DNA from: Zygnema cylindricum
Lineage: Eukaryota > Streptophyta > Zygnematophyceae > Zygnematales > Zygnemataceae
Assembly (NCBI GenBank): GCA_037447655.1
Contig: JBBHKE010001526.1
Coordinates: 158,601 to 222,600, forward strand
Direction: 5' to 3'
DNA length: 64,000 nt
This document shows, piece by piece, positions 1-64,000 of this stretch. How positions within the stretch are numbered: position 1 is the first letter of the stretch; each line of letters begins with the position of its first letter. The notes beneath the pieces were generated by a model. It did no database searches and was not told where the DNA came from. It worked only from the letters and a program-made list of their open reading frames with translations. The position numbers and the translations under genes are program-made.

Positions 1-990
1 TATATGTTTGAGGATGAGAATAGTATGATTTTTATTGCAATTTACGTGGATGATATGCTGGTGTTATGTAAATTTATGGAGAAGATCAATAAGTTAAAGA
101 AAGATCTTAGAAGCAGATTTGACATGAAGGATTTAGGGGAGGCTAAATATATTTTGGTGATTCAGATGGAAAGAGTTAGAGGGAAGAGAATAATCAGACT
201 TACTTAGAAGGAAGCTATCGGAAATATGCTTGAGAAATTTTACATGGAAAAAGAAAACAGTAGTACCACTCCATGGACTTGAAGAAAATAAGTGATGGGA
301 GTGTAGAAGAAAGAGTGATAATACCAGATGATCAGATGAGTCCAGAAGAGAGACAATTTATGAAGTCTAGTCCTTACAAACAGGTTGTAGGATGCTTGAT
401 TTACTTTATGAATTGTACTAGACCGAACAGAGCAACAACAGTTGGAGTCCTCAGTAAGAGTCTTAATGATCCTAGGAAGAGAGACTGGGAGGCAGCCAAC
501 AGAGTCATGAGATACTTGGTGGGAACTAGGGATTTATGGTTGCATTTGGGAGGGGAGCACATTAACATCACTACTTGGAGTGATGCTAGTTATGGGGATG
601 CACCTATGAAAAGATGCACTTCTGGATATGCGTTATATGTGGGGGAAGGTGTTTGTTGTTGGAGTAGCATTAAAAAAATTATGGTTGCGGTACACTCTCG
701 TAACTGAGTATATGGCCTCTTGTTATATTGTGAAATGGCTAATGTGGGTCAAGTCTTTATTACAAGAACTGTGGTATATGAACAATGGAGTGCATGATGT
801 GTTTTGTGATAATCAGGCTGCAATTACAAGTGCAGCCAATCCAAAACATCATTTTAAGGATAAGCATATGGATATAAGATTGAGTTTTGTGAGGGAAAAG
901 GTTGAAAACAAAATTGTGTATCTTGTGTATAGAGGTGATAGGGAAATAGAAGCTGGTATGATGACAAAGCTTGTGCCCTCTCCAAAGTAA
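1..990 (+). pseudogene. Ty1/copia pol 3' fragment (RT end and RNase H), family F1, decayed
   Basis: Three overlapping reading pieces (4-207, 273-707, 628-990) together cover the end of a copia reverse transcriptase and RNase H. Visible motifs are the RT active-site box IAIYVDDMLVL (about 38-70), the thumb segment FDMKDLGEAKYIL, the RNase H entry TRPNRATTVGVLSKSLNDP, and the tail CDNQAAITSAANPKHHFKDKH. A TAG at 205-207 and frameshifts near 260 and 690 break the frame, so this is a dead copy. The last codons (MTKLVPSPK, stop at 988-990) are followed by a purine-rich stretch and then the 3' LTR at 1055. The 5' part lies outside the window. It belongs to the same family as the element at 35426-43531, whose matching protein is very similar. 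Confidence 0.9.
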
Positions 991-1054
991 AAAATATATA
1001 GAGAAAAGCGTGGGTTAAAAGAGACACTAATATTAGACTAAAAAATATAGGGAG

Positions 1055-2059
1055 TGTTGAAATCACTATATTTAGGAGAGATATTTTCTAGGTCTTAATT
1101 GATTAGAATAGCTAAAAGAAAAAGAAGAACTAGCTTGCCTCCACCTTCTCTTTTTAGCCCCCATACTTGTTGTAGTCACTGAAAGAGAGAGAGGGTGGTG
1201 GAGCCATGGCTGCCTCAGCTCCATAGGCAGGACTAAAGAGTGACCTAAGTCACTCTAAACAAAAAGGTTGAGTCTTGCAAGCCTCGAACCTCCGACCGGC
1301 AGAGCGAGGCCTAGCCGTCAGCTCTTACCGGTCTGTCGTACTAGTCTGTTAGGATACATAGGGTTTGATAGCTATTTAAACATTAGCTAGATCATTAATT
1401 CGATTAACGGAATAACAAATCGAGGATATAGAAACTAGTTGATTTTTTAGTACGCACGAAACAAATGTACCGAACATTTGTTATTTGAAAGGCTTTCATT
1501 AAAAGTCGGTATGGATCCGACCTCATCGCCAAGATCCTGTAATGGCCACCTTCGCGGTTTTTGGACGTGAAATGACTTGTTGACACGTGGAAAGATATCA
1601 TTCGAAAGCAAGAATCCCAGGGAGCGCGAAGACAAGTCTGGAGGAGACAGACGTCCACTCCATGGCCTTCTCGTACACAGGCCGTACAGAAAGTACATTC
1701 GCCCTATTACCTTTTTGTAGTGTATAGTGTTGTACAGTCTTCTGATTGGTTTGTACATCAGTAGATAAGGGTTGTGAGAGGGGTTTAGGATTTAGAGGAT
1801 TGAGGAGGTAGACGCCCCTCTCCCAACAAGCTTGTATAAATATTGGCATTTTTGCCGTTTGATATCTAATCGCTTGGTTAGTCGTTTTCAGTGATTCTTT
1901 TTTTTTTGGACTGAATGGAGTTTGGACATGCATAGGGGTGCAGTCGGATTGTCTATTTCCCTGCTTGGGTAGCAATTGTTCTAGTTAAAATTGGGTTAGT
2001 GAAAAACTACCTAAAGGCTTTGTGAATTTTGCAGTCAAAATGGGGGACACAGAATTGCA
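1055..2059 (+). repeat. 3' LTR of family F1 (plus orientation)
   Basis: It begins with TGTTGAAATC just after the purine-rich tract 1041-1054 and ends ...AGAATTGCA. The final part, ATGGGGGACACAGAATTGCA, is the gag start that these LTRs carry at their 3' end. It resembles the LTRs at 35426-36431 and 42587-43531. It contains an antisense tRNA-like module (B-box-like sequence about 1280-1290), CCAAT-type GATTGG near 1744 and a polypyrimidine-flanked 5' block shared with other families. Sequence after 2059 belongs to an oppositely oriented element. Confidence 0.8.
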
Positions 2060-3509
2060 AATAGACCTCTTCATCATACTTTGTTGTGAAATTTAACTTT
2101 CTAGTGTAAGTCTCAAAATCTTTGTTATGCAAAACAGAGGTTGAGATGTGATTTTTTCTTAACTTAGGTATATAGAGGATATATCTGAGAATGTAACTGT
2201 AGACGTCTGACCCTCCACTATTACTTTTAGATCTACCAATCCCACTAAATTTGTAGTTACTACTCTCCCATCCCCATACTCTTTCTCTTCAGTTGGGGTC
2301 TTTCTCATCTTAGTAAATAACTGCTTTTCACGGCACATGCATGAAAGCACCCGAGTGAATAATCCAACCTTCCTCCGGTGCTTCTCGGATTGCTCCGATT
2401 GCACATTTCTGCCTCTGTGGGATTTCGTTCTCCTCCAGCTTTTCGTTGAGAAGAAGCTCCCTGTCTTTTCGTTTGAGATCTCCTCCTTTGTAAGCTCCCC
2501 TTAACCTGTGTGGATACAAGTGTCGTCTTCTTTCTGGAAGGTCCACTAGATTAGTTCTCCTTCAGCCTTAGTTCCGTCAGCTTGGTGCACCCCGCCATAT
2601 GAGGACCCGGTTTTTTCCAAAAAATGGCAAAGCCCTTTTGGAGGTCGATATCCACATTCGTCCTGTTGGACTCCTTTCCCTCCTCCACCAAAAATCCCAT
2701 AAGGTTTCTTGTTCTCTTGATTCCTCAAATTGGTTGCAGCGGCCAAGGCTTGACCACTCTTCCCTCCGCTCTGAAGCTCAATGGGGTTTTTTCTAACCAA
2801 GATCATTCCATCCACTGTGTTCCAAATCCATCGGCTGTTTGGCAAATCCTGAACCCTATTGACAATATTCTCATATTCCTCCGAGAGCTTCATCAACAAG
2901 GTAATCACCTTCTCTTTCTCAAATTCCACATTCCGAGCACACTCCAACTCCACAAATAAACCGGCCAAATCATTACAAAAGTCAAACATTTTCTCTCTTT
3001 TGTAACCAAACGCAAGTTTTTGTTTTTAAATCGTGCCACTCCTATATATGTCTTTAAAAGCCCCCCATAGATCAGCTGCTCTTTTTACATTAAGGTGAGG
3101 TGTGGCCAACTTCCTAGTAAGGTGTCTGAGAAGAAGTGATATGCGATTGAGTTGTTGAGTCCTTGACATTAGGATCATTCTCCCCAATTTTAGGCATCAC
3201 TTCCACCGGAAGCAGCTTTGGTGCCGATCCTGAAGTCATCGGTGTAAGCTTCTCCTTTCTCGTTTCCTTTTCAGTATCTAGGACACTACTTTTTCCTTTA
3301 TCATCCCCTTTTTAAACTGCCCGTATCGTGATGAGAATTGCAGTCCTCAAAATCTTGGTGGAGCTCCCAATGGTGTGGATGGTCGTCCCACATGGCCACT
3401 CGCAATACCCCATAACCTCTTTCCTAGTAATGCTCCCTTCATCATTTTGTTACAATAGATAAACCCTGTTCCATCGAAGATGGGCACCCTAGAGGGTGCG
3501 CCCATAACT
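2060..3509 (-). pseudogene. Ty1/copia gag-protease fragment, family F3
   Basis: On the minus strand this reads gag from about 3509 down to the protease and pre-integrase border at 2060. Recognisable pieces are the gag segment FCNDLAGLFVELECARNVEF...LLMKLSEEYENIVNRVQDL (2989-2800), a remnant of the zinc knuckle near 2600, and protease-flanking sequence near 2150-2400. Frames are broken repeatedly and the gag ATG is changed (AAG where relatives have ATG, about 3535). The closest relative in the window is 20744-23048, with the same order and wording. The primer-binding site is at 3495-3509. The 3' half of the element is missing: it stops abruptly at the plus-strand LTR that ends at 2059. Confidence 0.8.
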
Positions 3510-4213
3510 TGTAATTATGTGACCTCTTTTGGAACACACAATATCAGCTTACTTGAAGCCTCTAAGATAATTTGAAGTGCCTCCCTTCTCCTTATAACAA
3601 TTGCCACCCTGGTAGGCAATGACTTTGACTACCTTCACCCATGTGAACATTGTACTCCTCTGAGCCCAATAAAAAGGAATTACTCAAACACCCCCAACCA
3701 TGCGATTTAATTATCATGTGGCAAAGATTCCAATTTTTATACAAACTCTCGGAGAGAGAGGCCTCTATTTTCGCAAAATCTCTAAGTCCTAAACGTCTCT
3801 CTTAACCCCCTAGTACTGAAGTATGGAATCAATCAAATGCTTGTACAATACAAGAAGGTACTACGGCCGATGTACTTACTGTACGGCCATTGAACGATAT
3901 GGCCATGGAGGGGACGCATGTTACCTCTAGACCTACGTCCGTGTCCCATGAAAGCTACAAGCTACTAGTTGGTCGCCACGTGGCGTTTAGTGACGTGCAA
4001 ACCGCAAACAACAAAGGTGGTCATTCAACAATGGCGGCTTGGATGGGAGCCGTCCAATGCTGATCGACTTTTATTTCGTGCTGTCGAAATGAAATGTCCG
4101 CACCATTGAATTTCGTGCTGTCCATACGAGTATCCGTGTGGTTGCAAAATCCCTAAATGAATCTATTTTACAGTCTAACAGTTTCGTAAATTGACTTATG
4201 TTGAAAAAGTAAT
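3510..4213 (-). repeat. 5' LTR of family F3, cut by an assembly gap
   Basis: This is directly upstream (minus strand) of the F3 gag fragment. It aligns by eye with 23049-23978, sharing the GCAATGACT...CACCCT box, the GTAC-rich promoter block near 3860-3900 and a GCCACGTGGC G-box near 3977. The right end is hidden by the N run. Confidence 0.75.
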
Positions 4214-5065
4214 NNNNNNNNNNNNNNNNNNNNNNNNNNNNNNNNNNNNNNNNNNNNNNNNNNNNNNNNNNNNNNNNNNNNNNNNNNNNNNNNNNNNNNN
4301 NNNNNNNNNNNNNNNNNNNNNNNNNNNNNNNNNNNNNNNNNNNNNNNNNNNNNNNNNNNNNNNNNNNNNNNNNNNNNNNNNNNNNNNNNNNNNNNNNNNN
4401 NNNNNNNNNNNNNNNNNNNNNNNNNNNNNNNNNNNNNNNNNNNNNNNNNNNNNNNNNNNNNNNNNNNNNNNNNNNNNNNNNNNNNNNNNNNNNNNNNNNN
4501 NNNNNNNNNNNNNNNNNNNNNNNNNNNNNNNNNNNNNNNNNNNNNNNNNNNNNNNNNNNNNNNNNNNNNNNNNNNNNNNNNNNNNNNNNNNNNNNNNNNN
4601 NNNNNNNNNNNNNNNNNNNNNNNNNNNNNNNNNNNNNNNNNNNNNNNNNNNNNNNNNNNNNNNNNNNNNNNNNNNNNNNNNNNNNNNNNNNNNNNNNNNN
4701 NNNNNNNNNNNNNNNNNNNNNNNNNNNNNNNNNNNNNNNNNNNNNNNNNNNNNNNNNNNNNNNNNNNNNNNNNNNNNNNNNNNNNNNNNNNNNNNNNNNN
4801 NNNNNNNNNNNNNNNNNNNNNNNNNNNNNNNNNNNNNNNNNNNNNNNNNNNNNNNNNNNNNNNNNNNNNNNNNNNNNNNNNNNNNNNNNNNNNNNNNNNN
4901 NNNNNNNNNNNNNNNNNNNNNNNNNNNNNNNNNNNNNNNNNNNNNNNNNNNNNNNNNNNNNNNNNNNNNNNNNNNNNNNNNNNNNNNNNNNNNNNNNNNN
5001 NNNNNNNNNNNNNNNNNNNNNNNNNNNNNNNNNNNNNNNNNNNNNNNNNNNNNNNNNNNNNNNNN
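4214..5065. other. Assembly gap (852 N)
   Basis: A run of N. Reading frames across it are meaningless. An F3 LTR enters from the left and an F2 LTR leaves on the right, so at least one element boundary is hidden here. Confidence 1.
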
Positions 5066-5788
5066 AAAAGTACAGCTGCCGGTGTACTTTAGGTACGGAC
5101 ATTGTACGACATGGCCTAAATGTCGACACATGTCATATCCGGATTCGGTGCCATAATCTCCGGAGATTCCACGATCCAATGTAATTTCGCCACGTGTCAT
5201 CCGATGTGGCGATGGCCACAAACCGCCGAAATCTTCTTCCGCGATCTCGGCGCTAATTCCGGCCGTCCGATTAAATCAAGATTTAATCGTAGCCGTAATA
5301 AATACTTGCGCGGCATTCGTTTCAATTAAGAAATAAATGCGCGGTATTGATTTTCTGTCCGTACCGTAATCCGTACTTTACACATTACCGGATCTATGTA
5401 TCCCGTAATAAATTACAGTTAAATGATTAATCCTACGCATACATGTTTAAATAAATATCAAACTATATACTGCGTAACACTAGTCCTAGACTTAACGGCT
5501 AAGGCTACCGGCTATCTGTTGTCTGCCGGCCGGTAGGTACAGGGATCAAATCCTGCGGCCGGCATATATATTTTAGATAAAATAAAATAAACCCAATAAC
5601 TTATATAAATTTCTCGTAAACCTCTGGATAGCCTAAGTAGCCATGGCTCTAGCTCCCTCTCCAATTTCTCAGTGACTGCGACAAGTTTGAGAGTTTGGAG
5701 AGAGAAGTTAGAGGCAGACTGCCTCGGCTTCTTTCTATATTTCTATTTAGACCTAGAAAATACTAAAAATGTACCATTAATTTCTACA
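5066..5788 (-). repeat. LTR of family F2, right part (minus orientation)
   Basis: It resembles the F2 LTR at 26335-27462: GTAC block with GTGCCGGTGTACTTT-like wording, CACATGTCATAT, CCACGTGTCATC near 5190, a tRNA-like module with B box GGATCAAATCC at 5543-5553, and the terminal block CATGGCTCTAGCTCC. It ends at ...TTTCTACA (5788) and joins straight onto the interior of an F1 element, so it inserted into, or recombined with, that element. Confidence 0.75.
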
Positions 5789-7391
5789 TACTACACCAAG
5801 CTTCTTCATCTCCCTCAACCTATCAAAATGCACATGCCCCAACCGTTTATGCCAAATCATCAATTTTGGGCACCAACATAGTAACAATTCTTCTTTTCAT
5901 TACTCAGATTAAGCCTAAACATTCCTTGGCTACCCTTATCTACAGTGAAGTAAACTTCATCCCCATACTTGGCTGTAAAAACTCCCATCCTAGTGAAAGT
6001 ATCAAACCCTTTATCATCCAACACAGATGTAAAAACAAGATTTTTTCTCAGCTGAGGAATATAAAGCCCATTTGAGAAAGTGAGAATAGAAGTCTTACCC
6101 CCCACTAAAACTTTGAGGTCAACTGATCCCACTGGATCTGTAGTAACAACTCTCCCATCCCCATACTCTATTTCTATAGTAGGGATTTTCCTTAGCTTAG
6201 TGAAGAGGTCTTTGTCACATCACATATGCATAGATGCACTTGAGTCGATGATCCATCTTTCTTGTGGAGCTTCCCGAATTTGCTCCAAGGACACACTTTT
6301 GTCTCCAAGGGATCTCCTTCTCCTCCAGACTCACATTAATAATAAGCTCCCAATCTTCCCCAGAGGACTCGTCCTCGGTGTCTCCTGTCACCTCTGTGAC
6401 CAAAAGTGCATTTTTTTTCCCTCTAGAAGAACCCTCTCCTTGGTTCCCTTGGAGCCTCAGCTCCGCCAGCTTGGCACAATCCGCGATAAAGTGCCCCGGC
6501 TTTTTGCAAAAATGACATTGGCCCTTTAGGGGCCTCGGTCCTCCAAGTTGGACTCTTTCTCCTTTGTATGGTTTTTTCGGTTCCAATCTCCACCTGTCCC
6601 CTCCAGCGGCTAGAGCTTGAATGCTCTTTCCACCTCTCTTGATCCTCATGGTATTTTCTTGCACAAGTATCATCAGGACCACTGTATTCCACTTCCATGA
6701 ACTATCAGTCATTTCTTGTATTGGGTACACTATGTTCTCATACTCATCTGGTAACTTCATGATGAGAGTGTTAACTTTCACTTTCATTGTACCAGTCCAA
6801 GCGGTACTTTCCATCTCTATTAACAAACAAGAAAAATCATTGCAATAATGTAACATCTTTCCTCATTTGTAAGTGTAACTCACTAGCTTTTGCTCAGCCA
6901 ACTGGAGCTCTTGAATAGTACCAGCTCTATAAATCTCCATCAAACTCTCCCACAACTCCTCGGCCTTGTAAATATTAAGGTGAGAGGTGACCAAGGCTTG
7001 AGTGAGATGCCTTAGAATGAAGTTCTTCGCAACCATGTTTACGTCTTCCCACATTTGAGCATTGTTCTCCATGGTCTTCACGGTCGCCGCTCTCGGTGCC
7101 ATGGCAATAGGGGTGAGGGGTGTCTCCTTTCCTTTCCCCTTTTTCGGACACACTGCTGTCCCCATCATCAGCCTCCTCCGCGGAAGTAGTCGCTGCTGCA
7201 GAAAACCTTACTCCTCCAAATCCTGGCGGAGTTCCCGAAGATGGACGTTTCACTTGTCCACTAACGATACCCCAGTATCGTTTTTCACACAAAGCTCCCA
7301 TCATCATGGCTTCCCAATAAATGAACCCAGATCCATTGAAAGTGGGCACCCTAGAGGGTGGGCCCATAACCTGGAATTGTGTGTCCTCCAT
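5789..7391 (-). pseudogene. Ty1/copia gag, protease and pre-integrase fragment, family F1
   Basis: Reading right to left: the gag start MEDTQFQVMGPPSRVP (ATG at 7391-7389, inside the LTR), gag body LNIYKAEELWESLMEIYRAGTIQELQLAEQKL (about 6970-6870), LIMKLPDEYENIVYPIQEM, a CCHC zinc knuckle CHFCKKPGHFIADC near 6500, then the protease region. The protease active site reads D-S-S in one frame instead of D-S-G, near 6250. Next come the LYIPQLRKNLVFTSVLDDKGFD segment (about 6060-6000) and the start of the GAG-pre-integrase domain at 5789. Several frameshifts make it non-functional. Integrase, RT and RNase H are missing, replaced by an F2 LTR. Confidence 0.88.
7357..7371 (-). other. Primer-binding site complementary to the tRNA-iMet anticodon arm
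   Basis: The minus strand reads GGTTATGGGCCCACC immediately after the LTR. It is complementary, 15 of 15, to the anticodon stem-loop of plant initiator tRNA-Met as I know it. It is also gag codons (V-M-G-P-P). Confidence 0.7.
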
Positions 7392-8369
7392 TGGACTACA
7401 GAATACATGAAGCCTCTAGATAGTTTTTAACTAGCCCACTTTAAGCCACAGCCACTGCTGCCCAATAATGCAAACTGACAGTTTGACTGCACCCCTGTAC
7501 AGCTTGGACTCTCTTGAGTCGGTAGCAAAAAGAATCACTGAAAACGGCCAACCAACCGATAAGTTATGAGGCAGTAAAAAATGCCAATTTGTACAAACTC
7601 TCAAAAAGGGAGAGGTGGCTCCCTAACAAAAATTTTCAAGACCTAATTCCCTTTAATAACTTCTATCTAGTGAAGAACGGACCAATCAGATTACTGTATC
7701 GTACCAAAAAGTACTACTGCCGGTGTACCTTTTGTACGTCCTATGTACGACAATGCTATTAAACGGACCCGTGTCCACTTTTCACTCGTCTGTACGTTCC
7801 TCGGAATTCCCGCGACCAAATGTTATCTCTCCACGTGGCTCCAGGTCATGCCACGTCACAAAACGCCAAAGTGACCTTTGCGGGATCTCGGCGAAGACAT
7901 ATGCCGTTGGATGCGAACCGGCATTAAATATCGACCGTCGAAACAAATGTCAGATTCATTTGTTTCGTGCGAGATTCAGTCTGCACTGAATTTGACCCGT
8001 TCTATGAGGTTACAATTACATTTCCGTTAATCGGATTAGGTGACATAACACACTTTAAATATTTATCACACCCTATACACTCTAGCAATCTTTTACGACA
8101 GACTTGTTAGAGCGGACGGCTACGCCACGCTCTATCGGTCGGGGGTTCGAGTCCTACTAGACGCAACCTTTTTGTAGAGAGTGACTTAAGGTCACTCTCT
8201 AACCCTATATATAGAGCGGAGGCAGCCATGGCTCTATCACTCTCTCTCTCCTTTAGTGACTACAACAAGTATGGGGGTAAGAGAGAAGAGATGGAGGCAG
8301 ACTGCCTGCAAGTTTCTTTTCCACTAATATATTAAGACTTAGAAAATACAAAAACTATTTATTTCAACA
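7372..8369 (-). repeat. F1 LTR shared by two tandem elements
   Basis: On its left is a primer-binding site and gag start, which makes it a 5' LTR for the 5789-7391 fragment. On its right is the purine-tract end of RNase H, which makes it a 3' LTR for the 8370-12582 element. It therefore serves both. It contains a G-box CCACGTGG near 7829, a plus-strand (antisense to the LTR) tRNA-like module at about 8100-8173 with B box GGTTCGAGTCC (8144-8154) and a TTTTT run (8169-8173), and the conserved CAGCCATGGCTCTA block near 8223. Confidence 0.85.
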
Positions 8370-11300
8370 CTCCCCTTATTTTCTAGTCTAATTTTAATTT
8401 TTCTTTCAAGCCGCATTTTTTCCGACAATATTTTAATTTAGGAGAGGGCACAGGTTTGGTCATCATGTCAGTCACCATTTCTTCATCAGGTCTATACACA
8501 AGATTTAAAATTTAATTTTCAACTTTTTCTCTCACGAAGCTTAATCTTTTGTTCATGTGTTTTGTTTAAAAATGGTGTTTTGGATTGGCTGCAATTGCAA
8601 TTGCAGCTTGATTATCACAAAAGACTTCATGCACTCCCTCCTTTATATATCCCAATTCTTGCAGCAATAATATCCCCCACATTAGTTCTTTTACAACAGA
8701 ACAAGAAGCCATATACTCAGCCTGCATATTACATTGAGCAACCACCTTTTGTTGCTTACTGCTTCAACAGCAAACACCTTCCCCCACATACAAAACATAT
8801 CCAGAAATGCATCTTCTCATAGGCGCATCCTTATAACAAGCATCACTCGAAGTGGTGATATTAGTGTGCTCCCCTCCCAAATGCAACCATAATTCTCTGG
8901 TTCCAACCAGATATCTCATGACTCTCTTGGCTGCCTCCCAATCTCTCTTTCTAGGATTGTTAAGACTCCTTCCGAGGACTCCTACTACTGTCGCTATGTC
9001 CGGCCTTTTACAGTTCATAAAGTAGATCAAACTTCCTACGACCTGCTTGTAAGGAATAGACTTCATAAGCTCTCTCTCCTCTGAACTCATTTGATCATCT
9101 AAGATCATCACTCCTCCTTCTACACTCCGATCACTTGCTTTCTTCAAGTCTATGGGAGTGGTACAACTGTTAGCTTTCTCCATTTGAAATTTCTCAAGCA
9201 TATTTCCTATTGCTTCTTTATGAGTGAGTCTTATGATCCTCTTTCCTCTGTCTATTTCCATTTGAATTCCCAAATTATATCTTGCCTCTCCTAAGTCTTT
9301 CATGTCAAATTTGCTCCTAAGATCCATTTTTAAATTATTGATCTTTTCCAAAGACATACTTCACTCCAGCAGATCATCCACATAAATTGCAATAAAGATC
9401 ACACCATTCTCATCTTCAAACATATAGATAGAATGGTCAGAGCTGATCCTGATATATCCTAGACCAGTAAGAAACTCATCTAGTTACTTATTCCACTGTC
9501 GGGGAGCCTGCTTAAGTCCATATAAGGACTTTATGAGCCTGCAGACTTTACTCTCTTCCCCATTCTCCACAAACCCTTTCGGTTGCCTCATGAAGATTTC
9601 TTCCTCTAACTCACCATTGAGGAATGCGGTCTTAATGTCCATTTGATGTATTTCCATGTTTTTTGCTGCTGCTAGACTGAGGATAATCCTTACTGATGGG
9701 AAACGAACAACTGGGGCAAATGTCTCCTCATAGTCAATCCCCTCTTTTTGGGTGAACCCCTTTGCCACCAAACGAGCCTTATATCTTTCGATGGTATCAT
9801 TATGGTTTAGTTTTAGTTTAAAGACCCACTTACACCCAATAGGTTTTCTGTTTGAAGAGCAATTCGCTAGTTCCCAAGTGTTTGCTTCCATGATGGAAGC
9901 CATCTCATCATTTATGGCCCTGATCCATCTGTCCTTCTCTGGACTGTTTATTGCCTCTAAGTATGACTGAGGCTCATCAGGATGTGATAACTTAGTTACC
10001 TTATGAGCGGCTTGTTTCTCCTGTAGCCTTCTATTGCTCCTTCTTCCCCCTTCAAATTTTGAAAGTGGAATAGAGGTAAGTCTCGGGTTTCTCATTATTG
10101 TCTCATTAACTCCCCTATCCATGGAAGATGGTTCCGGTTCATCCTCTTCTGTCTCCTCGAGGTCCATGGGAATATGTGGGGTATCTAGTAGCTCTCGTGT
10201 ATCTTCGATCTCTCTTGAATCTGCAATCACGGTCTCACTCATGTCCTTTTCGGGAAAAACAGAGTTCTCCTCACTCTCGGACTCAAACGTGATTGTTTTC
10301 CTTTTGGTATATTTGAAGGGGTGAATTGACTTTCCTTCATCCATGACAATTAGGTGTTTGACCAGAATGATATCTTGCTTTGCTAAGTCATAGACTCTAT
10401 ATCCCTTAACATCGTCATCATATCCCCCAAAATATCAAGGTTTTCCCTTAGCATCAAGTTTCCAGTCTTTCTTATCCGATTCTAAATGGAAACTTGGCTA
10501 CCAAACACTTTAAGGTGAGTGATATCTGGTTTCCTTCCAACCCATCTTTCATAAGGTCTCATACCTCTGATTGCTGATGTAAGGACTCTATTTTTAATGT
10601 AGTTGTCATAGTTCATGGCATTTGCCCATAATCTCTTTCCTATTTTCTTGTCAGCCAACTTGCTACATACACTATCAGTAGTGTTCGGTTTAGCCTCTTT
10701 GCTACCCCATTTTGTTTCGGATTATGTGGTACAGTTTTTTGGTGTTGAGCTCCCTCATCCCTTAAATATTCCTCAAACTGGTTAGAGGTATACTCTCCCC
10801 CATTATCAATCATTATTCTCTTAATGGGGGTTCCTTGCAACTTCTCACTCCAGGCTTTGTATTCTTTGAAGTAAGTTGGTGTTTCTGACTTTGCTTTTAG
10901 AAAATAAACTCTAGACCAGTCATCAGTGATTGTCAACCTATATTTTTTTTCTCTTGCTGAGGGTAACCTTGCTGGTCTCCAGATATCTGTGTGGATTAAA
11001 TCTACTACCTTTTCACCCCTATATGTGGCGGCTTTAAGAGAAAGAAGTTTGTGAGCTTTTCCTTGGGCACAACCACTACAATCATCCACCATTTCATTAT
11101 CACTGAACTGAATCCCATCTACTACACCAAGCTTCTTCATCTTCCTCAACCTATCAAAATGCACATGCCAAAACCACTAATGCCAAATCATCAATTTTGG
11201 GACAACAACATAGTAACATTTTTTTTTTCATCACTCAGGTTAAGCCTAAACATTCCTTGGCTACCCTTATCTGCAGTGAAGTAAACTTCATCCCCATACT

Positions 11301-11740
11301 TGGCTGTAAAAACTCCCATCCTAGTGAAAGTATCAAACCCTTTGTCATCTAACACATATGTAGAAACAAGATTTTTACTCAGCTGAGGAATATATAGCAC
11401 ATCTGAGAAAGTGAGAATGGAAGTCTTACCCCCCACAAAACTTTGAGGTCAACTGATCCCACTAGATCTGTAGTAACAACTCTCCCATCCCCATACTCTA
11501 TTTCTATAGAAGGGATTTTCCTTAGCTTATTGAAGAGGTCCTTCTCACGTCACATATGCATGGATGCACCTGAGTCGATGATCCATCTGTCCTGTGGAGC
11601 TTCCCGAATTGCTCCAAGGGCACACTTTTGTCTCCAAGGGATCTCCTTCTCCTCCAGACTCACGTCAAGAATAAGCTCCCCATCTTCCCCAAAGGACTCG
11701 TCCTCGGTGTCTCCTGTCACCTTTGTGAACAAAAGTGCAT
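8370..11740 (-). pseudogene. Ty1/copia pol (RNase H, RT, integrase, protease), family F1, decayed
   Basis: This is a nearly full pol on the minus strand. From 11740 leftwards: protease DSGASMHM (about 11580), LYIPQLSKNLVSTYVLDDKGFD, pre-integrase and integrase (11164-10640) with CSGCAQGKAHKL, LIHTDIWRP, IDNGGEYTSN and NGVAKRLNRT. The third catalytic acidic residue is Lys here where relatives have Glu. RT follows (10344-9484: GCKWVFKLKLN, MDIKTAFLNGELEEEIFMRQP, KSLYGLKQAPRQWNK), then a broken YVDD segment near 9390, then RT thumb and RNase H (9357-8764: LRSKFDMKDLGEARYNLGIQ, RPDIATVVGVLGRSLNNPRKRDWEAAKRVMRYL). Stops at about 9360, 9484 and 10640 separate the pieces. The purine tract and 3' LTR follow at 8369. 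It is dead: broken frames and a lost catalytic residue. Confidence 0.9.
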
Positions 11741-12582
11741 TTTTCTTCCCTCCGGAAGAACCCCCTCCGTGGTTCTTTTGGAGCCTCAGCTCCGCCAGCT
11801 TGGCACAATCCGCGATAAAGTGCCCCGACTTTTTGCAAATATGACATAGGCCCTTTAGGGGCCTCGGTCCTCCAAGTTTGACTCTTTCTCCTTTCTATGG
11901 TTTTTTTGGTTCAGGTCTCCACCTGTCCCCTCCGTCGGCTAGAGCTTGAACGCTCTTTCCTACTTTCCTGATCTCCATGGTATTTTCTTGCACAAGTATC
12001 ATCCGGACCACTGTATTCCACTTCCATGAACTATCAGTCATTTCTTGTACTGGGTACACTATGTTCTCATACTCGTCTGGTAACTTCATGATGAGAGTGT
12101 TAACCTTCATTTTCATTGTACCTGTCCAATTGACACTTTCCATCTCCATATACAAACAAGAAAGATCATTGCAATAATCTAACATCTTTCCTCATTTGTA
12201 AGTGTAACTCACTAGCTTTTGCTCAGCCAACTGGAGCTCCTGAATAGTACCAGCTCTATAGATCTCCACCAAACTCTCCCACAACTCCTCGGCCTTGTAA
12301 ATATTAAGGTGAGAGGTGGCCAAGGCTTGAGTGAGATGCCTTAGAATGAAGTTCTTCGCAGCCATGTTTACGTCTTCCCACATTTGAGCATCATTCTCAA
12401 CGGTCTTCACGGCCGCCGCTCCCGGTGCCATGGTAATAGGGGTGAGGGGTGTCTCCTTCCCTTTCCCTTTTTTCGGACACACTGCTGTCCCCATCATCGG
12501 CCTCCTCCGCGGAAGCAGTCGCTGCTGCAGAAAACCTTACTCCTCCAAATCCTGGCGGAGTTCTTGAAGATGGACGTTTCAC
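11741..12582 (-). pseudogene. Ty1/copia gag, family F1, 5'-truncated
   Basis: This is the gag that precedes the pol at 8370-11740. It shows KRPSSRTPPGFGGVRFSAAA (12582-12500), MWEDVNMAAKNFILRHLTQALATSHLNIYKAEELWESL (about 12390-12270), LIMKLPDEYENIVYPVQEM, and a zinc knuckle region near 11840 where the knuckle cysteines are partly changed. The first roughly 45 codons, the primer-binding site and the 5' LTR are absent: sequence changes abruptly at 12583. The frame is interrupted at about 12190 and 11890. Confidence 0.85.
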
Positions 12583-12800
12583 TTGTTTCGGATCACTTCT
12601 TGCGAACTGAAAGTGTCAAACGACGGCGTATCCGATTTTACATCCGACGGTTCATGTTTACGCCCATAAAGTTGGAGAATCAAATTGCTCATTCAGTAGG
12701 CTTATTTTTTTGACATTTTTTTTTTTAGTACGACACTGTACGATACAGTACGACTTTCACTAAATAACGACATTTTTTCCCTAAAGGAGCCTTACCCTTA
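12583..12800. other. Unassigned spacer left of the MITE-B composite
   Basis: No gene or repeat is recognised apart from a T-rich run near 12705-12728 and GTAC-rich wording (12730-12755). The last three bases, TTA (12798-12800), are the target duplication of MITE-B. Confidence 0.5.
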
Positions 12801-13347
12801 GGGTAACATTCCATTAGGCGGTCCCAACAAATGTACGGAGAAGTCTACACGTTTACCAGAAGTCGGCTCAATATTGTCGGGCCAGTAACAAACCTTCCTC
12901 AATTATGATTGGCGCCTCATAGGTTAGAGTCCAGGTTCTGAAAATCTTAAAAAAATCTACGAACGGAAAATCTTAACGAAATATTAGTACGACTAGAGGT
13001 ACACCGCGAATCGTAATTAGAGTAAAGAAATAATTAGAGTAAAATAACGAGAAAAAATAATTAGAGTTATTAACTATATTTTGGGAAATTAACCCTTTTA
13101 AAAAAAAACATTATTCTAAATTCTCAATAACTCTAATTTGGGAGTAAATTTGGGTGTTGAATATATCTACTGTAGGTTAGGTGTATGTACAAAATCTCAC
13201 AAAATGTACAACTTCATGTCATAATGACGTTAGCACTACGCGGTTTGTTAAAACACAGTTACATGATAACGACATGTATCAAACCATTATTTGTACTTTT
13301 TTACTTAACAAATTACAATTTTGCACGTTTAGACACCGAGCGTACGC

Positions 13348-14186
13348 TGTTGTTTTGGAAAGCTTTAGTCCTCTCTATGCCTCGATTGTGAGAGAGAGAG
13401 AGTTTCACGACTTAGCATATGTTTGGTTGTAAGTTCGTTTCATTACACACCAGAATTGATGTTCCACTAGATCGGTAGGGAGTACACCTTTGTATACACT
13501 CCCAAGACACAAGTCACTACAAGAAAGAAGACACTCCAAAATATCCGATTGTTTGTGCATAGATATACTTGAGGACAAAATGGCACATGGAGATTTGTCT
13601 ACGGTGCCGAATGTGATATGTACGCGGCTGAGGGAGACCACCGACAAATGCTGGTCCGTGTGAACCACATACACGACAAATGACGTGGCATATAGAATTC
13701 TACTCCTTTGTAAATATCTAGTTAAGTAGATTTTTGTCTTTGTGTGGTTAGTTGATTAGTAAAGGAATCTTTTTGTGTGACGTACCTTGTTCGGTTTGAG
13801 CCGTAGGTATTTATTGTACGGCTGGTATGCCTCCGTACGTTCAGCAGCATAGGCTTCAGTGTATATTAGTAGGACTTAGATAACTTTGAAGTTATGAACA
13901 TTTTGTAGTCAGAAACTGTACAGCCTGTTTTTGGCATTTTCATCTGTGGATATCTCACAGATCTGTTGGCAGAATTATTTGAAATTTTGTGTATGTGTTC
14001 ATCCTGATATTATCTACTTTGTGGTAGATTTGCAGAGCTATTGTGTCTCTGGTTTGGGTTTTATCAACTGTTGAAGTGTCTGTTTTTCAGACCGGTTTTG
14101 TGAAAGTTTCTTGCTTGGTTTGGTTCCGAGATGACTACACCGGCATCCTCATCGTCTTCGGTTCCGGCTGTTGTCTCAGAACAACA
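13348..14186 (+). repeat. 5' LTR of the F5 element
   Basis: It starts TGTTGTTTTGG and ends ...GAACAACA. It includes the gag ATG at 14131 and the first 18 codons plus 2 nt. The reading frames inside it (for example 13405-13674 minus) recur unchanged in the 3' LTR and are not genes. Confidence 0.95.
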
Positions 14187-17100
14187 GGTCACGGGCCCGC
14201 CTTCACGAATTCCGGTTTTTGATGGGAGAGAATATCTGTATTGGGCAGATCTTGTAAGGTCTTATTTTGTACAAGTGAAGCTTTTTGATGTTGTTAATGG
14301 ATATATGGTAGAAACTGATGTAAACTATGATCAAAAGAATGAGCAGGCTCTTCATTTGATAAAGTTAATGATATCTAAGGAGCTGCATATGACATACATT
14401 CAGGCTTCTAAAGCATCAGAGATTTGGGATGCTTTGAAAAAGACATATTCTAGGGCTAATGCACAACATGAGATTATAACTGCTGGGCAGATTTGGGAAT
14501 ATAAGTATACAGGCGGAAGCATGGCAGAATATTGCAATAAATTCAGACTTCTAGTTGCAGAAAATGCATGTTCAGGTGGTTCATTTCCTGAGTATCACCA
14601 AGCAATGATTTTAGTGAGGGGGCTTCCTAGTGAGTATAAAGGTGCCTATGATGAACTGAAAAAATTGGATAAGACACAGTGGAATCTAGCTACAGCTATA
14701 GAGTATGTGCTAGAAGAAGAAGCAAATCAGTTGGCATTTAATTCTGGAAAACCAGTTGTAGCTTACAATGCTCAGTTTCAAAGAGATAATAGATTTCAAG
14801 GAAATCAGTCCTTTCAGCAATATGAACGGTGTGTCTATTGCTATAATAATGGTCATTTGTACAAGTTTTGTCCTTTGTATATAAAAGCGTGTGAAACAGG
14901 TTCTTACCGCAAAGGATGGAAGGTGAGAGGAGCTCCATTTACACCGAAACCTCCGAGCAAAACCGCAGCTTTTTCAGCGGAGGAAGAGGAACCGGTGAAG
15001 GAGATGGAGAAGGAGAAATCAGAGGTTGTTAGTTTTCCTAAAACTGACGACACCGAGTTCTTTGCAATGGCAAAGATGATGGAGGGAGAGAAAGATCTCG
15101 GGTGGATTATGGACTCCGGAAGTTCCTCCCATATGTGTTGGAACAAATCCTATTTCAAGGATATGACACCTATCCCTACTCGTCAAATCTTTTATGCTTG
15201 TGGTGCCACGGTGGAAGCTAATGCTAAGGGTAGCATAGATCTGAATTGTGAGATAGATGGCAAAGCTGTAAAAAGAACTTTGCATGATGTGTTATATGTG
15301 CCTAAATTTAAGAAAAAATTGTTTTCTACCTCAGTTGCAGAGAGTAAAGGTTTTGATGTTCTTCAGAGCAAAGGCAAAAAGATAGTAAGCAAGGATGGGA
15401 GAGTAGCCTTAGTGGGAACTAGAGGCCCAAACATGTTGTATCGGATGGACCTGGTTAATAAAGTTGATTTTGTGTACTCCAGTGTCCTATCTGAAAATGT
15501 TTTGTGGCATAAAAGGCTTGGGCATGTTCACAATGAGAGGCTTGAAAAGATGGTGAAGACTAATATGATAGATGGTGTCAAGCTTGGTGAAAAGGAATCC
15601 CATGTTTGTGATGGTTGTGCTCTAGGAAAGCTTCATAAGCTTCCCCTACCACAGACTTCAGATTATCGAGCAAAGGATCTTCTCGGCCTTATCCACTCGG
15701 ATGTATGGGGACCGGCCAAAGTTCCTTCTCTTGGTGGAAGGAAATACCTTGTTACCTTCACTGATGACCACTCACGTTTCAGCCGAGTGTACTTTATGAA
15801 GGAGAAGAGCGAGGTCTTCACACATTTCAAGCATTTCCGGATCTGGGCGGAAAAACTTCACGGGAAATCGATCCTTGCTTTGCGATCTGACAACGGTGGA
15901 GAGTATGTATCAAATGCCTTTGCTGAATACTTGAAAGAAAATGGAATTTCTCATGAGTTTACTGTTCCTTACACTCCGGAACAGAATGGTGTGGCTGAAA
16001 GACTCAATAGGACCTTGACTGAATGTGCTATGTCTATGATGATGGATAAAGGTGTAGATCCGAAATTTTGGGGGGAAGCTTTTCAGTGTGCTTCTTACAT
16101 TAGAAATAGAATAGAAACTAGATCTGTGAAGGATAAAACACCTTATGAAATGTGGACAGGAAGAAAGCCGAATGTTAGCCACTTTAGAGTATTTGGGAGT
16201 AAGTGTTTTATGTTGGATAACCTTCCAAATTGGAAATTAAGTCCGAAATCTGTACCTGGGATATTTTTGGGCTATGATGATGAGTCCGTAGGATATAGAG
16301 TGTATAATCCTCAGAAAAATACAATTCAGATTGCTAGGAATATTCAGATCAAAGAAAAAAGTCAATCTGTTGATGTTTTTAGCATGAATGAAGCAGAAAA
16401 GGCAGAAAAATTGCAGGAATATGTCATCCTTGAGCAGATTCCTTTCAAGCTGGTATCAACGGTTTCTTCCTCTACATCTGAACTACCACATGTTTTGGGG
16501 CTGCCTGATCCACCTACTATTGCAACTACTATCGGACCGCCTCCTCCTCCTCCTCCTCCTCCTCCAAGACTGCCTCGGGAACCAACAATTCTCGCTTCAG
16601 ATTTTCCGGGGGGAAGAAGACAAAGCAGCCGGCTGAGAGGTGACCGAGTGGATCATGCTTATTCTGCAATCACAGGGGAGCCTCTTACCATTCAAGAAGC
16701 TTTCTCCGTTCCGGAAAAAGATCTGTGGATTGCTGCGGCAAATGACGAGATAAAGTCAATTATGGAGGCTCAAACTTGGGAGCTTGTGGAACTTCCACCG
16801 GATCGAAAAGCGATTGGTTGTAAGTGGGTATTCAAGTTAAAACTGAATCCTGATAACACCATTGAAAGATATAAGGCTAGGCTTGTTGCTAAGGGGTATA
16901 GCCAAAAAGAGGGCATTGATTATGAAGAGACGTTCTCACCTGCAGTTCGTTTTCCTACTGTTAGGATTCTCTTATCTTTAACAGCAATAGAGGATATGGA
17001 ATTGCATCAAATGGATGTGAAAACAGCTTTCTTGCATGGGGATTTGGAGGAAGTTATATATATGAAGCAACCAGAGGGATATGTAGAAAAAGGGAAAGAA

Positions 17101-18255
17101 AATCTGGTCTGTAAATTGTTGAAGTCCCTTTATGGTCTGAAGCAGGCTCCACGACAGTGGAACCTAAAACTGGATGAATTTTTGACAAATCTTGGCTTTA
17201 CTAGAATCAGTTCAGATCATTCAGTTTATGTTATGCAAGGGGAAGATGGAGTGATATATATTGCTGTTTATGTTGATGATTTGCTGTTGCTAAGCAAATC
17301 CATTAATGAAATTAACAAAATAAAATCAGCTCTAAATTCCCGGTTCGAAATGAAAGATTTAGGGGAGGCTTAGTATATTTTGGGAATTCAGGTAGAAAGG
17401 GATAGAAAACAAAGACTAATTTATTTGACACAGAAGGAAGCCATTGGAAACATGCTTGAAAGGTTCGGCATGTCAGAGGCAAAGGGAAGTGCTACTCCCA
17501 TGGAGTTCAGACAGAAAATAGAAGGGAAAGAATCATATGGTGGGGTTGTGATTGATAACTCTTTGGAGTCAAGGGAGGCAGATTTTATGTCCTCCATTCC
17601 CTACAGGCAGATCGTCGGAAGCCTCATCTACTTCATGAACTGTACCCGTCCGGATATTGCTGCAGCTGTTGGAGCCTTAAGCCGAAGTTTGCAAAATCCA
17701 AAGAAGTCAGATTGGGAGGCAGCAAAGAGAGTTCTTCGATATCTTGCAGGATCTCGAAACCTCCGACTCTCTCTCGGTGGAGAGGAAGTAAAAATTCAGA
17801 CATGGAGCGATGCGAGCTATGGAGATATGCCAAGCCGACGCTCTACTAGTGGATACATTCTCAAGATTGGAAGTGGGACATGCTGCTGGAGCAGCAAACT
17901 TCAGAAGGTGACAGCTCAGTCTACTATGGAGGCTGAGTACATGGCGGCTAGCGCAGCCGTCAAAGAGTTACTTTGGGTAAAGTCTCTCCTTCAAGAGCTT
18001 TTGTTTATGCAATCTGGACCTCAGGTAGTGTGGTGTGACAATCAGGCTGCCATTGCTATTGCATCTAACCCTAGCCATCACTTTAAGAGCAAACACATTG
18101 ATATCAAGCTACACTTTGTGAGAGAGAAGGTTATGGGAAGAGTTCTGAAACTCAGTTATTTACCAGATGAGGAGATGGTTGCTGACATGATGACTAAACC
18201 CTTGCCTGCACCTAAATTAAAGTTTTGCAGAGAGGCATGTGGCTTAAGTGGCTAG
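14131..18255 (+). CDS. Ty1/copia gag-pol polyprotein, one premature stop
   Basis: This is a single frame of 1374 codons for the structural and enzymatic proteins of a copia element. In order: gag (UBN2-type, 1-230), CCHC zinc knuckle C-x2-C-x4-H-x4-C at 234-247 (CVYCYNNGHLYKFC), protease D-S-G at 328-330, GAG-pre-integrase HHCC region (HKRLGHVHN...CDGCALGK, about 459-500), and integrase with D524, D587, E623 (D-35-E spacing). A Pro run follows near 803-812, encoded by a CCT repeat. RT has YVDD at 1047-1050. RNase H ends in CDNQAAIAIASNPSHHFKSKH. The only defect is TAG at 17371-17373 in GEA-x-YILGIQ, where every relative has Lys (AAG): one A-to-T change. The ATG lies inside the LTR, and the primer-binding site is codons 19-23. 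No separate gag stop or frameshift site is seen, so gag and pol are one frame. Confidence 0.95.
14187..14201 (+). other. Primer-binding site, anticodon-arm type (F5)
   Basis: GGTCACGGGCCCGCC directly follows the LTR. It matches 12 of 15 positions of the complement of the plant tRNA-iMet anticodon arm, with one further G-U pair, and lies inside gag. No TGG-type site matching a tRNA 3' end is present. Confidence 0.6.
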
Positions 18256-18263
18256 CAGAGTCT

Positions 18264-18278
18264 AAAGCTTTAGGGGTG
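18264..18278 (+). other. Polypurine tract of the F5 element
   Basis: AAAGCTTTAGGGGTG lies immediately before the 3' LTR, the expected site for plus-strand DNA priming. Confidence 0.7.
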
Positions 18279-19117
18279 TGTTGTTTTGGAAAGCTTTAGT
18301 CCTCTCTATGCCTCGATTGTGAGAGAGAGAGAGTTTCACGACTTAGCATATGTTTGGTTGTAAGTTCGTTTCATTACACACCAGAATTGATGTTCCACTA
18401 GATCGGTAGGGAGTACACCTTTGTATACACTCCCAAGACACAAGTCACTACAAGAAAGAAGACACTCCAAAATATCCGATTGTTTGTGCATAGATATACT
18501 TGAGGACAAAATGGCACATGGAGATTTGTCTACGGTGCCGAATGTGATATGTACGCGGCTGAGGGAGACCACCGACAAATGCTGGTCCGTGTGAACCACA
18601 TACACGACAAATGACGTGGCATATAGAATTCTACTCCTTTGTAAATATCTAGTTAAGTAGATTTTTGTCTTTGTGTGGTTAGTTGATTAGTAAAGGAATC
18701 TTTTTGTGTGACGTACCTTGTTCGGTTTGAGCCGTAGGTATTTATTGTACGGCTGGTATGCCTCCGTACGTTCAGCAGCATAGGCTTCAGTGTATATTAG
18801 TAGGACTTAGATAACTTTGAAGTTATGAACATTTTGTAGTCAGAAACTGTACAGCCTGTTTTTGGCATTTTCATCTGTGGATATCTCACAGATCTGTTGG
18901 CAGAATTATTTGAAATTTTGTGTATGTGTTCATCCTGATATTATCTACTTTGTGGTAGATTTGCAGAGCTATTGTGTCTCTGGTTTGGGTTTTATCAACT
19001 GTTGAAGTGTCTGTTTTTCAGACCGGTTTTGTGAAAGTTTCTTGCTTGGTTTGGTTCCGAGATGACTACACCGGCATCCTCATCGTCTTCGGTTCCGGCT
19101 GTTGTCTCAGAACAACA
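18279..19117 (+). repeat. 3' LTR of the F5 element
   Basis: It repeats 13348-14186 without a visible difference, including the gag ATG (at 19062) and 18 codons. It is followed by TACGC and the second half of MITE-A. Confidence 0.95.
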
Positions 19118-19819
19118 TACGCCACACTATTTAAAAAGGAACTATATTAGAGTTTTTAACGCTCATTCAAAAAGTACCTTAAATAATATAAACAATAATT
19201 TAGAATAATGTATTCTATTTATGGTGATAGAGTCAAGTTTTGAGGTGACCAAATAAGCGTACATAACTCTAATTACGATTCGCAGTGTAGCTAATGATTC
19301 GCACGTAAAGTTTGCTGCCTGATTTTGATTTTGAAAACAGAATAAAAAATTTCAAAAAAAATGGCAAAAACACGCGGCAAACTTTGAAGGTCGTGACAAA
19401 CTTTGAATGTCGGTGGATGTCAGACAGAGCGTGCAATGATATTTTCAGCTGACCTGCATCCATCGTGGCAGGCGCCACAGGACCTGTACGACATGTAGGC
19501 CTATGATCGCATGTTCAAAGTGGATATTTTTTTTGTTTTTCACGTGTAATAATGGTACACGACTAGTATCGAGCAACTCTCCTCGCGAAGAGAGTATCTT
19601 CACACCGTAAAATGTATGGGATTGCTTCGCGGATCTCAAAAAGTGAAATATCCAACGTTCCGAAATTACGGCTACATCATTGGAGCATCCTGACAACTTT
19701 CTAGAAACAATGTTTTGCCTGACAAAAAAAAATATAATGGTACGGCGTTGTACGACGCTGAACGAAAACGTACGGTGTCTAGTAAGGAACCCCACTTTTC
19801 GTCTAATGGAATGTTACCT

Positions 19820-20284
19820 TTAGGGTGGCCTTCCATTATGTGTTTCACTAATTGTACAAAAAAGTATACTGAAGGGTGTGTCTTCCATTAGGTCTCGTCA
19901 GTAAACCACTTTTTATTTAACTGGCTTATTTGGTTGGTACCACGTAGGCTAATATACGATGCTGAAAATCTTGAAAGAATCTTCGAATGCAATGTCTAAA
20001 CGCAATATCTTTACAGCAAAGGTAATATATGTACTAGCGGAGATAATATCTGTACCATCAGAGGTAATTAATAATGGATACAGAGGGCATTATAAGGTGC
20101 TACCCAAAAAATCAAAACAGAAAGACAAAAAAGCGACGACAAACTTTGATGGTAGGAGCGTGATAGGATAACTTTGGCGAATTTGCAGCCACCCTGGGGA
20201 AGGCAAATGGCCCTTGCGACCTGTACGCTCATACGCACGCGCTGATCGTGGGTTTTTTTTTATTTTTCCACGCGGCCCATTTTT
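19820..20284. repeat. Truncated MITE-B-related fragment
   Basis: It begins AGGGTGGCCTTCCATTA and contains GCTGAAAATCTTGAAAGAATC and GACGACAAACTTTGATGGTAG. These match the inner parts of MITE-B (12900-12960 and 19380-19400). It is cut on the right by an F3 LTR. No gene is seen. Confidence 0.55.
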
Positions 20285-20743
20285 ACATTCTGTGACCTCC
20301 ATTAGTACACAGAATATGCAACTTACTTGAAGCTTCTAGGATAAATTTAAACGAATCACTTCTACTTAGAACAGCTGCCACCCTGGCAGGCAATGACTCT
20401 GACTCCTTTCATCCTTGTGAAGGTTGGACCCCCTTGAGCCTAATGCAAAATAAATAGCTCAAAACGCCCAACCAGGCGATTAATTATCAAAAGGCAAAGA
20501 TGCCAATTTTTATACAAGCTCTCAGAGACGGAGGCGACTACCTACCCAAAACTCTAAGTCCTAAGCCCCTCTCTAAACCCCCTTAGTACCGAGGTATGGA
20601 GCCAATCAAATGACTGTACAGTATAGGAAGGTACTACTGACGATGTACTTTCTATACGGCCAATGTACAACTTTGCCATGGAGGGGAAGCTTGTCACCCA
20701 TAGACTTGTCTCTCGGTTTCCCGTAAAATTTACAAACGACTGA
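20285..20743 (-). repeat. F3 LTR, 3' part only
   Basis: It matches the first half of 23049-23978 as read on the plus strand. It stops at CAAACGACTGA (20743) and joins integrase/RT-linker coding sequence. The rest of this LTR, plus RT and RNase H, was removed in a deletion. Confidence 0.75.
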
Positions 20744-23048
20744 ATCTAGTTTCCAACTCTTTCTGTCAGAATTCAGACTATACACTTGACTCCCAAATGC
20801 TTTTAGATGAGATACATATGGCTTCCTCTCAACCCATCTCTCATACGTTGTTTCTCCTTTTATAGTTGTTGTAAGAACTCAATTCTTGATGTAATTGGCA
20901 CAATTTATAGCTTCGACTCAGAAGCGTTTCCCTATCTTTTTATATGGTAGCATGCTTCGGGCGCTATCATCTAAAGTTCTATTTAATCTTTCGACTACAC
21001 TATTTTGTTTTGGATTTTTTGGCATATTCTTTGAATGTTGTACTCCCTCATCTCTCAAGAAACCGTCAAACTGATTAGATGTATATTCTCCCCCATTATC
21101 ACTTCTAATTCTTTTAATAGGGGTTCCATGCAACTTCTCACTCCATGTTTTATATTTTTTAAAAGAAAGTTGTGTTTCAAATTTATTTTTAAGGAAGTAA
21201 ACTCTAGAATATCTAGACTAGTCATCAGTTATGGTTAACATATATCTTTTCCCTCCTACTTATGCTACTTTAGCTGGTCCCCATATATCACAGTGTATAA
21301 GATCTAGCACCCTTTCCCCTCTATACGTGGCAGATTTGGCAAAGGGCAATCTGTGAGCCTTACCTTGTGCAAAACCGCTACAATCATCCATCTTTTCACT
21401 ATCCCAATAGTGAATCCCTTCCACTACACCAAGCTTTTTGATTTCCCTCAATCTGACCAAATACACATGCCCAAGCCGCTTATGCCATGTCATTATCTCG
21501 AGGACACTAGTATGATAAGCATTCTTCTTTTCATTGCTCAAGTTAAGCCTAAACATTCATTGGTTACCCTTGTCGGCACTGAAATATACCTTATCATCAT
21601 ACTTTGCTGTGAAAGTTTCCTTTCTATTATAAGTCTTAAAATCTTTGTCATCCAAAATAGAGGCAGAGATGATATTCTTGCATAACTAAGGTATATAGAG
21701 GACATATGAGAATGTAACTATAGACGTCTGGCCCTCCATGAGTACCTTTGGATCTATCGATCCCACTAGATCTGTAGGAACTACTCTCCCTTCCTCATAC
21801 TCTATCTCTATTGTGGGAATCTTTCTCAGCTTAGTAAATAATTTGTTTTCACGACACATATGCATTGAGGCACCCGAGTCAGTAATCCAACCTTCCTCTA
21901 GAATATCTCAGACAACTCCAACACACATTTTGGCTTCTTTGGGATCTTGTTCTCCTCCAATATCTGGTAGAGATGGAGCCCCCCATCTTTTTGGTCCGAG
22001 GTCTCCTCCTCTCCGAGCTTCCCTTTCACCTTTGTGGTCACAAGTGCCTTCTTTTTTCCAAAAGGTCCACCAGATTTGTTCTCCTTGAGTCTTAGCTCCG
22101 TCAGCTTGGTACACTCTGCCATGTAGTGACCTAGTTTCTTCCAAAAATATCAAAGCCTTTTTGGAGGTCGAGATCCGAATCCATCCTGTAGAACTCTTTT
22201 CCCTCCTCCACCAAACATCCCATAAGGTTTTTTGTTCTTTTATCTCTTGAATTAGTTCTGACGGCCAAGGCTTGACAACTCTTCTTTCCGCTCCGAAGCT
22301 CAATGGTGTTCTTTGTGATCAAGATCATTCCAACCACTGTGTTTGAAACCCACCGGTTGTCTAACAGATCCTAAACCTTGTTGAAATTATTGTCATACTC
22401 CTTTGGGAGCTTAATCAACAAGGTATTCACCTTCTGTTTTTCAGATTCCACCAATCTAGCGCTTTTCATCTCCACAAACAAACCTTCCAAATCATTACAA
22501 AAGTTAAGCATTTTCTCTCATTTGTAAACAAATGCCTGGATTTTTTATTTATTTATGAGTTTTTGTTCTGAATTGTGCCACTCCTATAATTGTCTTCAAG
22601 TGCCTCCCACAAGTCGGCTGCTTTTTCTATAGTAAAATGAGGTGTGTCCATTTTTCGAAAAAGGCAACTGAAAAAGAAGTGATATGCGATAGAGTTGTTT
22701 AATTCCCAAGCATCAAGGTCATTCTCCTTGCTTTTAGGCATCACTTCAACCGCTACTAGCTTTGGTGGTGATCTCGACGTCACGGGTGTCAGCTTCTCAT
22801 TTACTTTTCTTGTATCAGAGACGCTACTCTCTCCTTTATCATCCTCCTTTTTTGAGTCTCCGTATCCTACTGAGAATCACAGTCCTCCAAATCTTGGTGG
22901 GGCTCCCAATGGTGTGGATGGCCACCCGACACGGCCACTCACAATACCCCATAACCTCTTTCAAAGAAGTGCTCCTTTTATCATCTTGTTCCTGTAGATA
23001 AACCATGTTCCATCAAAGATAGGCACCCTAAAGGGTGAGCCTATAACG
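20744..23048 (-). pseudogene. Ty1/copia gag-protease-integrase, family F3, internal-deletion derivative
   Basis: Minus-strand order from the right: gag start region at about 23070-23034; gag N-terminal part to 22560; LLIKLPKEYDNNF-type segment (about 22430-22390); a zinc-knuckle remnant near 22140; protease region near 21870; pre-integrase with HKRLGHVYLVRLREIKKLGVVEG (about 21500-21400) and CSGFAQGKAHRL, where relatives have Cys-Ser-Gly-Cys; then integrase with LIHCDIWGPAKVA, RSDNGGEYTSNQF (about 21120-21080) and SVVERLNRTL. RT and RNase H are missing. Frames are interrupted at least six times. The primer-binding site at 23034-23048 has three mismatches to the family consensus. Confidence 0.85.
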
Positions 23049-23978
23049 TGCAATTTTGCGACCTCCATTGGTACACAGATTATACAGCTTACTTGAAGCT
23101 TATAGGATAGTTTTAAATGCCTCTCTTCTTCTTAAGAAAACCGTCACCTTGGCAGGCAATGACTATGACTCCCTTCAACTTTGTAAAGGTAAGACTCCCC
23201 TGAGCCGAACGCAAAAAAAAATTCTCAAAACACCCAACTACGCGATTAATTATCAAAAGGCAAAGATGCCAATTTTTATACAAGCTCTTTGAGAGAGAGA
23301 GGCGGCTGCCTACCAAAAACTCTAATTCGTAAATCCCTCTCTAAACCCCTTTAATATTGAGGTACAGAGCCAATCAAGTGGCTGTACCGTATAGGAAGGT
23401 ATTACTACCGATGTACTTCCTATACGGCCATTGTACACCATTGTCATGGAAGGGAAGCTTGTCACCTCTGGACTTGTCTCGAGGTTTCACGTAAAATTTA
23501 CAAACAACTGATAGGGTGCCACGTGGCATTTGGTGATGTGACGACCACAAACAGCCAAACTGACCATTCCGCAATGGCGGCTCGAATGTGAGCCGTTCGA
23601 TCTTTGTCGACTTTTAAAGTGTGTCGTCAGTTTCGTGCGGCTCTGTATGTACTAGTGCGGTTAAAAGGATTTCTGTGTGACTTTATGTTATAGTTTCATA
23701 AATCTGTTAATCAACTTCCTCCACTAGTTCTTGTACAAATAACTATCCTACTCTATACAAGCTAGCATTAGGTACTAGACTATCAGATAAGTCGGCTGGT
23801 TAATCGAGTAATATGTAGGGACCAAGGATCATATCTTTGGTCTGTCACGTTTTTGCTAAGGGTCCGATCCCCCTATCTTCTTTTGGCTGCTCAGGCAACC
23901 ATGGCTCTATCTCTCTCTTTCCGGTCTTCAGTGACTACAATAAGTATGGTGACTGGAGAGAGGGAAGGCCGAGCCTTA
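23049..23978 (-). repeat. 5' LTR of the F3 element
   Basis: It carries the gag start at its left end (CTCCAT, 23063-23068), GCCACGTGGCAT near 23518, a GTAC promoter block near 23390-23440 and a tRNA-like stretch ACCAAGGATCATATCTTTGGT near 23821 followed by GTTTTTG. On the right it abuts a plus-oriented F4 LTR. Confidence 0.75.
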
Positions 23979-24556
23979 TGTTGAAAAGAGGTAATTAATA
24001 GTTCACTTCCCTATTTTAGTTTTGTTTTAAAGAAAGAGAGTAAGGATCAAAGGCGCGCCATGACTGCCGCCATATTTAGAAAGCAGTTTTTGCAGTTAAG
24101 GGTATTTTGGCTAAAATGATGCCTAGGTCTAGATTGGAACCTGTGACCTCTAGATTCTTTATAGCCTAACGCCTAAACCATTAAGGCGTTACGAAACGAT
24201 ACACGTGACGGGTTTCATAAATATATAAACATTAACGAAACAACTAGTTAACAGCAGACTAACCAAAAGAAGCAATTTCTGCATGTACGCGAATTTGAAC
24301 CGTGTAAAATATGTTTTGATCGGACGGCCGACATTATAGCCGCCACGCGAAGTGAGATTTTTGGCGGCATACGGATATAGCGTCACGCGGTGCCACGTGG
24401 CGCCACATTATTTGATACCGGAGAAGATGGGAGGAGGAACCATGGCTTCCGATATGACAGGTGTCACCTTGTAGACCTTGTCGTACAATGGTTGTACAAT
24501 AAGTACATCGCCCATTGTACCTTCTTGTACTTTATAGTTTTCCTATTGGACTAGGG
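23979..24556 (+). repeat. F4 LTR, 5' part (plus orientation), cut by a gap
   Basis: It starts TGTTGAAAAGAGGTAATTAA. It is the reverse complement in wording of the minus F4 LTR ending at 46658. It has an antisense tRNA-like module at 24111-24189 (minus strand: CAGGTTCCAATCT B-box-like), a G-box GCCACGTGGCGCC near 24395 and the GTAC block near 24480-24540. It runs into the N gap. Confidence 0.75.
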
Positions 24557-24725
24557 NNNNNNNNNNNNNNNNNNNNNNNNNNNNNNNNNNNNNNNNNNNN
24601 NNNNNNNNNNNNNNNNNNNNNNNNNNNNNNNNNNNNNNNNNNNNNNNNNNNNNNNNNNNNNNNNNNNNNNNNNNNNNNNNNNNNNNNNNNNNNNNNNNNN
24701 NNNNNNNNNNNNNNNNNNNNNNNNN
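24557..24725. other. Assembly gap (169 N)
   Basis: A run of N inside an F4 LTR. The sequence immediately right of it is the left arm of a mirror repeat. Confidence 1.
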
Positions 24726-25048
24726 GGGCCCTCGAAACTTTTTTCCCCAAACGAAGTAAACATCCCTTGGCCCAGTAATATACCACCTTACGGGAACAAA
24801 CCTTGTTGAATCTTCAACCTTACACCTACTCCTCCTTCTTCTCCTTCTCCTCTTTCTCCTACTTCTTTAGAACCTCGTAGAAGTGTAGCCATCTTACCCC
24901 TTCTCTCTTTTCATGTGTCTTTAACGTGCTTCCGTTGTCACACGAAAACCTCCATATTCCCTTCATTTTACATTGAGACTCTGGAGGTATTCAGGAGTCT
25001 CACCTGTCGAAGGTTCTTCGGAGATCCTATTAGGACTGGGGAAACACA
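24726..25048. repeat. Left arm of a perfect 323-base mirror repeat
   Basis: Base for base this equals 25096-25418 read backwards without complementing. Paired positions sum to 50144 and I found no mismatch. It codes for nothing in its own right: apparent frames here are reversed text. The arm starts at the first base after the N gap. Confidence 0.97.
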
Positions 25049-25174
25049 GGTTGTCAGGGTTTTTGTCTGCCAGGGTGGCAGTTATTTTTGCTTAAACACA
25101 AAGGGGTCAGGATTATCCTAGAGGCTTCTTGGAAGCTGTCCACTCTGAGGACTTATGGAGGTCTCAGAGTTACA
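25049..25174 (+). repeat. LTR 3' end (plus orientation), F4 or F3-like
   Basis: GTCTGCCAGGGTGGCAG, then GATTATCCTAGAGGCTTCTTGG, then ATGGAGGTCTCAGAGTTACA is the normal wording of the 3' end of these LTRs, ending with the gag start. 25049-25095 is the mirror-repeat spacer. The right part (25096-25174) is in the right mirror arm. Confidence 0.6.
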
Positions 25175-26355
25175 TTTTACTTCCCTTATACCTCCAAAAG
25201 CACACTGTTGCCTTCGTGCAATTTCTGTGTACTTTTCTCTCTTCCCCATTCTACCGATGTGAAGATGCTCCAAGATTTCTTCATCCTCTTTCTCCTCTTC
25301 CTCTTCTTCCTCCTCATCCACATTCCAACTTCTAAGTTGTTCCAAACAAGGGCATTCCACCATATAATGACCCGGTTCCCTACAAATGAAGCAAACCCCT
25401 TTTTTCAAAGCTCCCGGGTCTTTTCCCCTCCCTTTTTTTCCACCAAAGTTCCGATAAGGTTTACCTTTGTCTTTTTTCCTCTCATCACGCTTCCGCCAAT
25501 CACCGCCGTTCCTCTCATCATGCTTCCGCCAATCACCACCAGCTGTAAATGCATTCACCCTGTCACTTCCCCTACGAAGCTCCAAAGTGCTTTCCCTCAC
25601 AAGAATTATTCCCATAGTAAAGCTCCAAGTCCTTGAGGAACCATCAATTGCCTGCATACGACAAATGATGTTTTCGTACTCATCTGGGAGTTTCATAAGT
25701 AATATACTAATCTTCTTCTCCTCAGATTCTACATATCCCGCGCTAGCAAGCTCAACATATAACGCAACAATATCATTGCAAAACTCTATCATGCTACCGC
25801 CTTTATAAACATAGGCCTCTATTTCATGTTTTACTAATTGCTGCCTTTGAATAGTCTCACTCTTATAAATCTGAATTAGTGCTTCCCATATCTCTGAAGA
25901 CTATGTTAGACTTAAAAGACTGATAGCTATGGACTTAGACACATATCTAAGTATGAGATGTTTTGCTATAGTGTTTTTGTATTCCCATATTTTCCTGTCA
26001 TTTTCTTCAGTTTTAATACCTACAAGTGGTACCATAGCTGAGAGTCTAGCTCCCTTCACCATAGATGTCCCATTTTTCCTTCTCCACTATTTCCCCATCC
26101 ACAAAAAGGTTTTTCCCTTCACCTTCCATTGCAATTGAACTCCGGTTGGTTTTTTGGGCAGCCCCAGATGAAACTCCATAGTGAGCTCCTCCAAAGCTTG
26201 GTGGCGGACACCTCACTTGTCTTGAAACAATTCCCTATAAGTGCTTCTCGAAAAGCAATCCATCTATAGTAAACTCCCAATAATTCAAGTCTGTTCCATC
26301 GAATATAGGCACCCTAGATGGTGGGCCTATAACCTGAAAATTTGAGACCTCCATT
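25175..26355 (-). pseudogene. Ty1/copia gag (5' part of element), family F2
   Basis: Gag on the minus strand begins at the LTR border (ATG 26355-26353). The 25792-25118 piece holds FCNDIVALYVELASAGYVESEEKKISILLMKLPDEYENI, a basic repeat RKRDERKKDKGKPYRNFGGK, a good CCHC zinc knuckle CFICREPGHYMVEC (about 25390-25350), and a run of Glu near 25300 just before the protease region, where it stops. Upstream gag (26355-25800) is broken by stops. It is a 5' fragment only. The matching fragment at 27463-28457 is the closest copy and lacks the Glu run. Confidence 0.85.
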
Positions 26356-27462
26356 GGCCCTCAGAGTAGGCAGATCCAAAAGAAGCTAATCTAGATAGTG
26401 TCGACTCTTAGCTTGATATAAACCCAAGTGAATGACCCCTTGACATTGAGAACCCCAATACAGATTCATCCTTGTGAAATGACACTTTCTGTGTGCTCAG
26501 TTCCACCACAGACTGCAAAGTTAGAATATGAGATTTGGACACATTCACCCACTTTGACTTTCCCTTAAAAATACCGCCACCCTGGCAGACAAAAACTATG
26601 ACCAACTATACCCCTGTGTAGCCTGGACTCCTATGAGTCTGCAGCAAAAAGAATCACTAAAAATGGTCAAGTAAATTGATAGTTATGGCTGCACAAAGTA
26701 AGCCATTTATATAAGATGCTCTTTGGGAGAGGCGACTACCTACTCAAAATATTCTAAGTCCTATTCTCACTCTAATACCCTATCCACTGACGTACGACAC
26801 CAATCACTTCACTGTACCGTACAGATAAGTACAGGTGCCGGTGTACTTTCTGTACGACAATCGTACGATATGGCTGAAATGTCAACACATGTCATATATC
26901 TATTTGTTCCAGTAATCTCCGGTGTTGCCGCAATCCAATGTTGACATGCCATGTGTCATCCTGTGTGGCGATGACCGCAAACCGCCAGAAGTACATATCC
27001 CGCGATCGCGGCGCCTATCGTGGCCGTCCGATCAAACCCGGCTACATTTCTAGCCGTTGAAAATAGACGCGCGGTATTTGTTTCGTGGTCGAACCGAATG
27101 CGCGGTATCTGTTTCAATAAATAAATCCGTACTCCATACTATCCATAACTGTATCTATGCAATACGTATATATTTCCAGTTAAATGAACTAGTCTACGTG
27201 TAACTATTTAAATAGTTATCAAACCCCATATGTCATAATACTAGCTCTAGTCTAAACAGATAAAGTCACCGGCTACTTTTGGTAAGTCTTACTAATTTAC
27301 CCCCTGTCTTCTCTAGAGAGCTTAGGCAGTCATGTCTCTAGCTCCCTATCCAGCCTTCAGTGACTACAACTAGTGTGGGGGCTTGGAGAGTGGAGTTAGA
27401 GGCAGACTGCCCCTGCCTTTTTCTATCCTATTATAGACCTAGAAAATACATAAATATCAACA
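26335..27462 (-). repeat. 5' LTR of family F2
   Basis: The left border follows the primer-binding site (26320-26334, 14 of 15 to the tRNA-iMet arm). The right border is ...AATATCAACA (27462). The GTAC block with GTGCCGGTGTACTTT is at 26832-26850, CCATGTGTCATC near 26949, and the CAGTCATGTCTCTAGCTCC block near 27325. The antisense tRNA module is degraded in this copy. Confidence 0.8.
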
Positions 27463-28457
27463 CACTCCTCCATATGGTGACCCAGTTCTCTACAAAAGAA
27501 GCAAACCCTTTTTTTCAAAGCTCCCCTTTCTTTTCTTCTCCCTCTCTTTCCACCGAAGTTTTGATAAGGTTTACCTTTGTATTTTTTCCTCTCATCACGC
27601 TTCCGCTCATCGCCGCAATTCCTCACATCACGCTTCCGCCAATAACCACCAGCTGTAAATGCAGTCACCTTGTCACTTCCCCTACGAAGCTCCAAGGTGC
27701 TTTCCCTCACAAGTATTATCCCCATGGTGATGCTCCAAGTCCACGAGGAGACATCCATTCCCTGCATACGGTAAATGATGTCTTCGTACTCATCAGGGAG
27801 TTTCATGATTAGTGTATTAATCTTTCTCTCCTCAGATTCAACATATCGTGCACTAGAAAAGCTCAACATATAATGCAGCAATATCATTGCAAAACTCTAT
27901 CATGCTACCGCCTTTATAAGCATAGGCCTCTATTTCTTGTTTTACTAACTGCTGCCTCTGTATAGTCTCACTCTTATAAATCTGAATTAGTGCTTCCTAT
28001 ATCTCTGAAGACTTGATTAGACTTAAAAGAGTGATAGCTATGAACTTAGACACATATCTAAGTATGAGATGTTTTGCTATAGTGTTTTTATATTCCAAAG
28101 TATTCATATCATTTTCTTCAGTTTTTTTTTTCAGTTATAACCCGCACAAGTGGAACCGTAGCTGAGAGCCTAGCTCCCCTCACCATAGGTGTCTTTTAAT
28201 CCTTCTCCCCTATTTCCCCTTCCACCGTAATGATTTTCCCTTCACCATCCGTTGCATCTGAACTCCGGTTGGTTTTCTAAGCAGCCCCAGATGATTCTCC
28301 ATAGTGAGCTCCTCCAAAACTTGGTGGCGGACACCTCACTTGTCCTGAAACAATTCCCCATAAGTGCTTCTCAAAAAGCAACCCCTCCATCGTTAACTCC
28401 CAATAAGTGAAGTCCGTTCCATCGAACATAGGCACCCAAGATGGTGGGCCCATAACC
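27463..28457 (-). pseudogene. Ty1/copia gag fragment, family F2
   Basis: This is gag from MEPIEFQVMGPPSWVPMFDGTDFTYW (28478-28400) to the zinc knuckle CFFCRELGHHMEEC (about 27490-27460), where the LTR of the neighbouring F2 element abuts. It contains LIMKLPDEYEDIIYRMQGM and ESTLELRRGSDKV. It is frameshifted near 27890 and 28140. The primer-binding site 28443-28457 reads GGTTATGGGCCCACC on the minus strand, a 15 of 15 match (16 with the next base). Confidence 0.85.
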
Positions 28458-29758
28458 TGAAATTCTATGGGCTCCATTGCCACACAGAATTTGCAGATCA
28501 AAAGGAAGCTAATCTAGATAGTGCCGAATCCAACTTGATATAAACCCAAATGATTGACCCTTTGACAATCAGAACCCCATCACAGCTTCACCCCTGTGAA
28601 ATAAGACTTTCTGTGTGCTCAGTTCCACCACAGAATGCAAAGTTAGAATATGAGATTCGTACACATTCACCCACTTTGACTTCCCTTAGAAATGCTGCCA
28701 CCCAGGCAGGCAAAGACTCTGACCAACTACACCAATGTGTAGCCTGGACTCCCTTGAGTTCGCGGCAAAAAGAATCACTGAAAATGGTCAACTGAATTGA
28801 TTGTTATGGCTGGCCAAAGTTTGCCATTTATACAAGGTGCTCTCTGGGAGAGGCAGCTACCTACCATAAATATTCTAAGTCTTAAACCCCTCTCTAAACC
28901 CTCTAGTACTGAGGTACGGACCAATCACATTATTGTATAGTATATAAAGGTACAGATGTCGGTGTACCTTTTATACGATCATCGTACGACATGGCTTAAA
29001 AGTCAACACATGTCTTATCCGGATTCGCTCTTATAATCTACGGAATTCCTGCCTCCAAATCTTATCTCTCAACGTGGGGCCAGGTCATGCCGCGTCAGAA
29101 AAATGGTACCGTACAAGAAAGTACAAGTGCCGGAGTACTTTTTGTACGAACATTGTACGATGTCGCCATAGTGCGATATTTGTCACTTCTGGATTTGTTT
29201 TCTGCTGTTCCAAAAATTCCGTAATCCCGTACGTTGTTGCCACGTGTCATTTGGAGTGGCGGAGTCCGCAAACCGCCAAGTTGTCCTTTCCGCGAGACCG
29301 GCGCTAACCACGGTCGTCCGATTGATATAGGTATTAGATAAGAACCGTCGAAACAAATGTTCGTACTATTTGTTTCGTCCGATACTAATAGTACAACTGT
29401 TTCTATGTCCTATAGACCGTAATCTAGTTAAATGGGAAAACCTACGTGTATATGTTTAAATACATATCAAACCCTATATACCTTAGCACAAGTCCTAGAC
29501 TAAACGGACAAAGCTAATGGCTACTATGACGGATGGCAGGTACCAGGATCAAATCCTGGGTCCGTCATTCCTTTTTGTAAATCTACTCAGATTATACTAC
29601 CTCTCTCTCTAGACAACTTAGGCAGCCATGGCTCTAGCTCCCTTTTCAGCCTCTAGTGACTACAACAAGTGTGGGGGCTTGGAGAAGAAGTTAGAGGCAG
29701 ACTGCCTCTACTATTTTCCTATCCTAAAATAGACCTAGAAAATACTCAAATATCAAGA
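28458..29758 (-). repeat. F2 LTR, left arm of a head-to-head pair
   Basis: It runs from the gag border to ...TATCAAGA (29758). It carries a tRNA-like module on the plus strand: ACGGAC at about 29501 pairs with GTCCGT (29560-29565), T-arm CCAGGATCAAATCCTGG (about 29543-29559), B box GGATCAAATCC (29546-29556), and TTTTT at 29572-29576. An internal duplication of the GTAC promoter block occurs (28920-28990 and 29105-29165). The next base begins an inverted F2 LTR. Confidence 0.8.
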
Positions 29759-31093
29759 GCCCCCACACTAATTGTAGTCACTAAAGGTTGGATAGGAAAC
29801 TAGAGCTATGGCTGCCTAAGCTCTCCAAAGAGACAAGAGTAGATAATGGTAGGTTTACTAAATAGGTATTTGATGGACTCGTGATTTGATCTTGGTACCT
29901 GCCGTCCGTCAAACATCCCGTAGCCGCTTGCTTTCTTGTTTAGTCAAAGAATGGAGCTAAGACATAGTGGGTTTGATAGATATGTAAATAGTTATTTGTA
30001 TGGTTTTTCATTTAACTAGAGTACGATTTATAGGGCATAGAAACAACTGTACTTAAAGTACCGGACGACACAAACAGTACACACATTTGTTTCGACTGTC
30101 TAGATACAATTCCAATTTGAATCGACGGTCGTGGTGCGAGCCGAGATTTTGGAGTGGGCAACTTGGCGTTTGTCGGGCACCGCCACTTTAGATGACACGT
30201 GGCGAGTTCTTAGAGGATCGCGCGATATCTAGAAAGAGAGATGACAACTCCGGATGTGACAAATAGTACATTATGGCGATGTTGTACATGGACCGTACAG
30301 AAAGTACTTTGTCGCCTGTACTTTTTTGTACGGTACAATCGTATGATTGGTTCGTACCTTGTTACCTCGTACAGTTCTATGATTGGTTCCGTGTTGACGT
30401 AGAATTTCAATGGTCAGCACGAAACGACGACCATTGAAATTCAACTGTCAACAAAGATTAATTCGGCAAGTCAAAATGAAACTTGGCATCATCCAATAAG
30501 ATGCGTGAGAAGAAAGGGACAGATCGACGACGACTTTTTCGCCACGTGGCAGACCGAGAGTGGTGCCGCGTAATTCCATACATAAAGTACGGTTACTACC
30601 ATACTTTAGATGTACATTATGTAGTGTGTGATAATCTGATTGGTCTAGAGGGGCTATGAGGGGATTTATGACTTAGAATTTTTGGTAGGTAGCCGCCTCT
30701 CTCTGAGAGCACCTTTTATATAAAAGGCTCACTTTGAGCAGCCATAACTATCGACTCAGTTGACCAAATTCATTGATTCTTTATGCTGTGGACTCAAGGG
30801 AGTCTAAGCTACATAGGGTTGTAGTCGATTAGAGTGTTTGCCTACCAGGTTGCCCGCATTTCTAAGGGAAAGTCAAAGTGGAGAATGTTATCCAAAACTC
30901 ATATTCTAACTTTGCATTCTGTGGTGGAATGGAGCACACAAAAAGTCTTATTTTACTGGGGTGAAGCTGTAATGGGATTGTGATTGTCAAGGGGTCAATC
31001 ATTTGGGTTTATATAAACTTGGAGTCGACACTATCTAGATTAACTTCTTTGGATTTGCGAATTCTGTGTGGCAATGGAGCCCATAGAATTTCT
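29759..31093 (+). repeat. F2 LTR, right arm of a head-to-head pair
   Basis: It is the inverse of the preceding LTR but lacks about 90 bases of its 5' end: it begins at GCCCCCACACTAATTGTAGTCACT. It ends exactly where an F2 LTR should (ATGGAGCCCATAGAATTTC). There is no internal region to its right: a MITE follows. It too has a doubled GTAC/ATTGG promoter block (about 30290-30380 and 30590-30645) and a degraded antisense tRNA-like part near 29890-29930. Confidence 0.75.
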
Positions 31094-31528
31094 GATAACA
31101 CCGATAGTGATAGTTATTGGTTATCGAACGGTCAGAGGTCCTGCTATATCGGTCCAAGACCAACAAATTCCTTTTCGGTGATAACTTAAAAAAAATTAGT
31201 ACACATACAATATTACTTTATAATATACTGTATTATATTAGTGACTTTATATTGCTTGGCATGCCATGTGTAATAATTTGTTTCGTAATCTGTGTAACGG
31301 AATAACGGCGGTTTAGTGCGACGGAGTACCTTACAATTCTACTGTGCGAACCGTACAATTATCGCCGATAATATCGTACTGGTGTTATCGCTGATGAATA
31401 ACTGATATTTTCGGTTGTTTATTAGTGATAACACCGATGTTTATATATCGTGTCAATACATCGGTTATCGACAACCCGATAAAAGGCCCATGTCGGTTAT
31501 CGGCAAATCCTTGCGGATACACAACACT
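31094..31528. mobile_element. MITE-C copy (palindromic, non-coding)
   Basis: It shares order and wording with 57081-57549 (inverted). The inner half-sites are ATCGAACGGTC...GACCAACAAATTCCTT on the left and CGGTTATCGGCAAATCC...GATACACAACACT on the right. The left terminal repeat is missing about 30 bases. Pyrimidine-ATCG motifs recur throughout. No reading frame has meaning. Confidence 0.75.
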
Positions 31529-32330
31529 AGAGAATATGATTTGTTGTTTTATCAAGGCTTCATACGTCATGGTATATCCGTGGAACTATAAACTCGACCA
31601 TTTAGTTTAAACAAGAGACATTGTATATAAAACATTTTTTGGTAAGGAAAACCCAGGAATGTAAGAGAACACTATGAATCGCTTTCAATGTTAATAACAC
31701 TCTATTGGCGCCCTTTAACTGACGACCCTTGAACCTGAATGTATAATTAATGATAATATTTTCCCGTTACGTTATTATAGCTACGGTTTAATGAGTGTCA
31801 GTCGCTGTACTATGGGAAGGGGCATTACGGAAAAATGTACCAAATGTGTTAGTTAGTACGAAAACTGCTCACTATTTCGTAGGAAAATACAAAAAAAGTG
31901 TGAGATATTGACATCGACAAAGGAAAGTGAGTGTCGTCGACAAAGGAAAGGGCTACTCGGATTTGATTCATACTAATGAAAACTACGAAATATAGTGCGA
32001 ACATTTTTTTACATTTTCAAACATCGACAATATGAACACAAAAAAGGACTACAATATGGGGAATGTTTATCGAAATTAGTGTTTCTTTTGCTAATTAGCG
32101 TTACGCTGGCTTTTGATCATTCAAACCAAAATAGCGCTAAAAACACTATTTGTTTATTTAAAGTAATAATTTCTTAACACTAATAAAAGTTCACGGTGTA
32201 CCTTCGTGCGTTAACGTCTAAAGGTGCTCTGCTGTCATACATATTAGTCATAGATGTCTCATTTGTACGGATTTTGACATTTTTACGAATTTTCCTTATT
32301 TTTTTAAGATTTTGAATCTTTTGTTAAATG
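31529..32330. other. Unassigned AT-rich sequence with a dispersed-repeat fragment
   Basis: No gene is recognised. About 31840-32010 (GTCGACAAAGGAAAG...GATTTGATTCATAC) resembles 54060-54240 (GTCGACA...GGAAAG...AAATTTGATTCATAA), so part of it is an uncharacterised dispersed repeat. Confidence 0.45.
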
Positions 32331-32339
32331 CGTATACAT

Positions 32340-32655
32340 TTCGTACGAAATCGTACGGATCTTATGTACGGAAATTTCAAAAAAGAGACGTTTTATTTCC
32401 GCGCGCGAAGTTTGAAAGAAATTTGTACGGTACGAATACAGCGTACGAAAGTTTCTAAAAGTGACGTTTTATTTCGGCGCGCGAAGTTTGAAAGAAATTT
32501 GTACGGTACGAATACAACGTACGGAAATTTCTAAAAGTGACGTTTTATTTCGGCGCGCGAAGTTTGAAAGTAATTTGTACGGTACGAATACAACGTACGT
32601 AAATTTCTAAAAGTGAAGTTTCATTTCCGCGCGCGAAGTTTGAAAAAAATTGTAC
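32340..32655. repeat. Tandem repeat, four 76-bp units
   Basis: The core GCGCGCGAAGTTTGAAA starts at 32401, 32477, 32553 and 32629, an exact 76-bp period. Each unit also has TTTGTACGGTACGAATACA and TTTCTAAAAGTGACGTTTTAT. Units differ by a few bases. Confidence 0.92.
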
Positions 32656-32807
32656 GGTTCATCATTACAACGAAGCCTCCATTGAATCCGCCATTGAAGG
32701 CTCGATTGAAGCCACACTTGAGGCTTCCACGAACCTCTTCACAGGCGGCCATGTCTAGGCCTCGAGGAGCAGAGTGGGAGCATCTTAAGGCTCTAAAGGG
32801 ATATGAT

Positions 32808-33030
32808 GGATTTTTTATTTTCAATTATGATTTTGTCATTATTCAAATTGAAATACAAAAATGGTTATTTTTTGCTTCAATTCTGAATTTATCATTATTA
32901 AGCGTTGACATACAGAAATGGATATTTTTTTTTCAATTGTGATTTTGCCATTATTCAATTTTGACATCTTAAAATGGTTCTTTTTTGCTTCAATTGTAAA
33001 CTTGTGAATGCTAACACGTTGTACTAGCAC
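32808..33030. repeat. Degenerate tandem repeat, about 57-bp period
   Basis: Units end in AAATGG at about 32864, 32921 and 32977, and share TTTTTTGCTTCAATT and CATTATTCAA wording. There are roughly four diverged units. Confidence 0.7.
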
Positions 33031-33034
33031 CGGC

Positions 33035-33260
33035 ATGGTGCAGGGAGGGCGTCGACGCTGACTTGGCGCCGACAGGAGGTTGGGAAGAAGCCGTCGCGCG
33101 CGCAGACAGGGCTTCGGCGCTGCCTCGGCGCCGGCGACGAGTCCCGCGCCGAGGCAATCTGGTCGCTGGCGACGTGACAGTCGGATCGCTGATTGCAGGT
33201 TCGGCTTCCAGGGAAGAGACTGTCGTCGTTGGTTTTCGTTTAGAACTTTTGGAATTTTGA
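33035..33260 (+). other. GC-rich island, possible exon remnant, unrecognised
   Basis: This short GC-rich stretch is far from the AT-rich context on both sides. A frame 33063-33260 (MAPTGGWEEAVARADRASAL...) is open, as is an overlapping frame from 33080, so coding is not established. I recognise no family. It could be a captured gene fragment. Confidence 0.3.
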
Positions 33261-33410
33261 TTAAGTTGTCATCGTATTTTTCGTTATCAATTAAATGTTT
33301 TACTATTTTTTAATTTTTATTTTTTGTATGGAGTTCACCCTTAACCGGTGGCGACCACCGTGGTGGAAGGGGTCTACAATTTTCCGCAATGTATCAATAA
33401 AGATACCAAC

Positions 33411-33538
33411 CTTTTACCAAATATATTACGATAACTTATGTTAGTCCCGGTACGATATATCGAGAGCCCTGACTGATCGATAATCGATAAAACAAATATT
33501 GAGATTATCGCGATATGATTTTACCCAATACACAACAT
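33411..33538. repeat. MITE-C end fragment
   Basis: GTTAGTCCCGGTACGATATATCGAGAGCCCTGACTGATCGATAA-type wording (core GATATATCGAG) and the terminal CCCAATACACAACATT match the right end of MITE-C copies (54640-54764, 57430-57549). A smaller scrap, ATATATCGCTCCGGACCAAC, is at 33768-33790. Confidence 0.6.
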
Positions 33539-34109
33539 TAGTGTCGTCCTCCACGCCCAACTGCGACTGCACGCGTCTGCTCATAGGCATCATGCAGAAA
33601 TCGTCCGTGCTAGACTTTCCCTATAGAGTAAAATGTCGATCTTCATCAAGATGGCCTTTCGCACTGCCTTTTGGAAAGACACAGTCCAGCAGTGTAGCAT
33701 TGTGTTTCGGTAAATTTCTTATCACGAAAAGCTCGGTGTATCAAATATCAAACACTAAAAGGGTTTGATATATCGCTCCGGACCAACAAAAGTTATCTTA
33801 GCACTCCGACTTGTAGAGGGGAAGGATTTAGGGAGTGTAGGTGGGTTATTTTTAGGTTAAAGAAACATAGTAACGAGTGTTGTGAACTCTAAAAATCAAC
33901 AAAATTAAGATGTGAAAACTTGCCAATATTGGTGTTTGCTGATCGTCAACTATTGTACGGAATTTGAAGCGCATAAATCGAATAAAATCAGTTTGATGAG
34001 CGTCACTGGTTATTTCCATAGGACAAAAACACAATTAGGGCTCTTACATGGTATAAACTTTTTCTTTTTGCATTCCACGTTCCACCTTTTTAATCTCTCA
34101 TGGCCAACA

Positions 34110-34977
34110 CTAACTTCAACAAAACGTATCTGAGCAAGAGGTCGCCGTTGATTTTGCAAACCTCCTTAAGGCACTATCTTATATTCAAGTGCGTGCTCTT
34201 TTACAATCGTGTTTTGGGCATGGGGCTGGTGCGTGGCTACAAACGACACCAACCTTTTCGAAACTTTGTTTATCCCTTGACAAATTTACTTATACTCTAC
34301 ACTTACGGTTGGGATTGACTCACCCTCCTTTTTTAGCGGGGCTCGGTGTGTTTGCAACCAACCCATTGATGGTGAAGGAATCCATTTGCTTAGTTGCTCG
34401 CATGGGGGGAACGAACGCGATCGCGCATGATTTGGTGCGAGATGCCATTGTTGCCATTAGAGCGAAGGAGGGCTACACCGTCAAATGTGAGGTTTCTAAC
34501 ATACTTCCACCTCGGCCCGAATCTGAGGGTTGTTTGAGCCTTCGGGTTGAAATGATTTTCTTCGTGGTGATGGGAGGACGCTTGGCAATGTGGTCCTTAC
34601 GGATCCGACTGGGACATATAATCTCGAGCTGCTTTGCTCAATACGCAGTGGCAACAAAAAAAAGAGACTACGCTCAACAAAACGCGTCGAAGCAGTTTGA
34701 CCCATTACCTGTGGAGATTTTTTTATCTTTGGACAAGTGTTTTGATGACTTCCTTCACCAATGTGCGCGAAAAACATTTGAATCACGAGGTTTGGGGAGT
34801 CCTTTACCGAGTTTTTTACGTGCGTTTTATCGTCAATGTGTCTCTATAGAAATTCAACGGGCACAAGCTACGACTCTCATTCGCCGTAGTACGCTAGCCG
34901 ATGACAAGACGGGTTTTCTTGACCTTCCACCAAGGGACCCGGTTCACATCCATGATCTCCGTGGTTGTGGACCTTAG
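34110..34977 (+). pseudogene. C-terminal region of a non-LTR-type reverse transcriptase polyprotein, 5'-truncated
   Basis: The frame 34189-34977 carries GHGAGAWLQTTP, HDLVRDAIVAIRAKEGY, KQFDPLPVEIFLSLDKCFDDFLHQCAR and FYRQCVSIEIQRAQATTLIRR. From memory this pattern matches the domain that follows the RT domain in a family of plant and algal reverse-transcriptase ORFs. That assignment is recall, not a search. Between about 34560 and 34660 the frame is wrong: an alternative frame there restores GRTLGNVVLTDPT-type wording, so two compensating indels exist. No RT domain lies upstream (the 5' side holds tandem repeats), so this is a truncated copy. The 3' side (to about 35215, CAATAAAGAATTG) may be its untranslated tail. 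Confidence 0.6.
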
Positions 34978-34980
34978 CTT

Positions 34981-35425
34981 GTTTATGGGTAGACTAGTCT
35001 AGGTTTTTTCATTTTGTAGGTGGTCTAACTCTGGTACTGTTTTGTTGTGGTTTTGTGCTCTTTCTTTGCTCTTTGTAGTATTGTTATGTTTCGTTTTAGT
35101 TTTTAGGCGTATCTTATTTTCTTGCGACTCTTGTTGTCTCCAAAAGTTTTTTTAATTTTACCCTTTTTGTACACATATGGTTTTACAATCACAAATTACG
35201 CAATAAAGAATTGATTTTTTGTGCGTTCAACCTTCCACACGAAGCAGGAGCAAAACGTCTCACACAAAGATTAAATATGTCGACAAGTTACCGGTTACGT
35301 GTAAATGTTAACTATTTACGATTTCTCACTTGCACGCAACAATTTTGGTGATAAACACAAAGGATTAAAAGAATTTCAAAAATGAATTTAGGTGCAATCC
35401 GTATTCGTCCGCACCCTCTGAATGT
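34981..35425. other. Unassigned sequence left of the F1 element
   Basis: The possible 3' tail of the preceding reverse-transcriptase remnant runs to about 35215. After that, nothing is recognised. The last bases, AATGT (35421-35425), are one copy of the target duplication of the F1 element. Confidence 0.4.
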
Positions 35426-36431
35426 TGTTGAGTTATTAGAGTTATAAAGTATTTTCTAGGTCTAAATAGCCTAGTGGAAATGGAAAAGAAAAGCATAGGC
35501 AGACTGCCTCCACCTCTCCTCTCTATCCCCCATACTTCTCGTAGTCACTAAAGGAGAGAGAAGGTGGTGGAGCCATGGTTGCCTTGGCACCTTAGGCAGG
35601 ATACAAGAAGTGACATAAGTCACTTTTACCAAAAAGGTTGAGTCCGGAAGGACTCGAACCTCCGACCGGCAAGGAGAGGCGTAGCCGTCAGCCTTAGTCA
35701 GTCTGCCGTTGAAGTCCGTTATACTACATGGGGTGTGATATGTATTTAAATATGTTAGAGTTTACTAATTCGATAAACTGAACTTCGGAGAAGTATCATA
35801 GAAACAAAATCGGGTAAAGTGCGAATGTGAAACCGCACGAAACAAATGTACCAGGATCAATTTTCAACAGCTAGCATATAAAGCCGTTTTAGATCCGACG
35901 GCTCGCATCGTCGCGGAGATCCCGAAATGGGCGCTTTGGCAGTTTTCGGGCGTAGCATGATTTGACGCCACGTGGCAAAATAACATTGGAAAGCGAGAAT
36001 CTTGGAGAGCTTGAGGGCGAGTCCGAAAGAGACAAGGGTCCACTCAATGGCCGAGTCTACACAGACCGTATAGAAAGTACACCGGCCACAATACCTTTAC
36101 GTATTTTACAGTTCTCTGATTGGTTCGTACATCAGGAGATAGGGATTGTGAGAGGGGTTTAGGACTTAGGAGATTTAGGAGGTAGCCACCTCTCTCCCAA
36201 TGAGCTTGTATATATTTTGGCATCTTTGCCACTTGATGATTAATCGCCTGGTTGGGTGTTTTCAATCATTTCTTTTGCTGCAGACTCACGGGAGTCCAGA
36301 CTGCACAGGGGAGCTGTCACATTGTTTGTTTGCATACTTGGGTATTTGTGATCCTAGCTGAAGAAGGGTTAGTCAAAAACTATCTAGAAGCTTCCAGAAT
36401 TTTGTAGCCTAATGGGGGACATATAATTGCA
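35426..36431 (+). repeat. 5' LTR of the F1 element
   Basis: It starts TGTTGAGTTATTAGAG and ends TAATTGCA. Antisense tRNA-like module 35632-35720: minus strand B box GGTTCGAGTCC (35650-35660) and an A-run (T-run on the minus strand) at 35628-35634. G-box GCCACGTGGCAAA is near 35967; CCAAT-type TGATTGG and GTAC block 36055-36135; TATATATT near 36209. The gag ATG is at 36412. Confidence 0.88.
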
Positions 36432-37540
36432 GGTTATGGGCCCACCCTCCAAGGTGCCCATCTTCAACGGATTTGTGATCATTTATTGGGAAGCCATGAT
36501 GGTAGGGGCTTTGTGTGAAAAACGATAATGGGGTATCATCAGTGGACAAGTGGAACGTTCATCTCAAGGAATTCCACCAAGGTTTAGTGGAGTGAGGCTT
36601 TTTGCAGCAGTATCTGCTCCAACGGAGGAGGCAGACAGCACGGACAGCAAGGTGTCCGAAAAAGGGAAAGGGAAGGAGACACCTCTTACTCCTATTGCCA
36701 TGGCAACCGAAGGGGCGGTCGTGAAGACCGAAAAAAACGATATTAAATTGTGGGAGTATATAAACATGGATGCAAGGCAGTTCATTCTAAGGCATCTTAC
36801 TCAAGCTTTGGCAACCTCCCAACTCCACATCATTAAGGCCGAGGGGTTGTGGGAAACCTTAGTGGAGCTCTATAGAGCCGGTACCATTCAGGAGCTAGAG
36901 TTGGCCGAGCAACGGTTAGGAGAGTATACTTAAAAAGGGGGAAATATGCTAGACTATTGTAATGACCTCTCTTGTTTGTTAATGGAGATGGAGAGTGCTG
37001 GGTGGACCGGTACAATGAAAACGAAAGTCAACACTCTCATCATGAAGCTGCCTAATGAGTTTGAGAATATAGTGTACCGAGTGCAAGAAATGGATGAGAG
37101 CTTGTAGAAGTGGAACACAGTGGTCCGGATGATACTTGTGCAGGAGAACACTATCGAGATTCAGAGAGGAGGAAAGAGCGTTCAAGTTCTAGTTGCCGGA
37201 ACGGACCGGTGGGGAAAGGATTTGAGGAAGCCATACAACAACTTCAAGGGAGAGAAAGATCAGATTGGAGGACCAGGCCTCCAAAGGGCCTTTGTCACTT
37301 CTGCAAAAAGTCGGGACACTTTATAGCTGGTTGCACCAAGCTGTCGGAGCTGAGGCCTTAAGAAAACCGTGGAGGAGGTTATTCCAGGGGAAAGAAGAAG
37401 GCACTTGTGGTCACACAAGTGAAAAGGGAGACCAAGGAGGAGGATGGAGAGCTTCTCCTTAACGAGAATTTGGAGGAGAAGGAGATTCCTTGAAAACAGA
37501 AGTGTGCCCTCGGAGCTATACGAGAACCTCCACAGCAAGG
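36412..37540 (+). pseudogene. gag of the F1 element, decayed
   Basis: The ATG at 36412 lies in the LTR, but a TAA follows within five codons. Beyond the primer-binding site: VERSSQGIPPRFSGVRLFAA (36550-), IKLWEYINMDARQFILRHLTQALATSQLHIIKAEGLWETL, then a stop at 36931, FMMRV-equivalent LIMKLPNEFENIVYRVQEM in another frame, and the zinc knuckle CHFCKKSGHFIAGC near 37290-37330 (frame 37110-37361). At least four frame breaks. Same family as 5789-7391 and 11741-12582. Confidence 0.85.
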
Positions 37541-38490
37541 ATGGATCATCGATTCAGGTGCACCCATGCATATGTGTCGTGATAGGCTCCTCTTTCCCAA
37601 GCTAAGAAAGATCCCCACTGTAGAGATAGAGAACGGGAATGAGATAGTAGTTACTACAGATCTAGTTGGATCGGTAGATCTGTAAGTCTTAGTAAAGGGT
37701 AAGATTTCTATACTCACTTTCTCAGATGTACTTTATATCCCTCAGCTGAGCAAAAATCTTATCTCTACTTCTGTATTAGATGATAAGGAATTTGATACGT
37801 TCACTAGAAAGGGAGTCTTTACAGCTAAGTATGGGGATGAAGTCTACTTCACAGCAGATAAGGGTAGCCAAGGAATGTTTAGGCTTAACCTGAGTAATGA
37901 AAAGAATAATGCTTACTATGTTGGTGTCCCAAACTTGATAATCTGGCATAAGCTGTTGGGGCATGTGCACTTTGATAGGTTGAGGGAAATAAAGAAGCTT
38001 CGTGAAGTAGAAGGTACGCAGTTTTGGGGAAAATGAAACGATAGATGATTGTAGTGGCTCTGCCCAAGGTAAGGCTCACAAACTTCCATTTCCCAAAACT
38101 GCCACATACAAAGGTTAGAAAATACTAGATGTAGTCCACACAAATATCTGGGGACCAGCAAAAGTACCTTCGTATGGAGGTAAGAGGTTCATGATGACAA
38201 TCACTGATGATTGGTCAAAATACTCTAGAGTCTACTTCCTAAAAACAAAGTCTGAAACACCAACTTACTTCAAAGATTATAAAGCCTGGAGTGAGAAGTT
38301 GCACGAAGAGAATAAGAAGTGACAATGCGGGGGAATATACCTCTTACCAGTTTGAGGAATATCTGAGGGAGGAGGGAGTTCAACATCAGAAAACTGTACC
38401 TTATAATCTAGAACAAAATGGGGTAGCTGAGAGGTTGAAACAGACTCTACGAGATAGTGTATGTGTATGCAAGGCGACAAAAGGATAGGA
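37541..38490 (+). pseudogene. Protease, pre-integrase and integrase of the F1 element, decayed
   Basis: Broken frames carry GWIIDSGAPMHM-like protease wording (about 37541-37575), LYIPQLSKNLISTSVLDDKEFD (about 37730-37795), YFTADKGSQGMFRLNLSNEK (about 37850-37905), pre-integrase near 37930-38060, and integrase with RSDNAGEYTSYQFEEYLREEGVQHQKTVP (38310-38400; Gly changed to Ala in the DNGGEY motif) and NGVAERLKQTLRD. Stops occur at 37684, 38034 and 38117 among others. Confidence 0.82.
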
Positions 38491-40388
38491 AAAAGGTTTT
38501 GGGCTGAGGCCATGAACTGTGCTAACTACGTGAAGAATAAAGTCCTTACCTCAATTGTGAAAGGAATGACACCTTATGAGAGATGGGTTGGAAGAAAACC
38601 AAATGTTTCGCACTTGAAAGTATTCGGTAGTGAAGTTTACAGTATTTACACAGATAGGAAGAACTGGATGTTAGATGCTAAAAGGAAACCGGGATTTTTT
38701 GTGGGATATGATGAGGATGTCAAGGGATATAGAGTCTATGACATAGCTAAACAAGATAGCATTATGGTAAAACATCTAGTTGTCATGGACAAAGGGAAGT
38801 CATTTGACCCTTTCAAATACACCAAGAAGATAAAAATTAGCTTTGAGTCCGAGGGTGAGGAAGACTCACATCTTCCCAAAAGAGACATGAGTGAAAAAGT
38901 GATTGCAGATTCACGGGATATCCATGACGAAGAAGATAAAACAGAATCTTCCCATATCCATACACATTTTGAAGAGACAAAAGAGGAGGAGATGGAACCG
39001 ACTTCCATGGATATGGGAGCTGCTGAGACAGTGAGGAGGAACCCGAGACTTCCCTCAATCCCAGCTTCGGACTTTGAAGGAGGACGAAAGAGCAGCAAAA
39101 GGCTGCAGGAAAGACAAACCGCTCACGAAGTAACTAAGCTGTCTCACCCAGATGAGCCTCTGTCATACTCAGAGGCAATGGACAGTCCGGAGAAGGATAG
39201 ATAGGTTAGAGCCATAAATGATGAGATGGCATCCATCATGGAAGCAAACACTTGGGAACTGGTGGACTGCCCTCCGAATAGAAAATCGATCGGATGGAAA
39301 TGGGTGTTTAAACTAAAACTGAACGGAGATAACACCATTGAAAGATATAAGGCTTGGTTGGTACAATAGGGGTTCACTCAGAAAGAAGGGATATATTTTG
39401 AAGAGACTTTTGCTCCTGCGGTACGGTTCCCATCAGTGAGAATTCTCCTTAGTCTCGCGGCAGCGGAAGACATGGAAATACACCAGATGGATATTAGAAC
39501 CGCCTTCCTCAATGGTGAACTAGAGGAAGAAATCTTCATGCGGCAACCAGAAAGATGTGTAAAGGAAGGTGAGGAGAGCAAAGTCTACAGACTAATAAAG
39601 TCCTTATATGGATTTAAGCAGGCTCCCAAATAATGGAATAAGAAATTAGATGAGTTTTTCATTAGCCTAGGATATATCCGGATCAGTTTAGACCATTCAA
39701 ATTATATGTTTGAGGATGAGAATGGTGTTATATTCATTGCAATTTATGTGGATGATTTGGTGGTGTTAAGTAAATCTATGGAAAAGATTAAAAGTTAAAG
39801 AAAGATCTTAGAAGCAGATTTGATATAATCGATCTAGGAGAGGCAAAGTACCTCTTGGGAATACAAATGGAAAGAGAAAGGGGGAAAAAGACTATCAAAC
39901 TTACTCAGAAAGAAACTATAGGGACTATGCTCGAGAAATTTCAAATGGAAAAGGCAAACAGTTATACCACTCCCATGGACTTGAAAAAAATAAGTGAAGG
40001 GAATGTAGGAGAAAGAGTGATAATCTTAGATGACTAGATGAGTCCCAAAGAAAGACAATTTATGAAGTCTATTCCTTACAGGCAGGTTGTAAGAAGTCTA
40101 ATCTACTTTATGAATTGTACTAGGCCGGACATAGCGGCAGCAGTTGGAGTTTTCAGTAAGAGTCTTAATGATCCTAAAAAGAGAGACTGGGAGGTAGCAA
40201 AGAGAGTCATGAGATATCTAGTGGGTACAACGGAATAATGGTTGCATTTGGAGAGGAGCACAATGACATCACCACTTGGAGTGATGCCAGTTATGCAGAT
40301 GCACCTATGAGAAGATGCACTTCAGGGTATGTATTCTATGTGGGGGAAGGTGTTTGCTGCTAGAGTAGCAAGCAACAAAAGGTGGTTG
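38461..40388 (+). pseudogene. Integrase C-terminus, RT and RNase H of the F1 element, decayed
   Basis: Frame 38461-39204: FWAEAMNCANYVKNKVLTS, GMTPYERWVGRKPNVSHLKVFGSEV, an acidic linker, then RT start at LSYSEAMDSPEKDR. RT continues as MASIMEANTWELVD and KWVFKLKLNGDNTIERYKAWL, then 39436-39633 RILLSLAAAEDMEIHQMDIRTAFLNGELEEEIFMRQPER. YVDD follows near 39745-39760, then LGIQMERERGKKTIKLTQKETIG and TRPDIAAAVGVFSKSLNDPKKRDWEVAKRVMRYL. In-frame stops at about 39202, 39367, 39631, 40035 and 40237 and a frameshift near 39790 kill it. At 40388 the inverted F4 fragment starts. Confidence 0.88.
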
Positions 40389-41464
40389 ATCTTGTCCCTC
40401 GTCATGAACCTGAGTTAGAAAAGCCTTTTTCTTTCCTCCATCTCTTGAGGAACCTTGTTCATCTTTCAGTCGGAGATCTGCAAGCTTGACATTCTGCGAT
40501 ATAATTTCCCGATTTCTTGCAGAAGTGACATAGTCCACCTCGAAGAGCTCCTCTACCCTGTCGATCGAATCTGCCACCTCTTTGTCCTCTTCCTCCAAAG
40601 TTTCGATAGGGATCCTTTCCCTTTTCCTCATCACGCATCCGCCAATCAGATCCTGCAGCCAATGCTTGAACACTCGGACTTCCTCTCCTAAGTTCTATGG
40701 TACTCTCTTTCACTAAAATCATCCCCACTGTAATCCCAATTCCAATTGCTATCACCTAGATCCTGCAACCGATTAATGATATTCTCATACTCTTCACGTA
40801 GTTTCATTATATATGTGTTCACTCTTTGTCTCTCAGACCATGAGTTACCTGCACTCTCTAGTTCTCCAAATAATGCTCCTAAATCATTGCAATAATCATT
40901 CATACTTCCTCCTTTGTAAGTATAAACTGAAATCATATTTTTTGCCAGCTGTTGCTGCTGCAATGACCCACTTTTATATTTGTTTACAAGAGATACCCAA
41001 ATCTGAGAGGAAGATCTAACAAGCATAAAAGGAATGGCAATACCCTTCACTACACTTTTGAGAATTAGTAGCTTAGCCACCTTGTCCTTATAGTTCCAAT
41101 TTTTATATTCTAACCGTTCGGTCTGACTCTTAGTCACCATTGCTGGTGGTGCTGCTGCCGGTATCGTCCTTGATAATGGAGTCCCTTGAGAAGCAACTCC
41201 TCCCTTTTCTCTTTCTATGATTATCTCTTCCCCTTCCTTGTCATCGTTCATGATGGTGGCTGTGGTGGTGGAGGGGCCAGAAAAAGGTGTTCTTCCAAAC
41301 CCAGGTGGAGGTGGACATCGAATTTGCCAGGACACTATGCCCCATATGTGCTTCTCAAAAAATTCTTCCTCCATCATCATTTCCCAATAAAGAAAGTCAA
41401 ATCCATTAAATATGGGCACCCTACAGGGTGGGCCCATACCCTGAAATTCGGTGGTCTCCATTAA
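40389..41464 (-). pseudogene. Inverted copia gag fragment, family F4
   Basis: The minus-strand frame 41461-40688 starts METTEFQGMGPPCRVPIFNGFDFLYWEMMMEE and includes YTYKGGSMNDYCNDLGALFGELESAGNSWSERQRVNTYIMKLREEYENI. The frame continues shifted at 40755-40459 with a knuckle CHFCKKSGNYIAEC (His of the CCHC changed to Asn). The fragment ends in the protease approach at 40389. It and its LTR (41442-42345) were inserted into RNase H of the F1 element. GGTTG occurs on both outer edges (40384-40388, 42346-42350), but host sequence between is also lost, so a simple insertion does not explain it. Confidence 0.85.
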
Positions 41465-42345
41465 CCCACAAAATTAGCATCATATGTAAAGCCTCTAGGA
41501 TAATATTTGCCCCTCTCACTTTCTCACTCAATAAGTGCCGCCCAAGCACAAATATATCCTGACCACCCTCACCCCTGTGAGGACAAGACTCCCTTGAGTC
41601 AAACGCAAAAAGAATCACTGAATTGTCTCACCTGAGCAGTAAGGTATGGATGGCCAAAGATGGCATATAAATACAAAAGGTCACCTGGAGAGAGGCGCCT
41701 CAAATACGCTAAGTCTTTTAACTCCTACTCATAACTACCTACTACTCTACCATAGGCCAATCAAAAGAGTGTATAGTAAAAGAAGGTACAGTGGTCGATT
41801 GTACTTCTTGTACGGCCATTGTACAACATGGCCTTCTGGTTCACACTTGTCAGCTTGGGAGTCATCGTTCCTCCTCCCATATTTCCCGGCGTCCAATGAT
41901 GTGTCGCCACGTGGCAAAGCGGGCCGCGCTGTCTGGAAGCCGCCGAAGATTCATTCGGGTTTGGCGAGGGCGACGAAGGCCGTCTGATCATATATTTTAT
42001 ATGGTTAGATTCGCGTCCGCGAGCGCCGTTTGACTACAGATGCAGTTTCGTCAATTTTGGTCTGTTTAAGTCAAAGTGACATTTCTATAACACTTTAATA
42101 AATACCGAACCATAGACATGCATCGTTTTGTTAACGCCCAAGTTGATAAGGCGAACGTTTATATACGCTGTTGACCCAGGTTCAAATCCTGCTAAAGGCA
42201 TCATTTTGGTAATCTATCAATCTGTCTGATTGCCAGCCTGTCTGTCTGTTTCTTTCTGACTATGGCCGCAGCTATGGTGACTCTCTCCCTCTCTTTACTA
42301 TAGAGTCTAAATTAAGAATTGAATATTAGTTAATTCTTTTCAACA
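41442..42345 (-). repeat. 5' LTR of the inverted F4 fragment
   Basis: The primer-binding site 41427-41441 (14 of 15) precedes it. It ends ...TTTTCAACA at 42345. Length is 904 bp. It has a tRNA-like module on the plus strand near 42130-42205 with B box GGTTCAAATCC (42179-42189), a G-box GCCACGTGGCAAAG near 41908 and a GTAC block at about 41780-41830. Confidence 0.82.
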
Positions 42346-42573
42346 GGTTGCAATTGCAATTGCAGCCAATCCATAACATCATTTCAAAGCTAAACACATA
42401 GACATAAGGCTGAGCTTTGTGAGGGAAAAAGTCGAAAACAAAATTGTTAATCTTGTGTATAAATCAGATGGAGAAATGATTGCTGATATGATGACCAAAC
42501 TTGTGCCCTCACCCAAATTGAAATATTGTAGAGAGAAGTGTGGACTAAAAGAAAAGCTTAAGTTAGAGTAGAA
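42346..42573 (+). pseudogene. RNase H 3' end of the F1 element
   Basis: It continues the frame lost at 40388: AIAIAANP, HHFKAKHIDIRLSFVREKVENKIVNLVYKSDGEMIADMMTKLVPSPKLKYCREKCGLKEKLKLE and TAG at 42571. One in-frame stop (TAA) lies in the NPKHH motif. A purine-rich tract follows, then the 3' LTR. Confidence 0.88.
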
Positions 42574-42586
42574 AATAAAAGGAGTG

Positions 42587-43531
42587 TTGAATTATTAGAG
42601 TTATAAAGTATTATCTAGGTCTAAATAGCTTAATTGAAATGGAAAAGAAAAGCATAGGAAGTCTGCCTCCAGCTCTCCCCTCTATCCCCCTTACTTGTCG
42701 TAGTCACTGAAGGAGAGAGAAGGTGGTGGAGCCATGGCTGCCTTGGCACCTTAGGCAGGATAGAAGAGGTGACATAAGTCACTTCTACCAAAAAGGTTGA
42801 GTCCGGTAGGACTCGAACCTCCGACTAGATTACATGGGGTATGATAAGTATTTAAATATGTCAGAGTTTACTAATTTGATTTACTGAACTACGGATAAGT
42901 AACATAGAAACAAAATCGGATAAAAGTGCGAACGTGAACCGCACGAAACAAATGTACCGGGATCGATTTTCAACGGCTAGCATATAAAGTCGTTTTGGAT
43001 CCGACGGCTCGCATCGTCGTCGAGATCCCGAAATGGGCGCTTTGGCAAATTTCGGACAAGATCTGGCGCCACGTGGCAAAATAACATTGGAAGGCAGGAA
43101 TCTTGGAGAGCATGAGGACGAGTCTGAAAGAGACAAGCGTCCACTCAATGGCCGAGTTGTACACAGACCGTACAAAAAGTACACCGGCCACAGTACCTTT
43201 ATGTATTTTACAATTCTCTGATTGGTTCGTACATCAGTAGATAGGGATTGTGAGAGGGGTTTAGGACTTAGGAGATTTAGGAGGTAGCCGCCTCTCTCCC
43301 AATGAGCTTATATATATTTTGGCATCTTTGCCATTTGATAATTAATCGCCTGGTTGGGCGTTTTCATTCATTTCTTTTGCTGCAGACTCAGGGGAGTCTA
43401 GACTACACATTGGTGCTGTCACATTGGTTGTTTGCATACTTGGTTATTTGTGATCCTAGCTGAAGAAGGGTTAGTCAAAACCATCTAGAGGCTTCCTTAA
43501 TTCTGTAGCCCAATGGGGGACAAGAATTGCA
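42587..43531 (+). repeat. 3' LTR of the F1 element
   Basis: It starts TGTTGAATTATTAGAG and ends GAATTGCA. It is about 60 bp shorter than its partner because most of the antisense tRNA-like module is deleted after the B box (42809-42819), joining CCTCCGACT to AGATTACATGG. Other differences from the 5' LTR are scattered substitutions, so the element is old. Confidence 0.88.
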
Positions 43532-43536
43532 AATGC

Positions 43537-43745
43537 TTCGCCCTGTCTCCGGATTTCCTATGCCTTGCTCCGCCAGTCTCCGCAGGAGCCCCCGCCTTGC
43601 GCAGCGGGAATGCGAGGCACATCTGGGTGAACTTCCGAAAGGGGAGCCGCGCAAACGGCCCTGGAGGAGTGACTCACAAAGCGGGGCAAAACACGAGGCC
43701 AATGCCAATATCGCCGCACACATGGACCTGCTGTTCAAACTCACA
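43537..43745 (+). other. Candidate host exon, unrecognised gene
   Basis: This GC-rich block ends at a strong splice donor GTAAGT (43746-43751). One frame is open throughout and protein-like (QRECEAHLGELPKGEPRKRP, then HEANANIAAHMDLLFKL). A possible acceptor, CTCCGCAG, ends near 43588. The F1 element is inserted directly to its left, so any upstream part would lie before 35426, where I see no matching coding sequence. No protein family is recognised. It may be an exon of a gene destroyed by the insertion. Confidence 0.4.
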
Positions 43746-44219
43746 TGTAAGTGAGAAATAAAATGCGCACTTCACTAGGGTACATGTTTAAAGTTGACAC
43801 CTGAAAGGATATTTGGTTGTGTTAGACAAAGCCAGATAGCAACTCTCTTTACCAAAGATACAACTCTATTCGCCATCCACGCTGAAAGTTTAAGTGGATA
43901 CAATATTGTTGTCTCTTTTGTCTAATTGTTTGTTAGATAGACAATAAAATCTTTTCTGTTTTTGCAATGGTAATATGCTTATGGTGTTTTTTTTTAGTTT
44001 TCGAGCTTTTTGTAAGTTGTCATTGTGATAATGGACTCAAACGGGTAAGGGTGATTACACTCAAAACTTTCTTAATGTCTTCAAGATAAATCTTACGTTT
44101 TACATAGTTTTTGAGCAATCTTATGTACAGTCTACCTTGATACCACTACACGAGTTCACCTTGAACATCAGGGGTAATTTTTTCAATGTAATTATTCTGT
44201 GGGCTGTGTAAACTCGTTG
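43746..44219. other. Intron-like AT-rich sequence
   Basis: It follows a GTAAGT donor. T-rich runs occur near 43986-43996 and 44165-44175. No repeat or gene is recognised. Confidence 0.35.
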
Positions 44220-44331
44220 ACCTTCTTCCCCCCCATATCCAGGCTTCAGTGTCGTCTTTGCCATCATTCATTGGCTCCCATGTGCTCGGACGGTTTGTCA
44301 TCGCACGTCTTTTCTCATGGCGCCCTGCGTT
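44220..44331 (-). other. Candidate host exon, part 1, split by a solo LTR
   Basis: The minus frame RHEKRRAMTNRPSTWEPM and NDGKDDTEAWIW is open and GC-rich. Its other side continues at 46659 after the solo LTR: GCGTT is duplicated at 44327-44331 and 46659-46663, and the frame reads through the reconstructed junction (GYMGGNAGRHEK). I do not recognise the protein. Confidence 0.45.
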
Positions 44332-45174
44332 TGCAATTATGTGGTCTCCATTGACCCACAGAATGAGCAACCTATGTAAAGCCTCTATGATAATGTATGC
44401 CCCTTCCACATTCTTGATAAATAAGTGCTCCCTTAGCACACAAGTATTTTGAGCACCCTCACCCCTTTGAGGGACCGACTCCCTTGAGCCGAGAGCAAAA
44501 AGAATCAGTGAATTTGAGCCGAACGCAAAAAGAATCAATGAATTTGCTCCCCTAAACAGTGAGTTATCAATGGTCAAAGATGACCTTTATAACTACAAGC
44601 TCTCTTAGAGAGAAGTGACTATATTTCATTAAGGGTAACATTCCATTAGGCGAAAAGTGGGGTTCGTTATTGGACGACGTACGTTTTCGTACAGCGCCGT
44701 ACTGAGCTGTACCAGATGTTTTTTTTATTGTCAGACGAAACATCGTTAGTGGAAAGTTGTCGGGAAGCTCCAATGATGTAGGCGTAATCCTTGACCGTTG
44801 GATGTTTCACTTTTTGAGATCCTCGAAGCAATCGCGCTCATCATCCAGTTGGACACAACTCTCCTCGCGAGGAGAGTTGTGTCTAGCTGGATGATTACTA
44901 TTCATTACTATTGGTACACGTGAAAAAAGAAAAAAATGTCTACTTTGAACAAGCGATCACAGGCGTGCACGTCATACAGGGCATGTGCCGCCTACCACGC
45001 TGGTTGCAAGTCAGCCGAAAATATCCTCGCACGCTCCGTCTGACATCCACTGACATTCAAAGTTTGCCGCGACCGTCAAAGTTTGACGCTTCTTTTTGCC
45101 ATTCCGTTTCGAAATTTTGATTTCCATTTTCTAAATCAAAATCTGGCCGCAAACTTGACGTAAGAATCATTAAC

Positions 45175-45828
<654 letters not shown>

Positions 45829-46658
45829 CCTCCGCTCGTACAGATATTTCGTTTTGACTTTTCGTTTGTAGATTTTTTTAAGATTTTCGGAATCTGAACT
45901 CTACCCTATGTGGCGCCAATCATAATTGAGGAAGGCTCGTTACCGACCCGACAAAATGGAGCGGACTTCTAGTAAACGCTGTTAGTAGACTTGTCTGTAC
46001 ATTTACTGGGACCGCCTAATGGAATGTTACCCTAAGTCCTAGTCTGCCTACTCTCAGCTGCCTATTACTAAGCCCTAGACCGATAAAAAGATTGTACAGT
46101 ACTAGAAGGTAATTTGGCCGATGTACTTATTGTACGACCATTGTACGACATGGCCTTGCAGGTGACACCTGTCAGATTGGGAGTCATGGTTCCTCCTCCC
46201 ATCTTCTCCGATGTCCAATAAAATGCCGCCACGTGTCATCACGTGACGCTACCTCCGAAAGCCGCCAAAACTTCATTCCGGATTGGCGGCTGCGACGACC
46301 TCCGTCCGATCAAATATATTTACACGGTTTGATTCGCGTTCGTGCGAGCCGTCAGTTCACATGTGCCTCTTTGTTGATTTGTTCCGTTGAATGAATTCGT
46401 CGCTAGGTAACTGTTTATGGATGTATCGAACCCCAGATAATTATCGCTTCATTAAAGACTTAACGGATAGGGCGGCAGGCTCTTTGAACTATACAGAACC
46501 TAAGATCAAGTCCAGGCCTGTCCAACGATCTGGCAAATTGTCAGTGCCACCTTCTAACCAAAGAGGCAGTCATGGTTTATCTCTGACCCTCTCTCTCTCT
46601 CTCCCTACAAGTGTACTAAAATGGAGAAGTGAACTATTAATTACCTCTCTTTTTAACA

Positions 46659-46740
46659 GCGTTCCCACCCATGTACCCCGATTGTCGGCCTGCGGCTCGG
46701 CCGCGCAGGCATGCGGCCGCTAAAGTCAAAACAGTTCAAA
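46659..46740 (-). other. Candidate host exon, part 2, right of the solo LTR
   Basis: A GC-rich stretch (GGCCTGCGGCTCGGCCGCGC) that joins 44220-44331 once the LTR and one GCGTT are removed. The open minus frame continues to about 46740. The exon start is not determined. Confidence 0.4.
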
Positions 46741-47064
46741 ATCACTCACGCCATGTGCTGAATAACACTAATGGAAACCCCAGAGTGTACTATTAGATAA
46801 ATCACATTGGATAGCTAAATTCAAGGAGGACGCTAAGCATGACTCTTTGTGCAGAACTTGAGAAAAGGAAAAATATTTGACATGCGAAGGACAAAATGAA
46901 TAAGATCAAACCGCGGTGTGACTTTGGAATTATACCTTACATTTTGTTGGGATGACATTTTTGTTACAAGAATGGAAGACTTAATTTTCAGATCCTCATT
47001 TTTTTTTATAGAATACTACAGTGAACTAGCCTCTTCTCTCTAAACACCGACTTCTCCTAATTGT
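46741..47064. other. No feature seen
   Basis: AT-rich unique-looking sequence with no recognisable gene, repeat or end motif. Confidence 0.4.
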
Positions 47065-47235
47065 CTAGAGATGAAAAGGATCTGCTAGAGACTTCGTAAT
47101 TTTCTGCTCAAGTTCCGCCTCTCCAATCCATCCCATACTCATAGCGTGGAGGCTGTTTTGCCCTTTCGCAAGTTTTGCTCCAATTGCCGCTTCACGACTT
47201 TTCCGTCGATCCGCCCGAGCCTTCTTATCCTCTCC
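47065..47235 (-). CDS. Candidate terminal exon of an unrecognised host gene
   Basis: The minus strand has an acceptor-like ACCTAACGCAG followed by an open 56-codon frame to a TAG (47067-47065). The protein is hydrophilic and helix-prone: GEDKKARADRRKSREAAIG, then AKLAKGQNSLHAMSMGWIG, then EAELEQKITKSLADPFHL. No family is recognised. A possible preceding exon with a GTAAGA donor lies near 47860-47960 (frame EDAEWRLVQKRKLSLSL), which would join in phase 0. It could equally be a pseudogene fragment. It is downstream of, and separate from, the CSN3 gene. Confidence 0.35.
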   Translation of the reverse strand, partial: GEDKKARADRRKSREAAIGAKLAKGQNSLHAMSMGWIGEAELEQKITKSLADPFHL

Positions 47236-48192
47236 CTGCGTTAGGTCAGTGGCCAGTTGCAGTCAGCTTTAAGGGTTTTTTAAGAATATTTTAGGGTTTT
47301 CCACAGTTATCGAACAATGGAACGGGTTTTTTTAAATTATCGAACACTCCGCATTTTCTTTGGGGTTTACAAGAGGAGATGTGAAAGAAACAAAGAAATC
47401 TAGACTACAAAAATAAATACACTCGCTTGGATAGAGTTGATATTCCAATACTTAAACAACTTGCTTCGACAAAGTTCGGTGTACTTCATCTAAAATATGT
47501 AAGCTAAAATACATTGCTTTCAGAGTTTAAGGAAATATTAGTGTTTGGCGTAGTGTTGTGTTTCGGATAAAAAAAGAAAATGTTATAAACCCAACAAAAA
47601 AGTGTTTAACAAACTGTTTAGAAAATCATGTGAACAAATTCTAAGTGTACACGATGCTATTGGGAGGAGTTCGCTCTGAAGAACAAAGTTATAAACGACA
47701 ATTAATTCACACACATCGGTGTGATGTCATTTAGCTTAAGGTGAAAGGAACATGCACCCACATCAGTTAAAAGACGCTTACAAAAAAACAAACATTGTAG
47801 CAGTCCCTGGCAATAGACACTGGAATGTATTTTCATCGGCTTGATAAGATCTTACTAAGGACAAGCTCAACTTCCTTTTCTGGACCAACCTCCATTCTGC
47901 ATCCTCTTTACAACACAAGCCTTCCCCTACCACATTCAGATCCACACTGAATACCGTCTCGTGAAAATGTTGGTTCACAAATGTTGCTTGACAAAAGCAA
48001 CTCACGTGCATTTAGACAAAATGACAAGGGGCCAAGAGCTAGAGATAGCTATGAACTTTCGAGCGTATTTTGTTTTTTCGAAGAAATCAAATTGTGTCAA
48101 AACACTTTCTGATAGCCAATACTAAAGTCTTAGGATCTTAACAAGAGCTTGCGACAGCCATGAACTTTCAAAGGTATATTTTTTGTAAGAAA
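47236..48192. other. Intergenic or intronic, one weak exon-like frame
   Basis: The only protein-like stretch is minus 47862-48011 (HFHETVFSVDLNVVGEGLCC, then KEDAEWRLVQKRKLS), ending at a GTAAGATC donor. Near-duplicates of GAAATCA(A/G)ATTGTGTCAAAA at about 48083 and 48190 flank a roughly 105-bp near-repeat that ends at the CSN3 stop. Confidence 0.35.
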
Positions 48193-51100
48193 TCAGATTG
48201 TGTCAAAAACTTTTTGAGAGGCGAGGTCGAAGTCTTCCGGGTCTCCATACCGCCCGTGCCGGTCTTTCATGGTGATCTGCAGAATGAACCAGTGGAGTGA
48301 GCATACAAGGCCCCTCATATCCCCTGAAGCACCAGGATATCTTAGGGCACAACTTATTTCTCTTCTGCAAAAAATAGAAATACGATTGGAAATCCAACGG
48401 GCAAAGTCATACCGACAGCAGAGCAAATACAGTGAAGACTTCACAAAATAAAATCCCATTGACTCACTACAAAATACATTGAGAAAACCAATTGTGTCAT
48501 ATTCACTAGAAAATGGAAGAGCCATTCCTCTGTGTGCTTTTTTTCTACCGCACCAGACGAGCAATGCGCTCCTCCTGGCTGCTTACCCGGCTAAGATACG
48601 TCCGGTCGCACGCCACCGCCTCGTCCAATGTCGCTAATCGTCGAGCCAAATGGATAGTCCTGAGAAGTTCCACCAATATTGTCCATGGGAGAAAACTATA
48701 CAGCATAAATAATCAATTTGGTGAGCACTATTCGACCTTTCTAAGGCATTTTAAATTTCCTGCAATATACTTTCCCCCCATTCGTATCTTCACACTTGAA
48801 CAAAAAAAAATATAGTTTGACAAGGCATGATACCTCAAACCAATTAAGACACCAAACGTTGCTTATATGCAATCGTATAATTACTGCCCTATGCGGTTTA
48901 GCACATCTCCATTCGACACTGTTAGCAAAACGCTTTCAGATGAGATGCATGGGACAGAGAATTGTGAACCAAATGGTTGACAAAGGTGTGGAACAAAACA
49001 CTTTTGTGCCACAAAAATGTGGACTAGTGTCCAGCAAAGACCGTAGTCCGACATTTTTTTTTTTTGGGATTTGTTTATTTCATCGAAGCAGTTTGTCCTA
49101 CATACTTTTGAATGTGACCGTCGATCTTTTCGGCCATTTCACGTGTGTTATACTGTTCAGGATCTTCTTGAAATCGCACCATTCCATCCTTCTGGTTGAT
49201 GCTCGCAAAAATCTCTCCATCTTCGATCTGGCCCAGCATAATTTTCATGCCACAAACATTTACATAACTCAGCATAAAATTTGACTAAACACTCACCAAA
49301 CATGTTGACCAAATAAAACAACTACAAAGAAATTACACAAATTTGCATAACATTTGTTGAGTCACATAACTCCAAAGTATTTGACCAATTTACATGACTC
49401 AGCGTAAAAATCCAATATGTGCAGTCGATTTCTTTGATGTAAACTGCCATGCCATATTGCCATCTTCATTCCTATGGAACACTCTACATTGAACTAAATC
49501 TAATGAAAGTTTAAACAAAATTAAGAAGTTATGTGGAAGAGGTTATCTACAGTCGCATGAAAATCAAGCCAAAAGAACAAAAAACCAACAGCTAACAACA
49601 TCCAAGCTAAGGACACAGCGAGCAGTGGAGTGACATGCGAGTATTGACTGAAAAAATCAAACAAAGGATGGGAATGGCAAGAAAAGTCAGCAGACCATGC
49701 GAAGAACATGGAACTCGGCCTCCTTGGGACCTCCAAGTTTTACAGTGGTAGCAATATCTTCCAAAGAGAGCGTCAAATATGTCTGTGTGAGTCGCTGAAT
49801 ATTTCGCTTATGTACAGACGCAATCACTTGCTTTGCAAGACCCAAATTAGAATCCTGAGGACCATAAATGCCCACCATCCAGAAAAATCATTTTTATCTT
49901 TCTCAAGAGTAACAACTGCAGCATTTACAATCACATGACAAAAAAACTGACCTTTTTGGCACACATCACTACAACAATCATCACTACTAAAGTTAGTAGC
50001 AAGTACTGAGTCATGCGTTTCTCTACCCAACACACAGCCATCTGTCATATCACCCAAAACCATAATTTACTATCATGTATTTTAATGTCACATTTAAACA
50101 AATATTCTTTGACTATGACAGTTAAAAAACAGCATAGTTGTATGCATCACCATCTTTTCAAATCACAAACACAGTGAAATGCAAAAATCAAGAAAAAACA
50201 CCATGCATGACATGATCGCCCGGGTGGCATAAAAAAAAAACCACACTCCATTTCAATCCAAAGAATTTGTTTTGCCACATTTCATTGTCTGAATGAAAAA
50301 CTCTCATTGCTGACACAACTACAAGGTAGGAAACGTTCCTACTAGAAAGAAATGGAGTAAGACAGCAAACCGCCACAAGATCCTCACATTTTTAAAAACC
50401 TCCTCGTGACTTGCCACACAGCGTTTCAACTCGTCAACATCTCGTGTCGCATAAGCCGTCACCAGCTCCGAATAATCCTGTGCAGCCGTCCATTCCCGAA
50501 TTTAAATACTTCACTTAGATGCATTAATATCCAGAAGGTGTTTAAAAAAGCTTTGAATAATCCTGTGCAAACATCCATATCGGATTTAGTGTTGTGACCT
50601 AACTTGAAAAAATTCCAGAAATTGACTCACTTTCCCCTCGAATGGAATAAAGAACGAGCTATACAAAGCACCAAATAATCCAAAATTAAATCTGTAGCTT
50701 ATTAACATCCAGTCAACAAGCTCCAAATAATCCTGTGAAAAAATCCAGTCACGTATTTTAATTTATTAACATCAAAGGCTTGTTCCACTTTCTCTTGCAC
50801 ACGATAAACAAGCCGCCAACAAGATCTACAAAATTATGGGAGACCATCCATTAACAACTTCAAATCTGTTAAAATCCTGAATTCGTGCTCAATTCAGACA
50901 CAATCTCTGCATAATCCTGCGGAAACTTCCAGACACGAGCTCAGAATTGTTTCACTTTCTCTGTCAAATGATACAACCAGCTAACCACAAAAATCTGAAC
51001 AATCCTAGGCAAACACCAGTCCGCAAATTGAAACTAAACTTAAATAAACAGAGACAACAACCATAGTTTCTAGTGTAGCTTACCAAACAGATTTTCAGTC

Positions 51101-51999
51101 AATAAACCTCAATTCAATATCCGTACAACACTCAAAGATCGACGGGTAACTAGTTCTGCGGTTTTTCTGTACAGTTTTCAACTCCGACCTTCTTAATTTT
51201 TGTAAGTCATAAGTTCAATATTCAACCCAGCAATGCCGTAGTTGTAGTTTTGGTTCTGTTTGTTGGCACTTATCTTTGACTATGATTATATAGACACACA
51301 CTTGTAGAAAATTTAAGAACAGGCCTCATTAATTCTTTAAGATGTCTATAGACGTTATAGCTACTTATATTTGACCGCACAAGGGCATGGAAAACCTAAA
51401 AGAAAGGTTTACGGCATAACTAAATGACACTTATATTAGAAAATTCCTAAATCGTCAATACATAGCGATTTTGACATACTGATAAAAACCGAAATACAAA
51501 CTGGTAGACAGGGAAACTAGCGTTTTTGCAATTCTCATCACCCACACGTACCTGACAGCAGCTCTTTAGATTCCGTTGTACCACTGAGGGAGTGAATTTT
51601 GGAAAAGGGGGAACCTGAAAACGAAAGCCGATTGCTAGCATTTCTTCAGATGTAGCATTATCCTTGGTTAAACTCCTAAAATAACTAGCGGGCAACAATG
51701 CAGAAACATAGCACTCGGGAGACGACCAAAATGTAAACTACAACGATTAGAGAGAAGAAAAATGCAGCACTAATCACTAGGGAGAAATGAGTACAGTAAA
51801 CTGAAAAAAATAAAATTTGAAGCAACAAGTAAAATTATTAGGAAATAGTGCAGCTTACCTGGCCCGTTGCAATTAGCGACGCAAGGATAAATTTCTTGTA
51901 AGAAGATACTGTGATAGCGTTGAGCACATTCGCTGGCGCAGTGATGGTCTGCCCTCCCACACGCCCCCATCCCTCCAAAATGGGCTCACTTCCTCTCAT
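48193..51999 (-). CDS. CSN3: COP9 signalosome subunit 3, C-terminal half (seven exons), possibly N-terminally shortened
   Basis: CSN3 is a PCI-domain subunit of the COP9 signalosome, the complex that removes NEDD8 from cullins. Exons on the minus strand: 51999-51859, 51614-51552, 50477-50388, 49854-49696, 49227-49106, 48659-48587, 48276-48193. All introns are GT-AG and all phases join. Hallmarks against plant CSN3 from memory: AITVSSYKKFILASLIATGQ; PPFPKFTPSVVQRNLKS; YSELVTAYATRDVDELKRCV; RNIQRLTQTYLTLSLEDIA; SINQKDGMVRFQEDPEQY; IQKTIHLARRLATLDE; final RYGDPEDFDLASQK. The model is 243 aa against roughly 425 in the family. The missing N-terminal 200 or so residues are not found to the right. 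An in-frame ATG at 51999 (MRGSEPILEGWGRVGGQ) opens the first exon, so either the gene was shortened and uses this start, or upstream exons lie beyond recognition and an acceptor GGGCAG at about 51950 is used. Confidence 0.85.
50550..51012 (-). repeat. Decayed tandem copies of a CSN3 exon start within an intron
   Basis: The 3' splice site and first codons of the exon starting at 50477 (CACAG then GATTATTCGGAGCTGGT) recur in diverged form about 50570-50550, 50740-50715, 50922-50900 and 51012-50990 on the minus strand. The clearest, at about 50725, reads CACAG then GATTATTTGGAGCTTGTTGA. Flanking CACTTTCTCTTG-like wording repeats too. This looks like an ancient tandem duplication of an exon-bearing segment. 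Confidence 0.6.
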
Positions 52000-52136
52000 C
52001 GCTCCCATTCCTCTCTATACCTCCAAATTTCATATTCTAACATCTCTCTCCAAGCAGCAGTGAGACACAGGGAAGCAGCTCCAGAAAATGTAAATTGGGT
52101 ACTACCTCCAATTATTGTGATTGGTTTGAGTGCAGG

Positions 52137-52290
52137 AGGGGGAGAGGGAGAGGGGGAGGGGTTGAGAGAGGGGGGGAGGGGGGGAGAGGGGGAGGGGTTG
52201 AGAGAGGGGGGGAGGGAGAGAGGGGGAGGCAGGAATAGAGGGAGGGGGGAAGAGGGGGAAGGGAGGAGGAGAGAGAGAGGCAGGATAGGG
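52137..52290 (-). repeat. CT-rich tract (minus strand) upstream of the CSN3 start
   Basis: Almost pure pyrimidine on the minus strand (CTCCCCCTCTCC units). It lies between a telo-box and the CSN3 ATG, as in CT-rich leaders of plant housekeeping genes. The Pro/Ser-rich reading frames over it are composition artefacts. Confidence 0.8.
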
Positions 52291-52325
52291 AGAGACTTGA
52301 TTTGCAAAGCGCGGAAGAGAGGACA

Positions 52326-52334
52326 AAACCCTAA
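52326..52334. promoter_or_regulatory. Telo-box AAACCCTAA
   Basis: AAACCCTAA lies about 330 bp upstream of the CSN3 ATG. Telo-boxes are known in promoters of plant genes of the translation and cell-growth class. Position next to a CT-rich leader fits a promoter, but this is inference. Confidence 0.5.
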
Positions 52335-52344
52335 CGATGCCAAT

Positions 52345-53028
52345 CATTTATTTTCACCAAGATTTTTTTTGATGTACATCGGAATTGTTTCGCCGATGCA
52401 CATCTGATTGGCACCGGCAAAAACAGACGCCACCGCAACGGATTGGGTCGGATCCGATGCGCATCGCTTCCTCGCATCCATCACCGCATGTGAATTGATA
52501 TGCATCCATGACTACTAATTACAATTACATCAACCAACACTCAAACAGTTTCTTAAATTCACATGTGCTGGTGCACACTCACATCATATTTTTGAGAGGA
52601 AGGTCAAACAAACTATCTACAAGGTAGACGATCCAGCCTATCTAACTAACGGGCCAAATTTGGAAGTCCATGAGGACAAACCCCTGAACGGTTTGATTTT
52701 TTTACATACGAATGCTCTGAAAGTAGTACGGAGAATCTTCGCTAAAAACAAAGTTACAAGACTAAAGTTTCGGTTACATGGGAAAGTGCCCTGCGTGAGG
52801 AAATATTTGTAAGTGAGAAAAGTTTCATTGAAATATATTTATATTTTGCTGGATTTCTGTGTGATTTATAAAATTGTGGATCGTACTTTTTTTTTTGCTT
52901 CCGCTGTAACTTGTGAGTGTATTTGTGAGCGTCAGATTGATCCTGGTTTATAACAGGTTTGGGTTATTTGAATTTTTGACTTTTGCGACCTCTGGTGACG
53001 GTCTTCCCCCGGTTTGGAATCAGTCTAA
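52345..53028. other. No gene seen
   Basis: Unique-looking sequence upstream of CSN3. I searched it for CSN3 N-terminal wording and saw none. 52440-52510 has a run of CGATGCGCATCG-type palindromes. Confidence 0.4.
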
Positions 53029-53916
53029 TGTTGGGTATCGGGTAAAATCATATTGCGATAATTTCGATATTTAATATATCAATTATCGATCGGTCAGAAG
53101 CCTCGATATATCGTACCGGGACCAACAAAAATCATCGCGAAATAGTTCGCTATATATAGTACTTTTTAAATTTAATGCTTTATATAATATATTATTTTAT
53201 CGAAAACGAAAAATTGTATGATACGCCGCGTATGACGTAAACTTTGTTACGTTACTTCAAGGTAGACGGCGCAACATGTAACCGTAGAAAAATTAGTACC
53301 TTATATAATTAGTATGTATTAACGTACAGAACTTCAAATTTTCAAACAAAAAACTCACACTAATTTAGTGAAATGATGATCGAACAAGATTTTTTTTGAA
53401 GACTGTTCGTTTCGGTTATAGCACTAGTACTAGCAGCAGCAGCAGTACCACTACTATTGCTAGTATTACTAGTTTACAAGCATTCTTCAATTTTTTCTTT
53501 ATTTACCAAAAAAAAAAAAAACCAAAAAAAATAAAAAAAAAAAAAAATTGTCTTTTATAAAATTAGAAAAAAAATGAATAAATAAATAAAATTATAAATA
53601 GTACAACAGCAGTAGCACTTATCTCTTGTTTCATAAATCACATTTTTCAAGCATAATGTCAGAGAAAACTATAGAAATAACTCTAAAAACCAAAATTAAA
53701 ATCTGGAACGTGTACAAAGACATAAACATCTACGAATAGTTCTAAAATATAACAAACTTCAATATATAGCGATATAATATATCAGCATATCGGCCTAATA
53801 TATCGGCTAAATATGGCGATATTTAGCTTCTCGGTATAACGAAGCGATATATCGATTATCGGGTACCTAAAATTAGGTACATATCGAATATCGGCAAGTG
53901 GTCCTCGATACCCAAC
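53029..53916. mobile_element. MITE-C related element, long form
   Basis: The ends are TGTTGGGTATCGGGTA and TATCGG...CGATACCCAACA. Inner CGATATATCG and GGGACCAACAAAAATCATCG blocks match other MITE-C copies. The middle has poly-A runs (53507-53550) and a GCA/GTA repeat (53428-53470), so other DNA may be nested. No coding. Confidence 0.65.
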
Positions 53917-54355
53917 ACCCCGAAGCACTATACATGGAATTTATAATTATATTTCTTTCTTTACGGTAATATAGGTACAATATAATTGGTATAAATAAAT
54001 CTACTCTAATTTCAATAATTTGAATTGTTTTAAATAGAGTCTCGTATATAATGTATTAGTCCGTACTAAAAGTGCCCGATATTTTGCACAAAAGTACAAT
54101 ACTAAAACTGCTCGATATACCGTACAAACGTAGAGAAAAATTGTTAGATAACGGAGTCGACAATAGAAAGTGGGTGCGTCGACACGGGAAAGCGCACTCA
54201 AATTTGATTCATAAAGACGGGGGGAAATCGCGCGAACTTGTTCTCACATGTTTAACGGCGACTATGTGAACACAGACTATATCTCGTACATTATGGGAAA
54301 GTCTATACAAATATTGTACTTAGCATGTTTTGTATCGAAGGCTCTTGCCGCTATT
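53917..54355. other. AT-rich sequence with a dispersed-repeat fragment
   Basis: 54060-54290 resembles 31840-32060 (GTCGAC...GGAAAG...TTTGATTCATA). No gene is seen. Confidence 0.4.
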
Positions 54356-54764
54356 TGATATATACGTAATTTTGGATAATGAGATATATCGTCTCGGTAT
54401 ATCGAGAAGCTTAATATCTTAGTATTTTGCCTATATATCTTCCCGATACACCGGTAAACTTATACCGCCATATATCGAAACGACCTTGGGTTTCGAAAAA
54501 AAAATCGAAAGCCTTCCCCCATCCTCCCCAACGTGGCCCCAACCGTCGAGGGGGGGGGGGTTGAGGGTGGGGATTTTCCGTACGATTTACCGTACAATAT
54601 TTTCGTACTAAATCTGTACGGACATTCACCTCCCACCAAATACATCGTGATAATTTTTGTTGGTCCCGGAGCGATATATCGAGCCCTTTAACCATTTCAT
54701 ATTCGATATAACGAATATCGAATGTATCGAGATAAGTTTTTACCCAAAACACAAACACTAAAAA
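54356..54764. mobile_element. MITE-C related element, diverged copy
   Basis: Left part GAGATATATCGTCTCGGTATATCGAG; right part TTTGTTGGTCCCGGAGCGATATATCGAG and terminal ACCCAAAACACAAACACT. A G-run at 54550-54560 lies in the middle. The left end is not sharply defined. Confidence 0.55.
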
Positions 54765-55430
54765 TTAGTGTTAGATGTATAAATCACCGTTAGATTTTGT
54801 TGGTGTTAAATAACAATGTTGCGTTCTTTACTCTAATCCTTTCAGCAATTCACAATGTAATATTGAGGCAAAGTAACTCCTTACCAACGAATAGTAAAAT
54901 TTATGAACAAGTTTCACATGATTTGAACATGTTTTCTTTAGAGAGAGAGAAAACAAAATATTTTTCTTTGCCGATCTTACTCATGTACTAAAAAACGAAT
55001 TGCGTCCGTCTTGGATCTCCACTTTCATCCATGGGTCTTGCAAAAGTTTACAGCGTCAACGCTCCTCTAGTTCCCCTACCTCTCCCCTCTCCCAACTCTT
55101 TCCTACCATGAAACTCAAAAATTTTCCTATGAAGTGAAAAATCTCAGTCCGAGAGAGTGAGGGAGAGGAAGTTATTTTAGGTCCAATTTAGGCTAAAATG
55201 GGATTTCTCAAATTAGATTATAAGCATCTCATATGGCGTGTTTTGGTTTTTTTGTATAAAGCCAAATGGCGGGTCATTAGCCAAAAGTGGGGGTGGAGAG
55301 ATGTATTTGTTAAGAATCACTGTAGCAAAAAAATAAAAGGCACAAAAAGGCTGAATATCTTAAAAGGTAAGACTTCTATTGATACTAAATCGACATCTTG
55401 GTGAAGTCAAGGTTCCGCACACAACGATAA
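54765..55430. other. Unassigned sequence
   Basis: The frame 55198-55404 (68 aa) is open but has no recognisable motif and low coding quality. A pyrimidine-rich block near 55060-55105 is the only other signal. Confidence 0.35.
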
Positions 55431-55560
55431 AATAGGAGTAATATCGTAAGGATTTGAACTTGAGTCATGTCGGGCAAAATAAATTTAGTCAATAGTGATA
55501 ACGACAACACAACTGTCAGTTAGTGACTAGCCCATCGCTCACGACATATGATTTGTTTTA
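55431..55560 (-). repeat. tRNA-like sequence, possible SINE head
   Basis: The minus strand has GATGGGCTAGTCACTAAC (box-A-like) about 70 nt before CAAGTTCAAATCC (box-B-like). The spacing is longer than in a normal tRNA. It could be a SINE or another LTR module. Confidence 0.35.
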
Positions 55561-56560
55561 GTATATAAAAGGACATAATTTAAATAAACAAAATATTCAC
55601 TTGGTACAACCTATAAATAAACCCGAAATATTGCAAATTAAGTATGTGTCAAAACTAATAAGATTTACAATGTTTTTTTTTGGCGCACGCATTATGTTTT
55701 CTCGTAAAGCTCGTCACAATCCCACTTAGTGGCCTTTTGACAATGAAGTGACTAGAAAATTTGCGAGTATATCCATACCTACTTTGGTGTGAACAATCCA
55801 CTTGTTGATAAAATACATTTTTGGAATTTGTGGCTAGTGATAATTATATATCTTATGCTACTCGAATCTACGCCAATTGTGTACGCTGACAAGGAATCCT
55901 CTTTGTTGGCTTGAAATGATCGACCCCAATTTCAAAAGCATAGGTCGAGATGGTCACCTACATATGTCCGAAGGAAACAAATATTAATCGGTGTGGTGAA
56001 GAGTCGAGGTAAATCTTGATGGGAGGACTTGCAATAGCATCGTAAACTAAGTCGAGTTGCGCCTATCCAAATAAGTAAAAGTACACCAAAAAGCGAGGAA
56101 AGAAGTTGATGTGTTAATGGGACTAAACCAAACAAACCCTCACTCGTTAAGCACCAATGGCAAGATATGATTGGTTCTGAAATATCATGGTATATAGAAC
56201 AAGCATTTTAGTTTGCAATTTATTTGTTCGAAATGGTAAATTTAATCAATATTGACAAGATTATTTTGATGTGGCTATATGAGATCGTACATCAATGGAG
56301 GCATATAAGGCACGATATGCTAAAATATTAAAGGAAGATGACTCGGTTGGTAACTTCTCAACGGATACCAAGATGACGATGTCAACCTCCATTTAAGAGA
56401 AAACACATGTTTATTTGACTCGACCATACAAATTTGACCATATAGAGGTGTATCAAAATCATCGAGATGTTATTCAACGGCGATATCAACATCTAAATCA
56501 CGACCTAGCGAAAGATAAAAGGGAAAAATCCCACGTTGGCATCAGGCTTTAAAAAACATG
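55561..56560. other. Highly decayed retroelement-like sequence
   Basis: No frame is intact. It leads into the knuckle remnant below with A-rich sense-strand composition typical of old gag. Nothing else is recognised. Confidence 0.3.
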
Positions 56561-56790
56561 GTTTGATGGTAACAAAGACCACTAAAACAACCACAACATT
56601 GACGACGTCAAAGACAAAAAAACCTTCTATTGTGGTAAACAAGGGCATTTTATTACAATTCGCACGAAATACACTTATAAGAAGAGATGGGACGAACAAG
56701 ATGACACAAAAATGAAAGTGATAAAGAAAAAAATGGGGAATAAGCTTCCCAACCTCGTGATTAACACATGTGAAACTAAGAACACGAGTA
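56561..56790 (+). pseudogene. Remnant of a retroelement gag zinc knuckle
   Basis: In one plus frame 56600-56670 reads KTFYCGKQGHFITIRTKYTY. The F-Y-C-G-K-Q-G-H-F-I core is a CCHC knuckle with the first and last cysteine lost. The region around it is lysine-rich and full of stops. Probably an old LTR element unrelated to the copia families above (Ty3/gypsy-like by feel, not proven). Confidence 0.45.
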
Positions 56791-57080
56791 ATAAGCGCAC
56801 TAGTTATTTAAATTGCACCGTGAATTGTTATTAGGGTCGATAACACTGTACATGTGCCCTTAAATTATGACCTTTACACTTCAAATAAAATTAATTACAT
56901 TATAATTTCTTTCACGCTTATTAAATGTTGTTTAATCAATGCAAAGAGGTGTTTAAATAATGTGACGGACGAAATGTGTAAGTCCGTACTTAGAATACTC
57001 AATATGTTGTAGAGAAACCCATGACAAGCTGTTTAACAGGCGTGTGGATATATTCATTTTCATAGAGTTACTTCTTTACT

Positions 57081-57549
57081 AGTGTTGTGTATCGGGAGGG
57101 GATTGTCGATAATCAATATGTACCTTTTTTTGGCTTGCCGATAATCGATATATTGGCACGATATATCGATACTGGCGTTATTGCCGATAAAAGACCGATA
57201 ATATCGGTTTTTTATCGCGATAACACCGGTACCGATAACAATCGCCGATAATTGTTCGATTCGTACCTTACAATTGTACGGTTTATTCCGGCGTACTGAA
57301 TCGTCGTTATTGTGTCGCACAGAGTACGAAACATATTGTTACACGTGACACGCCATGCTATATATATCGAAAAGTGTAATACAGTATATTATAAAGTACT
57401 ATTATATAGCGTACTGTAATTTTTTACACTTATCGCCGATAAGGAATTTGTTGGTCTAAGAGCGGTATATCAGACCCTTGACCGTTCGATTACCGATAAC
57501 TATCGGTATCGGTGTCATCGAGATAAATTTCTTGCCGATACACAACACT
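57081..57549. mobile_element. MITE-C, full copy
   Basis: The inverted ends are AGTGTTGTGTATCGG and CCGATACACAACACT, 469 bp in all. Long inner palindromic wording (CGATAATCGATATAT, ATCGCCGATAA) suggests it folds into one hairpin. No reading frame. The flanks do not show a clear target duplication. Confidence 0.8.
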
Positions 57550-57624
57550 TATTTACAGTGGGTGTGCGTGCACTCCGTGTTCCGCTCCATAATTATAAAT
57601 TTTGTACTATATAGGAATGGTGAC

Positions 57625-58149
57625 TACACCGCGAATCGTAATTAGAGTAAAGAAATAATTAGTGTAAAAAATGAAAAAGAATAATTAGGGTTATTAACTC
57701 TAATTTGGGTAATCAATTATTTTAAAAGAAAAAAGTTACTCTAATTTATCAATAACTCTAATTTGGGTTTCTTTCCGTAAGAATTATCAACGCTGAATAT
57801 ATTTACTGTAAATTAGGTACATGTGCATTATCTGACAAAACGTACAGTTTCACGTCATTATGACGTTTGCACTATGTGGTTTGTGAAAACGCAGTTACAT
57901 GATAACGACCTGTATTAAATCGTTTTTTGTACTTTTTTAGTTAATAAATTACAATTTTCATGGTCAGACACCGACCTTACGCCACACTATTTAAAACGAC
58001 ACTATATTAGAGTTGTTAACGCTGATTCAAAAAGTACCTTTAATAATGTAAAGAATAATCTAGAATTATGTACTCTATTTAGGGTGATAGAGTCAAAATT
58101 TGGGGCGACAGAATTAGCGTACATAACGGTAATTACGATTCGCGGTGTA
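57625..58149. mobile_element. MITE-A, uninterrupted copy
   Basis: TACACCGCGAATCGTAATTAG to its inverse ending CGCGGTGTA, 525 bp. At about 57965-57985 it keeps the contiguous site CTTACGCCACACTATT into which the F5 copia inserted in copy 1. No MITE-B flanks here, so MITE-A moves alone as well. Confidence 0.88.
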
Positions 58150-58152
58150 CTG

Positions 58153-58354
58153 TACACCTTGAATCGTTATTAGACTTATGTACTCTATATCGGCGCCCCA
58201 AAATTTTGACATTGATACCTTAAGTAGAATAAACTATACTATTTAAGGACGTGGACCAGAATCTGCCACGTTTCCAGCACTAGATTAGTATTGATGACAC
58301 TAATTAATTTTTGACACTAATAATTTCTTTAGTCTAATAACGATTCGCGGTGTA
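58153..58354. mobile_element. Short MITE-A relative
   Basis: It has ends TACACCTTGAATCGTTATTAG and CTAATAACGATTCGCGGTGTA with an unrelated 160-bp centre. Head-to-tail next to the previous copy, separated by 3 bases. Confidence 0.65.
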
Positions 58355-58381
58355 CTTTTGTCATGTTTCGAGTTTATCTAT

Positions 58382-59059
58382 GGGAATTGATCATGGCAGT
58401 AGACTGTTTTGGTTGCGCACAGTCACTTACGTCATTTTGTGAAAGACTGTACGTTTTAAGTACACATTGGTATGAATAATGTATTGAGTCTAATAAAACG
58501 AACCTTAATGTTGATTCGTAGATAGTGTGGCTTGATTTCGTCGCGCGTGACGACGCGCATTTTTTTCATTTAATTTCAATTGATATTTTTAATGCCGTTC
58601 CTTTTATACTTTTATTATAGTGAACAAAGTTTATTTCGTTTCGTGCGTTATAATATTTCCGTACAAGACTTATAATACTCCAGTTTTGAGAAGTTTCGTT
58701 TCAATTTGCGGCCAAGTTAAAATCCAACATGTGCTTTCACCGTGGAGCTCACGTAACGACAGAAAGTGACTGTGCGCAACACTTTTATTTACATGTGGTT
58801 GCCGCAGTTTTGTTACCGTAAACCTTTGCCGGCCGTGTGAATTGCTGATTTTATTATGACGGTCGACGTTCGCAAACGCGGCATAATTTTAAGCGGTTGA
58901 AACAATATTTTGAATGTCAAAGCTGTCCAACCGATTGACCGTCAAATTTAGACTCAACGGTACTTTTCTTGTACCAATGTGTACTTTAAACGTACAATTT
59001 TTCACAAAATGACGTAAGTGACTGCACAACCAAAACACTCACTGCCATGATCAATTCCC
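58382..59059. mobile_element. MITE-D, about 90-bp inverted ends
   Basis: GGGAATTGATCATGGCAG at 58382 is inverted at 59042-59059. Similarity continues inward through TTACGTCATTTTGTG and TAAGTACACATTGGTA for about 90 bp. 678 bp. No coding. Only copy seen in the window. Confidence 0.75.
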
Positions 59060-59084
59060 TTAATAAAATTCAATTACAATTCCG

Positions 59085-59520
59085 TTGAAGTAAAGTTAAA
59101 CTGTTAAACTTGAGTTAAATTTAAAGTTTAGTTGATATCCTTTTGAAATTCCCGTTAATGTTATGTTAGAGTTTAAACCCACCCTTCTGAATTTCGTTAA
59201 AGTTCCATTAAAGTTCAATTAAAGTTTTGCTAAAGTTAAATTAAAGCTAAGTTAAAGTGAAGTTTAAGTTAATTTAAAGATATTTTCAAGTTAAACTTCA
59301 TAAAGTTGAAGTTTAGTTAAACTGGAGTTAAAGTTTTAGTTAAATTCGCGTTCAGTTTATATATCGTTGAAGTTAAGATAAAGTTAAGCCCAATTATAGC
59401 TGAGTTAAACTTGAGTTGAAGAAGTCCCATTAAAAATGCAGTTAAAGTTAATGTTCCGTCAAAGTGGAGTTATGTTCAGTTAAAGCATAGTCAAGAAGTC
59501 CCGTAAAAAGTGCAGATACA
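59085..59520. repeat. Degenerate GTTAAA-type repeat
   Basis: More than 25 occurrences of AGTTAAA, AGTTTAA or AAAGTT variants at irregular 6-14 bp spacing. GAAGTCCC(A/G)TAAAAA occurs twice (59428, 59490). It is low complexity and non-coding. Confidence 0.75.
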
Positions 59521-59792
59521 AGTTATTAGCAAAATACGTTCATGCAAAAATACGACAAAAATGAAAAAACGCTCAAGGAAAAAAAGTTATTGAATAATAA
59601 AACAAAAGAGCTTGAAATAAGTATGGTCATCACCTAACCACAAAGAAAACTAAACGTTAGATTATAAATCGACAAACCATAAATAGGTCTGTTGGAGAAC
59701 GTACGCTGGAAAAGAAACGTTATAATACACGACACAGGAAAAAAGGCAAACAAGACAAAAAAAATATATAGTTACAGCGAATAAAAGGATAC
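59521..59792. other. Unassigned A-rich sequence, left part of an interrupted block
   Basis: GACAAATG...AAAAA phrases, with GTTACAGCGAATA at 59771. The same style resumes at 60761-61115 (GTTACAGCGAAATAG), so one older repeat was probably split by MITE-B copy 3. Confidence 0.35.
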
Positions 59793-59795
59793 ATA

Positions 59796-60532
59796 GGGTG
59801 AAGTTCCATCATACGTTTTTGCAATTGTACGACAAACTCTACAGACCAGGTCGATTGAGTCGAAGTTCCATCACGTAGAGTTTGTATGCCACATGTTCTA
59901 AATTGATTGGCGCCACGCAAGCTACGATCCGATATTGAATATCATTCAGATTTTTAGCACCGACAAACTCAACTTCAAATCTTGACTTGCGTGCCATGTA
60001 CTTGCGTACGAAGTAATCATACGACAAAACTTTTATACATTTTGCAGACGCCAGTTTGTACGCCAGCTCATTTTTTAGGGTTTCAGTTTTCGAACATATT
60101 GAAAGTCCTTTGAGAGAAATAGTGTGACAAACAAAAGTTACCAAAAATAGCGTGACGATGGAATGTTACGAAATTTCGTTTTTATTTTCGGTTGTATTTT
60201 GGAAAGCGCGTGTCATGTGCAAATCTTAAGATTTTTGGTTGGTTTTCCATCATGACACGTAGCTTAATTGTCCACCGTGTCACAAAATTTTTTTTTTCTG
60301 TATATGCTAACCCACCTCTTCGAGGTGGGTTGAGTGTATTAGAGAAAATTGAAGTGAACTCCTCGAAGATGAACATGTGACGGCCAGTATTACCTCCAAG
60401 ACCTTCGGAGAGTATCGGCAAGATTCTCTGTAATGTTGTTTTTCGTATAAAAACGAAAAAGGCGGTACGATTTGGTACGGAGAGTCGCGGATTTCTGTAA
60501 AAAACGCCACTTTTCGCTTGATGGAACTTCAC
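59796..60532. mobile_element. MITE-B subfamily copy 3
   Basis: GGGTGAAGTTCCATCA to TGATGGAACTTCACC, flanked by ATA on both sides (59793-59795, 60533-60535); 737 bp. An inner ACCCACCTCTTCGAGGTGGGT hairpin is at 60310-60330. It contains minus-strand open frames, but none has a recognisable domain. Confidence 0.75.
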
Positions 60533-60536
60533 CATA

Positions 60537-60760
60537 AGGGTGAAGTTCCATTACACCATAGTTCAAAAGTAGGCGTTTTTTGGTAGGCCTTTTGTAGGCT
60601 GCCTTTAGCGTAAGTTGTGTTAAGGGCTTTCCATGTGATATTCTTAGATCGCTACTTTCATCAGCGACCGTCCGATCGTCCGAATCTGACGATAGTCCTA
60701 TCGTAAGTTGTGTTATGGGCTTTTCATGTGATCTTCTTAGATCGTTACTTAACATGATGA
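60537..60760. repeat. MITE-B end plus truncated hAT-like MITE
   Basis: GGGTGAAGTTCCATTACAC (60537) is cut by CATAGTTCAAAAGTAGGCG (60556), the same end as the 61842 element. The hAT-like part repeats GTAAGTTGTGTTA(A/T)GGGCTTTCATGTGAT-type wording twice (60610, 60703). No right end is found. Confidence 0.55.
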
Positions 60761-61121
60761 AAATGAAAGGCAAAGTACATAAAGAAAAAACCACTATAGA
60801 CAATACAATAAAATTGACAAATGAAAAAAATGTACGTCATAAAAACACGCCAAAACATAAAATGTTACGCGAAGAGCCACAATAAAGGTACTGTATACAA
60901 CAAAATGACTATGGAAAACGCACTCTCTAAAGTACATATTGACAAATCAAGAAAATAGTTTCGTTGGAATACGTGCCTTAGGAAAAATGACTCTGCAATG
61001 AACAACACGTGAAAAAAAAAGCAAATTGATAAAGCAAATATAGACGTTACAGCGAAATAGCCCAAAAGGAAAAGGTACTTTATAATCGCTAAAGTACACG
61101 TCAAAGCGAAAAAAAATTAGT
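60761..61121. other. Unassigned A-rich sequence
   Basis: See 59521-59792. The minus frames of 79-91 aa here are low-complexity and F/Y-rich. No domain. Confidence 0.35.
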
Positions 61122-61250
61122 GTTGTGTATCGAGAACCTTTTGCCAATGTTCGATATGTTTTTTTTTTTAACTTGCCGATAATCGATATATCGTTACGGT
61201 ATATTGAGAAGGCACGATGCAATTGTAATAAATCGCAATGAGTTATCGGC
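61122..61250. repeat. MITE-C end fragment
   Basis: AGTGTTGTGTATCGAGAACC and TGCCGATAATCGATATATCG match the left end of 57081-57549; the rest is missing, cut by a MITE-A. Confidence 0.6.
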
Positions 61251-61258
61251 TCGATAAC

Positions 61259-61817
61259 TACAACGTGAATCGTTATTAGCTTTTAGAAATTATTAGTGTT
61301 AATAATGAATTAGTGTTGTTAATGCTCATTTGGGTTTTGCAAAATTTCAAAAAAAGTTTAATTGTAATTGATCCATAACGCTGATTTAGGTACACCAGAT
61401 CTGCCGTAATTATATATACAATAAAATAGGTAGAAGTACAAAATTTGACAATCCGTACAACGTCCCATCCTTTTACTATAATTGATCCATAATTATAATT
61501 TGGGTTTGCGAACGAGTTTTGTCGCAAACTCGACTCCACGTTTATTCTAAGCGCAGTTCTGTATGCAAGCGACATAAACTAACTACCATTTCTGTACGAT
61601 TTTAAGTATGAACTACATTGTTGTACGAAAAAAAAACACCTTTCGTACACCACACTATTCAAGAAATGCGTACGCCATAATCATTAAAACTAATATACAA
61701 TAACTGTAATTAATGTCAATGAAAAATTAGATTTATTAATTCTATTTCAGGTTTCGAGGTCAAAATTTGGGGGTGCCGATATAAAGTACATAAAGGCTAA
61801 TACCGATTCACGGTGTA
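61259..61817. mobile_element. MITE-A relative, diverged copy
   Basis: Ends TACAACGTGAATCGTTATTAG and CTAATACCGATTCACGGTGTA, 559 bp. The inside is diverged from the main MITE-A type. Confidence 0.65.
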
Positions 61818-61820
61818 CAG

Positions 61821-62200
61821 TACGCCGCTAATCGTTATTAGCATAGTTCAAAAGTAGGCGTTTTTAATGTAGGCCTTTGGTCGGCGCCTTTATCTTAAGT
61901 TGTGTTATGGGCTTTTCATGTGATCTTCTTAGATAGCTACATTTATCAGCGACCGTCCGATCGTCCGAATTTGACGGTGTAAATAATAATTTTTGGTCCG
62001 AATGTTTTAATTGGTCCAAGTTCCGATCCGAATGATTTAATTGGTCCAAATAGGTCCGAATACAATATGGGTCTTAAGATCATATTGTATGTTTTGCGTA
62101 CAATATAAATATTGTATGGGCCTACTTTCACCTACTTTTGAACTATGGTTATTAGTGCAAAAAACAAATTAGCGTAAACTCTAGTTTAATGTTAATAACT
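61821..62200. mobile_element. MITE-A relative, split by a hAT-like MITE
   Basis: TACGCCGCTAATCGTTATTAG at 61821 is interrupted at 61842 and resumes at 62148 (GTTATTAGTGCAAAAAAC). It is then cut at 62201 by MITE-B copy 4. Confidence 0.6.
61842..62147. mobile_element. hAT-type MITE with 8-bp duplication
   Basis: 306 bp with ends CATAGTTCAAAAGTAGG and CCTACTTTTGAACTATG, flanked by GTTATTAG at 61834-61841 and 62148-62155. An 8-bp duplication and CA-type ends are the hAT signature. No transposase. It contains a GGTCCGAAT repeat. Confidence 0.88.
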
Positions 62201-62203
62201 CTA

Positions 62204-62914
62204 AGGGTGAAATTCCATTAGGACATTTTGTAATTGTACAACCAACATTACAACATGCTACAATTTGAACGAAGTTCCATCCCGCAAATTTTGTAATCCA
62301 CGTGTTAGCGAAACAGTGGTGCCAAGTAACTATAGATTTGATATTAAAAATCGTCAATAATTTGCACACCAACCAAAAATCTTAATTTGCGTACCAGGTC
62401 ATCGTTCAACACAACTTTTGTATTCTTTGCAGACGCCTTGTTAGATACCACCTCATTTTTTTAGGGTTTCCGGTTTTTACGTGTGACGAATGAGCGTTGC
62501 CAGAAATTACGAATTGGTGGTAACAAAAATAGCGTGACAAAAGTGAGTTACGAGATTTCGTTTGTATTTTCTGTTGGATTTTGAATGCGTATATCGTGTG
62601 CAAATTTTTTTGATTTTTGTTGGTCGCCATCTTGACACGTATGCTCATTATCCAACGTGTCGTGGCTCAATTTTTTTCTGTAATTGGTGATGTACCTCCT
62701 CGAGGTACATCACCATATACATAAACTTTCGAAGCGAATGCTTCGCGAAAAAATATCCAACAGTCATTATTAACTCCCAGAATTTTAGAGAATATTGCCA
62801 AGATTCTCTGTAATGTTGTTTTACTGATAAAAACAAAATAAGAAGTACCGCGTAGTACGAAGAGGTCCAAATTTCTGTAAACAACCTCACTTTTCGTCTA
62901 ATGGAATTTCACCC
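62204..62914. mobile_element. MITE-B subfamily copy 4
   Basis: GGGTGAAATTCCATTAG to CTAATGGAATTTCACCC, 711 bp. Flanks TAA and TTT do not match. An inner ATGTACCTCCTCGAGGTACAT hairpin at 62689-62709 corresponds to that in copy 3. Confidence 0.75.
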
Positions 62915-63354
62915 TTTGTGATTTTGCGTCCCAAAAAAAAATAGCATTAACATTAATTTGGCACTTAACGCCAATTTGTGTGTCGAATTTCTAGCGTGTA
63001 CGCTGAGCTGTCATCTATTCAAAGTGCAAGTGTACTATCCTGACAGCTTTCGCCAAAACACGTACCTGTGCGGTTTGGAAATTGTACGAAACATGTATAT
63101 TAGAGTAAAATTTACGATATTTTATGCTTTGTATTTTGTAATGTTTCGCTCTTTCCGGCAGCTTACTGGTACTGAAATTCAATTTCCATGCGGAGCGCAC
63201 ATAATGTTGTAGAAATGAGATGTCACGTGGACGCGATGTACATAAACGAGCTTCTTGTACATTACACTAATTTCGACAAATGTAATATAAAATGGTTAAC
63301 ATTAAATAAATACTTTCCATATTACCGTTCATTTTATTTTCATATTAATAACAC
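62915..63354. other. No feature seen
   Basis: Frames 62958-63212 (plus) and 63015-63200 (minus) overlap and neither has a motif. No repeat is recognised. Confidence 0.4.
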
Positions 63355-63605
63355 TACACTGCGAATCGTAATTAGAGTAAAAAAAGAGAAAAAAAATAAT
63401 TAGAGTTATGAACTCTAATTTGTGTGATATAACTTTTTCAAAAAGAAATTTACTCTAATTTATTTAAGTATTATAATTTGACGTGCTGAATATATCTACT
63501 GTAAATTAGGTCCTACAGAATCTGACAAAACGTACAGTTTATCGTCACTATGACGTTTGCACTGCGCGGTTTGTTAAAACGCAGTTACATGATAACGACG
63601 TGTAT
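63355..63605. mobile_element. MITE-A, 5' half only
   Basis: It starts TACACTGCGAATCGTAATTAG and follows the MITE-A order through GTCACTATGACGTTTGCACTGCG and GATAACGACGTGTAT, then stops at about 63605. Confidence 0.75.
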
Positions 63606-64000
63606 GTAATAGGATTCCTAACATCTAAGAAAATCCCATTACTTCAATCAATTTCAACCACACATTCCACACATTGGAAAATACACATCCACATTGGAAA
63701 GCACTCACATAAAGATAAACTTTAAATTAGAAGAAGCTTCTGTCCACATAACATTAGCTTGGTCTCTTGCCCTCGTGGCTCAACCCTTCTTATATTAAAG
63801 TGTTTTCCTCTACTCTCCACTCTTAATAGTTCTATCTCTTAACTACTTAAACACTTGTTAGTTTGTAAGAGATTTCAATGCCAAAATGCCAATGCTCCAA
63901 TTTGGTTTTAATCGCTCAGGACCAAGATCAGTCACAATTTCCACAAACTTTTCCCCAAAGGAAATGATGTCTACTCTCCCCTTAGACTTCACTATTTATC
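63606..64000. other. Unassigned sequence to the window end
   Basis: T- and C-rich, with ACACATTCCACACATTGGAAAATACACATCCACATTGGAAA direct repeats (unit CACATTGGAAA, near 63670-63700). No gene is recognised; it may be an element edge continuing outside. Confidence 0.35.

Follow-up and report, generated by a model that had tools for sequence, protein, structure and literature searches.

Introduction

Mirror repeats are sequences whose symmetry lies within one strand, and those described as natural H-DNA motifs are, in the passages of the literature available to us, homopurine-homopyrimidine (polypurine-polypyrimidine) tracts. The window analysed here, a stretch of 64,000 nucleotides of Zygnema cylindricum DNA, contains a mirror repeat with arms of 323 bases that has the same one-strand symmetry. 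It is unlike the H-DNA motifs of those passages, however, in that its arms are of mixed sequence, mostly within a gag frame, and in that it lies flush with an assembly gap.

The second point of comparison is technical. Misassembly at gap edges may arise during gap filling or contig extension, and GapFiller (PMC3446322) is an example of a program that performs such a step. The passages of that article available to us describe no reversed, uncomplemented output, and the word 'reverse' has no occurrence in its main text; moreover, nothing ties the present assembly to that program. Similarly, no description of a gap artefact that is reversed without being complemented was found in the parts of the open-access literature searched. 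From the comparisons reported below, the mirror at 24726-25418 is almost certainly an artefact of the assembly at a gap edge, with no biological structure behind it.

Anatomy of the mirror repeat

The site comprises four features, none of which is assigned to a strand:

24557-24725, no strand: assembly gap of 169 Ns (direct sequence check).

24726-25048, no strand: arm that is almost certainly artefactual, the uncomplemented reverse of 25096-25418, placed between the Ns and the point at which the contig proper starts (323/323 identity).

25049-25095, no strand: spacer, real sequence and the outermost portion of the contig edge proper (forward-type from end to end; it continues into the right arm in L018, a copy without a gap).

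25096-25418, no strand: template arm, real sequence (forward string matched at 40 scored places, itself included, 40 of 2746 candidates having been scored; PF14223 and PF00098 matches).

The initial annotation had described a perfect mirror of 323 bases with a 47-base spacer, whose paired positions sum to 50144 and whose left arm follows directly on a 169-N gap, and direct computer comparison of the two arms with each other bears out all of these points. Once one arm is reversed without complementing, the two are identical over 323 of 323 positions, with no mismatch. The pairing stops after exactly 323 pairs, and there are 17 differing pairs inside the spacer.

A scan of the window for mirrors (16-base seeds containing no fewer than three different letters) found 20 bases as the next longest match elsewhere in the 64 kb, and chance is therefore excluded for the 323-base mirror. 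It could still be asked whether composition is responsible, as in an H-DNA-like polypyrimidine tract, given that the right arm is CT-rich at ~25277-25316. Set against 323 matches out of 323 in mixed sequence and a next best mirror of 20 bases in the window, a chance or compositional origin is practically inconceivable. A natural H-DNA mirror was likewise rejected as a candidate, as the arms are not homopurine-homopyrimidine.

The window has a second gap, of 852 Ns at 4214-5065, and no mirrored flanks were found there, the best match being 14 bases. The fault is thus absent from some gaps, with one of the two gaps in the window affected.

The element carrying the template arm

Most of the template arm (25118-25418) falls in an open frame on the minus strand, 25118-25900, which matches PF14223 (copia gag) and PF00098 (zinc knuckle). 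Among the 40 scored places in the assembly that match the right arm, 37 do so over ~25176-25416 only. The interval 25049-25175, on the gap side of gag, is another repeat piece and may be LTR-like. The earlier placement of the left arm inside an LTR is thus right in part: it may hold for 25049-25175, but the right arm is mostly a copia-type gag frame.

Several other features were recorded. The neighbouring segments 25353-26897 and 27463-29018 are about 85% alike, lie in direct orientation and both contain gag-like frames. At L020 (C2494:11500-21499), outside the window, the gag-bearing element occurs in tandem, with copies ~3.05 kb apart. In the window itself, 14104-18255 on the plus strand consists of a long copia-type frame (14104-17373), one stop codon and then an open stretch in the same frame (17374-18255). 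A copia RNase H query retrieved relatives of mixed sources at 37-47% identity (best 120 of 3653), and the open frame at 34114-34974, used as a query, retrieved no relatives.

Comparison with gap-free copies

The assembly searched amounts to 352.8 Mb in 2689 contigs. At its full length, the left arm has a single match in it, namely itself, and none of the 19 gap-free loci that carry this element (L018-L036) contains a match to it. In L018, the spacer (98% identity over 47 bases) is contiguous with the right arm (92%), and the same arrangement is present in L019, with 93% over 43 bases for the spacer and 86% for the right arm. On the other side of the gap, the flank is ordinary throughout, and its alignment with L018 extends to the final base.

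Compared with gap-free copies in both directions, 99% of the bases of the left arm match the copies read in reverse, and 1% match them read forward. As the outer arm is thus reversed-type and the spacer and inner arm are forward-type, the arm was appended to the true edge of the contig, near 25049. Each of the 19 gap-free loci is a 10-kb stretch, and no mirror of at least 25 bases was found in them beyond four self-centred simple repeats in two loci.

Mirrors at other gaps

With the left arm as query, 25 other loci of the assembly were matched at a best E no higher than 1.3e-6, for the most part by the inner 79 bases of the arm. As many as 24 of the 25 have a mirror of their own that reaches an N gap, perfect in 23 and with three mismatches in L045, although mirrored gaps outside the window were found by way of reversed-sequence queries, so that these counts give no share of affected gaps. 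The remaining locus, L052, has neither gap nor mirror, and its match to the left arm is 42 nt long. At L010 (C906), a 10-N gap at 1650-1659 has mirrored arms on both sides, of 161 and 219 bases. Where at least 500 bases are visible on each side of the gap, which is the case for 19 gaps, a perfect mirror is present on the right only in 16, on both sides in one and on the left only in one; the last (L045) has an imperfect mirror on the right. L014 and L058 show weak self-centred mirrors to the left of the gap; these consist of CT-rich simple repeats and were left out of the counts.

A fault limited to one element was ruled out, as mirrors at gaps were also found with a second copia element. A reversed 400-base piece of that different element (17600-17999) gave 15 matches in the assembly, and in all four loci examined the mirror is flush with a gap. 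For the reversed string of 26567-26966 there were 64 candidates, of which 40 were scored, all as matches; these are match counts only.

The mirror of the window thus abuts an N run, is missing from gap-free copies and recurs at other gaps of the assembly. The interpretation favoured in the initial annotation, an artefact in which sequence was reversed without being complemented, is supported by the recurrence at other gaps, by the result with the second query and by the absence from the 19 gap-free loci.

Side bias and sizes

For a wider description we collected 29 flush sides, made up of the window's own, 24 sides at 23 loci and four sides from the second copia query. L056 was entered by its perfect outer 265 bases, and L045 was left out. 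In these sides, the arms measure 61-358 bases and the spacers 14-254 bases. The sum of arm plus spacer has a median of 369 and lies between 331 and 394 in 19 of the 29 sides.

In file orientation, the mirrored side lies on the right of its gap in 25 of the 29 cases (two-sided binomial P ~1e-4, the window site, from which the query was taken, being among the 25). The sums for the four left-of-gap sides are 82, 230, 278 and 482, all outside the 331-394 peak. As the preference for the right side follows the orientation of the file, it is without biological meaning.

These observations also bear on the possibility that the mirror is real, that is, a repeat created by copying in parallel polarity, which would stall sequencing or assembly and so cause the gaps. 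The mirror is indeed perfect and recurs beside gaps, and gaps might in principle result from a structure that resists sequencing. Nevertheless, the mirrors reach the N run itself, 25 of the 29 are on the right in file orientation, none is present in the 19 gap-free loci carrying this element, and more than one element is affected. Furthermore, we know of no polymerase that copies in parallel (mirror) polarity. We consequently regard a real mirror repeat as extremely improbable.

Orientation of arms and spacers

Gap-free copies, in forward and in reversed reading, served as the reference for each of the 29 sides. The outer arm is reversed-type over more than half of its length in 26 sides; for the remaining three (38%, 16% and 0%), coverage by the reference is poor. 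Its forward-type share is at most 15% in every one of the 29 sides. The spacer is forward-type in 23 sides (that of L058 also matches reversed copies), reversed-type in four and undecided in two. The reversed-type spacers are those of L038, L055 and L056, together with that of L051 over 14 bases only.

The spacer is forward-type in most sides, the window included, and its outer end is thus the true edge of the contig there. In L038, L055, L056 and L051, the spacer is reversed-type, so that the appended piece exceeds the mirrored arm and includes sequence not present in the adjacent contig. The idea that the junction between mirror and spacer always marks the true contig edge was thus rejected on account of these four spacers (14 bases in the case of L051), although it holds at the window site. 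Matches to 'natural' sequence were obtained for the outer arms of 18 of the 29 sides, and all of them are in L038, one of the loci with a reversed-type spacer.

Alignments of the junctions to real copies were inspected for 25 sides. Most end within a few bases of the junction and a few extend 11-25 bases into the arm, and in three of the 25 sides no alignment crosses the junction between mirror and spacer. Where usable relatives exist, which is so for 23 sides, the arm and the true continuation have 0-3 bases in common. The earlier proposal, that a read or a contig end was reversed in the course of gap filling, agrees with an arm that starts where homology to real copies ends and with the location of 25 of the 29 sides to the right of the gap.

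The agreement between arm and contig has exceptions. The arm differs from the adjacent contig at three positions in L045 and at one in 323 in L056. These differences matter for a purely clerical explanation, in which a script handling the files reversed the text of contig ends during scaffold writing, without involvement of reads. Such a script would account for the outer arm being the letter-perfect reverse of the adjacent contig at most of the 29 flush sides. Copying of text would not, however, generate the mismatches of L045 and L056, nor would it supply the reversed element sequence that L038, L055, L056 and L051 (14 bases) carry and that is absent from the adjacent contig end. A script acting on contig text alone therefore seems unlikely. 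Because of the same mismatches, and because four sides carry reversed sequence that their adjacent contig does not have, we infer that reads were the source of the appended piece.

Discussion

Our preferred reading remains that of sequence written in reverse at the edge of a gap. In the mechanism that we propose, the true contig to the right of the gap would begin at ~25049. A gap-filling or contig-extension step would have taken read sequence from the first ~370 bases of this right-hand contig. The read sequence would then have been written backwards without being complemented, and the reversed piece attached blunt outside the contig edge, with 169 Ns left.

Gap filling is, in our view, the step probably at fault, and the peak at ~370 bases would reflect either the length of the reads or the size of the inserts. 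Reads of the 454 type are a candidate source of the ~370-base length, and the 10-N gaps may be Velvet-like minimum gaps. As the types of spacer are mixed and the left-side cases are off the 331-394 peak, the fault may have arisen along more than one path. For the assembly in general, it is likely that the fault is systematic, such that reads placed reversed and uncomplemented at gap edges, mainly on the right, gave rise to false mirrors at many gaps and in more than one retroelement.

False mirror repeats of this kind can contaminate repeat libraries, surveys of non-B DNA and gene models. As an example of the hazard for gene models, the open frame 25034-25636 begins within the false arm. If each gap flank were compared with its reversed string, the false mirrors could be located and masked, and the same screen could be applied to further draft genomes produced with this software. 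We suggest that a long mirror repeat flush with Ns be presumed an artefact until reads show otherwise. The value of the finding is thus that of a warning about data quality in this assembly.
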